45,617 nucleotides of DNA, taken from Methylotenera oryzisoli. GTDB taxonomy: Bacteria > Pseudomonadota > Gammaproteobacteria > Burkholderiales > Methylophilaceae. The stretch spans positions 1 to 45,617 of the forward strand of contig CAMDXI010000010.1 in the NCBI GenBank assembly GCA_945878695.1, in the 5' to 3' direction. Numbering within the stretch: position 1 is the stretch's first letter; each line of letters begins with the position of its first letter. Below, piece by piece: positions 1 through 45,617 of this stretch. A program made the position numbers and the translations under genes. Under the pieces are notes generated by a model. The model did not search any database and was not told the DNA's origin. It saw only the letters and a program-made list of their open reading frames with translations.

Positions 1-52
1 TCTCTACCCATGCCGGCATTTTGTGACCAACCGAGATGATGCGCAGTTTCAA
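1..52 (-). CDS. rlmH: 23S rRNA (pseudouridine-1915-N3) methyltransferase RlmH, 5' fragment
   Basis: Only the first 17 codons lie inside the window; the gene runs off its left edge. Reading the minus strand from a TTG start at 52-50 gives a peptide beginning (M)KLRIISVGHKMPAWVE, the characteristic RlmH N-terminus (KLxIIAVGxKMPxWV). RlmH methylates the pseudouridine at position 1915 of 23S rRNA on assembled 70S ribosomes. It directly follows rsfS, its usual neighbour, with a gap of 28 bases, and is probably read from the same promoter upstream of panD. The TTG start is inferred because no ATG in frame precedes the motif. Confidence 0.85.
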   Translation of the reverse strand, partial: MKLRIISVGHKMPAWVE

Positions 53-80
53 TGCTTAAAACCCGCTAGTCGCTTGGGAA

Positions 81-482
81 CTAGGCTGCGCCGTGGTCGG
101 CTTTGATGTGGCCGCGACGCGTTTCTGCCTCGCCCCAAAGTTGTTCTAGGTTGTAGTAGGCGCGCGTGGTCGGCACCATGATGTGGGCGACGATGTCGTT
201 TAAATCCACTAACACCCATTCGCCTTCTTTTTCACCTTCGGTACCGCGTATGGCGTAGCCTTTTTCTTTGAGCTTCTCACGGACGTTGTCGGCGATGGCT
301 TTGGCCTGACGGCTGGAGGTGGCGCTGGCGACGATCATGTAGCTGGTCATGGAGGTCAGTTTGCGTACGTCCATGACCGTGATATCAAAGCCCTTGATGT
401 CTTCGATGGCGTCGACAACCGCGAGCTTTAAGCCCTCTAAATAATTGGCGTCGGATTTGTTAGGGTCTAATTCTGTTGTCAT
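81..482 (-). CDS. rsfS: Ribosomal silencing factor RsfS (Iojap/DUF143 family)
   Basis: A 133-residue protein of the RsfS/Iojap family, which binds ribosomal protein L14 and blocks joining of the 30S and 50S subunits when nutrients are scarce. The family core is clear: VVDAIEDIKGFDITVMDVR, then TSYMIVASATSSRQAKAIADNV, then GTEGEKEGEWVLVDLNDIVAHIM and the ending TRAYYNLEQLWGEA. Its ATG (482-480) overlaps the TAA of panD by one base (TAATG), so translational coupling to panD is likely. In many proteobacteria the gene upstream is nadD; here it is panD. rlmH follows. Confidence 0.95.
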   Translation of the reverse strand: MTTELDPNKSDANYLEGLKLAVVDAIEDIKGFDITVMDVRKLTSMTSYMIVASATSSRQAKAIADNVREKLKEKGYAIRGTEGEKEGEWVLVDLNDIVAHIMVPTTRAYYNLEQLWGEAETRRGHIKADHGAA

Positions 483-862
483 TAAGCGGCCTGTACGGGA
501 ATGGCGTTGCGTTGGGATAAAATGCGGTTTTTTTGGTCTACGTAGACCAATTTTGGCGTGAAATTTTCTAACTCTATGGCTTGGTAATCGGCGTAGCTGG
601 CAATGATGACCATGTCTTGTGGGGCGGCTTTGTGCGCGGCCGCGCCGTTGACGGAAATGACGCCAGAATCGCGTTCAGCACGAATGGCGTAGGTGCTAAA
701 GCGCTCGCCGTTGGTGATGTTGTATATGTGGATTTGTTCGTATTCCTTTATGTCCGCGGCTTCCAGCAAGGTTTCGTCGATGGCGCAACTGCCTTCGTAA
801 TCGAGTTCGCTGTGCGTGACATGCACACGGTGCAATTTAGATTTGAGCATGGTTCTTTGCAT
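482..862 (-). CDS. panD: Aspartate 1-decarboxylase PanD
   Basis: Makes beta-alanine from L-aspartate for pantothenate synthesis, using a pyruvoyl group generated by self-cleavage of the proenzyme between Gly24 and Ser25. Both residues are present in YEGSCAID. The first residues (MxRTMLxxKLHRV) and the 126-residue length match the E. coli enzyme, which supports the start at 862 rather than the internal Met5. Other conserved parts are [10 protein letters not shown] and ISVNGAAAH (residues about 71-75 in the family). A strong promoter lies 30-60 bases upstream. It is separated from panC by about 100 bases and leads an operon with rsfS and rlmH. Confidence 0.97.
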
Positions 863-892
863 GCGGGTTAACCTAGTTTTAAAAGGGAGTGC

Positions 893-921
893 ATTATAGT
901 CCTTATAAGCCTTTGTTCCAA
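893..921 (-). promoter_or_regulatory. Sigma70-type promoter for panD-rsfS-rlmH
   Basis: On the minus strand, TTGGAA (921-916) and a perfect TATAAT (898-893) are separated by 17 bases. The predicted transcription start is near 886, giving a short leader of about 24 bases before the panD ATG. Confidence 0.75.
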
Positions 922-964
922 TGGTAAATTCATGCCGCAGCGGCAGACCGGCGAAATAGCAGGT

Positions 965-1819
965 TTAAATTTTGAGGCTAAGGTTATCAATGAGTCGGGT
1001 CGTGCCTAATTTGGCGGCGGCCAAGACCACTACATCGGTGTCGTCAGCGCTGGCCGCTTGCAAGTTACTGGCCGCGCGTATGGCGACGTAATCCACCTGC
1101 CAGCCTTGTCGTTGCAGATTTAATGCGGCAGCTTGCTCTAGGCTTGAAAAATTTGCGCGGCGGCCTTGCTGTTTAATTTGCTCACTAACGCTGACCAATT
1201 CAGCACGCAGTTGGCTGGCTTGGGCTTGTTCGGCGCTGCTTAAATAGCCGTTGCGCGAACTCATGGCCAAGCCACTGGGCTCGCGCACGGTATCGGCGGC
1301 GAGGATGGCGATGGCTAAATTAAACTGCTTAACCATTTCTTGGATGATGAACAGTTGCTGGTAGTCTTTTTTACCGAATACCGCCACCTGTGGCTGGACG
1401 AGGTTGAACAATTTAAGCACCACGGTGGCGACCCCAGCAAAATGACCAGGGCGGCTGGCGCCGCATAAGTCGTTGGCCACGGCGGGCAATTGCACGGTGA
1501 TGCTTTGCTTGAGGTCTTGCCCATCAAAGTCGGGGTACATTTCAGCCACGGCCGGGACAAACACGATGTCGGCACCGGCTGCTTGCAGTTTTTCACAATC
1601 GGCGGCCAAAGTGCGCGGGTAGTTAGCCAAGTCTTCGTTGGCGCCAAACTGCAAGGGATTCACAAAAATACTGACCACGACGCATGTTGCCTGTTGCTTG
1701 GCTAGCTTGACTAAGTCCAAGTGGCCGGCGTGCAAATTGCCCATGGTAGGCACCAAGGCTACCGAATTCTGCCCCTCAAGCGCACGTCGCAGTTGGGCTA
1801 TGCTGTATAGGGTTTGCAT
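965..1819 (-). CDS. panC: Pantothenate synthetase PanC
   Basis: ATP-dependent condensation of pantoate with beta-alanine, the last step of pantothenate synthesis. The 284-residue protein has the nucleotidyltransferase HIGH-type motif PTMGNLHAGH (His30 and His33), the ATP/pantoate segment FGKKDYQQL, and SSRNGYLS, all family hallmarks. The C-terminal third is Ala/Gln-rich and ends in the usual AAKLGTTRLIDN segment. Its ATG overlaps the TGA of panB by one base (TGATG), the standard panB-panC coupling. Confidence 0.97.
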   Translation of the reverse strand: MQTLYSIAQLRRALEGQNSVALVPTMGNLHAGHLDLVKLAKQQATCVVVSIFVNPLQFGANEDLANYPRTLAADCEKLQAAGADIVFVPAVAEMYPDFDGQDLKQSITVQLPAVANDLCGASRPGHFAGVATVVLKLFNLVQPQVAVFGKKDYQQLFIIQEMVKQFNLAIAILAADTVREPSGLAMSSRNGYLSSAEQAQASQLRAELVSVSEQIKQQGRRANFSSLEQAAALNLQRQGWQVDYVAIRAASNLQAASADDTDVVVLAAAKLGTTRLIDNLSLKI

Positions 1820-2631
1820 CAGTAACTGTGCTCGATGGCCGGGAAGGTTTTCTGTTTGACGGCCAGCACGTAGTGGCGAATGGCGCTTTCTATGCTGTTG
1901 GTGTCGCTCAAGAAATTTTTAACAAAGCGCGGCGCCTTAAACTCACTCGGCGCTTTACCGGCCACGCCAGTGTAGATGCCCAGCAAGTCTTGGATGACTA
2001 AGACTTGGCCGCCGCAATCCACCCCGGCGCCTATGCCTATGGTGGGGGTGCGGATGCTGGTGCTAATTTTTTTTGCCAAAGCGGCCGGCACCATCTCCAA
2101 TAGGATAAAACTCACGCCGGCTTCGCTCATGGCCAGTGCATCAGCCATAATGTTGGCGGCGCTTTCATCGGTTTTGCCTTGGATTTTATAGCCACCCAAT
2201 TGGTTGACCGATTGCGGGGTAAAGCCCAAATGGGCGCAGACCGGGATGCCTCGTTCGACTAAATAGCGGGCGGTTTTCACTTTGCTGCCGCCGCCTTCAA
2301 ACTTAACGATGTGGGCGCCAGAGCGAATTAACCATTCGGCATTTTTGTATGCGGCTTCGTCATCGTGTTCGTAACTGCCCAGTGGCATGTCCGCCATGAT
2401 GACGGTATTCGGTGCGCCTGCCGCCACACTTTTGGTGTGGTAAGTCATGTGGTGCATGCTGACATTGAGGGTGTTTTCGGCACCTTGCAAGACCATGCCT
2501 AATGAGTCGCCCACTAACAGCATGTCGACCCCAGCCACTTCCATGAGTTTGGCAAAGGTGGCGTCGTAGCAAGTGAGCATGGCGATTTTTTCACCGCTAA
2601 GGGCTGACTTTTCCAGTTCGTTTAAGGTCAT
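1819..2631 (-). CDS. panB: 3-methyl-2-oxobutanoate hydroxymethyltransferase PanB
   Basis: Transfers a hydroxymethyl group from methylene-tetrahydrofolate to alpha-ketoisovalerate to make ketopantoate. At 270 residues it has the usual length. Visible hallmarks are LTCYDATFA, the metal-ligand loop LLVGDSLGMV (Asp42), MADMPLGSY with the second metal Asp, KFEGGG, and FILLEMVPA carrying the catalytic Glu, followed by TIGIGAG. It lies 18 bases downstream of the deoxynucleoside kinase gene and overlaps panC by one base. Folate enzymology links it functionally to folK in the same operon. Confidence 0.97.
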   Translation of the reverse strand: MTLNELEKSALSGEKIAMLTCYDATFAKLMEVAGVDMLLVGDSLGMVLQGAENTLNVSMHHMTYHTKSVAAGAPNTVIMADMPLGSYEHDDEAAYKNAEWLIRSGAHIVKFEGGGSKVKTARYLVERGIPVCAHLGFTPQSVNQLGGYKIQGKTDESAANIMADALAMSEAGVSFILLEMVPAALAKKISTSIRTPTIGIGAGVDCGGQVLVIQDLLGIYTGVAGKAPSEFKAPRFVKNFLSDTNSIESAIRHYVLAVKQKTFPAIEHSY

Positions 2632-2649
2632 GCTGGCCTGGCCTGGGAA

Positions 2650-3297
2650 TTAATCAAAGTTGGGATTAAAGAACTCGCGCTGCCCTTTAATCTGCAAAAT
2701 GCGTGACAGCAATAAATCCAATGCGCCTGGGTTGTTCAAGATGTTGAGCTTTTCGTTGTTCACCATCAGCACCGGTGAGGTGTTGTAGTTATGAAAAAAC
2801 TCACTGTAGGCATTGGCCAAGCCTTCGATGTAGTCGCGGCGGATTTCCAGTTCGTAACTGACGTTGCGCGATTCGATGCGGTCCATCAGGGCGTCCACCG
2901 GGGTTTGCAGGTAGATCACCAAATCCGGCTTGGGTGCTTTCAACTGCAAGTGTTGGTAAATTTGGTGGTAGAGCGCGTACTCTTCGTCGTTTAAATTTAA
3001 GCGGGCAAAGATCGGGTCTTTGTCTAAAAAGAAGTCGGCAACGATGGGTCTGGCAAACATGTCGCGTTGGTTTAAGTCGGCAATTTGGTTGGCGCGTTGG
3101 AATAAAAAGAACAGCTGCGTAGGCAAGGCGTAACGCTGTGGTTCTTGGTAAAAGCGCGGTAAAAATGGATTGGCTTGGGCTTTTTCCGACAAGTAGTCGA
3201 CCGGGAACTGATCGGCTAGCATTTTTGCCAAGGTGGTTTTGCCACAGCCTATCGGTCCTTCTATGACGATGTATGGAAATTTGTTAAAAATACTCAT
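2650..3297 (-). CDS. Deoxynucleoside kinase (deoxyadenosine/deoxyguanosine kinase family)
   Basis: A 215-residue P-loop kinase. IEGPIGCGKTTLAK near residues 13-26 is the Walker A motif of the dNK/dGK family, and the segment ALMDRIESRNVSYE carries the arginine-rich lid. FLFQRANQIADL and the DFFLDKDPIFA segment fit the substrate-binding helices. It probably phosphorylates purine deoxynucleosides for salvage, but substrate choice cannot be read from the sequence. It lies 6 bases after folK and 18 before panB; this folK-dNK-panB order is common in betaproteobacteria. Confidence 0.88.
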   Translation of the reverse strand: MSIFNKFPYIVIEGPIGCGKTTLAKMLADQFPVDYLSEKAQANPFLPRFYQEPQRYALPTQLFFLFQRANQIADLNQRDMFARPIVADFFLDKDPIFARLNLNDEEYALYHQIYQHLQLKAPKPDLVIYLQTPVDALMDRIESRNVSYELEIRRDYIEGLANAYSEFFHNYNTSPVLMVNNEKLNILNNPGALDLLLSRILQIKGQREFFNPNFD

Positions 3298-3303
3298 GTG
3301 AGG

Positions 3304-3798
3304 TTAACCCTGCCGTTTTATACCCGTAAATGGTTGTTGCGCAATCAAGGTTGCTATTTTGCCATGATTTGGGATAGATAAATGCGGGTCTATTTCAAAT
3401 AATGGCAATAAAACAAAGCCGCGCTGGTGCATGCGCGGATGGGGTAGGGTAAGCGTGCTGTCGTTGATGATCAGGTCATCGTAGAGCAGCAAGTCGCAAT
3501 CGAGCACGCGTGGTGCATTGATATAGGGCCGTTGGCGACCGGCCTCATTTTCGATGGTATGCAGTGCAGTGAGCAAGGCGTGCGGGCTTAAGGTGGTGGT
3601 CACCATTAGCACCGCATTAATGAAATTAGGCACAGGCGTCGCCTCGTGTTCAGGGCAATCGACGGGGGCCGTTTCATACAGGGAGGATAGCTTGATGAAC
3701 TGGCATTCCGGCAAGGCGGCGATGGCCAGCGCCGCCGCTTGCACTTGTTGCGCAGGACCCTCTAGGTTACTACCCAATGCGATGTAAGCCTTAGCCAT
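3304..3798 (-). CDS. folK: HPPK, 6-hydroxymethyl-7,8-dihydropterin pyrophosphokinase FolK
   Basis: Transfers pyrophosphate from ATP to the pterin in folate synthesis. The start chosen here is the ATG at 3798 (MAKAYIALGSNLEGP), which matches the family N-terminus and gives 164 residues. An upstream in-frame TTG at 3813 would add five residues. The metal-binding signature RVLDCDLLLYDD (family: R-x-LDLDxL), the HPRMHQRGFVLLPLFEI segment, and the NFINAV strand are all present. It lies between pcnB and the deoxynucleoside kinase gene. Confidence 0.95.
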   Translation of the reverse strand: MAKAYIALGSNLEGPAQQVQAAALAIAALPECQFIKLSSLYETAPVDCPEHEATPVPNFINAVLMVTTTLSPHALLTALHTIENEAGRQRPYINAPRVLDCDLLLYDDLIINDSTLTLPHPRMHQRGFVLLPLFEIDPHLSIPNHGKIATLIAQQPFTGIKRQG

Positions 3799-3827
3799 GG
3801 TTGGATTGCTCAAAACCTAAGCCGGAT

Positions 3828-5264
3828 TTAGTCGGCGACGTTAGGCGTGGCCGAGGGTTTTTTGCGGTTTCTTCTGCGGCGTTTTTTCGGTGCGCTGTCG
3901 GCCATTAACATGGCACTTCGCGCTTCGCCCTCGGCGTTGGCAAAGGCCGTCCACCACTCGCCCAATTCCATGGGCAATTCGCCCGATTCGCAGCGCAGCA
4001 ATAAGAAGTCGTAGCCGGCGCGGTAACGCGGGTGGGTTAACAAGGCGAAAGGCCGCTTGCCGGCGCGTTGTTCGAAACGCGGTTGCATGGCCCAGATTTC
4101 TTTCATGGTCGCCGTGTAGCGGTTGTGTATGGCTAGTTTTTCGGCTTGGCTGGCAATCACCTCATTCATGGCTAGGTGCAGGGCAGGCATTAAGTGTTGA
4201 CCGGATTTTTTATGCAGTTCCCATGCCACTATCATTTCATGCCAAAGCAGGCAGGCAAATAAGAAGCTGGGGTTAGCGGATTTGCCAGCCAAGATACGCT
4301 GATCGGTGTTTTGCAAGGCCATCATGATGAAACGCTTGCCCATGGCTTGCTCAAGCATCACGTCCAGCATAGGCAGTAAACCGTGGTGCAATTGCTGCGC
4401 ACGCAAGGCGGCTAAGCTTTGCATGGCATGGCCAGAGAGAAACAACTTAAGCATTTCATCAAACAAGCGGCTGGGTGGCACATCGGCTAAATAGTCGGCC
4501 ATTTTTGCTATCGGCGCTTGCGTTTGTGCTTCAATCTTTAAACCTAATTTGGCGGACAGTCGCACGGCACGCAACATGCGCACCGGGTCTTCGGCGTAGC
4601 GTGTTTCCGGCTTGCCTATCATGCGCAGTATGCCGGCCTTGATGTCGGCGTAGCCGTTGTGGAAATCCAATACTTCTTGGCTAGCTGGGTTGTAATACAA
4701 GGCGTTGGCGGTAAAGTCACGGCGCAATGCATCGTCTACGATGGAGCCAAACACGTTGTCACGTATGATGCGGCCGGAGTCGCTGACTTTGGCGTCGCCC
4801 TCGGCTTCCAAGTGGCTGCCGCGAAAGGTCGAGACTTCTATGGTTTCGTCGCCGAATAAGACGTGCACCAACCTAAAGCGCTTGCCAATGAGGCGTGAGC
4901 GCCTAAACAAGCGATTGACTTGCTCGGGGGTGGCGTTGGTGGCCACGTCAAAATCTTTGGGTGTGCGATTGAGCAGTAAGTCGCGCACCGCGCCACCGAC
5001 GATGTACGCTTCAAAGCCGGCTTTGTGCAATCCTTCTGTGGTTTTTAGTGCGGCGTTGCTGAGTAAATTGCGGTCTATCTTATGCGTTTTATGGGCAATG
5101 CTTAAGGCGCCATGGTGCGGCAAATCGGGCTGCTTATGGGCATGGTTGGCCGTTAATTTTGACCGCTGCTGGGCTTTGTGTGTCGGGTTAACGGTAGTGC
5201 TGGCATGCGCAAGGGATTTAGCGGATTTGCTGTTGAAAATTCGGTCTAGCAGTTTTTTAATCAT
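3828..5264 (-). CDS. pcnB: Poly(A) polymerase I PcnB
   Basis: Adds 3' poly(A) tails that mark RNA for decay. The 478-residue protein has the class II nucleotidyltransferase head: FEAYIVGGAVRDLLLNRTPKDFDVAT, with Gly-Gly and the Asp pair that binds metal (about residues 90-115), then RRDFTANALYYN and the RNA-binding segment ETRYAEDPVRMLRAVRLSAKLG. The N-terminus (about 60 residues) and the C-terminus (SAPKKRRRRNRKKP) are basic, low complexity and probably bind RNA, as in E. coli PcnB. tRNA CCA-adding enzyme is the main alternative; the basic tails and neighbour folK favour PcnB. First gene of the five-gene operon to panC. Confidence 0.93.
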   Translation of the reverse strand: MIKKLLDRIFNSKSAKSLAHASTTVNPTHKAQQRSKLTANHAHKQPDLPHHGALSIAHKTHKIDRNLLSNAALKTTEGLHKAGFEAYIVGGAVRDLLLNRTPKDFDVATNATPEQVNRLFRRSRLIGKRFRLVHVLFGDETIEVSTFRGSHLEAEGDAKVSDSGRIIRDNVFGSIVDDALRRDFTANALYYNPASQEVLDFHNGYADIKAGILRMIGKPETRYAEDPVRMLRAVRLSAKLGLKIEAQTQAPIAKMADYLADVPPSRLFDEMLKLFLSGHAMQSLAALRAQQLHHGLLPMLDVMLEQAMGKRFIMMALQNTDQRILAGKSANPSFLFACLLWHEMIVAWELHKKSGQHLMPALHLAMNEVIASQAEKLAIHNRYTATMKEIWAMQPRFEQRAGKRPFALLTHPRYRAGYDFLLLRCESGELPMELGEWWTAFANAEGEARSAMLMADSAPKKRRRRNRKKPSATPNVAD

Positions 5265-5284
5265 GGGCTGATTATAGCTTAAAA

Positions 5285-5833
5285 TCAGCCGGCTTTATTT
5301 TCCCACATGACGTCCGTTCTGCCGGCTTGTTTATTAATACTGCGGCACATGACGAACAATAAATCCGATAATCGGTTCAGGTATTGCAAGGAAATGTCGG
5401 TGACTTTTTCGTTTCTATCCAACTCGACCAGCTTGCGCTCGGCGCGGCGGCAGACGGTGCGGGCCAAGTGGCAGTAAGCAGCGGCTTTGCTACCGCCGGG
5501 CAAGATGAATTCTTTAAGTGGCGTTAATTGCTCGTTTAGGGCGTCGATTTGGTCTTCTAAATCCTGTATGCGCGCTTGTTGCAAGATGACGTAGCCCGGT
5601 ATGCAGATTTCACCGCCTACATTGAATAAATCGTGTTGAATTTGCGTGAGCGGGGCCACTAGATTGTTCGGCAAGCTTTCGGTGAGCATGATGCCTACGA
5701 TGGAGTTGAGTTCATCCACGTCGCCCATGGCTTCCACGCGCAAGCTGTCTTTGTTGATACGACTGCCGTCGCCCAAGCCGGTGGTGCCATCGTCGCCGGT
5801 GCGCGTGTAAATTTTACTCAGTCTGTTCGCCAT
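5285..5833 (-). CDS. Cob(I)alamin adenosyltransferase, PduO type
   Basis: Attaches the adenosyl group of ATP to cob(I)alamin to make coenzyme B12. The ATG at 5833 is chosen because AAGGAG sits seven bases upstream and the protein then begins MANRLSKIYTRTGDDGTTGLGDG, the family's ATP-binding N-terminus. A longer reading frame to 5944 would cross the divergent murI promoter. The product has 182 residues; further hallmarks are GDVDELNS, FILPGG, and CHLARTVCRRAER with the Arg residues of the active site, then NRLSDLLFVMCR. It diverges from murI. Whether it serves synthesis or salvage is not shown here. Confidence 0.93.
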   Translation of the reverse strand: MANRLSKIYTRTGDDGTTGLGDGSRINKDSLRVEAMGDVDELNSIVGIMLTESLPNNLVAPLTQIQHDLFNVGGEICIPGYVILQQARIQDLEDQIDALNEQLTPLKEFILPGGSKAAAYCHLARTVCRRAERKLVELDRNEKVTDISLQYLNRLSDLLFVMCRSINKQAGRTDVMWENKAG

Positions 5834-5844
5834 GATGCGGCTCC

Positions 5845-5875
5845 TTGCCAGCTTGCATTTGCAATCGTTTATAAT
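5845..5875 (+). promoter_or_regulatory. Possible promoter for murI
   Basis: A perfect TATAAT at 5870-5875 is preceded by TTGCCA at 5845-5850 with a long 19-base spacer. Transcription from about 5882 would exclude the ATG at 5876 and supports the murI start at 5906. The spacing makes the -35 assignment weak. Confidence 0.45.
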
Positions 5876-5905
5876 GTGTTCATTGTAACTGATGACAACC
5901 AGGCC

Positions 5906-6727
5906 ATGAATGCAACTCAACACATTGCTAGCAAAAAAGCGCAACCCAACGATCCCATAGGCGTGTTTGATTCTGGGGTGGGTGGCCTATCGGTGTTAAA
6001 GCACATACAAGATTTGCTGCCGAATGAGCAGTTACGTTACGTGGCCGATAGCCGCTACGCTCCGTATGGCAATAAAAGCGTGGCAGAAATTCAAGCACGC
6101 TGTTTTACCCTGGCCGATTTTTTAATTGCTCAAGGCGCGAAAGTGTTGGTGGTGGCATGCAACACGGCCACGGCGGCGGCCATTGATGCCATGCGCGAAC
6201 GTTACACGCTGCCGATTATTGGCATGGAGCCAGCCGTGAAGCCGGCTGCCGAAGCCAGTCAAAATGGCATCATAGGCATATTGGCTACCGTCGGCACGCT
6301 TAAAAGTGCACAGTTTGCCGCCTTGTTGGAAAGTTACGGCCGCAATGTGGAGGTGGTTACCCAAGCCTGCCCGGGCTTGGTTGAGTGCATAGAGCGCGGC
6401 GAAGTGGACAGCCCGGCCACGCGCGACTTGATTAAACAATTTTGTGCGCCTTTATTGGCCGAAGGGGCCGACACCGTGGTGTTGGGTTGCACCCATTACC
6501 CGTTCGTGCGGGCATTGATTAGCGACGTGGTGGGCCCTAAGGTTAGTCTGGTGGACACCGGCGCCGCGGTTGCCAAGCAAGTAAAAAATCGTTTAATCGA
6601 AAGCGGTTTGTTGGCAACGGAGCAAGCGCCCGGGGCTGTGCATTTTTGGACTAACAGTGCGGCGGCGGAAGCCCCAGCGGTGATTGCCCGTTTATGGGGT
6701 CAAGCCGCGGAGGTGGGTGTTTTTTAG
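5906..6727 (+). CDS. murI: Glutamate racemase MurI
   Basis: Converts L- to D-glutamate for peptidoglycan. From the ATG at 5906 the protein has 273 residues. The two catalytic cysteines are visible: Cys85 in VVACNTATAAA and Cys195 in VLGCTHYPF. The substrate loop IGVFDSGVGGLSVL (Asp22) and ADSRYAPYG are also typical. An in-frame ATG at 5876 would add ten residues that do not resemble the family and lies within the predicted promoter. The gene diverges from the B12 adenosyltransferase. Its TAG overlaps the TAA of the convergent gene at 6724 by three bases. Confidence 0.96.
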   Translation: MNATQHIASKKAQPNDPIGVFDSGVGGLSVLKHIQDLLPNEQLRYVADSRYAPYGNKSVAEIQARCFTLADFLIAQGAKVLVVACNTATAAAIDAMRERYTLPIIGMEPAVKPAAEASQNGIIGILATVGTLKSAQFAALLESYGRNVEVVTQACPGLVECIERGEVDSPATRDLIKQFCAPLLAEGADTVVLGCTHYPFVRALISDVVGPKVSLVDTGAAVAKQVKNRLIESGLLATEQAPGAVHFWTNSAAAEAPAVIARLWGQAAEVGVF

Positions 6728-7212
6728 CTGCGCTTGCCGCTTTGGTCGGCGCGGATTTCTGTCACGGTGTAGCCATCGGTAGCAGCGGCGCGCATTTCAA
6801 ACAAATACGGATCGTCTTCTGCCAAGGGGTTGTTTTTTTCGGTGAACATGGCGTCATTTTGCGGTGGCACCGGAAAGCGCCAATAAATTTTATCTACTTT
6901 TTCCCCGGTAATGCGCGCGATGTGGCCGATCAGGTTGCTTTCCAATATATTGGAAAAGCGAAAGCGCTTTAATGGCGCCGATTCTATCTGCACGAGCGTC
7001 TGTTTGCTGATGGGGTCTTGTGAGCAGGAGACCAGCACTTCCACGCCGGTGTTGAGGAAGTACTCGGTGACAAAATCGATGATCTTGGCTTGCGCCAATG
7101 CCCGCTTTTTCTTTGCGGCATACACCACTAGGACAAAGGCACATAATGCCAACAAATTGGCACTTAGGGCATACAAGGCCACCGAATCCAAGCTAAACGT
7201 CAATGTAAACAT
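6724..7212 (-). CDS. Conserved hypothetical protein with one N-terminal membrane segment
   Basis: I do not recognise a named family. The 162-residue protein begins with a hydrophobic stretch at about residues 10-32 (ALYALSANLLALCAFVLVV) followed by YAAKKKR, consistent with a single membrane anchor and a cytoplasmic remainder. The rest is mixed and soluble-looking, with the notable segment KVDKIYWRFPVPPQ and an acidic patch NPLAEDDPYLFEM. A good ribosome site (AAGGA, about seven bases before the ATG) supports the start. It is the last gene after ilvE and the zinc-finger gene on the minus strand, with 32 bases to the latter. It ends inside the stop codon of murI. Confidence 0.8.
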   Translation of the reverse strand: MFTLTFSLDSVALYALSANLLALCAFVLVVYAAKKKRALAQAKIIDFVTEYFLNTGVEVLVSCSQDPISKQTLVQIESAPLKRFRFSNILESNLIGHIARITGEKVDKIYWRFPVPPQNDAMFTEKNNPLAEDDPYLFEMRAAATDGYTVTEIRADQSGKRS

Positions 7213-7244
7213 GGCTGTCCTTAAGGAGTCCGGCGGCTTTTAGC

Positions 7245-7433
7245 TTAATGGTGCGCCAGCACTTCACCGGCTTTCAATTGGTATTGCGTGCCGCAGTAAG
7301 GGCAGGTAGCCTGCCCGGTTTTAGCTAGGTCCAAAAAAACCCGTGGGTGCGACGACCACAATGCCACTGCAGCGGTAGGGCAATGCAGCGGCAGGTTTTT
7401 GGCGGAGACGATGGTGGGTTTTTGCTTGGCCAT
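7245..7433 (-). CDS. Small zinc-finger protein, zf-CHCC family
   Basis: A 62-residue protein starting at the ATG at 7433, eight bases after the ilvE stop. It carries a CHCC zinc-binding arrangement: Cys in LHCPT, His in SSHPRVFLDL, and the pair CPYC in TCPYCGTQYQL, as in the small family related to the NDUFS6 subunit of complex I. Proteins of this type are widespread next to ilvE in betaproteobacteria, but their role is unclear. An upstream in-frame TTG at 7460 would overlap ilvE and is less likely. Confidence 0.85.
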   Translation of the reverse strand: MAKQKPTIVSAKNLPLHCPTAAVALWSSHPRVFLDLAKTGQATCPYCGTQYQLKAGEVLAHH

Positions 7434-7441
7434 GGTGTGGT

Positions 7442-8374
7442 TTATACCAAGGTTAACCAATCGGCATGCTTGGCCGATTTGCCGGTCACGGCATCAAAAT
7501 ACATTTTTTGCAATTGCTTGGTGATAGGGCCGGCTGTGCCGTTGCCTATGCTGCGTCTGTCTAATTCACGGATGGGCGTCACTTCGGCAGCGGTGCCGGT
7601 GAAGAAAGCCTCGTCAGCCGAGTAAACTTCATCGCGGGTGATGCGTTTTTCTATGACACTTAAGCCGATTTCTGCGGCCAGTTGCAGGATGGTGTCGCGG
7701 GTGATGCCTTCTAATGCGCTGGTGAGGTCTGGCGTGTAGAGTTTGCCGTTGCGTATGATGAAGATGTTTTCGCCCGAACCTTCAGCCACAAAGCCGTCTA
7801 CGTCTAATAACAAGGCCTCATCGTAGCCGTCTAATGCCGCTTCTTGGTGGGCCAAGATGCTGTTCATGTAGTTGCCGTTGGCTTTGGCTTTGCACATGGT
7901 GATGTTGACGTGGTGACGAGAGAAAGACGACGTTTTAACGCGTATGCCATTGTCCAAGGCGTCTTGGCCCATGTAAGCGCCCCATTTCCAAGCCGCTACG
8001 ATCACATGCGTTGATAAGGTTTTGGCTGAGATGCCCATGGCTTCCGCACCGTAAAACGCCATGGGGCGCATGTAGGCCGATTCCAAATTATTTTCTCTGA
8101 CGGCGGCTTTTTGCGCTTCCATCATTTGCTCTTTGCTGTAAGGCATTTTCATTTGCAAGATGTGTGCGCTGCAAAACAAGCGATCGGTGTGTTCTTTTAA
8201 GCGGAAAATGGCCGTGCCCTTGTCGGTTTTGTAAGCGCGTACGCCTTCAAATACGCCCATGCCGTAATGCAAAGTGTGGGTTAAAACGTGGGTGGTGGCA
8301 TCGCGCCAGTTAACCATTTTGCCGTCATACCAAATTACGCCATCGCGGTCTGCCATTGAGGTTGGAATTGCCAT
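7442..8374 (-). CDS. ilvE: Branched-chain amino acid aminotransferase IlvE
   Basis: PLP enzyme of fold type IV that makes leucine, isoleucine and valine from their keto acids. The 310-residue protein opens with ADRDGVIWYDGKMVNWRDA and THTLHYGMGVFEGVRAY, typical of IlvE. The PLP lysine is probably Lys164 in KANGNYMNS. ALLLDVDGFVAEGSGENIFI and the phosphate-binding GTAAEVTPI near the C-terminus are also conserved. AAGG precedes the ATG. First gene of a minus-strand group with the zinc-finger and unknown membrane genes; it diverges from the Sco1 gene. Confidence 0.95.
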   Translation of the reverse strand: MAIPTSMADRDGVIWYDGKMVNWRDATTHVLTHTLHYGMGVFEGVRAYKTDKGTAIFRLKEHTDRLFCSAHILQMKMPYSKEQMMEAQKAAVRENNLESAYMRPMAFYGAEAMGISAKTLSTHVIVAAWKWGAYMGQDALDNGIRVKTSSFSRHHVNITMCKAKANGNYMNSILAHQEAALDGYDEALLLDVDGFVAEGSGENIFIIRNGKLYTPDLTSALEGITRDTILQLAAEIGLSVIEKRITRDEVYSADEAFFTGTAAEVTPIRELDRRSIGNGTAGPITKQLQKMYFDAVTGKSAKHADWLTLV

Positions 8375-8507
8375 GTTGCTGCCTTATAAACGAATTTTGT
8401 AAAAGCCTTATTGTAAACTAAAGGCCGTAATTCTTGTCGCATGTTAAAATCAAATTCACTTAAAAACACAGATTTCACTTAATTTAACGATTACACAAGG
8501 ACTCTTC

Positions 8508-9083
8508 ATGCGTCAGTTCATCTTAGTTTTTCTTCTAACTGTGTTGGCCGCTTGTCAGCCATCTGGCGCTGGCAAGCAATTGGTCGCGACCGACATCACG
8601 GGCGCGGATTTTGGCCATGAATTGAGTTTGACCGATCACAATGGCCAGTCGCGTAGTTTGGCGGAATTTAAAGGCAAAGCGGTGGTGCTGTTTTTTGGCT
8701 ACACCCATTGCCCGGACGTTTGCCCGACCACCATGATAGACCTGAAGCAAACCATGAAATTATTAGGCCCGCGCGCCGATGAAGTGCAGGTGCTGTTTGT
8801 CACCTTAGACCCAGAGCGGGATACGCAGGCGGTGTTGGCGCAATTTGTCCCGTCTTTTGATGCGCGTTTTATTGGCTTACGCGGCGACGATGCAGCGACC
8901 AAGTTGGTGCAGGCTAACTTTAAAATTTACGCTAAAAAAGTCGAAGTGAAAGGCAAAAGCACCTACACGCTAGACCACAGTGCCGGCATGTATGTGTTTG
9001 ATAAAACCGGCAAGATTCGGTTGTATGTGGACTACGGTGAAAAGCCGGCCGACATTGCCAACGACATTCTGCAGGTGCTTTAA
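8508..9083 (+). CDS. Sco1/SenC/PrrC-type copper lipoprotein
   Basis: Periplasmic copper-binding thioredoxin-fold protein of the type that delivers copper to the CuA site of cytochrome oxidase or acts as a thiol reductase. Residues 1-16 form a lipoprotein signal ending in the lipobox LAAC (Cys16). The copper ligands are visible: Cys68 and Cys72 in HCPDVCPTT and His157 in LDHSAGMYV. AAGGA lies seven bases before the ATG. No oxidase or copper gene is adjacent, so it stands alone. Length (191 residues) is normal. Confidence 0.92.
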   Translation: MRQFILVFLLTVLAACQPSGAGKQLVATDITGADFGHELSLTDHNGQSRSLAEFKGKAVVLFFGYTHCPDVCPTTMIDLKQTMKLLGPRADEVQVLFVTLDPERDTQAVLAQFVPSFDARFIGLRGDDAATKLVQANFKIYAKKVEVKGKSTYTLDHSAGMYVFDKTGKIRLYVDYGEKPADIANDILQVL

Positions 9084-9112
9084 GTTGGCTGAGGCTTAGC
9101 TTAGGCTGGCTT

Positions 9113-9541
9113 TCAGTTTAGCCCCGCTTTTAATTTACCCCGGCATTTAGCGTCAAATTTTTCCCTATTAATGCTTTGCCGTTCGTGGGTGCCGCTGGCA
9201 ATCAAATCCAGGCCGTCGTGCGCCTCCACAGCAAACACCAATTTTCGTCCTTCCACCGCTATCAACTGCACGGTCGCGGTCACCGTCATGCCCACCGGCG
9301 TGGCGGCCAAATGGCTGACGTTGATGTGCGTGCCCACGGTTTGTTCTTGGGGTCCTTCCAAATGGGGCTTAATGGCTAAGATGCAGGCCCATTCTAAGAA
9401 GCCGACTAAGTAGCCGGTGGCAAACACCTCAGGCATGCCTAAAAAGTCCGCTGATTCTGGGTAGATGGCCGGCACGGTTTTCGCCCGGCTCACCACAAAA
9501 CTGTGTTGGTAGCGTAGGCCAACGATTAAGCTGTCTTTCAT
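9113..9541 (-). CDS. Hotdog-fold thioesterase, fluoroacetyl-CoA thioesterase-like
   Basis: A 142-residue single hotdog domain. The segment MPEVFATGYLVGFLEWACI carries the Thr and Glu, and VGTHINVSHLAATPVGMTV the His, that form the active site in the FlK family; the strand order is typical. The substrate is probably an acyl-CoA, but specificity cannot be told, and FlK-like proteins of this sort are widespread outside fluoroacetate producers. It lies downstream of hppA on the same strand but behind a strong terminator, so it is probably transcribed from its own promoter; it faces the Sco1 gene. Confidence 0.82.
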   Translation of the reverse strand: MKDSLIVGLRYQHSFVVSRAKTVPAIYPESADFLGMPEVFATGYLVGFLEWACILAIKPHLEGPQEQTVGTHINVSHLAATPVGMTVTATVQLIAVEGRKLVFAVEAHDGLDLIASGTHERQSINREKFDAKCRGKLKAGLN

Positions 9542-9573
9542 GCTGGGCTTCCTTTCGCAATGCGCATACTTAA

Positions 9574-9600
9574 GAAAAAGGCCAGCCCGAAGGCCAGCCT
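9574..9600 (-). terminator. Rho-independent terminator of hppA (UUCG tetraloop)
   Basis: On the minus strand a nine-pair stem (AGGCTGGCC / GGCTGGCCT, with two central G-U pairs) encloses a TTCG loop closed by C-G, and is followed by TTTTTC. The plus-strand version would have two mismatches and no T run, so it terminates hppA transcription. Confidence 0.85.
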
Positions 9601-9659
9601 GTTCTTTATTACCTAATTGGGTCTAAGCGAGCTAACAGTTCGCTTAGACGCTGTATCGC

Positions 9660-11705
9660 TTACATGTGCAACAAAGGCACAATCAGCAAGGCAACAATGT
9701 TAATGATTTTAATTAAAGGGTTAACCGCTGGGCCGGCTGTGTCTTTGTATGGGTCGCCAACGGTATCGCCGGTTACTGCCGCTTTGTGGGCTTCTGAACC
9801 TTTGCCGCCGTGATTGCCATCTTCTATGTATTTTTTGGCGTTATCCCAAGCACCGCCACCGGTACACATGGAGATCGCGACAAATAGACCGGTAACGATG
9901 GTGCCCATGAGCATGCCACCTAGAGCCACTGGCCCTAATAGCAAACCAACGGCTACCGGAACGGCTACTGGAAGCAAGGATGGAATCATCATTTCTTTAA
10001 TGGCAGCCGTGGTCAACAAGTCCACCGCTTTGCCGTATTCTGGCTTACCGCTGCCATCCATGATGCCTTTGATATCGCGGAACTGGCGGCGCACTTCTTC
10101 CACCACGGCACCGGCTGCGCGGCCTACGGCTTCCATCGCCATGGCAGCAAACAAGAACGGAATCAAGCCGCCTATGAATAGGCCGATAATCACCATAGGA
10201 TCGCTTAGGTCAAATTTAGCCACCATGCCCGCACCTTCTAACTTGTGCGTGTAGTCAGCAAATAAAACTAAAGCAGCCAAACCGGCTGAACCAATGGCGT
10301 AACCTTTGGTAACGGCTTTGGTGGTGTTGCCCACCGCATCCAATGGATCGGTCACGTCACGCACGGATTTAGGCAAGCCAGACATTTCGGCAATACCGCC
10401 GGCGTTATCGGTGATGGGGCCGTATGCATCCAAGGCCACCACGATACCGGCCATGCTTAACATGGAGGTGGCGGCAATTGCTACGCCGTATAAGCCACCA
10501 AGGTAGTGCGAAACAAAAATGGCCAAACAAACAGACAACACTGGCCATGCGGTGGATTTCATTGAAATACCGATACCGGCAATGATGTTGGTGGCGTGGC
10601 CGGTGGTGGACGCTTGAGCAATGTGCTTAACCGGCGCGTAATCGGTGCCGGTGTAATACTCGGTAATCCAAACCAAGGCCGCTGTTAGGACCAAGCCAAC
10701 CGCGCAAGCGCCAAACAGTTGGTTAGCAGAAATGGCTAAATCGCCTGCCATTAAGCCTTCCGGGAACATTTTTGTGGTGACGAAGTAAAACGCCACTAAA
10801 GACAAGCTGCCTGCTACTGCCAAACCTTTGTATAGCGCTGGCATGACGTTTTTCATGCCAGGAGAGGCTTTAACAAAGAAGCAGCCTATGATGGATGCGA
10901 CGATGGACACCGCGGCCAACATCAATGGGTAGATGATGCCGTCTTCGCCGGCGCTGGTTAACAGCAAGCTGCCTAATACCATGGTGGCAATGAGTGTCAC
11001 GGCATAGGTTTCAAACAAGTCGGCCGCCATGCCTGCGCAATCGCCCACGTTGTCGCCGACGTTATCGGCAATCACCGCTGGGTTGCGAGGATCGTCTTCC
11101 GGGATGCCGGCTTCAACTTTACCCACCAAGTCTGCACCCACGTCTGCGCCCTTAGTGAAAATACCGCCACCCAAACGGGCGAAGATGGAAATAAGAGAGG
11201 AGCCGAAAGCCAAGCCAATTAATGGATTTAAATCCACCGCTTGCTCGACCGGGGTCATGGACAACAAGTAGGCGTAAAAACCGGCTACGCCTAGCAAGCC
11301 TAAGCCCACTACTAGCATGCCAGTGATGGCGCCGCCTTTAAAGGCCACGTCCAATGCCGGGGCAATGCCGCCGGTGGCCGCTTGTGCCGTTCTGACGTTG
11401 GCTTTGACCGACACGTTCATGCCTATGAAGCCGCAAGCACCGGATAGCACCGCGCCAATCACAAAGCCGACGGCCGTGGTGGTGCCTAAAAATAAGCCGA
11501 TTAACACAGCCAATACGATACCAACCACCGTGATGGTTTTGTATTGACGGGCTAAATAAGCGGCTGCGCCTTGTTGAATGGCGGATGCAATTTCTTGCAT
11601 GCGGGCATTACCGGCTGGTAAGCCTGAAATCCATTTACTCATTACTAGGCCGTACAGGACTGCTAAGAAAGCAGCGCCTATGGCGATCATTAGTGAAACT
11701 GACAT
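9660..11705 (-). CDS. hppA: K+-independent proton-translocating pyrophosphatase HppA
   Basis: Integral membrane enzyme that couples hydrolysis of pyrophosphate to proton export. The 681-residue protein is a run of hydrophobic segments with the acidic substrate loops [27 protein letters not shown] (about residues 185-210) and [20 protein letters not shown]. The subfamily switch reads [10 protein letters not shown]: Lys463 and Thr466 occupy the positions that are Ala in K+-dependent enzymes. This places it in the K+-independent, H+-pumping group. Start supported by GGGAGAAG just before the ATG. A single-gene unit: a terminator follows, and a 290-base intergenic region precedes it. Confidence 0.96.
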
Positions 11706-11998
11706 GACTTCTCCCTATCTAAATTTTTATAAATTACGTGAGTATTAAACTGCGTTAAAAATAAAACTAGTACGAATTGAGACACCGGGAGTGCTTGTTT
11801 TGCACCCCATTCAAAGCTATGCAAGTATTGCGATAATCTGCCGCTACCCATGTAGCACTACATGTAAACAATTTGTAACAACGGTTCATTATTACACTAA
11901 TAAGCGCAGGCAACAACCACTTTTGGCTGGCCTGAAAATGGGCGGTTTAGCAGGCGTTTTTAACTACGAGGAAGGCCCGAAAAAAGCCCGATGGAGGA
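11706..11998. other. Intergenic region upstream of hppA, downstream of dciA-like gene
   Basis: These 293 bases must hold the hppA promoter and the 3' end of the dciA-like transcript. I see no convincing -35/-10 pair, no convincing terminator and no credible gene. A 71-codon plus-strand reading frame here lacks a ribosome site and resembles nothing. The one clear structure is the palindrome at 11849-11864. Confidence 0.6.
11849..11864. repeat. Palindrome CATGTAG-CA-CTACATG
   Basis: Perfect inverted repeat with seven-base arms and a two-base centre, about 145 bases upstream of the hppA start. Its size and symmetry suit a dimeric regulator's operator, but no regulator is known from the context. 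Confidence 0.5.
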
Positions 11999-12415
11999 TT
12001 AATTGACTTTGCTGGCCAGCCTAGCTAAGGCATCACCAAGGTCGGTGCCGCTCAGTTTTTTAGCCAAGCCATCGAGCTCATTTGCCGCTAACTGACTCAG
12101 CTTTTTAATGGCTTTGGGCTGGGCTTGCGGGCTAGATTTTACTTGCACTTTCACCCGAATTGCAGTAACTTCACACCCTTGCTTTTCTAGCTGAATCAAC
12201 AAGCTAGGAATGCAAAGTTTGATTTTAGCCGCGACCGCATTATTGCTGGCATACAGGTTTAATTGTTGGTTTTTTATGCTGCTGGCGTGGCTCAACTGGC
12301 CTAAGTTTCCCGGGGCAATCGATAACCAGATTTTTTGCGCAGCTAGGGTTTCTTTGCTGTGCGCAGCTAAACCCTTCAATTCAGGCTGATTGAGCAGTGC
12401 ATTAAATTGGCGCAT
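11999..12415 (-). CDS. DciA-like protein (DUF721)
   Basis: A 138-residue protein with the DUF721 layout: a helical N-terminus, then IWLSIAPGNLGQLSHASSIKNQQLNLYASNNAVAAKIKLCIPSLL, where a nucleic-acid-binding KH-like fold with the motif 'L.v...s..wa..L....p.ll' is expected. DUF721 includes DciA, the ancestral loader of the replicative helicase DnaB. DciA commonly sits next to secA and the M23 peptidase gene, as here. Divergent from the M23 gene with a gap of 38 bases. Confidence 0.8.
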   Translation of the reverse strand: MRQFNALLNQPELKGLAAHSKETLAAQKIWLSIAPGNLGQLSHASSIKNQQLNLYASNNAVAAKIKLCIPSLLIQLEKQGCEVTAIRVKVQVKSSPQAQPKAIKKLSQLAANELDGLAKKLSGTDLGDALARLASKVN

Positions 12416-12453
12416 GGTTGGCGGTCAGGTAAGTTCGGGTAAATGGAAGTGCG

Positions 12454-13389
12454 ATGAACATCATTTTTATCTCAAATAGTATGGCAAAAGCAAAAACGCT
12501 CTCTGTGTTCCAGGTGAGCGCGATTGTGTTGGCCTTGCTGGTGTTGCCGGTGTTGCTAACCTTGCTATTGATTGTGCCACAGGATACGCCGGCACAACAG
12601 GGGGTGAAATCGTCTAAACTTCGATTTTCTTTCAACATAGGCGACCCACAAAAGCACTTGGATGCCTATGCGGTGCAGATGGGTGAATTGCAAGCGCGCA
12701 TCATGCGCCTGGATGCACAAAGCGAACGCTTAGCTAAATTAGCCGGCGAGAAAAAAGGCCCGGCTCCCCTCACTAAATCCAATGTCCCCAGTCCGAATGC
12801 CCCCAGTCTGAATTCACCGGTCAATAAATCGTCAGCCGCCAATCGCGGTGGCCCCTTGGTGTTGAGCAGCCCTTACACCGAGATGGACTTGCAAAAACAC
12901 ATTGCCGAGCTGACCGCCAGGGTCGAGTTCGAAACCGAATACTTAAGCGAATTGGAGGCGACCCTATTGCAACAGAGCATGCTTAAAGGGGTGCTGCCTA
13001 ACAGAAGCCCGATACGCGCGGCATTTAATTCATCCAGTTACGGTTGGCGTATCGATCCGTTTAACGGCAACAAAGCCTTCCATGAAGGCTTGGATTTTTC
13101 CGCCAATGCCGGCGCCCCTATCTTTGCCGCAGCCGGCGGTATCGTTTCGGCCGCGGAAACCATGCCCGATTATGGTAAAATCGTCATCGTGTCACATGGC
13201 TCTGGCCTCGAAACCCGCTATGCCCATACTTCCAAAATACTGGTTAAGGTGGGTGAAAGGGTTGAAAAGGGTCAAGTGGTGGCGCTGGTTGGCAACACCG
13301 GGCGATCCACTGGCCCGCATTTGCATTATGAAATCAGGTTAAACGGCAATGCCCTGGACCCAAGAAAATACCTGAATGCCAGGAATTAA
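12454..13389 (+). CDS. M23 family metallopeptidase, membrane-anchored
   Basis: A 311-residue LytM-type peptidoglycan endopeptidase or its inactive activator relative. A hydrophobic segment at about residues 20-43 anchors it. Residues 60-110 and 140-175 look coiled-coil, with a Pro/Ser linker between. The C-terminal M23 domain has the zinc ligands: HEGLDFS (HxxxD) and HLHYEI (HxH), with AAAGGIVSAA and GNTGRSTGPHLH, so it is probably active. GGAAG five bases before the ATG at 12454 supports that start; an ATG at 12481 lacks a ribosome site. It directly precedes secA, a standard betaproteobacterial pair. Confidence 0.92.
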   Translation: MNIIFISNSMAKAKTLSVFQVSAIVLALLVLPVLLTLLLIVPQDTPAQQGVKSSKLRFSFNIGDPQKHLDAYAVQMGELQARIMRLDAQSERLAKLAGEKKGPAPLTKSNVPSPNAPSLNSPVNKSSAANRGGPLVLSSPYTEMDLQKHIAELTARVEFETEYLSELEATLLQQSMLKGVLPNRSPIRAAFNSSSYGWRIDPFNGNKAFHEGLDFSANAGAPIFAAAGGIVSAAETMPDYGKIVIVSHGSGLETRYAHTSKILVKVGERVEKGQVVALVGNTGRSTGPHLHYEIRLNGNALDPRKYLNARN

Positions 13390-13402
13390 TTTAAGAAAAT
13401 AC

Positions 13403-13414
13403 AGCCCTAGGGCT
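13403..13414. repeat. Palindrome AGCCCTAGGGCT upstream of secA
   Basis: Twelve-base perfect palindrome with no spacer between the M23 peptidase gene and secA. It cannot form a stable terminator, since there is no loop or T run. Possible protein-binding site; function unknown. Confidence 0.4.
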
Positions 13415-13479
13415 CAATACTAAACCCTCTACATTACTTATTAAGTTATTTATCCTCTAAGCGGAAAGCCCCTCACTTC

Positions 13480-16197
<2,718 letters not shown>

Positions 16198-16213
16198 GTT
16201 AACAGGCCAAAGC

Positions 16214-16417
16214 ATGACTGATATCTCTGTCAATAACGCACCCGCATCGCCTTGCATAGGCGTGTGTGCCATAGATGAGTCCAACGGATTTTGCCTAGGC
16301 TGCTACCGCAGCCTAGATGAAATTAAAGGCTGGTGGGACATGACGGCCGCGCAGCAAAGCGCTTTAGTCAATGAGCTGGCGGATAGGCAAACGCAATTAG
16401 CCAGTTTTGATGATTAA
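16214..16417 (+). CDS. DUF1289 small cysteine-motif protein
   Basis: A 67-residue protein with the DUF1289 pattern SPCIGVCAID...GFCLGCYRSLDEIKGW: two Cys pairs (CxxxC and CxxC) that could bind a metal, then DEIxxW. It follows secA by 16 bases and probably shares its transcript, which ends at the terminator at 16456. The function is not known. Confidence 0.88.
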   Translation: MTDISVNNAPASPCIGVCAIDESNGFCLGCYRSLDEIKGWWDMTAAQQSALVNELADRQTQLASFDD

Positions 16418-16455
16418 GCGTTGCGCAAGCAGCGTTTGATCAACGCACAGCAAAC

Positions 16456-16484
16456 AAAAAGCCGGCATACTAGCCGGCTTTTTT
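16456..16484. terminator. Bidirectional terminator between DUF1289 and DUF1841 genes
   Basis: AAAAA-GCCGGC-ATACTA-GCCGGC-TTTTTT: a six-pair GC stem extended by A-T pairs with T runs in both directions. It serves the secA-DUF1289 transcript on the plus strand and the rsx-nth-DUF1841 transcript on the minus strand. Confidence 0.9.
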
Positions 16485-16501
16485 ATTTTAGTAAGTAAAG
16501 C

Positions 16502-16939
16502 TTAAGCCTGCACTTTTTGTTGCAGCAATTGCAGGTAATGCAAGCCATTCGGCCCGGTGTTATCGCGTTGCGCTTGCCAAAGGGTCTCGGCCAAGCAATC
16601 CATCACATCGTGGTAAGCCAAGTGCGCGTCAGCGTGTTTTTCTCGCAATGCACCGTGCATGGCTTTGATGCCGGCCGGTTGGTCTATGCTAATTTGCTCT
16701 ATCGCCGATAGATGCAAACTGATGTGTAAAAACGGATTGGTCTCGCCCATTTCTGGGAAATACGCTTGCTGCAAATACTGCTCGGGCGCGTTAAAAATTG
16801 CGTGGTATTCCGGGTGCATTTGCAAGACTTCCACGGCGATTTTTTCTAGGTCGGTGAGCACGGCGGCTTGCTTGAATTTGGCCCAAGCATCAAATAAAAA
16901 CTGCCTGGCTTGGTCACGGCTGGGGTTGTATAAACTCAT
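16502..16939 (-). CDS. DUF1841 family protein
   Basis: A 145-residue protein beginning YNPSRDQARQFLFDAW, the DUF1841 signature, followed by HPEYHAIF, LQQAYFPEMGETNPFLHISLHLSAIEQISIDQP and a C-terminal HDVMDCLAETLWQAQR. The histidine-rich helices suggest possible metal binding, but the function is unknown. It lies six bases after nth and is the last gene of the rsx-nth transcript. Confidence 0.88.
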   Translation of the reverse strand: MSLYNPSRDQARQFLFDAWAKFKQAAVLTDLEKIAVEVLQMHPEYHAIFNAPEQYLQQAYFPEMGETNPFLHISLHLSAIEQISIDQPAGIKAMHGALREKHADAHLAYHDVMDCLAETLWQAQRDNTGPNGLHYLQLLQQKVQA

Positions 16940-16945
16940 GGTTTT

Positions 16946-17581
16946 CTAGTGGTATTCTTTGGCGTTAAATTCACATAAATCGGCGATGCAGCATTGCGCG
17001 CATTTGGGCTTGCGTGCCACGCAAGTGTAGCGGCCGTGCAAGATGAGCAAATGGTGGGCATCCTGCAGGTAAGCGGCCGGGATGGTTTTAAGGTATTTCT
17101 TCTCCACTTCCAACACGGTTTTACCGGTCGCCAGTTTAATGCGATTGCCCAAGCGAAATAAATGCGTGTCGACGGCGATGGTGGGCATACCAAAAGCCGT
17201 ATTCAATATCACGTTAGCGGTTTTGCGACCGACGCCAGGTAGGCGTTCTAAGGCTACTCTGGTATTGGGCACTTTCGATTGGTGCTCGTTGATTAAAATT
17301 TGGCAGGTGGCGAGGATGTTCTTGGCTTTGGCGTGGTACAAGCCTATGCGGTTGACGTAAGATTCCAAGCCATCTATGCCTAAGGCCAATATACTGGCTG
17401 GCGTGTTGGCCACAGCAAACAGCTTGTCTGTGACGATGTTCACGCCCTTGTCGGTGGCTTGCGCCGACAGTATGACCGCAATTAACAATTCAAAGGTGCT
17501 GTTGTGTTTGAGTTCGGTGGACGGGTTGGGTATGGCCGCACTTAAGCGCCTAAATATTTCATGGCGTTTTTCGGCATTCAT
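16946..17581 (-). CDS. nth: Endonuclease III Nth
   Basis: Base-excision repair DNA glycosylase/AP lyase for oxidised pyrimidines. The 211-residue protein matches E. coli Nth position for position: helix-hairpin-helix LPGVGRKTAN with catalytic Lys120, catalytic Asp138 in AVDTHLFR, and the [4Fe-4S] ligands Cys187, Cys194, Cys197 and Cys203 (CX6CX2CX5C). It lies downstream of rsxE, the same rsxABCDGE-nth order as in E. coli. Confidence 0.98.
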   Translation of the reverse strand: MNAEKRHEIFRRLSAAIPNPSTELKHNSTFELLIAVILSAQATDKGVNIVTDKLFAVANTPASILALGIDGLESYVNRIGLYHAKAKNILATCQILINEHQSKVPNTRVALERLPGVGRKTANVILNTAFGMPTIAVDTHLFRLGNRIKLATGKTVLEVEKKYLKTIPAAYLQDAHHLLILHGRYTCVARKPKCAQCCIADLCEFNAKEYH

Positions 17582-17614
17582 GGCAAATTGACCAGTTTTT
17601 TAAGGCTGGCTTAG

Positions 17615-18301
17615 CTAGTGGCTGACGGCCGACAGCGGGCTAGTCATGCCGGCGGATTGCTTGGCTGCTTTGCGCATTTCTATCCAATTGCGCAAGGCGA
17701 TTAAGCTGCCTAAGCCTAAGAATGCACCAGGTGGCAACACCGCTAGCAAGAAACCGTGGTAATCGGGAATGACGGTTAGGATAAATTGCTTAGCGGCTGG
17801 TCCAAAGGCCAAATCCAAGCCGGAAAACAAGGTGCCTTTGCCTACTATTTCACGCATGGCACCCAATAAACCCAGCACCAATGCCAAGCCCAAGCCCATG
17901 GACAAGCCGTCCACTATGGACGGGGTGGGGGCATTTTTCGCGGCAAACGATTCCACGCGCGCTAAGACGATGCAGTTCACCACTATCAGTGGAATGAATA
18001 TGCCCAGCACCTTATGCAAGGGATGGGCGAAGGCATTAATGGACAGGTCGATGACAGTCACTAAGGCGGCGATCACCAGGATGAAAACCGGTACGCGAAT
18101 TTCACTGGGGATGAAGGTGCGCACGGGTGACACGGCGCCGTTAGCCGCTGCCATTACCAATGCGGTTGCCAAGCCTAGGCTTAAGCCGTTAACGGCAGTG
18201 GTGGTGACCGCTAGCGTAGGGCACAAGCCCAATAATTGCACCACACCGGGGTTTTGTTTCCACAGGCCATTGTTGGCGATTTCTTTATACGAGGTAAGCA
18301 T
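17615..18301 (-). CDS. rsxE: Rnf/Rsx electron transport complex subunit E
   Basis: Membrane subunit of the Rnf/Rsx complex, which moves electrons between NADH and ferredoxin-type carriers coupled to ions. The 228-residue protein has about six hydrophobic helices. Family motifs: NPGVVQLLGLCPTLAVTTTAVNGLSLG at the N-terminus, VRTFIPSEIRVPVFILVIA, and HPLHKVLGIFIPLIVVNCIVLARVESFA. Homologous to RsxA. It is the last rsx gene, 15 bases after rsxG, followed by nth. Confidence 0.96.
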   Translation of the reverse strand: MLTSYKEIANNGLWKQNPGVVQLLGLCPTLAVTTTAVNGLSLGLATALVMAAANGAVSPVRTFIPSEIRVPVFILVIAALVTVIDLSINAFAHPLHKVLGIFIPLIVVNCIVLARVESFAAKNAPTPSIVDGLSMGLGLALVLGLLGAMREIVGKGTLFSGLDLAFGPAAKQFILTVIPDYHGFLLAVLPPGAFLGLGSLIALRNWIEMRKAAKQSAGMTSPLSAVSH

Positions 18302-18316
18302 AAGGGATCCTAAGCA

Positions 18317-18961
18317 TCAGGGATTAACAGCGAACAGGGTTTGTTTATTTTGCTGGTAAAACTGCAAAGCTTGTTTGACCGCTTTTACCACCGCACGCGG
18401 GGTAATGGTGGCGCCCACCATGTAGTCGTATTGGCCGCCGTCTTTTTTAACTTGCCATTTTTCTAATGGCGTTTTTTGGAAGGATTCGTTATCAAACAAC
18501 TTAATCCAGTTGCCGTGCGCGATGTCTATGTAATCGCCCAAGCCTGGGGTTTCTTTGTGCGCTAACACGCGCACGCCGCTGATGGAGCCATCGGCGCGTA
18601 TGGCGATGAGCAGCTTGATGTCGCCGCTGTAGCCGTCGTGGGCGATGGCTTCAAGGATGACGCCGGCGGTTTGCTGCTGTTGCTTGGCCACGTTGGCTAT
18701 GCTGGGCAAGCGGTTGCCCAATAGGGCGTTTGGGGCAATCGTCACTTGGCTGGCTAAGAGGTCGTTGTCGTAATTTTGAGCGGGTAAGATTTCTTTAAAC
18801 AAACTTAAGCGGGCGGCCTTTTCGCTGGCTTCTATTGGTGCGCGTGTGACGTCAAACACCGAAGCCAGCAATAAGGTGCCGATAAAAGCAAAGGCCAGCA
18901 TGATGGCTGCCGTTCTAAGGGCATTTTGAAATAGGGCGCTGTTTATTTCAGGTAGACGCAT
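18317..18961 (-). CDS. rsxG: Rnf/Rsx complex subunit G, FMN-binding
   Basis: Periplasm-facing flavoprotein subunit. From the ATG at 18961 (MRLPEINSALFQNALRTAA) it has 214 residues: one membrane helix at about 17-37 and an FMN-binding domain. VGATITPRAVVKAV contains the threonine that carries covalent FMN in the family pattern (S/T)GATxT, here VGATIT, and ETPGLGDYIDI is conserved. A longer frame to 19006 would overlap rsxD and is less likely. Four bases separate it from the rsxD stop. Confidence 0.94.
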   Translation of the reverse strand: MRLPEINSALFQNALRTAAIMLAFAFIGTLLLASVFDVTRAPIEASEKAARLSLFKEILPAQNYDNDLLASQVTIAPNALLGNRLPSIANVAKQQQQTAGVILEAIAHDGYSGDIKLLIAIRADGSISGVRVLAHKETPGLGDYIDIAHGNWIKLFDNESFQKTPLEKWQVKKDGGQYDYMVGATITPRAVVKAVKQALQFYQQNKQTLFAVNP

Positions 18962-18965
18962 CGTA

Positions 18966-19985
18966 TTATTTCTCGTGGCCAAACACGCGTGGTTGGGTGA
19001 GCGCATCGATCAGTGGCACGCACATATTCATGATCAGTACAGAAAAAGCCACGCCATCAGGGTAGCCGCCGTAGACCCGAATTAAATAGGTCAAGACACC
19101 CACGCCGGCGGCAAAAACCAGTTTGCCTTTGGGGGTGGTGGGGCCGCTGACCGGGTCGGTGATGATGAAAAAAGCACACAATAAAGAAGCGCCACTGACG
19201 ATGTGGAATGCCGGATTGGCATAGTGGCTAGGGTCCATCAAGTAGAAGGCGCCGGCCATGCCACTTAAAGCCAGTAAAAAAGCCGTGGGCAAATGCCAGC
19301 TGATAATCCGCTGTTGCAATAAATACAGCCCGCCTAATAAATAAGCGGCCGTTACCAATTCTTGGCCTTGCCCACCAAAATGCCCAAAGATCGGTGCCTG
19401 GCTAATGCTCGCCACGTCTTTGTTTAGCATCAGTTGGGTTTTCAAGTAGTCCAGTGGGGTGGCCGAGCTGATGGCATCCACCGTCATGGAGGCCGGCAGG
19501 GGTTGCTGGAAGATAAAGCTTAATTGCTCAGACCAGCTTAAGGGTTGAGTGGCCAGTGCTAGCGGCGCTGGCCATTTGGTCATAATCAGTGGAAAGGAAA
19601 TCAGCAAGACAGCGTAGCCGACCATGGCTGGGTTAAAGGGGTTGTAACCTAAGCCGCCGTAGAGTTGTTTGGCAATGACAATGGCAAAAAACGTGCCGAC
19701 CACCACCACCCACCAAGGCGCTAAGGCAGGCAGGGAAAGCGCCAGCAACCAGGCAGTGACGACGGCGCTGAGGTCCATTAAATAGGGTTGGATGGGGCGT
19801 TGACGCAGTTTCAGCAAGGCCGCTTCGGTAATCAAGGCGGTGCTGGTGGCCAATACCAGCGACACCACAATGCCGGCGCCGTAAACATAGGTGTAAGCGG
19901 CAATACCTGGCACCAACGCCAACAACACTTTGAACATGATGGTGCTGACGGTGGGTGCGTTGCTGATGTAGGGGGAACGGTTCAT
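18966..19985 (-). CDS. rsxD: Rnf/Rsx complex subunit D
   Basis: Membrane subunit with a covalently bound FMN. The 339-residue protein has multiple hydrophobic helices, begins with SPYISNAPTVSTIMFKVLLALVPGIAAY and carries DAISSATPLDYLK, where the Thr in SATP is the flavin attachment residue of RnfD. PFNPAMVGYAVLLISFP and TDPVSGPTTPKGKLVFAAGVGVLTYLIRVYGGYPDGVAFSVL are typical. It lies two bases after rsxC. Confidence 0.96.
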   Translation of the reverse strand: MNRSPYISNAPTVSTIMFKVLLALVPGIAAYTYVYGAGIVVSLVLATSTALITEAALLKLRQRPIQPYLMDLSAVVTAWLLALSLPALAPWWVVVVGTFFAIVIAKQLYGGLGYNPFNPAMVGYAVLLISFPLIMTKWPAPLALATQPLSWSEQLSFIFQQPLPASMTVDAISSATPLDYLKTQLMLNKDVASISQAPIFGHFGGQGQELVTAAYLLGGLYLLQQRIISWHLPTAFLLALSGMAGAFYLMDPSHYANPAFHIVSGASLLCAFFIITDPVSGPTTPKGKLVFAAGVGVLTYLIRVYGGYPDGVAFSVLIMNMCVPLIDALTQPRVFGHEK

Positions 19986-19987
19986 TT

Positions 19988-21868
19988 TTATCCTTTATCC
20001 TGCTCACTTGTGTCGGACTCAGTGAGCTTGCGGGCTTTTTCGCGAATGGCGTCGGTCTGCTTGATTTCCGCTTGCACGCTGGGACTGACATTTTCCGTGT
20101 TTTTTGGCGCTAGCCCGGCTTGTGCCGCCGCCAGTTTGGCGGCTTTGGCACGTTCTATGGCCGCTGCGATCAAGGCTTGTTTGTCCGCCGGCGTGACTTG
20201 AGCGTCTGCATTGCTAGGAGCCGGCTTGCTGGCGGCCGGTTCAGTCGCCGTTGGGCCGTTGGCTAACTTTTGCGCTTTAGCACGGGCAATGGCCGCAGCA
20301 ATGGCGGCTTGCTTGTCTGAGACAGCGCTGTCGCTTGGCGTTGCTGATGGGGTCGCCTCGGCCGCATCGGCTTGAGCAGACGCTTCAGTTTTGTTGGCCG
20401 CCGCGCGTTCGGCATGCTTTTGCGCCCTTTCTAGTTTTTCGCGCTCTATGCGTGCCAATCTAAAATCATTGCGTTCGCGTGCCAGGTCGGCCGCTTCTTT
20501 GGCTTTATCGGCAGCAATAATTTCGCTTTTTGCGTAGCGGTAATACTGCACCAGCGGAATGGTGCTGGGGCAGACGTAGCTGCAGCATCCGCATTCTATG
20601 CAGTCAAATAATTTGTAATCGCGGGCTTTTTCGAAGTTGTCGGATTTGGCAAACCAGTACAGTTCCTGTGGCTGCAAATTGACCGGGCAGGCATCGGCAC
20701 AGCGTGAGCAGCGTATGCATGGCATGGCTGGTGGCGCTGCGGGAAATAAATCCGGCTTGGCGGCGATAATGCAGTTGGCGGCTTTGGTGATGGGCACTTG
20801 GCTGCTGGGTAAATCGAAGCCCATCATGGGGCCACCCATGATGAAATGGCTGGTGTTGGCCTGCGCCCCACCGGCAGCGGCGATTAAATCGCTCAGTGGT
20901 GTGCCAAACAGCACCTCAAAGTTTTGCGGGCTAGCGACGTTGCCAGTAACGGTGACGATGCGACTAATGGAAGGCTCACCAAAAGCAAAGTAGCGGTGGA
21001 TAGCTAGCACCGTCGCTACGTTAAATACTTGCACGCCCAAATCGGTTGAGCGTTTGTCACTGGGAATTTCCAAGTCGAGCAACAAGTGTATGAGTCGACG
21101 GGCATCGCCACTCGGGTAGAGCGTGGGCACCACTTTGACTAAAGCTTGGCCTTGTTGGCAGGCTACTTTCATGGCCTCGCCTGCCGCCGTTTTGTTATCC
21201 TCTATGCCTATCAGGCAGGTTTCGGCGCCCAATAAATGCTTCACGATTTCTATGCCGGCGACAATTTCATCGGCACGCTCGCGCATCAGCATGTCGTCGC
21301 AAGTGATGTAGGGTTCGCATTCAGCAGCATTGATAATCAGCGTGTGTATGGGCGATTGGCTGTTGCTGCGCAATTTGATGTGGCTAGGAAAAGTGGCGCC
21401 ACCTAAGCCGACTATGCCCGATAACCGTAAACTGTCGACCAGATTTTTTTTATCGCTGAGTCGCCAGTTGATGGGCTGTAATGGGCCCCATTCGTCCAAG
21501 CCATCGCAGCTTAGGGTGATGCAGGTGTCGGGTAAGCCAGATGGGTGCGGTATGACTTGCTCATCTATGGCGGTCACGGTGCCGGAAGTGGGCGCGTGTA
21601 TGGCCGCTGAAACCGTGCCTTCGGCTTCCGCCAACAATTGGCCTTTAAGCACTCGGTCGCCAACTTTGACTAATACTTTGGGTAAATACCCGACGTGTTG
21701 GCGTAGCGGCAGGACCAATGTTTTTGGTGTGCTGAGTTTGGTAATAGGCCGCGTGTTGGATTCGGCTTTATGCTCAGGCGGGTGCACGCCACCGTTAAAG
21801 GCGTAGACATCGTTATCGCGGCCTAAGCCTAGTAATAAGCGGCTGGCTAAATTGAGTAGGGCGTTCAT
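19988..21868 (-). CDS. rsxC: Rnf/Rsx complex subunit C
   Basis: Peripheral subunit that oxidises or reduces NADH and passes electrons to RsxB. The start at 21868 ([17 protein letters not shown]) is chosen because it overlaps the rsxB stop as ATGA, giving 626 residues. Parts in order: an N-terminal RnfC barrel-like domain with [11 protein letters not shown], the NuoF-like region [16 protein letters not shown], an SLBB segment, two [4Fe-4S] motifs [12 protein letters not shown] and [12 protein letters not shown], and a long Ala/Lys-rich tail. The tail repeats [18 protein letters not shown] / [18 protein letters not shown], as in E. coli RsxC. Confidence 0.95.
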
Positions 21869-22428
21869 GTGGTATGGGCGTGCATGGGGGCAATGGGAAT
21901 GATGGGGTATTTCCATTTCCAGTTATCCGGTTGTTCGGCTATCGCTTGCATGCTGATGCAATCGACTGGGCAGGGCGCAAGGCACAGTTCGCAGCCAGTG
22001 CATTCGGAAGCAATGATGGTGTGCATGTGCTTGGCCGCGCCCAATATGGCATCAACCGGGCAAGCTTGTATGCACAGCGTGCAGCCTATGCAAGTGGCTT
22101 CATCGATGAAGGCCACGGATTTGGGTTTGGGAATACCGTGTTCGGCATTCAGCGGCTTGTATTCCACGCCCATTAAATCGGCCAGTGCGCGTGCTCCGGC
22201 ATCTCCGCCCGGTGGGCATTGGTTGATGTCGGCTTCACCGGCGGCAATCGCTGTGGCATAGGGTTTGCAACCAGGGTAGCCGCATTGGCCGCATTGCGTT
22301 TGGGGCAAGATGGCATCGATGCGCGCCACCAATGGGTCGCCCTCGACTTTGAAGAGTAAGGCGGATATGCCTAAGAGCACGCCCAGTGTTAGGGCTAGGC
22401 CAAGCATAATGTATAGAGCAGTGAGCAT
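21865..22428 (-). CDS. rsxB: Rnf/Rsx complex subunit B, iron-sulfur
   Basis: Ferredoxin-like subunit of 187 residues. It has an N-terminal membrane helix (residues 3-25), a four-Cys cluster motif [13 protein letters not shown] preceded by AILPQTQ, and two [4Fe-4S] ferredoxin motifs [16 protein letters not shown] and [16 protein letters not shown]. It follows rsxA by ten bases and overlaps rsxC by four (ATGA). All cluster ligands appear intact. Confidence 0.97.
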
Positions 22429-22438
22429 GCGTATTAAG

Positions 22439-23032
22439 CTAGTATTTATCTAGGCCGGCAAAGCCCATGAAAGCCAAACTCATTAAGGCTGCCGTGACCA
22501 TGGCGATGGCCGATCCTTTGAGCGCCATTGGTACATCGGCCGCTTCCAGGCGTTCACGCATGGAAGCAAACAGTATCAATACCAGTGAAAACCCAAGTGC
22601 CCCACCTAGACCAAAAAATAAGGACTCAATAAAGCTGTGGCTGGCCTGGGCGTTCAATAGGGGTATGCCTAGCACCGCGCAGTTGGTGGTGATTAAAGGC
22701 AAGAAGATGCCCAAGCCTTGGTAGAGTGGGGGGAAGTTTTTCTCCATGACCATCTCGGTCAGTTGCACGACGCCGGCAATGACGACAATGAAGGAAAGGG
22801 TGCGCAGGTATTGCAGGTTATTGGCTTCCAGCAAGTAGTGATTGATGCCCCAACTGGTCATGGAGCCTATGCTTAGCACAAAGGCGGTGGCGCCAGCCAT
22901 GCCTATTGACGCTTCCAGTTTTTTAGACACGCCCATAAAGGGGCATAGGCCCAATATTTTAACCAGCACGATGTTGTTAACCAGCACGGTGCCAATCAGG
23001 ATCATGATGTAATGATGTAAGTCTGTGGTCAT
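22439..23032 (-). CDS. rsxA: Rnf/Rsx complex subunit A
   Basis: First gene of the six-gene rsxABCDGE operon. The 197-residue protein consists of six hydrophobic segments; [57 protein letters not shown] and [22 protein letters not shown] are family signatures. In E. coli the complex keeps the redox sensor SoxR reduced; in other bacteria it drives ferredoxin reduction for N2 fixation. No soxR or nif gene is visible here, so its partner is unknown. Confidence 0.97.
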
Positions 23033-23057
23033 AGTCAGTTTTTGAGTGTGTGGCTAA

Positions 23058-23063
23058 ATTATA
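23058..23063 (-). promoter_or_regulatory. Probable -10 element for rsxA
   Basis: Perfect TATAAT on the minus strand, predicted start near 23051 and a 19-base leader before rsxA. No good -35 sits at 17 bases, so the promoter may need an activator. Confidence 0.45.
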
Positions 23064-23231
23064 CTGTGTTTGTGCGTAGCTTAATTAGCTCACTTTAATG
23101 GGCTGTTTGGTCAAGCCTAACTTAAGCAAAAAGGAGTGCAATATACCCTTAACAAGGGGGATGCCAAAGCTTGCTTTATTATACCCATATAAGCGTATTG
23201 AATAAACGCACATTGCGCTTAGGGTTAAGGC

Positions 23232-23260
23232 TGCAAGGCTTGCAACTTATGCGCGCATAA
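23232..23260. repeat. Two adjacent palindromes upstream of dapA
   Basis: TGCAAG-G-CTTGCA (23232-23244) and TTATGCGCGCATAA (23247-23260) lie two bases apart, some 45-70 bases upstream of the predicted dapA transcription start and between the divergent rsxA and dapA genes. Such placement is typical for an activator or repressor site; no regulator is identified. Confidence 0.5.
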
Positions 23261-23291
23261 ATTGTATTTTCAGCAGGCTTTTAAGTTAAAA

Positions 23292-23297
23292 TATAAT
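23292..23297 (+). promoter_or_regulatory. Probable -10 element for dapA
   Basis: TATAAT with a predicted start near 23304 and an 18-base leader. No clear -35 element is found at the usual distance. Confidence 0.45.
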
Positions 23298-23321
23298 ATT
23301 CTGACTAGTTTAGGTTAGCGT

Positions 23322-24215
23322 ATGTTGCAAGCAAGTGCAGTCGCTCAGGGTAGCTTGGTGGCCATCGTCACGCCGATGTTTGAAGACGGCAGTTTAGACA
23401 TCCCCTCTTTAAACGCATTGATCGAATTCCATATAGCGCAAGGCAGTGATGGCATAGTCATCGTCGGCACCACGGGCGAATCGCCTACGGTGGATTTTGA
23501 CGAGCATTGCTTGCTAATCAAAACCGCGGTTGAGCAAGTGCGTGGCCGTGTGCCTGTGATTGCCGGCACCGGCGCCAATTCAACTAAAGAAGCCATAGCG
23601 CTTACGCAAAAAGCCAAAGAGTTGGGCGTGGACGCTTGTTTGTTGGTGGCGCCTTACTACAACAAACCCACTCAAGAAGGCTTGTATCAGCACTTTAAGG
23701 CCATTGCCGATGCGGTTGCTATCCCACAAATTTTATACAATGTGCCCGGTCGGACCGGTTGCGACATCAGCAACGACACGGTTTTACGCTTGGCCCAACA
23801 CACCAATATCATAGGCATCAAAGACGCCACCGGTGGCATAGAGCGCGGTACCGATTTGTTGTTGCGTGCGCCCCAAGACTTTGCGGTATTGAGTGGCGAC
23901 GATGCTACGGCCATGAGTTTGATGTTATTGGGTGGCAAGGGCGTGATATCCGTGACTGCCAATGTGGCACCAAAATTGATGCACGATATGTGCGTAGCGG
24001 CCATGGCCGGCGACGCAGTCAAAGCGCGAGGCATTAATGCCAAACTGTTCGGTTTACACCAAAAACTGTTCGTGGAAGCCAACCCCATTCCAGTGAAATG
24101 GGTCTTGCAAGAAATGGGTTTAATTAAAGCCGGCATACGCTTGCCCATGGTGCCTTTGTCTGCCGCGTACCACGATGTATTACGCGCCGCCTGCAAGCCG
24201 GCACAACTGTTGTAA
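23322..24215 (+). CDS. dapA: 4-hydroxy-tetrahydrodipicolinate synthase DapA
   Basis: Condenses pyruvate with aspartate semialdehyde, the first committed step to lysine and meso-diaminopimelate. The 297-residue TIM barrel has the Schiff-base Lys167 in IGIKDATGG, Tyr139 in YNVPGRTG, and the Thr pair in GTTGESPT (about 50-51). [21 protein letters not shown] near the C-terminus is also typical. Followed by bamC after 50 bases, the standard dapA-bamC order. Confidence 0.97.
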
Positions 24216-24265
24216 GCCAATCTAGAACGGTTTCAAACGATTTACTTTTGAGGTTAACGAAACAA

Positions 24266-25516
24266 ATGAATATCAAACACAGCGCTCTTTACCTATTGAT
24301 GCTTGCCAGTTTGGCGGCGTGCGATTCCATTCCGTTCATCAATAACACCTCGGATTACAAAGGCGCGGCGCGTTCGCGTCCATTGGAAGTACCCCCGGAT
24401 CTAACCGCCAGCCCAGTCAGCGATGCATACAGTATTCCTGGTAGCACCAACTACTCCAGTTACAGCCAAGCACAAGAAGGCCAAGAAGTGGCCGTGGAAA
24501 AAGTCTTGGCCACACCCGATGGCGTGCGTTTGGAAAGGGCAGGCGCGCAACGTTGGTTAGTGGTGAATGCGCCAGCTGAAAAGGTCTGGCCGGTGGTGTT
24601 GGAATTTTGGGCAGACCAAGGTTTTGCCGTGCGCTCAGAAAATGCGCAATTGGGTGTGATGGAAACCGAGTGGTTGGATGCCGAGTCCATCAAAAAGGAT
24701 GAGAAAGCCGGTTTGGGTGACCGTTTTGACAAGATGCTGGATAAGTTATCCGGTTACGCCGACAAGAAAAAATTTCGCACGCGTTTGGATAGAGGCGAAG
24801 AACCCAACACCACTGAGATATACATGACGCATCGCTCGGTTTCCAGCGCACCCGATGACGGTAAAAATCGAATTAAAACGCAGTTAGGCGAAATCGATAC
24901 CGGCTATAAGTTGGATAGCAAAACACCGGTAGCCGAAGACGCTAGAGAAGCCGAATACGATGCCGAATTGTTGCGTAGACTCATGGTCAAATTGGGCGTG
25001 GAAGAGCAAAAATCCAAAACCATCATGGCGCAAGGCGTGACCATTAAACGCGCCGACGTTAGAAAAGAGGCCGATGGCAGTGCTAGCCTGATATTAAACG
25101 ACACATTTGATCGCGCATGGCGCCGAGTAGGCTTGGCCTTAGACCGAGTGGGTTTTGTGATTGAAGACAAAGACCGTTCTAAGGGCCTATTCTTTGTTCG
25201 CTATGCCGACGTGGATATCGACGACGGTCCTAAGAAAAAGAAAGGTTTGTTGGACACCTTAAAATTCTGGGGTAACGAAGACAAAAAAGAAAGCGCGGCT
25301 GCTGCGTCTAAAGACGATAAAAGCATGATAGAAAAATTGAAGTTCTGGGGCACCGATGACAAGGCAAAAGTAAACCCAGAAAAACAATACCGCATTAAAG
25401 TGGCGGATGGCGACAAGGATAACAGCGTGGTAACGGTGGTGGATAAAGACGGCACACGCGTTGCCACGACCACGGCCAATCGCATTGTCGCCTTGATGTA
25501 CGAGCAATTGAAATAA
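24266..25516 (+). CDS. bamC: Outer-membrane assembly lipoprotein BamC (NlpB)
   Basis: Lipoprotein of the BAM complex that inserts outer-membrane beta-barrels. From the ATG at 24266 it has 416 residues: a lipoprotein signal ending LAAC, the unstructured BamC N-terminal region SRPLEVPPDLTASP that contacts BamD, then two helix-grip domains (about residues 85-210 and 250-415). The second contains a lysine-rich insertion holding two copies of an LKFWG motif (about 332-336 and 358-362). An earlier in-frame TTG at 24248 is unlikely. It sits between dapA and the metallo-beta-lactamase gene. Confidence 0.9.
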   Translation: MNIKHSALYLLMLASLAACDSIPFINNTSDYKGAARSRPLEVPPDLTASPVSDAYSIPGSTNYSSYSQAQEGQEVAVEKVLATPDGVRLERAGAQRWLVVNAPAEKVWPVVLEFWADQGFAVRSENAQLGVMETEWLDAESIKKDEKAGLGDRFDKMLDKLSGYADKKKFRTRLDRGEEPNTTEIYMTHRSVSSAPDDGKNRIKTQLGEIDTGYKLDSKTPVAEDAREAEYDAELLRRLMVKLGVEEQKSKTIMAQGVTIKRADVRKEADGSASLILNDTFDRAWRRVGLALDRVGFVIEDKDRSKGLFFVRYADVDIDDGPKKKKGLLDTLKFWGNEDKKESAAAASKDDKSMIEKLKFWGTDDKAKVNPEKQYRIKVADGDKDNSVVTVVDKDGTRVATTTANRIVALMYEQLK

Positions 25517-25538
25517 GCCCTCAAGTTTACTATTTCCT

Positions 25539-26312
25539 ATGCGCTTTGCCTCATTAGGCAGTGGCAGTGCTGGCAATGCCTTAGTGGTGCAGGCCGGCAG
25601 CACCTGCCTAATGTTGGATTGCGGTTTTAGTATAAAAGAAACGCTGGCCAGGTTGGCCAGGGTGCAGCTAGATCCCAGTCATATTAACGGCATCGTCATC
25701 ACCCATGAGCACGATGACCATGCTGGCGGCGCCTTTAAATTTGCTGCCAAATTCAACATTCCTGTCTGGCTAAGTTACGGCACCCTGAAAATGGTAGACC
25801 GCTACATGCCCAATCAGCACAGTCTGGATTTGCGTGTGGTGGACAGTCACCGTGCTTTTGCCATCCAAGGTATAGAAGTCCAGCCATACCCAGTGCCGCA
25901 TGACGCCCGCGAACCCATACAATGCGTGTTCTCTGATGGCGATAAGCGCCTAGGTGTGCTCACCGATGTGGGCAGAACTACGCCCCACATAGAACAAACC
26001 TTAAGTGCCTGCCATGCCTTAGTTTTAGAATGCAATCACGATGCCGGCATGCTTAAAGTCGGGCCCTACAGTCGGTCACTTAAAGAACGCGTTGGGGGCG
26101 ATTTGGGGCATTTGGAGAATTTAGCCTCGGCGAACATTCTGGCGAAATTAGATAACAGTCAATTGCAACACATCGTCGCGGCGCATTTGAGTGCAAAGAA
26201 CAATACCCCGGATCTGGCCAAGCAAGCGTTGGCAGGGGTGTTAAATTGTCAAACGGATTGGGTGGCGGTAGCCGATCAGGCGCTGGGTTTGGATTGGCGT
26301 GAAATAGGCTAA
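25539..26312 (+). CDS. Metallo-beta-lactamase-fold hydrolase, YycJ-like
   Basis: A 257-residue protein with MRFASLGSGSAGNALVVQAG and LMLDCGFS at the start, the zinc-binding VITHEHDDHAGG (HxHxDH), AYPVPHDA-like PYPVPHDAREP, VLTDVGRTTPH, and LECNHDAGML, the pattern of the YycJ/WalJ-type subfamily. Members act on nucleic acids or have unknown substrates; a role in DNA repair or RNA processing is only a guess. It lies 22 bases after bamC and ends at a strong terminator. Confidence 0.85.
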   Translation: MRFASLGSGSAGNALVVQAGSTCLMLDCGFSIKETLARLARVQLDPSHINGIVITHEHDDHAGGAFKFAAKFNIPVWLSYGTLKMVDRYMPNQHSLDLRVVDSHRAFAIQGIEVQPYPVPHDAREPIQCVFSDGDKRLGVLTDVGRTTPHIEQTLSACHALVLECNHDAGMLKVGPYSRSLKERVGGDLGHLENLASANILAKLDNSQLQHIVAAHLSAKNNTPDLAKQALAGVLNCQTDWVAVADQALGLDWREIG

Positions 26313-26330
26313 GAGGAAGCGACACAAATA

Positions 26331-26357
26331 AAAAAGCCGACCAAGGTCGGCTTTTTT
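26331..26357. terminator. Bidirectional terminator after the metallo-beta-lactamase gene
   Basis: AAAAA-GCCGACC-AA-GGTCGGC-TTTTTT, a seven-pair GC stem extended by A-T pairs, with T runs in both directions. It ends the dapA-bamC transcript and also the lipoprotein gene that faces it. Confidence 0.9.
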
Positions 26358-26376
26358 ATTGCGTGCAAAGAGCTAA

Positions 26377-26556
26377 TTACTTAGCAGCTTCAGCAGGAGC
26401 TGCAGCAGCTTCAGCAGCAGGAGCAGCTTCAGCAGCAGCTTCAGCAGCAGGAGCTTCAACAGCAGCAGGAGCTTCAACAGGAGCTTCAGCAGCTTTTTCG
26501 CCACAAGCAGTAACAGCAAGAGCTAATAATGCAGCAAGTAGAATAGAACGTGTCAT
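26377..26556 (-). CDS. Small Ala/Glu/Pro-rich lipoprotein
   Basis: A 59-residue protein. MTRSILLAALLALAVTAC is a typical lipoprotein signal with Cys18 after the lipobox VTAC; the mature part is GEKAAEAPVEAPAAVEAPA followed by further irregular repeats of AEA, APA and VEA, ending AEAAK. AAGGA lies seven bases before the ATG, and the terminator at 26331 follows. Its codon choice differs from its neighbours: nearly all alanines use GCT (two GCA), and prolines use CCT, as in strongly expressed genes. Residues after Cys18 lack a folded domain; it may be a periplasmic spacer or tether. No family name is recognised. Function unknown. Confidence 0.85.
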   Translation of the reverse strand: MTRSILLAALLALAVTACGEKAAEAPVEAPAAVEAPAAEAAAEAAPAAEAAAAPAEAAK

Positions 26557-26806
26557 TTTATTTCCTTAAGGTTTACAACGGGTTAAAAAAGCTTTTTCGA
26601 TAGACGCTAAAAAGTTTTATCTAATAAGCAATACCGAGTGAGGCAAATTTTACCAGCAATTATAAAAAAAACCAGTATTTTTCCGCAGATAAAGGCGGAT
26701 ATTTGTAAAAAGTTTATTTTATTACATTTTTTTACAATTTATGAGGGTTTTTTGCTGATTTTATTAAGCATAAGCCGTGCCACTATTTATTGATTAGTCA
26801 GCCGGA

Positions 26807-27985
26807 TTACTCAGAAAAATGCAGGTAGCCGGCTAAATACCAGGCATAAAATATCGCATGCAATTCGTCATTATTTAAGTGGCTCAATAAGTCAGCTGCG
26901 CTTAGTTGCCGGTAATCGGCTAATTCTTTTAGAGTGGCTGCGGCCTCGCCGGTACAGGTGGTCATTTCGCCGTTTAGGTAAAAACGCTGACCTTCAAATA
27001 GCATCAGGCTTTTCAAATCCAAGCTCAGTCCACGACTGCTTGCTTGTTTAAGGAAAGCCATTTGGCTTATTTTTTTATTGGTATCGAATACCACGTGGCT
27101 TTTAGGTTCGGATAAATAGCACCCAAGAAACTCAGCCACCGTGCTGCTTGACCAATTTATGCTTTGCAGTTGCGCACTAACGGAGGCGACCATGTCGGCG
27201 CCAATCTCAGCTGGGTGCGCTTGCAAGCTTAAGTCGGCATCTTGGTACATACCTGGCAGTGGAATGGACTCTTGATTGATTTTATCCTGCATAAAGCCGA
27301 AAAATTCACTGGCCAATTCTTGGTTTTTGGGCGCGCGAAAGCCGATCGAATAGGTCATGCAATCCTGCCCGCCATCGGACACGGCGATGCCCCAGTGGGC
27401 TAAATGCGGTGGCAAGTAAAGCATGTCGCCGGCTTCCAATAGCCATTCTTGCTGGGTGTCGAAATTTTTTAATATACGCAGCGGCGCCCCCTCAACCAGG
27501 CTTAAATCGCTTTGTTCGCTAATGCGCCATAAGCGCTTGCCCTGGCCTTGCAATAAGAACACGTCGTAACTGTCAAAGTGCGGGCCTACGCCGCCGCCAT
27601 GCGGGGCATAGCTGACCATGAGGTCATCGAGTCTGGCGTGCGGGATAAAAGAAAATTGCTGCAATAGCGCACTGGCTTCCGGTAAAAAATGGTTGACGCT
27701 TTGCACCAGCAAGGTCCAATTGTGTTCGGCTGTGGGCCTCTCGGGCAAGGCCGCGAAATCGTCTTCAGTGAAGGGCCCGTGCTGCGCGTGCCAAACCCCT
27801 TTTTTGTATTCGACGATGCGCGATTGCACGTCCTCCTCGCAAGCCAATCCGGCCAGCTCTTCAGGACTGAGCAGGCCCTCAAAGTCGGGGATGGCGGCCT
27901 TAATCAGCAAGGGTTTTTTTTGCCAATACTGGTCTAGAAATTCACTGGGCGTCAGTTGGTTTAATAATGCTAATGGCTGATTCAT
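26807..27985 (-). CDS. roxA: Cupin/JmjC-type 2-oxoglutarate oxygenase, RoxA (YcfD)-like
   Basis: The E. coli homologue YcfD/RoxA hydroxylates Arg81 of ribosomal protein L16. The 392-residue protein has an N-terminal JmjC barrel: SEFLDQYWQKKPLLIKAA, iron ligands His136 and Asp138 in PHFDSYDVFLLQGQGKRLWRI, and distal His197 in LPPHLAHWGIAV. The C-terminal half contains the dimerisation and winged-helix regions of that family. It diverges from pyrD. Target assignment rests on family resemblance. Confidence 0.9.
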   Translation of the reverse strand: MNQPLALLNQLTPSEFLDQYWQKKPLLIKAAIPDFEGLLSPEELAGLACEEDVQSRIVEYKKGVWHAQHGPFTEDDFAALPERPTAEHNWTLLVQSVNHFLPEASALLQQFSFIPHARLDDLMVSYAPHGGGVGPHFDSYDVFLLQGQGKRLWRISEQSDLSLVEGAPLRILKNFDTQQEWLLEAGDMLYLPPHLAHWGIAVSDGGQDCMTYSIGFRAPKNQELASEFFGFMQDKINQESIPLPGMYQDADLSLQAHPAEIGADMVASVSAQLQSINWSSSTVAEFLGCYLSEPKSHVVFDTNKKISQMAFLKQASSRGLSLDLKSLMLFEGQRFYLNGEMTTCTGEAAATLKELADYRQLSAADLLSHLNNDELHAIFYAWYLAGYLHFSE

Positions 27986-28101
27986 GGCGATATTTTAATC
28001 GTATTTGCCGTTTATGTTGCGCTAAGCTAAATAATAAAGCGTGGCCATTTGGCTGTTAGCGGCTTGCTTACATAGGCGGCAGAATAAAGTAAAATTGCAG
28101 C

Positions 28102-29118
28102 ATGACTCCATACTCACTGCTTAGACCCTTATTGTTTCAGCTTGATGCTGAATTAGCCCACGACCTAAGCTTAGCCAGCTTGCGCCTAGCCGAGCGCTTG
28201 GCCTTGCTTAAGCTGTATCCTGCCGCACCAGCTTGCCAACCGCGCCGCGTAATGGGCATAGACTTTCCTAATCCGGTAGGCCTGGCAGCCGGCTTGGACA
28301 AAAATGCCCGCGTCATCGATGGCATGGCGGCATTGGGTTTTGGCTTCATTGAAGTGGGCACGGTGACGCCTTTGCCTCAGCCTGGTAACCCCAAACCACG
28401 CTTATTCCGTTTGCCGGAAGCGCAAGGCATCGTCAACCGCTTTGGCTTTAATAATCTGGGCGTGGATCAATTGCTGCGCAACGTTGAGGCGGCCAAGTTC
28501 CGCGGTGTGTTGGGTATTAACATAGGGAAAAACTTTGCCACGCCTATGGAAAATGCGGTGGACGATTATTTAATTTGCCTGAGAAAAGTTTACCCGCACG
28601 CCAGTTACGTCACGGTCAATATTTCATCACCCAACACTAAAAATTTGCGCGCCCTGCAAGAAAAAGAGGCCTTGTCGTCCTTGCTGCAGAGCCTCAAGCA
28701 AGCACAAGCCAAGCTCGCGGATAGGTACGGCAAATACGTGCCCGTCGTCTTGAAAATTGCACCGGATTTAAGCTTGGAGCAAATACATGAAATTGCCGAT
28801 TTGTTGATGGCACACAAAATGGACGGCGTGATTGCCAGCAACACCACCTTGTCGCGTGATGCGGTGCAAGGTCTCAAGCATGCCGATCAGGCTGGCGGTT
28901 TATCCGGCGCACCGGTCAGGGAAAAATCCACCTGGGTTATACGCGAACTGGCGCAACGCTTGCAAGGCAGTTTACCCATCATAGGCGTGGGCGGCATATT
29001 ATCTGGCGACGATGCCTTAGCCAAAATGGCCGCCGGTGCCGATTTGGTGCAGCTATACAGCGGCTTAATTTACCAAGGGCCAGGCTTGGTGCATGACGTC
29101 TGCCGCAAACTGGCTTAA
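28102..29118 (+). CDS. pyrD: Dihydroorotate dehydrogenase (quinone), class 2
   Basis: Oxidises dihydroorotate to orotate in pyrimidine synthesis, passing electrons to quinone at the membrane. The 338-residue FMN enzyme has the N-terminal membrane-associating helices [47 protein letters not shown], and [11 protein letters not shown] with catalytic base Ser175, the class 2 residue. ASNTT and the phosphate-binding GVGGI follow. Its GST-like neighbour follows after 12 bases. Confidence 0.97.
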
Positions 29119-29130
29119 GCTTCTACTAGC

Positions 29131-29730
29131 ATGGCTGCCTTAGCGTTGCTTTATTCCTACCGACGCTGCCCTTATGCCATGCGTGCGCGCATGGCCTTAC
29201 GTTATGCGGGTATCGCCTACCAAGTGCAGGACATTTCCCTCAAAGACAAACCGCCGGGCTTGTTGGCTGTTTCGCCTAAAGGCACGGTGCCGGTGCTGGT
29301 CTTGCCTGATGGTAGGGTGTTGGATCAAAGCTTGGACATCATGCATTGGGCCTTGCAGCAGCATGACCCAGCCCAGTGGTTAGGCATTGATCGCGATAAA
29401 AGTCAGGCGCTAATCAGCGAAAACGACGGGGCGTTTAAGCAGGCTTTGGATAAGTACAAATACGCCAGCCGCTTTCCTGAGCAATCGGCAGAAGCCTATC
29501 GCAGCCAAGCCGACGTCTTTTTGCGTAAATTAGAACAAGCGCTGCAAGACCAGCCGTTTTTAAGTGGCGCGCACTTGAGTCTAACCGACGTGGCCATTTT
29601 CCCGTTTATTAGGCAGTTTGCCGCAGTGGACGCCAATTGGTTTGCCCAGGCAACGTACCCAAAACTGCAAGCATGGTTGCAAGCTAGGCTTGAATCAAGC
29701 TTGTTTCTAGGGGTGATGGCGAAGGCTTAA
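29131..29730 (+). CDS. Glutathione S-transferase family protein
   Basis: A 199-residue protein with a thioredoxin-fold N-terminal domain beginning LYSYRRCPYAMRARMALRYAG, where CPYA resembles the glutaredoxin-2/GST site, KGTVPVLVLPDGRVLDQSLDIMHW which binds glutathione, and an all-helical C-terminal domain with the SLTDVAIFPFIRQF N-capping motif. Substrate unknown. It follows pyrD closely and is convergent with clpA; the two stop codons share the four bases TTAA at 29727-29730. Confidence 0.88.
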   Translation: MAALALLYSYRRCPYAMRARMALRYAGIAYQVQDISLKDKPPGLLAVSPKGTVPVLVLPDGRVLDQSLDIMHWALQQHDPAQWLGIDRDKSQALISENDGAFKQALDKYKYASRFPEQSAEAYRSQADVFLRKLEQALQDQPFLSGAHLSLTDVAIFPFIRQFAAVDANWFAQATYPKLQAWLQARLESSLFLGVMAKA

Positions 29731-32003
29731 CTGGCTGTGGCCATGGAAGCAGGCGCGCCTGCTTGGTCGTGGCTAAACACCAAGCGCACTTGCTCTTGCT
29801 CGTCTATGTCAACGTGCACCGCGCCACCGTTAGCCAATTGACCAAACAGCAATTCATCGGCCAAGGCCTTGCGTATGGTGTCTTGGATTAATCGGGCCAT
29901 AGGCCTTGCGCCCATTAAGGGGTCAAAGCCTTTTTTACCCAAGTAGGCTTTTAGCGCATCGCTGAAAGTGGCCTCGACTTTTTTGTCGTGCAATTGGTCT
30001 TCCAGTTGAATCAAGAATTTATCCACCACGCGAATAATGATGTCTTGCGACAAGGGCGCAAAGGACACCGTGGCATCCAAGCGGTTGCGGAATTCAGGCG
30101 AGAATAAACGTTTGATGTCGGTCTGTTCGTCGCCCGCCTGCTTGGCGCTGGTGAAACCCATATTGGTTTTGGATAGGTTCTCCGCACCGGCGTTGGTGGT
30201 CATGATGATGGTGGCATTTCTAAAATCGGCCTTGCGACCGTTGTTGTCGGTCAAGGTGCCGTGGTCCATCACCTGTAACAGCACATTAAAAATATCCGGA
30301 TGGGCTTTTTCAATTTCGTCTAGCAATAACACGCAGTAGGGGTGTTTGTTGACCGCTTCGGTCATGAGGCCGCCTTGCTCAAAGCCTACGTAACCAGGAG
30401 GCGCGCCTATTAAGCGTGAAACGGCATGGCGCTCCATGTATTCACTCATGTCAAAGCGTATCAATTCTATGCCCATGATGTAGGCCAATTGCTTGGCCAC
30501 TTCGGTTTTACCGACACCGGTGGGACCGCTGAACAAGAAGTTGCCTATGGGTTTATTGGTTTGACCTAAGCCGCTGCGCGCCATTTTGACCGCTGAACTT
30601 AATACCTCTATGGCTTTATCTTGACCAAACACCACGGCTTTCAAATCGCGTTCCAAGGTCTTGAGTGCGCTGCGGTCATCGCTGGAAATGTTTTTGGGCG
30701 GAATGCGCGCAATTTTGGCGATGATGTCTTCTATCTCTTTGTTGCCTATGACTTTCTTTTGCTTGGATTTTGGCAACACGCGCTGCGCCGCACCGGCCTC
30801 ATCAATCACGTCTATGGCTTTGTCCGGCAGGTGGCGGTCGTTAATGTATTTAGCGGACAATTCCGCAGCCGTGGTCAAGGCGCTGCTGGCGTACTTAACT
30901 TTATGGTGCGCCTCAAAGCGGGATTTAAGGCCTTTTAAAATCTCTATGGTTTCAGCCACGCTGGGCTCCATCACATCAATTTTTTGGAAGCGGCGGGTGA
31001 GCGCGTGGTCTTTCTCAAACACGCCACGGTACTCTTGGTATGTGGTGGCGCCTATGCATTTTAAAGTGCCATTGGATAAGGCCGGTTTCAATAAATTGCT
31101 GGCGTCCATGCTGCCGCCGCTGGCAGCACCGGCGCCTATCAAGGTGTGGATTTCATCTATGAATAAAATCGCGTCTGGGTTTTCGGCCAGTTGTTTCATC
31201 ACTGCTTTTAGGCGTTGCTCAAAATCACCGCGGTATTTGGTGCCGGCTAATAAGGCGCCCATGTCAAGGGAGTAGACGGTGGCATTGGCTAACACATCGG
31301 GGATGTCTTTTTCCACGATGCGGCGCGCCAAGCCTTCGGCGATGGCGGTTTTGCCGACACCGGCTTCGCCCACCAACAAGGGGTTGTTTTTGCGGCGCCG
31401 GCACAAGGTTTGCACCACTCTTTCCAATTCCGGACCACGGCCTATCAGCGGGTCAATTTTACCGGCTGCCACTTGTGCATTTAGGTTTAGCGCGTAGTTA
31501 TCTAAGGCGCCATTGGGCGTGGCTTCGGCTTCTGCTTCTTGCTCGGCACCTTCGGTTTTGGCTGTCTCGGCCACTTTTGATACGCCGTGCGAGATGAAAT
31601 TGACCACGTCTAAACGGGTCACACCTTGCTGCTGCAAGAAAAACACCGCATGCGATTCTTTTTCCCCAAAGATCGCCACCAATACATTGGCGCCAGTCAC
31701 TTCTTTTTTGCCCGACGATTGCACGTGCAGCATGGCACGTTGGATGACGCGCTGAAAGCCCAAGGTGGGTTGGGTGTCGACTTCTTCTTCACCATTCACA
31801 GTGGGCGTGTGTTCTTCTATGTATTGATTGAGTTCGCCGCGCAGAATTTCCAATTTTCCCCCGCAAGCCCGCATCACGTCGGCTGCGGTTGGGTTGTCTA
31901 TCATGGCCAATAGCAAGTGCTCGACGGTAATCAGCTCATGACGCTTTTGCCTAGCGTCCATAAACGCCATGTGTAGGCTAACTTCTAATTCTTGAGCAAT
32001 CAT
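29727..32003 (-). CDS. clpA: ATP-dependent Clp protease ATPase ClpA
   Basis: Unfolds substrates and feeds ClpP. From the ATG at 32003 (MIAQELEVSLHMAFMDARQKRHE) it has 758 residues, the length of E. coli ClpA; AGGA lies upstream, and a longer frame to 32057 is not supported. Order: N-domain for ClpS binding, first AAA module with GEAGVGKTAIAEG and LFIDEIHTLIGAG, a linker, and a second module with FSGPTGVGKTEVAKQL, LLLDEIEKAH, and the IGL-type loop region. It follows clpS after 40 bases, the standard pair. Confidence 0.97.
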   Translation of the reverse strand: MIAQELEVSLHMAFMDARQKRHELITVEHLLLAMIDNPTAADVMRACGGKLEILRGELNQYIEEHTPTVNGEEEVDTQPTLGFQRVIQRAMLHVQSSGKKEVTGANVLVAIFGEKESHAVFFLQQQGVTRLDVVNFISHGVSKVAETAKTEGAEQEAEAEATPNGALDNYALNLNAQVAAGKIDPLIGRGPELERVVQTLCRRRKNNPLLVGEAGVGKTAIAEGLARRIVEKDIPDVLANATVYSLDMGALLAGTKYRGDFEQRLKAVMKQLAENPDAILFIDEIHTLIGAGAASGGSMDASNLLKPALSNGTLKCIGATTYQEYRGVFEKDHALTRRFQKIDVMEPSVAETIEILKGLKSRFEAHHKVKYASSALTTAAELSAKYINDRHLPDKAIDVIDEAGAAQRVLPKSKQKKVIGNKEIEDIIAKIARIPPKNISSDDRSALKTLERDLKAVVFGQDKAIEVLSSAVKMARSGLGQTNKPIGNFLFSGPTGVGKTEVAKQLAYIMGIELIRFDMSEYMERHAVSRLIGAPPGYVGFEQGGLMTEAVNKHPYCVLLLDEIEKAHPDIFNVLLQVMDHGTLTDNNGRKADFRNATIIMTTNAGAENLSKTNMGFTSAKQAGDEQTDIKRLFSPEFRNRLDATVSFAPLSQDIIIRVVDKFLIQLEDQLHDKKVEATFSDALKAYLGKKGFDPLMGARPMARLIQDTIRKALADELLFGQLANGGAVHVDIDEQEQVRLVFSHDQAGAPASMATAS

Positions 32004-32043
32004 CGGGTGTCCTAGCTTTATTAAATAAAATTCAAATTGGGGT

Positions 32044-32349
32044 TTAGACCGGTTCAATATTGCATTGCAATGGGTGTTGCGCTTGTTTGGCCGCCTGTTG
32101 CACCTGATGCATTTTTGTTTCGGCGATATCTTGCGGGTATAAACCGCAAACGCCTACGCCTTCCGTGTGTACTTGGAGCATAATTTTCGTTGCTTGTTCA
32201 CGGCTTTTGTTAAAAAACTGCGTGATGCAATCCACAACAAATTCCATGGGCGTGTAATCGTCATTTAAAAGCAACACCTTATACAGGGGAGGCAGTTTGG
32301 TTTTGGCCGGCTTGGTTTTAATGGCCGTGTTATTTGCGTGTTGCGTCAT
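32044..32349 (-). CDS. clpS: ClpS, adaptor for ClpA (N-end rule)
   Basis: Delivers N-degron proteins to ClpAP. The 101-residue protein has the core [59 protein letters not shown], matching ClpS. The conserved [12 protein letters not shown] forms the substrate-binding pocket. A disordered N-terminal tail of about 20 residues precedes the core. First gene of the clpS-clpA pair, with a long inverted repeat 40 bases upstream. Confidence 0.97.
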
Positions 32350-32388
32350 AGGCTTTTATTTTGGGCTAAGCGCGGAAAAATTCAAGTC

Positions 32389-32415
32389 AAATTTAAGCGC
32401 TGGGCACTTAAATTT
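32389..32415. repeat. Inverted repeat upstream of clpS
   Basis: AAATTTAAG and CTTAAATTT, perfect nine-base arms with a nine-base spacer, 40-66 bases upstream of clpS and downstream of the CorC-type gene. No T run follows on either strand. It could be an operator or a transcript-end hairpin. Confidence 0.6.
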
Positions 32416-32434
32416 TCCTGTCTTAGGGGCGGGA

Positions 32435-33706
32435 TTAAGGGTAAATTTTAACGCTTTTAACGATGCGATCTTGCGTTTGCACGATCTCTAAGACGTGCTT
32501 GCCCACCTTGAAGCTGGTGTTGGATTCCGGGATGTCTTCAAAATGCTCAATGATCAAGCCATTAAGCGTACGTGGGCCGTCCAGCGGGAAGTCTAGATGC
32601 AGTTTTTTGTTTAGCTCGCGCAAGGTGCTGCTGCCGTCCACCAACCAGCTACCGTCTGCTTCTTGTTTGAAGCCGCCTAATCGGGATGGCGATTGCGTGG
32701 TGAAGTCGCCTATCATTTCTTCGAGTATGTCCTCTAAGGTGATTAAGCCTTTGAACTCGCCGTATTCGTCCACCACCAGTGCCACGCGTTGTTTGTTTTC
32801 TTGAAACTGCTGTATCTGTGTGTACAGCGGGGTGCCAGAGGGAATGAAGTAGGTATCGCTGATAGCTTCCATCAATGCCGCTTTATCCAGCGTCTCGTCT
32901 TTGCTGTGTGCGCGTAGTCGCGACATGATTTTGCGCAGGTGCAAGATGCCTATCATTTCCTCTTGCTCGCCTTGGTGCACGGGTAGGCGGGTGTGTTGGC
33001 TGTTGGCAATTTTTTCCAAAATCGCTTCCATGGGTTCGTCCAAGTCTATTGCCTCAACCAGGGTGTGCGCCGTCATCACGTCGTCGACCGTGATGTTTTC
33101 TAACTCAAACAAATTCAACAATATGGATTGGTGTTTCTTGGGCATGAAGTGCCCGGCATCGGTGACGATGCTGCGCAATTCATCCATGGTTAAGGACTGC
33201 GTGCTTTCTTCGAAATTGACGCGAATTTTTAATAAGCGCAATAAAGCCCCAACAAACAAGTTGATGAACCACACCACCGGGTACAGGACTTTTAGTAGCG
33301 GGTAGAGCAAGTAACTGCAGAATATACCTAATTTTTCTGGGTAAGCGGCGGCGATGACTTTAGGTGAAATTTCACTGAAGACTAAAATAGCAAAGGTCAC
33401 GGCCAAGGTGCCGGCCATTAATACCCATTCGCCTTCACCAAACAGTTCGACGATAATGACCGTGACCAAGGTGGCGGAAGCGGCATTGGCAAAGTTATTG
33501 CATAGCAGAATAACACCCAGCAATTTGTCGGTTTTAGCCAGCAGTTTGCTGGCCAGGCGTGCGCCTCGGTGGCCTTGTTTGACCAGATGCCGCAAGCGGT
33601 AACGGTTGAGCGACATCAAGCTGGTTTCGGCTATAGAGAAAAAGCCGGAAATAACCAGCAGTAGAATTAATATGCCTAACTGCCAAGAAATGGGGATGTT
33701 GTCCAA
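32435..33706 (-). CDS. CNNM/CorC-type membrane protein (HlyC/CorC family)
   Basis: A 423-residue integral membrane protein: an N-terminal CNNM (DUF21) domain with hydrophobic segments at about 8-30, 60-85, 92-120 and 130-155, then a tandem CBS domain pair (VDDVMTAHTLVEAIDLDEPMEAIL and a second half), and a C-terminal CorC_HlyC domain with GGFKQEADGSWLVDGSSTLRELN. The family includes proteins linked to magnesium and cobalt transport (E. coli YfjD/CorB type). Substrate not established. The gene is next in line after secF but with a 106-base gap. Confidence 0.9.
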   Translation of the reverse strand: MDNIPISWQLGILILLLVISGFFSIAETSLMSLNRYRLRHLVKQGHRGARLASKLLAKTDKLLGVILLCNNFANAASATLVTVIIVELFGEGEWVLMAGTLAVTFAILVFSEISPKVIAAAYPEKLGIFCSYLLYPLLKVLYPVVWFINLFVGALLRLLKIRVNFEESTQSLTMDELRSIVTDAGHFMPKKHQSILLNLFELENITVDDVMTAHTLVEAIDLDEPMEAILEKIANSQHTRLPVHQGEQEEMIGILHLRKIMSRLRAHSKDETLDKAALMEAISDTYFIPSGTPLYTQIQQFQENKQRVALVVDEYGEFKGLITLEDILEEMIGDFTTQSPSRLGGFKQEADGSWLVDGSSTLRELNKKLHLDFPLDGPRTLNGLIIEHFEDIPESNTSFKVGKHVLEIVQTQDRIVKSVKIYP

Positions 33707-33761
33707 TGCGTCTTAGTCGGTGATGAAGTTATGGTGAGTGTATACGGGGAAGCTGCGAATA

Positions 33762-33791
33762 ATCAAGTGCGACTAAAATGCCGCACTTGAT
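33762..33791. repeat. Ten-base inverted repeat downstream of secF
   Basis: ATCAAGTGCG and CGCACTTGAT with a ten-base loop. It sits 22 bases past the secF stop codon, so it probably forms an RNA hairpin at the end of the tgt-yajC-secD-secF transcript. It lacks the T run of a standard terminator. Confidence 0.6.
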
Positions 33792-33812
33792 GGACTCGAA
33801 CTGAAGCTGAAT

Positions 33813-34790
33813 TTAGGCAAAATCGGACGGGTGAGGCTCAGCGACGTCGGTTTTTTTGCCGGCCTTGCTGGCGTCTTCTTTTTTCTCTACGTCGCCGATT
33901 AAGTTAGCACGATTCACGCCCAACCACATGGCAATGGGGCAGGCCACCAGTACGGACGAATAGATGCCGAATAAAATACCGATGGTGAGGGCCAGAGCAA
34001 AGTTGTGCAGCACTTCGCCACCAAACAGCAACATGGAGCCGACCATGGTTTGCGTCATGGTGTGGGTGATGATGGTGCGTGACATGGTGCGGGTAATGGC
34101 GTTGTCTATGACTTGCACCACGCTGGCTTTACGCATCTTGCGGAAATTTTCCCGCACGCGGTCAAACACCACCACGGATTCGTTCACCGAGTAACCTAAC
34201 ACGGCCAAAATAGCGGCCAGCACGGTCAGATTGAATTCCCATTGGAAGAAGGCGAAAAAGCCTAAGATGATCACCACGTCGTGCATGTTAGCGATGATGG
34301 CGGCCACGGCAAAACGCCATTCAAATCGTAACCACAAGTACAAGACTATGCCTAAGCTGACAAAGAATAGGGCTAGGCCGCCGTTTTCATACAGCTCGTC
34401 GCCCACTTGCGCGCCGACGGATTCGACACGGCGCACTTCTGCTTTCGGGTCGGCGGTCACCAGGGCGGTTTTAACTTGTTCGGACAATTGCGATACCGAC
34501 ACACCGGCTTTAACCGGTAAACGGATTAACACATCGTGACTGGAACCAAAGTTTTGCACGGTGGCTTCTTTGAGGCCTATGCTGTCGACCGCTTTGCGCA
34601 CGCTTTCTAAGTTGGCGGCTTGCGGGTAGTTCACTTCCATGATGGTGCCGCCGGTGAAGTCCACGCCAAAATTTAAACCACGGGTGACTAAAAACACCAC
34701 GGCTAGCACGAACGTAATCAAGGAGATGGCCGTCGTCAAACGGCCGTAGCTCATGAAGGGAATGTCGTTCTTGATTCTAAATAATTCCAT
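33813..34790 (-). CDS. secF: Protein translocase subunit SecF
   Basis: With SecD uses the proton gradient to aid late steps of protein export. The 325-residue protein has the N-terminal helix and GLNFGVDFTGGTIMEVNY, a periplasmic domain, then five helices with GYSVNESVVVFDRVRENFRK, ITRTMSRTIITHTMTQTMVGSMLLFGGE and FALALTIGILFGIYSSVLVACP. A C-terminal tail is charged. It starts 33 bases after secD. Confidence 0.97.
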   Translation of the reverse strand: MELFRIKNDIPFMSYGRLTTAISLITFVLAVVFLVTRGLNFGVDFTGGTIMEVNYPQAANLESVRKAVDSIGLKEATVQNFGSSHDVLIRLPVKAGVSVSQLSEQVKTALVTADPKAEVRRVESVGAQVGDELYENGGLALFFVSLGIVLYLWLRFEWRFAVAAIIANMHDVVIILGFFAFFQWEFNLTVLAAILAVLGYSVNESVVVFDRVRENFRKMRKASVVQVIDNAITRTMSRTIITHTMTQTMVGSMLLFGGEVLHNFALALTIGILFGIYSSVLVACPIAMWLGVNRANLIGDVEKKEDASKAGKKTDVAEPHPSDFA

Positions 34791-34823
34791 AATTTTTTAC
34801 TCTAAAAAATTGAAGCTAAGGCC

Positions 34824-36668
34824 TTAAGCGCGGAAAATTTGGCCGATGGATAATTGGCTTAATTTGCGTCGGTAACCGTACATGAAGTTGACCATGGCAC
34901 GGGACACCAATACCGCACTGAACATCGAGGTTAAGATGCCCAACACGTGCACCACAGCAAACCCTTTAATCGGACCGGTACCAAACATGAATAAGGCCAA
35001 ACCGGCAATCAAGGTGGTCACGTTGGAGTCCAGGATGGTGTCCCAGGCGCGGTCGTAACCGGCGTGTATGCTGGCTTGCGGCGTGTTGCCGTTGCGCAAT
35101 TCTTCACGCACCCGTTCGTTGATCAGCACGTTGGCGTCAATCGCCATACCCAATGCCAAGGCAATCGCTGCCAAGCCGGGCAAGGTCAGTGTGGCTTGCA
35201 ACATAGACAATATGGCCACCAATAACAGTAAGTTAATCGCCAGCGCGGCCACCGATACGGCACCAAAGGCCATGTAGTAGACCATCATCATGACGGCAAT
35301 CGCCGCAAAGCCCCAAAGGGTAGAGTGTATGCCGCGGTTGATGTTGTCTTGACCCATGCTAGGCCCAACAGTGCGCTCTTCTATGATGTCCATGGGCGCG
35401 GCTAAAGCGCCGGCACGAAGCAGCAATGAAATGTCGGTGGCTTCTTGGGTATTGGCCATGCCGGAAATTTGCACGCGACCGCCGCCGATTTCTTCATTGA
35501 TGGTGGGCGCCGTGATGACCTCGGTGCTGCCTTTTTCTATTAATAAGATGGCCAAGCGTTTGCCCACGTTTTCCCGCGTCACTTGCTGGAAGATTCTGGC
35601 GCCACGCGCATCCAAGGTCACGTTTACGGTGTTTCTGCCGGATTGGCTGTCCACGCCCGGGCCGGCATCGGTAATGTAATCACCGGTTAATGCCACGCTC
35701 TTTTTAACCAAGACCGGTTGACCGTCACGGTCTTTAAACACGTCGTCACCAAGCGGGGCTTGGCCGTTGGCGGCTTTTTCTAAGGTGGCTGCGTCGGTTT
35801 TGTCTTCGTCCACCAGGCGAATTTCCAAGGTGGCGGTGCGGCCCAATATGTCTTTGGCTTTAGCCGTGTCTTGCACACCAGGCAATTGCACGACCACGCG
35901 GTCGGCGCCTTGTTGTTGAATGATGGGCTCGGCAACGCCTAACTCGTTAATTCGATTGTGCAGGGTTTGTATGTTTTGCTTAATGGCGAAATCTTGGATG
36001 CGTTTTTGCTCAACCAAATTAAGCGAGGCCTTTAACACGCGCTCGCTGCCGTTAGAGGATTCCGTCAAAGTCAGGTTGGGGTACTCTTTGCCTATGATGG
36101 CTTTGGCTTTAATCAGCTCGGCTTCGTCGTTGAAGTTGATTTGCACCGTTTCACCCTCACGGCTGACGCCCACGTATGAGATGCGCTCTTTGCGTAAGGC
36201 AATGCGGAAATCGCCGACAAAACGCTCGGCGGCTTTGCTTAAAGCCGCTTTCATGTCTACTTGCAATAAGAAGTGCACGCCACCGCGTAAGTCCAAACCC
36301 AAGTACATCGGTTTGGCGCCGACGCTGCGTAGCCAATCCGGTGAACGTGAAAGCAGGTTAAGGGCCACGGTGTAATCGCTGCCTAATCTAGCTTGCAACA
36401 CGTCTTTAGCGCGGATTTGTGTGTCGGTATTGGCGAAGCGAGCTTTAACCCCACGCGCATCTAAGTAGACGCCGTCGTAGGCGATGTTTTCTTGCTGAAA
36501 CACGCTTTCCACTTGACCAAGCAGCGCCGAATCCAATTTGGTGGTGCTTTTGGCCGGGGTAATTTGTACCGCAGGCGATTCACCAAAAAAGTTGGGCACG
36601 GTATAAATCAAGCCTATCAATATAACGATGGCAACGAAAACATTTTTCCACAGTGGATAGCGGTTCAT
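34824..36668 (-). CDS. secD: Protein translocase subunit SecD
   Basis: Partner of SecF. The 614-residue protein begins MNRYPLWKNVFVAIVILIGLIYTVPNFFGESPAVQI, then LGLDLRGGVHFLLQVD (D1 motif), the large P1 periplasmic head with ELGVAEPIIQQQGADRVVVQLPGVQD, and six membrane helices. DANVLINERVREELRNG is a proton-path motif. yajC lies 44 bases upstream and secF follows; this is the usual yajC-secD-secF order. Confidence 0.97.
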   Translation of the reverse strand: MNRYPLWKNVFVAIVILIGLIYTVPNFFGESPAVQITPAKSTTKLDSALLGQVESVFQQENIAYDGVYLDARGVKARFANTDTQIRAKDVLQARLGSDYTVALNLLSRSPDWLRSVGAKPMYLGLDLRGGVHFLLQVDMKAALSKAAERFVGDFRIALRKERISYVGVSREGETVQINFNDEAELIKAKAIIGKEYPNLTLTESSNGSERVLKASLNLVEQKRIQDFAIKQNIQTLHNRINELGVAEPIIQQQGADRVVVQLPGVQDTAKAKDILGRTATLEIRLVDEDKTDAATLEKAANGQAPLGDDVFKDRDGQPVLVKKSVALTGDYITDAGPGVDSQSGRNTVNVTLDARGARIFQQVTRENVGKRLAILLIEKGSTEVITAPTINEEIGGGRVQISGMANTQEATDISLLLRAGALAAPMDIIEERTVGPSMGQDNINRGIHSTLWGFAAIAVMMMVYYMAFGAVSVAALAINLLLLVAILSMLQATLTLPGLAAIALALGMAIDANVLINERVREELRNGNTPQASIHAGYDRAWDTILDSNVTTLIAGLALFMFGTGPIKGFAVVHVLGILTSMFSAVLVSRAMVNFMYGYRRKLSQLSIGQIFRA

Positions 36669-36712
36669 AGTCTGGCTCTAGTCGGTAAGGGGTTGGGGTC
36701 TAGCAGCTTAAT

Positions 36713-37036
36713 TTACAGGCTCTTAATGGTGCCTTTGGGTAGGGCGCTTTGCACGGCTTGTTTTTGCACGGTAATTTCCGTGTTAGGGGCAATCTCAACG
36801 CTGACAAAGGTGTCGCTGACTTTGCTGATTTTGCCGACGATGCCACCGCTGGTGATCACTTCGTCGCCTTTTTGTAGGGCGGCGATCATGGCGCGCTGCT
36901 CTTTAGCGGCTTTCATTTGCGGGCGGATGATCATGAAGAAAAATAAAACAAAAATGACGATGAGTGGCAAAAAGCTCATTAATTCGTTGCTGCCAGTGGC
37001 GCCTGCTGCGTATGCATTGGAAATAAACACGTTCAT
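36713..37036 (-). CDS. yajC: Preprotein translocase accessory subunit YajC
   Basis: Small membrane protein that joins SecDF. The 107-residue protein has one hydrophobic segment at about residues 19-38 (SFLPLIVIFVLFFFMIIRPQ) followed by a short cytoplasmic domain with GDEVITSGGIVGKISKVSDTFVSVEIA, the YajC signature. It is 83 bases downstream of tgt. Confidence 0.96.
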   Translation of the reverse strand: MNVFISNAYAAGATGSNELMSFLPLIVIFVLFFFMIIRPQMKAAKEQRAMIAALQKGDEVITSGGIVGKISKVSDTFVSVEIAPNTEITVQKQAVQSALPKGTIKSL

Positions 37037-37119
37037 TACCTCATTGATAAATTGCTAGGGTTAGTAAAAATAAGCTGCCGATTTTAGCACAGACTAGCGC
37101 TAAATGCTGGCATGGCGTC

Positions 37120-38241
<1,122 letters not shown>

Positions 38242-38375
38242 TTAAATGGCTAACATGGGTTTAGTTTCAGGGCGGGATAGTATCACAAGGCGACCCCTAA
38301 CTCATGGTTTGCATGCACGCAAGTGACGTTGTTCAAGCATAAAAATCAGCAACCTGTTTTATCAAGTCAGGGTTT

Positions 38376-38383
38376 GCTATACT
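38376..38383 (+). promoter_or_regulatory. Extended -10 promoter of pssA
   Basis: TGC-TATACT shows the TG element of an extended -10. No clear -35 is seen. The predicted start near 38390 gives a leader of about 26 bases and excludes the upstream reading frame from 38323. Confidence 0.55.
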
Positions 38384-38401
38384 TGAATTCTATTTTAACC
38401 A

Positions 38402-38414
38402 CAGGGTCACCCTG
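38402..38414 (+). promoter_or_regulatory. Hairpin over the pssA ribosome binding site
   Basis: CAGGG-TCA-CCCTG, an inverted repeat in which the AGGG of the likely ribosome site pairs with CCCT directly before the ATG at 38416. The stem is short (five pairs, three-base loop), so sequestration is plausible but uncertain. Confidence 0.4.
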
Positions 38415-38415
38415 C

Positions 38416-39213
38416 ATGACGGATGTTAACGAGTCAATTAAACCAGTAGAAAAGCCTAAGCGACGCGCTGTCGGTGGGCAAAGCTTGGGCGCGCGCGGCA
38501 TTTATTTGTTACCGAATTTATTCACCTCCGCCGCCCTATTTGCAGGCTTTTTTGCCATCGTGCAAGCGATGAATGGCCATTTTGAACAAGCCGCCATGGC
38601 CATTTTTATTGCCATGGTATTAGACGGTTTGGATGGCCGCGTGGCCCGCATGACCAACACGCAAAGTGCCTTTGGCGCCGAGTACGACAGCTTGTCCGAC
38701 ATGGTGTCGTTTGGCGTGGCGCCGGCGCTCATTCTCTATGTCTGGGCCTTGAAGCCCTTGGGTAAATTAGGCTGGTTGGCGGCTTTCTTGTATTGCGCCT
38801 GCGCTGCTTTGCGCTTGGCCAGATTTAACACCAAATTGGACGACGATTACCAAGATAAACGTTATTTCCAAGGCTTGCCTAGCCCAGGTGCCGCTGCTTT
38901 ATTAGCGGGCTTTGTTTGGGTTTCATACGAATACGGGGTCAGTGGCCGCGACGTGTTCTTTGGTATCTTGCAATGGAAATGGATGGCATGGGGCTTAACT
39001 GTTTTTGCTGGTGCGTCCATGGTCACCGATTTGCGCTATTACAGTGGTAAAGACATCAACCTCAAACGCAGCGTACCGTTTTTTGTGATTTTGGCCATCA
39101 TGCTGTTGATGGTCTTGGTATCCTACAGCCCACCGGAAGTGTTGTTTTTTCTGATGGCGGCCTACGCGCTGTCCGGCTACCTGCTTTGGTTGCGCGATAA
39201 GCTAAAAAAATAG
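38416..39213 (+). CDS. pssA: CDP-diacylglycerol-serine O-phosphatidyltransferase PssA
   Basis: Makes phosphatidylserine, the precursor of phosphatidylethanolamine. From the ATG at 38416 it has 265 residues. The CDP-alcohol phosphotransferase motif is complete: Asp70 and Asp73-Gly-x-x-Ala-Arg78, then Gly87, Asp91 and Asp95 (DGLDGRVARMT...GAEYDSLSDM). About seven hydrophobic helices follow the first 30 polar residues. The longer frame from 38323 spans the predicted promoter. A weak terminator and leuA follow. Confidence 0.94.
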   Translation: MTDVNESIKPVEKPKRRAVGGQSLGARGIYLLPNLFTSAALFAGFFAIVQAMNGHFEQAAMAIFIAMVLDGLDGRVARMTNTQSAFGAEYDSLSDMVSFGVAPALILYVWALKPLGKLGWLAAFLYCACAALRLARFNTKLDDDYQDKRYFQGLPSPGAAALLAGFVWVSYEYGVSGRDVFFGILQWKWMAWGLTVFAGASMVTDLRYYSGKDINLKRSVPFFVILAIMLLMVLVSYSPPEVLFFLMAAYALSGYLLWLRDKLKK

Positions 39214-39227
39214 GCTTATGCATGCAA

Positions 39228-39248
39228 GGCTGAGGCGGCCATTTTTTT
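39228..39248 (+). terminator. Weak terminator of pssA
   Basis: GGCTG-AGG-CGGCC (five pairs, one G-U) followed by A and seven T bases. It lies 14 bases past the pssA stop and directly before the leuA promoter. Confidence 0.4.
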
Positions 39249-39250
39249 AC

Positions 39251-39279
39251 TTGCGAAACCGACTAAAACCCACTATATT
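39251..39279 (+). promoter_or_regulatory. Promoter of the leuA leader transcript
   Basis: TTGCGA (39251-39256) and TATATT (39274-39279), 17-base spacing. The predicted start falls at about 39286-39288, so the first ATG of the leader ORF is nearly at the 5' end and leuA has an untranslated region of about 270 bases. Confidence 0.65.
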
Positions 39280-39288
39280 TCTACCACT

Positions 39289-39408
39289 ATGTTGAATATC
39301 TCCATTTCAAACACCGCATTTTTTCTGGCTTTATTGACCAGTGCTTTGCTATTGCGCAAATTAGCCGCCTTGCGCGCTGCTAGTTTACGCACGCAAAAAC
39401 TGCGCTAG
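39289..39408 (+). CDS. Leu-rich 39-residue leader ORF upstream of leuA
   Basis: Translates as MLNISISNTAFFLALLTSAL followed by LLRKLAALRAASLRTQKLR, with 11 leucines among 39 residues (including the run of three at 20-22) and a basic end. It has no Shine-Dalgarno sequence; the predicted transcript starts within a few bases of its ATG, so it could be translated as a leaderless message. Its last codons form one arm of two alternative stems. These features fit an attenuation-type leader peptide for leucine synthesis. A small membrane peptide is the alternative. Nothing shows that it is expressed. Confidence 0.4.
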   Translation: MLNISISNTAFFLALLTSALLLRKLAALRAASLRTQKLR

Positions 39409-39499
39409 CGCGCAAACTAAACCTCCCCAAACTACCGTTAATGTCTGTGTCTTGCATGATAAAAATGCAAGCAGGTGCTATTATTTGAGCTCATGCAAG
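39370..39499 (+). promoter_or_regulatory. leuA 5' leader with two sets of mutually exclusive stems
   Basis: Set one: TTGCGCGCT (39370-39378) pairs perfectly with AGCGCGCAA (39407-39415), but the latter also pairs with TGCGC (39401-39405) as a short hairpin. Set two: CTTGCAT (39451-39457) pairs with ATGCAAG (39465-39471), or, extended to CTTGCATGA (39451-39459), with TCATGCAAG (39491-39499) over nine pairs. Both sets lie between the leader ORF's end and leuA. No T run follows any stem, so a standard intrinsic terminator is not seen. Confidence 0.45.
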
Positions 39500-39556
39500 T
39501 GGGCGTCAACGTAGCGAAATTTAGTGAAGAAAAAACCAAAAAATTAGGAAACTGTG

Positions 39557-41110
39557 ATGAAACAGGGTAACAAGCAAGCCGATCAAATTATTATTTTTGA
39601 CACCACTTTGCGCGATGGCGAACAAAGCCCCGGTGCGGCGATGACCAAAGAAGAGAAAATTCGCATCGCTAGGCAATTAGAAAAATTGGGCGTGAACGTC
39701 ATTGAGGCGGGTTTTGCCGCCGCCAGCCCAGGCGATTTTGAGGCCATTTCTGAAATCGCCAAAATCATTAAGCAGTCCACTGTTTGTTCGCTAGCCCGTG
39801 CCAGCGAGAATGACGTGCGTCGGGCCGGTGAAGCAATTAAGCATGCCGCCAGTGGCCGCATACACACGTTTATCGCGACCAGCAAAATTCACATGGAAAA
39901 CAAATTGCGCATGAGCGAAGACCAAGTGGTTGAGCGTGCCGTGCAAGCGGTGAAATGGGCCTTGGAATACACCAAAGACGTGGAGTTTTCTGCAGAAGAC
40001 GCGGTGCGTTCGGACATGGACTTTTTGGTGCGGGTGTTTGATGCGGTGATCGCGGCTGGTGCTACCACCATTAACGTACCCGACACGGTTGGTTACTCTA
40101 TCCCGGCACCTTGGGGCGAGCGCATGCGCGATTTAATTGCACGCGTGAAAGACAGCGACAAAGTGGTCTGGTCTACCCATTGCCATAACGATTTGGGCAT
40201 GGCCGTGGCCAACTCCTTGGCTGCCGTTATGGGTGGCGCGCGACAAGTGGAATGCACCATCAACGGCTTAGGCGAACGCGCCGGCAACGCCAGTTTGGAA
40301 GAAGTGGTGATGGCTTTGCGCACGCGTCGCGATGTGTTTCACCTTGAGACCAGCATTGATGCCACGCAAATCGTGCCTACCAGTAAATTGGTGTCCACCA
40401 TCACCGGCTACCCGGTGCAACCGAATAAAGCCATTGTCGGTGCCAATGCCTTTTCGCATGAATCCGGCATACACCAAGACGGCGTGCTTAAACACCGCGA
40501 AACCTATGAAATCATGCGTGCCGAAGACGTGGGCTGGGGCGCCAACAAATTAACTTTGGGCAAATTGTCTGGGCGCAATGCGTTTAGAACGCGTTTAAAA
40601 GAATTGGGCATAGAGTTGGCCACGGAAGATTTGTTGAACGCCGCGTTTGCCCGCTTTAAAGATTTGGCCGATAAAAAATCGGAAATTTTTGATGAGGATT
40701 TGCACGCTTTGGTCAGCGATGAATTCTTATCTGTGGCCACCGAGCATTTTAAATTGGTCTACTTGCAAGTGGCATCGGTGACCGGTGAAGTGCCGCATGC
40801 CAGCATCACCTTGTCCGAAAATGGCCAAGAAAAACGTGCCGAAGCCAGTGGCGGTGGTCCAGTGGATGCAGCGTTTAAAGCCATAGAAAGCATTGCCAAC
40901 AGTGCCGCCGAATTGCAGTTGTATTCGGTTAACAACATTACCAGTGGCACCGATGCGCAAGGTGAAGTGACGGTACGCTTATCGAAAGGCGGCCGCATCG
41001 TTAATGGACAAGGTGCCGACACCGACATTGTGGTGGCCTCAGTAAAAGCGTATTTAAATGCGCTGAATAAAATTCAGTCCAAATCGGAGCGGGCTCACCC
41101 GCAGGTTTAG
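39557..41110 (+). CDS. leuA: 2-isopropylmalate synthase LeuA
   Basis: First committed step of leucine synthesis, condensing acetyl-CoA with 2-ketoisovalerate. The 517-residue protein has the catalytic barrel [30 protein letters not shown] (metal His ligands), and [24 protein letters not shown], then a linker and the C-terminal domain that binds leucine as feedback inhibitor. AGGAA lies six bases before the ATG at 39557; a GTG immediately before it is a less likely start. The leader ORF and stems precede it. Confidence 0.97.
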
Positions 41111-41158
41111 CTTGCCAGCAGCGAGGCTATCTCGCGCTGGCAGTGAACGCCTTTACGC

Positions 41159-42034
41159 ATGCACATTAAACAACAAACCCTGCTAATAGGCTTGTGCCTG
41201 TTTTGTACCTATTTCATATGGGGTTCCACTTACCTGGCTATCCGCTTTGGCATAGAAAGCTTCCCACCGTTTCTCATGGCGGGCATACGCTTTACCGTGG
41301 CGGGCTTAATTTTGTTCGCGCTCATGCGCTACCTAGGCGCACCCAATCCGAATCGTCAGCAATGGTTAGGCGCCGGTGTCGTCGGCTTGTTGTTACCGGC
41401 ATTGGGCAATGGCACCGTGTGCTACGTGCAGCAAACGGTGTCGTCCAGTGTGGCGGCCTTGGCCATTGCCACGGCGCCGATTTGGATGGCTATTTTTTCC
41501 TCTATATGGGGGCACAAAATCACCGCTAGAGAATGGCTAGGCGTAGCCGTGGGTTTGCTCGGCATAGGCTTGTTGAATTTGGGTGGCAGTTTGCACGGCA
41601 ATTTGGCTGGCGCGCTCTTGTTGATTTTTGCTGCCGCTACTTGGTCGTTTGGATCGGTATGGAGCAAGCGCTTGGCGATGCCGGACGGCTTCATGGCCAG
41701 TGCTGTGCAAATGTTGGTCGGCGGCCTAGCTTTGCTGCTAATCAGTAGCCTGCAAGGCGAAAGCTGGCCACAGCAAATCAGCCACAAATCCTGGGCGGCC
41801 ATGGTTTTTTTGGTGGTATTGGGCTCCTTGGTGGCGTACAGCGCCTACCAATATTTACTTAATACCGTGCGACCTTTAGTGGCCAGCAGCAACACCTTTA
41901 TCAACCCGATAGTCGCGTTTGTGTTGGGCATGGTGTTTGCCAACGAGCACGTTACCGGCATGGAAGTCACGGCCTTGGCGGTGATATTGATAGGCGTATT
42001 TTTAGTGCTATCCAACCCGAATAAAGAATTATAA
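41159..42034 (+). CDS. EamA/DMT-family transporter, YedA-like
   Basis: A 291-residue membrane protein with ten predicted helices in two repeated EamA halves. CTYFIWGSTYLAIRFGIESFPPFLMAGIRF at the start and AAATWSFGSVWSKRLAMPDGFMASAVQML in the second half match the YedA-like group of drug/metabolite exporters. Substrate unknown. It lies 48 bases after leuA and may be cotranscribed; export of an amino acid is a reasonable but unproven idea. Confidence 0.88.
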   Translation: MHIKQQTLLIGLCLFCTYFIWGSTYLAIRFGIESFPPFLMAGIRFTVAGLILFALMRYLGAPNPNRQQWLGAGVVGLLLPALGNGTVCYVQQTVSSSVAALAIATAPIWMAIFSSIWGHKITAREWLGVAVGLLGIGLLNLGGSLHGNLAGALLLIFAAATWSFGSVWSKRLAMPDGFMASAVQMLVGGLALLLISSLQGESWPQQISHKSWAAMVFLVVLGSLVAYSAYQYLLNTVRPLVASSNTFINPIVAFVLGMVFANEHVTGMEVTALAVILIGVFLVLSNPNKEL

Positions 42035-42057
42035 ATTTAACCGTAAAGACAATTGCA

Positions 42058-42726
42058 ATGAAACAAAACTTGGCCTTGTTTGATTTAGATAACACCTTGC
42101 TGGCTGGCGACAGCGATTACAACTGGAGCTTGTTTTTAATTAAGCAGGGCTTGTTGGATGAAAAAACCCACCACGAACGCAACGAGCAGTTTTACTTGGA
42201 TTACAAAAACGGCAACTTGGACATCTACAAGTTTTTAGCCTTCCAATTAAAACCCTTGTCGGAACACAGCGTGGCCGATTTAAACGCCTTGCATGCTAAG
42301 TACATGGACAGCGTGATACGGCCCATGATGACGAAAAAAGCCCAGGACTTGGTTAATCAACATAAAGCCCAAGGCGATTTGTGTTTGGTCATTACCGCCA
42401 CCAACAGCTTTGTCACCAAGCCGATTGCGCAAGCTTACGGTATAGCGCATTTGATTGGTACCGATCCGGAAATGGTCAATGGCGCATACACCGGTGGCGT
42501 GGCCGGGGTGCCGAGTTTTCAAGAAGGCAAGGTAACGCGCTTAAAGCTATGGTTGGCCGAGCGTGGTCAGGTGTTGGCGGATTTTGAGCAGAGTTATTTT
42601 TACAGCGATTCGCACAATGACTTGCCCTTGATGAAGCTGGTGACCCACCCGGTGGCAGTGGATGCCGATGCCAAGCTGACGGACTACGCGCAGCAACACG
42701 GTTGGCCGCACATCAGCTTGCGCTAG
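42058..42726 (+). CDS. HAD-superfamily IB hydrolase (phosphoserine phosphatase-like)
   Basis: A 222-residue protein with the HAD motif I LFDLDNTLLAGDS (Asp9 nucleophile, Asp11 acid/base), motif II VITATNSFVT, a lysine in EGKVTRLK, and motif IV FYSDSHNDLPLM. The insert between motifs gives a SerB-like cap. The closest activity class is a phosphatase for a small phosphorylated metabolite; homologues near betaproteobacterial housekeeping genes are annotated as SerB-like, but the true substrate is not known. Confidence 0.88.
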   Translation: MKQNLALFDLDNTLLAGDSDYNWSLFLIKQGLLDEKTHHERNEQFYLDYKNGNLDIYKFLAFQLKPLSEHSVADLNALHAKYMDSVIRPMMTKKAQDLVNQHKAQGDLCLVITATNSFVTKPIAQAYGIAHLIGTDPEMVNGAYTGGVAGVPSFQEGKVTRLKLWLAERGQVLADFEQSYFYSDSHNDLPLMKLVTHPVAVDADAKLTDYAQQHGWPHISLR

Positions 42727-42729
42727 GTT

Positions 42730-43548
42730 TTAGCGGCCTAGCAATACTTGCAGTATGAATTTGCTGCCTAGGTAGGCCAGCAGCAACAGTGCAAAGCCAG
42801 CCAAGGTCCAGCGTATGGCTTTCATGCCGCGCCAGCCGTAGCGAACGCGGCCAAATAATAAGGCGGCGTAGATGACCCAGCTGGCAATGGAAAACACCGC
42901 CTTGTGATTGAATTGCAAGGGCTGGCCAAAAATTTCTTCAGAAAATAGCATGCCGCTCAACAGCGTGATGGTCAGTAAAACAAAGCCCATGCTGATGATT
43001 TGAAATAACAAGGCTTCCATCACCATTAAGGGTGGAAAATTAGGCAGGCACAGCAAGTTGGCTTTATTGTGCAGGCTGCGTTCCGCAAATAGCATGAGCA
43101 GGGCGTGCAAAGTGGCGAAGGTGAATAAGCTGTAAGCGAGCAAGGCGATGGCTATGTGCGCTAAAAATAAAGCCGATTCGCCGTTAGGGTAGGTGTGGTC
43201 TGCCACCATGTAAGCCGGCAACACGGCAAACACCGCGGCTTGCGGCAAAATAAAGGCTTGCAAGCCGGCTAAATTGTGTTTGCGATCGGCCCAGCCGTAG
43301 ATCAATACGGTTAACCAAGCAATCAAAGATAAGACATTAAAAAAGCCCAAATTTAGGCCGTGGGAAAAGGTCACTTGGTATAACAGCCAGGCGTGTATCA
43401 GCAAACCCAAGGCCAGCAGGCCGGAGCGCAAACTGGCGCTGGATTGGGCTAACAAGGGTTGAGCGCTGACCCGAAAGTTGCTGGCCACCGCTAGGTAGAT
43501 CAGCACTAAGGCTAAATAGGGCAGGCATTTTTGTAGGAGTTCAGTCAT
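42730..43548 (-). CDS. CcsA/YpjD-like inner-membrane protein (cytochrome c assembly family)
   Basis: The start is set at the ATG at 43548 (MTELLQKCLPYLAL), giving 272 residues. It has eight or so hydrophobic segments; GVHPx-type WWD signatures are not obvious, but YPNGESALFLAHIAIALLAYSLFTFATLHALLMLFAERSLH and SGMLFSEEIFGQPLQFNHKAVFSIASWVIYAALLFGRVRYGWRG resemble the CcsA/HemX-like family of E. coli YpjD. Family members handle haem for cytochrome c; E. coli YpjD is next to ffh, as here. Function not proven. Confidence 0.85.
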   Translation of the reverse strand: MTELLQKCLPYLALVLIYLAVASNFRVSAQPLLAQSSASLRSGLLALGLLIHAWLLYQVTFSHGLNLGFFNVLSLIAWLTVLIYGWADRKHNLAGLQAFILPQAAVFAVLPAYMVADHTYPNGESALFLAHIAIALLAYSLFTFATLHALLMLFAERSLHNKANLLCLPNFPPLMVMEALLFQIISMGFVLLTITLLSGMLFSEEIFGQPLQFNHKAVFSIASWVIYAALLFGRVRYGWRGMKAIRWTLAGFALLLLAYLGSKFILQVLLGR

Positions 43549-43576
43549 AACGTAATTATGGCGCAAATATGCGGTA

Positions 43577-43604
43577 AATATAATAGCTTGATGTAAAATC
43601 GCAA
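43577..43604 (-). promoter_or_regulatory. Promoter of the ccsA-like gene
   Basis: Minus strand: TTGCGA (43604-43599), 16-base spacer, TATATT (43582-43577). The predicted start at about 43570 gives a leader of roughly 22 bases. The same two hexamers appear in the leuA leader promoter. Confidence 0.5.
43579..43584 (+). promoter_or_regulatory. Possible -10 element for ffh
   Basis: TATAAT on the plus strand overlaps the -10 of the divergent ccsA-like promoter. No good -35 is seen. The predicted leader is about 40 bases. Confidence 0.4.
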
Positions 43605-43629
43605 ACTAAATGACTTGTAAGAGTAGACC

Positions 43630-44994
43630 ATGCTAGAAAACTTGACCGACCGCCTGCAGGGCGTCATTAAAAACTTACGTGGCCAAGCCAGGCTAAGCGA
43701 AGAAAACATCAGCGACGCCATGCGTGAAGTGCGCATGGCCTTGCTAGAAGCCGACGTGGCCTTGCCGGTGGTGAAAGACTTCATCGCCCAAGTTAAGCAG
43801 CGTGCGCAAGGCCAAGAAGTGCTGCAAAGCCTCACGCCTGGTCAAGCCGTCATACAAGTGGTGCACGATGAATTGACCGCCTTGATGGGCAAGGCTAACG
43901 TGGCTTTGAACTTAGCCGCGGTGCCGCCCGCTATTATTTTAATGGCCGGTTTACAAGGTTCGGGTAAAACCACCACCTCCGCTAAATTAGCTAAATTACT
44001 AAAAGAGCAGAAAAAGAAAGTCTTACTGGCCAGTGCCGACGTCTACAGACCGGCGGCGATTGCCCAATTAAAAACCTTGGCCCAGCAATTGGACGTGGAA
44101 TGCTTTGACAGCAACGCCAGCCAAAAACCGCTGGACATTGCCAACGCCACCTTGGATTTTGCGAAGCGCGGTTATTACGACGTGGTCATCTTTGATACGG
44201 CCGGCCGTTTAGGCATCGATGAAGCGATGATGGCTGAAATTCAAGCCCTGCACGCACTGCTCAAACCGGTTGAAACCCTGTTCGTGGTCGATGCCATGCA
44301 AGGCCAAGACGCGGTCAACACCGCTAAGGCTTTCGGCGACGCCTTGCCTTTAACCGGCGTGGTCCTGACAAAATTAGACGGCGATTCTCGCGGTGGGGCG
44401 GCCTTATCGGTGCGCCACATTACCGGCAAGCCGATTAAATTCATCGGCGTCAGTGAAAAAGTAGACGGCCTCGAGCCTTTCCATCCTGAGCGCATGGCCT
44501 CGCGCATCTTAGGCATGGGCGACGTGCTGAGCTTGATCGAGCAAGCGCATAAAAATGTTGACTTAGCCGAAGCACAAAAGCTGGCAGATAAAGTTAAAGC
44601 CGGTAAAAACTTTGACCTAGACGATTTTAAAATGCAGATGTCGCAAATGCGCAAAATGGGCGGCATGGGCGCCTTGATGGATAAGATGCCTAGCCAAATG
44701 GCCGGCATGGCCGCTAAGATGGACCCCAACGATGCCGACAAAGCGGTGCGCCGTATAGAAGGCATCATCAATAGCATGACACCCTTAGAGCGCCGCAAAC
44801 CCGAGCTGATTAAAGCCACGCGCAAAAAACGCATAGCCGATGGCAGTGGCGTGCAAGTGCAAGAGGTGAACCGCTTGCTTAAGCAGTTTGAAGAAACGCA
44901 AAAAATGATGAAAATGTTTGCCAAAGGCGGCATGGCCAAAATGATGCGCAGCATGGGTAGCCTAATGGGCGGTAAAATGCCGGGCATGCGCTAA
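43630..44994 (+). CDS. ffh: Signal recognition particle protein Ffh
   Basis: Binds signal peptides of membrane proteins as they leave the ribosome and targets them to FtsY. The 454-residue protein has the N domain, the GTPase domain with GLQGSGKTTTSAKLA (P-loop about 107-115), DTAGRL, and TKLDGDSRGGAALSV, and the methionine-rich M domain with MGGMGALMDKMPSQMAGMAAKM that binds 4.5S RNA and signal peptides. It is divergent from the ccsA-like gene and precedes tRNA-Lys. Confidence 0.98.
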   Translation: MLENLTDRLQGVIKNLRGQARLSEENISDAMREVRMALLEADVALPVVKDFIAQVKQRAQGQEVLQSLTPGQAVIQVVHDELTALMGKANVALNLAAVPPAIILMAGLQGSGKTTTSAKLAKLLKEQKKKVLLASADVYRPAAIAQLKTLAQQLDVECFDSNASQKPLDIANATLDFAKRGYYDVVIFDTAGRLGIDEAMMAEIQALHALLKPVETLFVVDAMQGQDAVNTAKAFGDALPLTGVVLTKLDGDSRGGAALSVRHITGKPIKFIGVSEKVDGLEPFHPERMASRILGMGDVLSLIEQAHKNVDLAEAQKLADKVKAGKNFDLDDFKMQMSQMRKMGGMGALMDKMPSQMAGMAAKMDPNDADKAVRRIEGIINSMTPLERRKPELIKATRKKRIADGSGVQVQEVNRLLKQFEETQKMMKMFAKGGMAKMMRSMGSLMGGKMPGMR

Positions 44995-45091
44995 GCAGAA
45001 GAAGATGCGTGGACGTATGACGGTTATCTAACTAGCGCGTTTAGTTCCCGCAGTTAGCTTAGAAAAACTTTATTTATTTCTTAGTTATCCG

Positions 45092-45120
45092 TTGACCTAT
45101 GTTGCAGTTTCTAGCATAAT
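45092..45120 (+). promoter_or_regulatory. Promoter of tRNA-Lys
   Basis: TTGACC (45092-45097), 17-base spacer, CATAAT (45115-45120). The bases between -10 and the start (TGCGCC) are GC-rich, a feature of stringently controlled stable-RNA promoters. The tRNA begins about 65 bases downstream of the predicted start. Confidence 0.8.
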
Positions 45121-45191
45121 TGCGCCCTTTCGTGAGTGATGCAAATCAGTTGCTGAAATAAATAAGTAAAGAAATACCCATTACTTTAAAT

Positions 45192-45267
45192 GGGGCGTTA
45201 GCTCAGCTGGTAGAGCAGCGGACTTTTAATCCGTTTGTCGTGGGTTCGATCCCCGCACGCCCTACCA
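45192..45267 (+). tRNA. tRNA-Lys (anticodon UUU)
   Basis: A 76-base cloverleaf with encoded CCA. Anticodon loop CTTTTAA has TTT at 45225-45227. D arm GCTC...GAGC, T arm with the GGTTCGATCC signature, and close alignment with E. coli tRNA-Lys throughout. The first acceptor pair reads G1-U72 (GGGGCGT against ACGCCCT) rather than the usual G-C. Own promoter upstream and a strong terminator immediately downstream make it a single-gene unit. Confidence 0.97.
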
Positions 45268-45273
45268 ATACTC

Positions 45274-45310
45274 AAGCGGCTTCTAGGGCATATACCTTAG
45301 GAGCCGTTTT
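45274..45310 (+). terminator. Terminator of tRNA-Lys
   Basis: CGGCTTCTAGGG (45277-45288) pairs with CCTTAGGAGCCG (45295-45306) over 12 positions with two G-U pairs, a CATATA loop, flanking A-T pairs, and TTTT. It starts ten bases after the tRNA CCA. Confidence 0.85.
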
Positions 45311-45311
45311 A

Positions 45312-45617
45312 AATTCTAGTCTCACAGACTACGTATAGACTACACAATTAAGTCTCTATCTCTACTCTTACAGGGGGGGGTGGTTCTTGTAGTTCAGGTA
45401 ATGTTGATATGTACCCTACTGTTCATATGAGGGGTGAAATTAATAGTTTATAGATAAATCACATTCAGAATTACGAAAAAACAATTGAATGGCTGCTTTA
45501 GAATGCTTCGATTTAGGTGTTATGTGGTAGTAATGGGCCATTAGTGGACAGTCATTCTAATTAAAACTAGAATAGTTTGTGTGGGTATCAGCTATTATTT
45601 ATTAAACAGGCTCGCTT
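45312..45617. other. AT-rich sequence past tRNA-Lys, no gene seen
   Basis: About 300 bases of clearly lower GC than the rest, with no credible reading frame. It holds a palindrome TAGTCT-CAC-AGACTA (45317-45331), a further AGACTAC copy (45337-45343) and a run of eight G bases (45373-45380). Position after a tRNA 3' end and the change in composition fit the edge of an integrated element, but the window ends before any integrase or second attachment site could be seen. Confidence 0.5.

Follow-up and report, generated by a model that had tools for sequence, protein, structure and literature searches.

A leucine-rich, probably leaderless leader ORF upstream of leuA in Methylotenera oryzisoli and its relatives

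In Escherichia coli and other enterobacteria, the leuL leader is initiated from a Shine-Dalgarno (SD) sequence and is coupled to an intrinsic terminator with an antiterminator. In the classical 1:2 hairpin, the control codons lie in the 5' arm and the stop codon lies in the loop. Other designs have been reported. In Streptomyces lividans, LeuL1 is a leaderless leader of 15 codons with a Leu run, which lies directly before leuA and is described there as being without a typical Rho-independent terminator (PMC8079986); actinobacterial leuA regions also contain the LEU element, a pseudoknot in which Leu codons and the leuA SD form the base stem (PMC1262725). The transcript of Sinorhizobium meliloti trpL starts at the leader ATG, and its products, rnTrpL and peTrpL, act in trans; this system concerns tryptophan and includes a transcription terminator (PMC7298713). 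Salmonella speF is preceded by orf34, an Arg-sensing uORF that has an SD and no intrinsic terminator, together with a CU-rich putative Rho site and a hairpin past the stop codon, the ribosome at this codon determining whether it forms; speF, an ornithine decarboxylase gene, starts at nucleotide 516, and the system joins the uORF with both Rho and mRNA decay (PMC6386406). Finally, Campylobacter jejuni LeuL, which has 28 codons with five C-terminal Leu codons and precedes leuABCD, is translated according to TIS profiling (PMC3847290, PMC11955535). Leaderless mRNAs are common in the Burkholderiales: in Cupriavidus metallidurans, 4.67% of the primary starts are reported to be of this kind (PMC7563307), and 114 leaderless transcripts, 24 of them tRNAs, are given for Burkholderia cenocepacia (PMC4603805).

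The locus considered here lies in a 45,617-nucleotide stretch of Methylotenera oryzisoli DNA (GCA_945878695.1, contig CAMDXI010000010.1; hereafter, the window), which comes from an assembly of 1.39 Mb that is 86% complete. Among named records, the closest LeuA is that of a Methylotenera MAG (98% identity), which puts the window in or near this genus of the Methylophilaceae. Between pssA (NCBIfam TIGR00473) and leuA there is an ORF with 11 Leu among its 39 codons, three of them consecutive (Leu20-22), which ends in a TAG stop at 39406-39408 (Table 1). As in enterobacterial leuL, a Leu-rich leader peptide is positioned ahead of a leucine biosynthesis gene; unlike leuL (Rfam Leu_leader), the locus has no SD for this ORF and no terminator or antiterminator signal. 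The first-pass annotation had remarked that a leaderless leucine leader would be a distinct design, which holds against enterobacterial leuL; it does not hold more widely, given the reported precedents of LeuL1 (PMC8079986) and trpL (PMC7298713). The locus resembles LeuL1 in that a Leu-rich leader, here predicted to be leaderless, immediately precedes leuA and in that no typical terminator is present; it differs from the actinobacterial loci in its longer ORF, in having a hairpin over or beside the stop codon and a C-rich tract, and in belonging to another phylum, and the likeness is put forward as one of layout. S. meliloti trpL is likewise proteobacterial, with a transcript start at the leader ATG close to the one predicted here. 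By analogy, the nearest worked-out parallel found is Salmonella speF, even though the amino acid and the sign of control are different there. C. jejuni LeuL differs in that it was identified by a search requiring a ribosome binding site and in that its Leu codons are rare. With Rfam, the whole window gives only a tRNA at 45192-45264 and 38 further loci give nothing at the gathering score; at E values up to 10, the segment 39200-39620 gives two chance-level hits.

Table 1. Features of the pssA-leuA interval and leuA, in window coordinates
Feature	Position	Strand	Basis
-35 box TTGCGA of the leader promoter	39251-39256	+	Sequence; CTTGC (39250-39254) at least 90% conserved, 39255-39256 variable (47 same-genus sequences)
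-10 box TATATT	39274-39279	+	Conservation of 90% or more in every column across the 47 sequences of the genus
Predicted transcription start, 3-nt 5' UTR	39286	+	Predicted from the -10 position
Probably leaderless leader ORF, 39 codons, MLNISISNTAFFLALLTSALLLRKLAALRAASLRTQKLR	39289-39408	+	ORF conserved in relatives; codon-level selection in relatives
Run of three Leu codons (TTG CTA TTG), probable control codons	39346-39354	+	Read from sequence; probable role
Candidate hairpin A within the ORF, GCGCAA-10-TTGCGC	39354-39375	+	Read from sequence; class-level excess over null
Hairpin B, TGCGC-TAGC-GCGCA, stop codon in loop	39401-39414	+	Stem scores against shuffles; conservation
C-rich, G-poor tract, rut-like	39415-39438	+	Composition; putative Rho-binding site
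Hairpin C, CTTGCAT-7-ATGCAAG, without U tract	39451-39471	+	Downstream hairpins exceed shuffles as a class
Second promoter-like site ATGATA-17-TATTAT, TG before -10 (extended -10)	39456-39484	+	Moderate conservation within genus
SD AGGA of leuA	39546-39549	+	Read from sequence
leuA, 2-isopropylmalate synthase, leuA_bact family	39557-41110	+	NCBIfam TIGR00973 above cut-off

The DNA upstream of leuA was compared at 149 usable loci, L116 and L068 (contig end, no scored candidate) having been left out before counting. When the -10 box was used in choosing the ATG, a leader was accepted in 115 of the 149: 47/48 loci of the same genus, 56/81 of other family members, and 12/20 of other families of the order. 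This is a lower count; 33 loci were excluded by hand for a best-scoring ORF that overlapped pssA or was not leader-like, and one of these, L071, has a leader by eye, as does L068. The ORF is likewise recovered in 47 of the 48 same-genus loci when the search starts from the ORF end and takes no account of the -10 box. Among the best-conserved columns between pssA and leuA in the 47-sequence genus alignment are CTTGC, TATATT, the ATG, CTGCGCTAG, and GCGCA, each at least 90% conserved. Within the genus, heterozygosity at the three codon positions is 0.34, 0.27, and 0.48; pN/pS, taken over 601 of 1081 pairs, has a median of 0.60, near saturation. For other genera, three groups of peptides matched in length give pN/pS values of 0.28 (8 sequences), 0.26 (13), and 0.33 (6). 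Low pN/pS in the other genera and the greater variation at third positions make translation of the leader ORF very likely. In two groups of genera, conservation of the peptide is not confined to the Leu codons, and by these comparisons selection acts on more of it than those codons, although part of the conservation is at the nucleotide level because the last codons also build hairpin B. The alignment of relatives proposed in the first-pass annotation has come out in favor of the ORF, and we hold with great confidence that it is a translated leader that acts on leuA.

The σ70-type leader promoter (TTGCGA-17-TATATT), like the length of the ORF and its Leu run, is as first described. The ATG at 39289 lies 9 nt past the -10 box; if transcription begins 7 nt after this box, A39286 would be the first nucleotide and the 5' UTR would be ACT (3 nt), in line with the two to three bases originally estimated. 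There is no SD-like sequence ahead of the ORF in the window, compared with AGGA ahead of leuA, which lies 138 nt from the leader stop. This lack of a ribosome site, pointed out at the outset, extends to the relatives: none of the 115 leaders has an SD-like 4-mer (AGGA, GGAG, GAGG, AAGG) at -16 to -4, and a wider set of SD motifs occurs within 55 nt before the leader ATG in 18/115 compared with 87/115 before leuA. When all in-frame ATGs were considered, a -10 box ended 5-10 nt ahead of one in 47/47 loci of the genus, 47/56 of other family genera, and 41/42 of the order, where the genus, the family, and 12 of the 42 order loci had been preselected using the -10 box; 12 of 24 loci from other gammaproteobacterial families gave the same result, and control windows set farther upstream yielded 0-6 such cases. 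With one exception, the 115 leaders have a predicted 5' UTR of 0-4 nt. Given this conserved spacing, RNA polymerase would start about 3 nt ahead of the ATG and a 70S ribosome would initiate at the 5' end without an SD, and in all likelihood the leader is leaderless.

Two further sites lie near the leader promoter and leuA. A terminator-like hairpin followed by a T run is present at 39228-39248, after pssA and just ahead of the leader -35 box. The promoter-like site at 39456-39484 is a possible second leuA promoter; if active, it would bypass the leader and make leader control only partial. A stretch resembling this site is retained in L032, a close relative without the leader.

A short translated ORF that is rich in the regulated amino acid and is positioned before a biosynthesis gene is the general mark of a leader peptide, and it is what is found here. 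Leu makes up on average 24.3% of the residues in the 115 leader peptides versus 13.0% in shuffles of their bases, and both the Leu richness and the recurrence of the ORF in same-genus loci are more than chance. As had been noted, the Leu codons of the window leader are mixed (TTG 5, TTA 3, CTG 2, CTA 1); rare Leu codons are not enriched in it, its usage matching that of the neighboring genes (TTG 44%, TTA 26%). We consider it likely that the leader senses leucine. The ORF might instead encode a functional small membrane protein with no part in leuA control, as could be suggested by the genus peptides (35 to 56 codons), which, as read from the alignment, have a largely hydrophobic N-terminal half and a basic C-terminal part. 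However, the peptides of other genera are short and by eye not membrane-like (e.g. MHFSTHIATLHSTFSLLAALLLRGAR), the features that stay constant across genera are Leu-Arg close to the peptide end and hairpin B, and there is no match to Pfam for the window peptide or to NCBIfam for five leader peptides. A membrane protein is thus a most improbable explanation.

The top-conserved block of the element, CTGCGCTAG-CGCGCA, folds into hairpin B, a structure over the stop codon that the first-pass annotation did not contain. When the best hairpin near the stop was taken at each locus and shuffles were treated identically, the mean score was 15.0 for the 115 leaders and 6.7 for dinucleotide shuffles; 96.5% of the leaders scored at least 12, compared with 17.4% of the shuffles. 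Taken singly, only 34 of the 115 copies beat all 30 of their own shuffles. In other clades the stop codon lies 2-3 codons further downstream (LLLR-PAR, LLLR-ASAH) and the hairpin stays put. In other gammaproteobacterial families, 23/24 leaders score at least 12, compared with 22% of shuffles, with stems that differ from the betaproteobacterial ones (CTGCC/GGCAG, GCCGC/GCGGC, TGCCC/GGGCA, and others). When stem positions are counted from the loop in 55 representatives, at least three pair types occur at every position; since these hairpins were preselected for pairing, this documents a variety of stems and is no formal test of covariation. RNAalifold, run on a mixed alignment of 96 segments, gave three pairs with zero two-sided changes and did not recover hairpin B, because this hairpin lies in different registers across clades. 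The whole-leader fold of the window copy is of ordinary stability (z -0.67). Taken together, the hairpins lying upstream of B score a little higher than under a synonymous-codon null (14.3 versus 12.2), and some lineages have stems of 10-12 bp, of differing sequence, within the ORF upstream of hairpin B.

An inverted repeat of this kind could also be a DNA operator for a leuA regulator, the ORF being incidental, and the palindromic core GCGCTAGCGC is indeed strongly conserved in the genus. Yet the repeat, whose sequence differs by clade, keeps both its pairing and its place where the ORF ends, and codon-level selection acts on the ORF itself; we regard an operator as highly unlikely.

Immediately past hairpin B, 93% of 148 loci (3 gammaproteobacterial, the others from Burkholderiales) have a value of C minus G above 0.15, compared with 4% at 60-90 nt. 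In the Burkholderiales this C-rich tract spans 20-30 nt after the hairpin, with a predicted unpaired probability of 0.78-0.86. RNA that is C-rich, G-poor, and unstructured and that the ribosome is able to lay bare is what characterizes a Rho-dependent attenuator; such RNA is found in the Burkholderiales and is far weaker in the gammaproteobacterial relatives. The motif GTAGTACC occurs exactly about 20 nt past hairpin B in 9/148 loci versus 0.05 expected and is absent from most; its carriers, which include L146, L151, L155, L175, and L264, are betaproteobacterial together with one gammaproteobacterial locus. Among 24 gammaproteobacterial loci (L266-L294), 13 have a different motif, CCTGGCGAGG, with at most one mismatch, past the leader stop.

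The geometry of hairpin B, with control codons in the 5' arm and the stop in the loop, resembles that of a classical 1:2 hairpin, and a downstream hairpin is present (for hairpin C at the class level, 16.4 versus 11.6 in shuffles). Attenuation could accordingly be of the classical kind, with hairpin B as the 1:2 pause hairpin, hairpin C as an intrinsic terminator, and a 2:3 antiterminator switch. Against this, terminator-like sites are no commoner than chance, being found in 13 of the 148 loci versus 10.7 expected (the window copy, L001, is outside the 13) and in 4/24 gammaproteobacterial leaders versus 2.1 expected. In addition, the 3' arm of hairpin B is not clearly more complementary to the downstream sequence than shuffles are, whichever of six groups is taken (12.8 versus 12.7 in the genus). 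A classical design does find a parallel outside the class: among 29 further leuA loci of a phylum sample, 11 have Leu-run leaders, all from one family, and at least 8 of these (L308, L310, L312, L315, L317, L320, L322, L323) have by eye a GC hairpin with a T run. This arrangement looks like a leaderless classical attenuator, and its sequence suggests that classical termination is used in that family. The same eight loci have a TTTAAT-like box about 7 nt ahead of the leader ATG. For the leader of the window and its relatives, classical termination is unlikely.

Because the classical switch lacks this support and a rut-like tract is present, Rho is the likeliest terminator by elimination, a tentative assignment that we hold at slightly less than even confidence. 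Under a Rho-dependent mechanism, the ribosome would read the Leu-rich frame and, on the last codons and the stop, would be in or beside hairpin B. With ample leucine, it would finish and be released, so that hairpin B could re-form and the C-rich tract behind it would be exposed; Rho would then load on the bare tract, and transcription would stop near hairpin C, ahead of leuA. When charged Leu-tRNA is scarce, a ribosome stalled on the Leu codons beside hairpin B would hinder Rho, and leuA would be transcribed. The sequence supports the promoter spacing, the absence of an SD, translation-type selection, hairpin B, the open C-rich tract, and the linkage to synthase genes; from these we infer the start site, the leucine signal, Rho, and the sign of control, the last being assumed because the role of leuA is biosynthetic. 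As a whole, we judge probable the reading in which leuA has a leucine-responsive attenuator, perhaps working via Rho, and the ORF is its leaderless leader peptide.

The distribution of the element was followed with a covariance model of 72 nt built from 96 sequences, which at E ≤0.01 gives 111 matches, in 109 of 300 order-level genomes. The 30 best of these 111 matches all lie just ahead of a LeuA homologue, 29 of them at 68-87% identity and one at 25%; 27 of the 30 are outside the training set, the genomes G203, G058, and G050 having given training sequences. Seven further matches, picked by place, all precede isopropylmalate synthase genes, of the leuA_yeast type for L324-L329 and of the first family for L330. 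The synthases of L324 and L328 are leuA_yeast by NCBIfam (TIGR00970), and the remaining four were assigned by reading the sequence. The leader thus also stands ahead of a second, distantly related synthase family in L324-L329 (G113, G114, G199, G049, G059, G438), and G113 and G438 have one leader before each of the two families.

An isopropylmalate synthase gene is therefore downstream in all 37 inspected order-level matches of the 111, which argues for action in cis. This bears on the suggestion that the leader works on translation, on mRNA decay, or in trans through a small RNA or peptide, rather than by termination before leuA. A peptide product would fit the two groups of genera in which the peptide is conserved outside its Leu codons as well; leaderless leader products that act in trans are reported for S. 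meliloti (PMC7298713), and a link to mRNA decay is reported for speF (PMC6386406). Action of this type is nonetheless improbable here. The original proposal of a leaderless Leu-rich leader of leuA, itself worded as probable, is supported by the conserved promoter-ATG spacing, the lack of an SD, the codon-level selection, and this synthase linkage.

At the class level, a scan of 276 genomes with the model matches the window's own genome and four others; three of these matches lie before leuA, and L262 is false. By eye, L264 and L265 have a -10-like box 6-7 nt ahead of the ATG, and L263 has a weak box. The other families of the class were represented by 29 LeuA loci, the best LeuA matches among 105 genomes with LeuA and not a random draw; 24 of them have an ORF that is Leu-rich at its C-terminus (L268 doubtful) and five have no Leu-rich ORF. 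The leader is far from universal among leuA loci, because just 28 of 80 named loci pass the leader cut-off and 40 score lower; the other 12, which include Gallionella and Thiobacillus, fall just below it (17.5-17.8) and have leader-like peptides.

Losses of the leader are also seen among close relatives. The first-pass annotation had taken relatives in which leuA is intact and the ORF is interrupted as grounds for giving up the leader. This is in part what is seen, as relatives with leuA and no leader do exist: G173 (L032/L181), a close relative whose LeuA is 98% identical, is one, and the others are Methylophilus methylotrophus and M. rhizosphaerae (L197, L192), 9/12 loci of genus g39, 3/3 of g44, and 11 loci of the small g26 and g40 genomes. 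In these lineages, however, it seems that the whole element is missing, and not that the ORF is broken. As read from the sequence, several loci without the leader have a promoter-like sequence just ahead of leuA. In five such loci of the Methylophilus-like g39 (L072, L073, L074, L077, L079), pssA is followed by a GC hairpin and T run, and TGGTCA-17-TAAAAT, a promoter-like sequence, lies directly ahead of leuA.

Leaderless leucine leaders are already known from the Actinobacteria (PMC8079986), and the present leader is not new in kind. A survey of open-access full text gave no leaderless leucine leader before leuA in beta- or gammaproteobacteria among the matches listed. What appears to be new is the hairpin at the stop codon, the spread over beta- and gammaproteobacteria, the association with two synthase families, and the lack of an Rfam or NCBIfam match among the sequences tested. 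A broader reading is that these loci represent an old leucine attenuator, found across many families of beta- and non-enteric gammaproteobacteria, which combines a leaderless 70S start with a stop-codon hairpin gating Rho in place of an intrinsic terminator and serves two distantly related synthase families; we put this forward tentatively, as possible and still rather doubtful.

If it were true, leucine attenuation in many Proteobacteria would depart from the textbook enterobacterial design, and enterobacterial leuL would be a special case instead of the rule. Leaderless initiation being sensitive to the state of the ribosome pool, the switch might then report ribosome status besides leucine. 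The loci provide many natural replicates of an apparently leaderless ORF, each of which has to be translated, and in them the coupling of leaderless initiation to transcription, and the stopping of RNA polymerase without an intrinsic terminator, become testable, and the leader supplies a missing family for the annotation of RNAs and small proteins.
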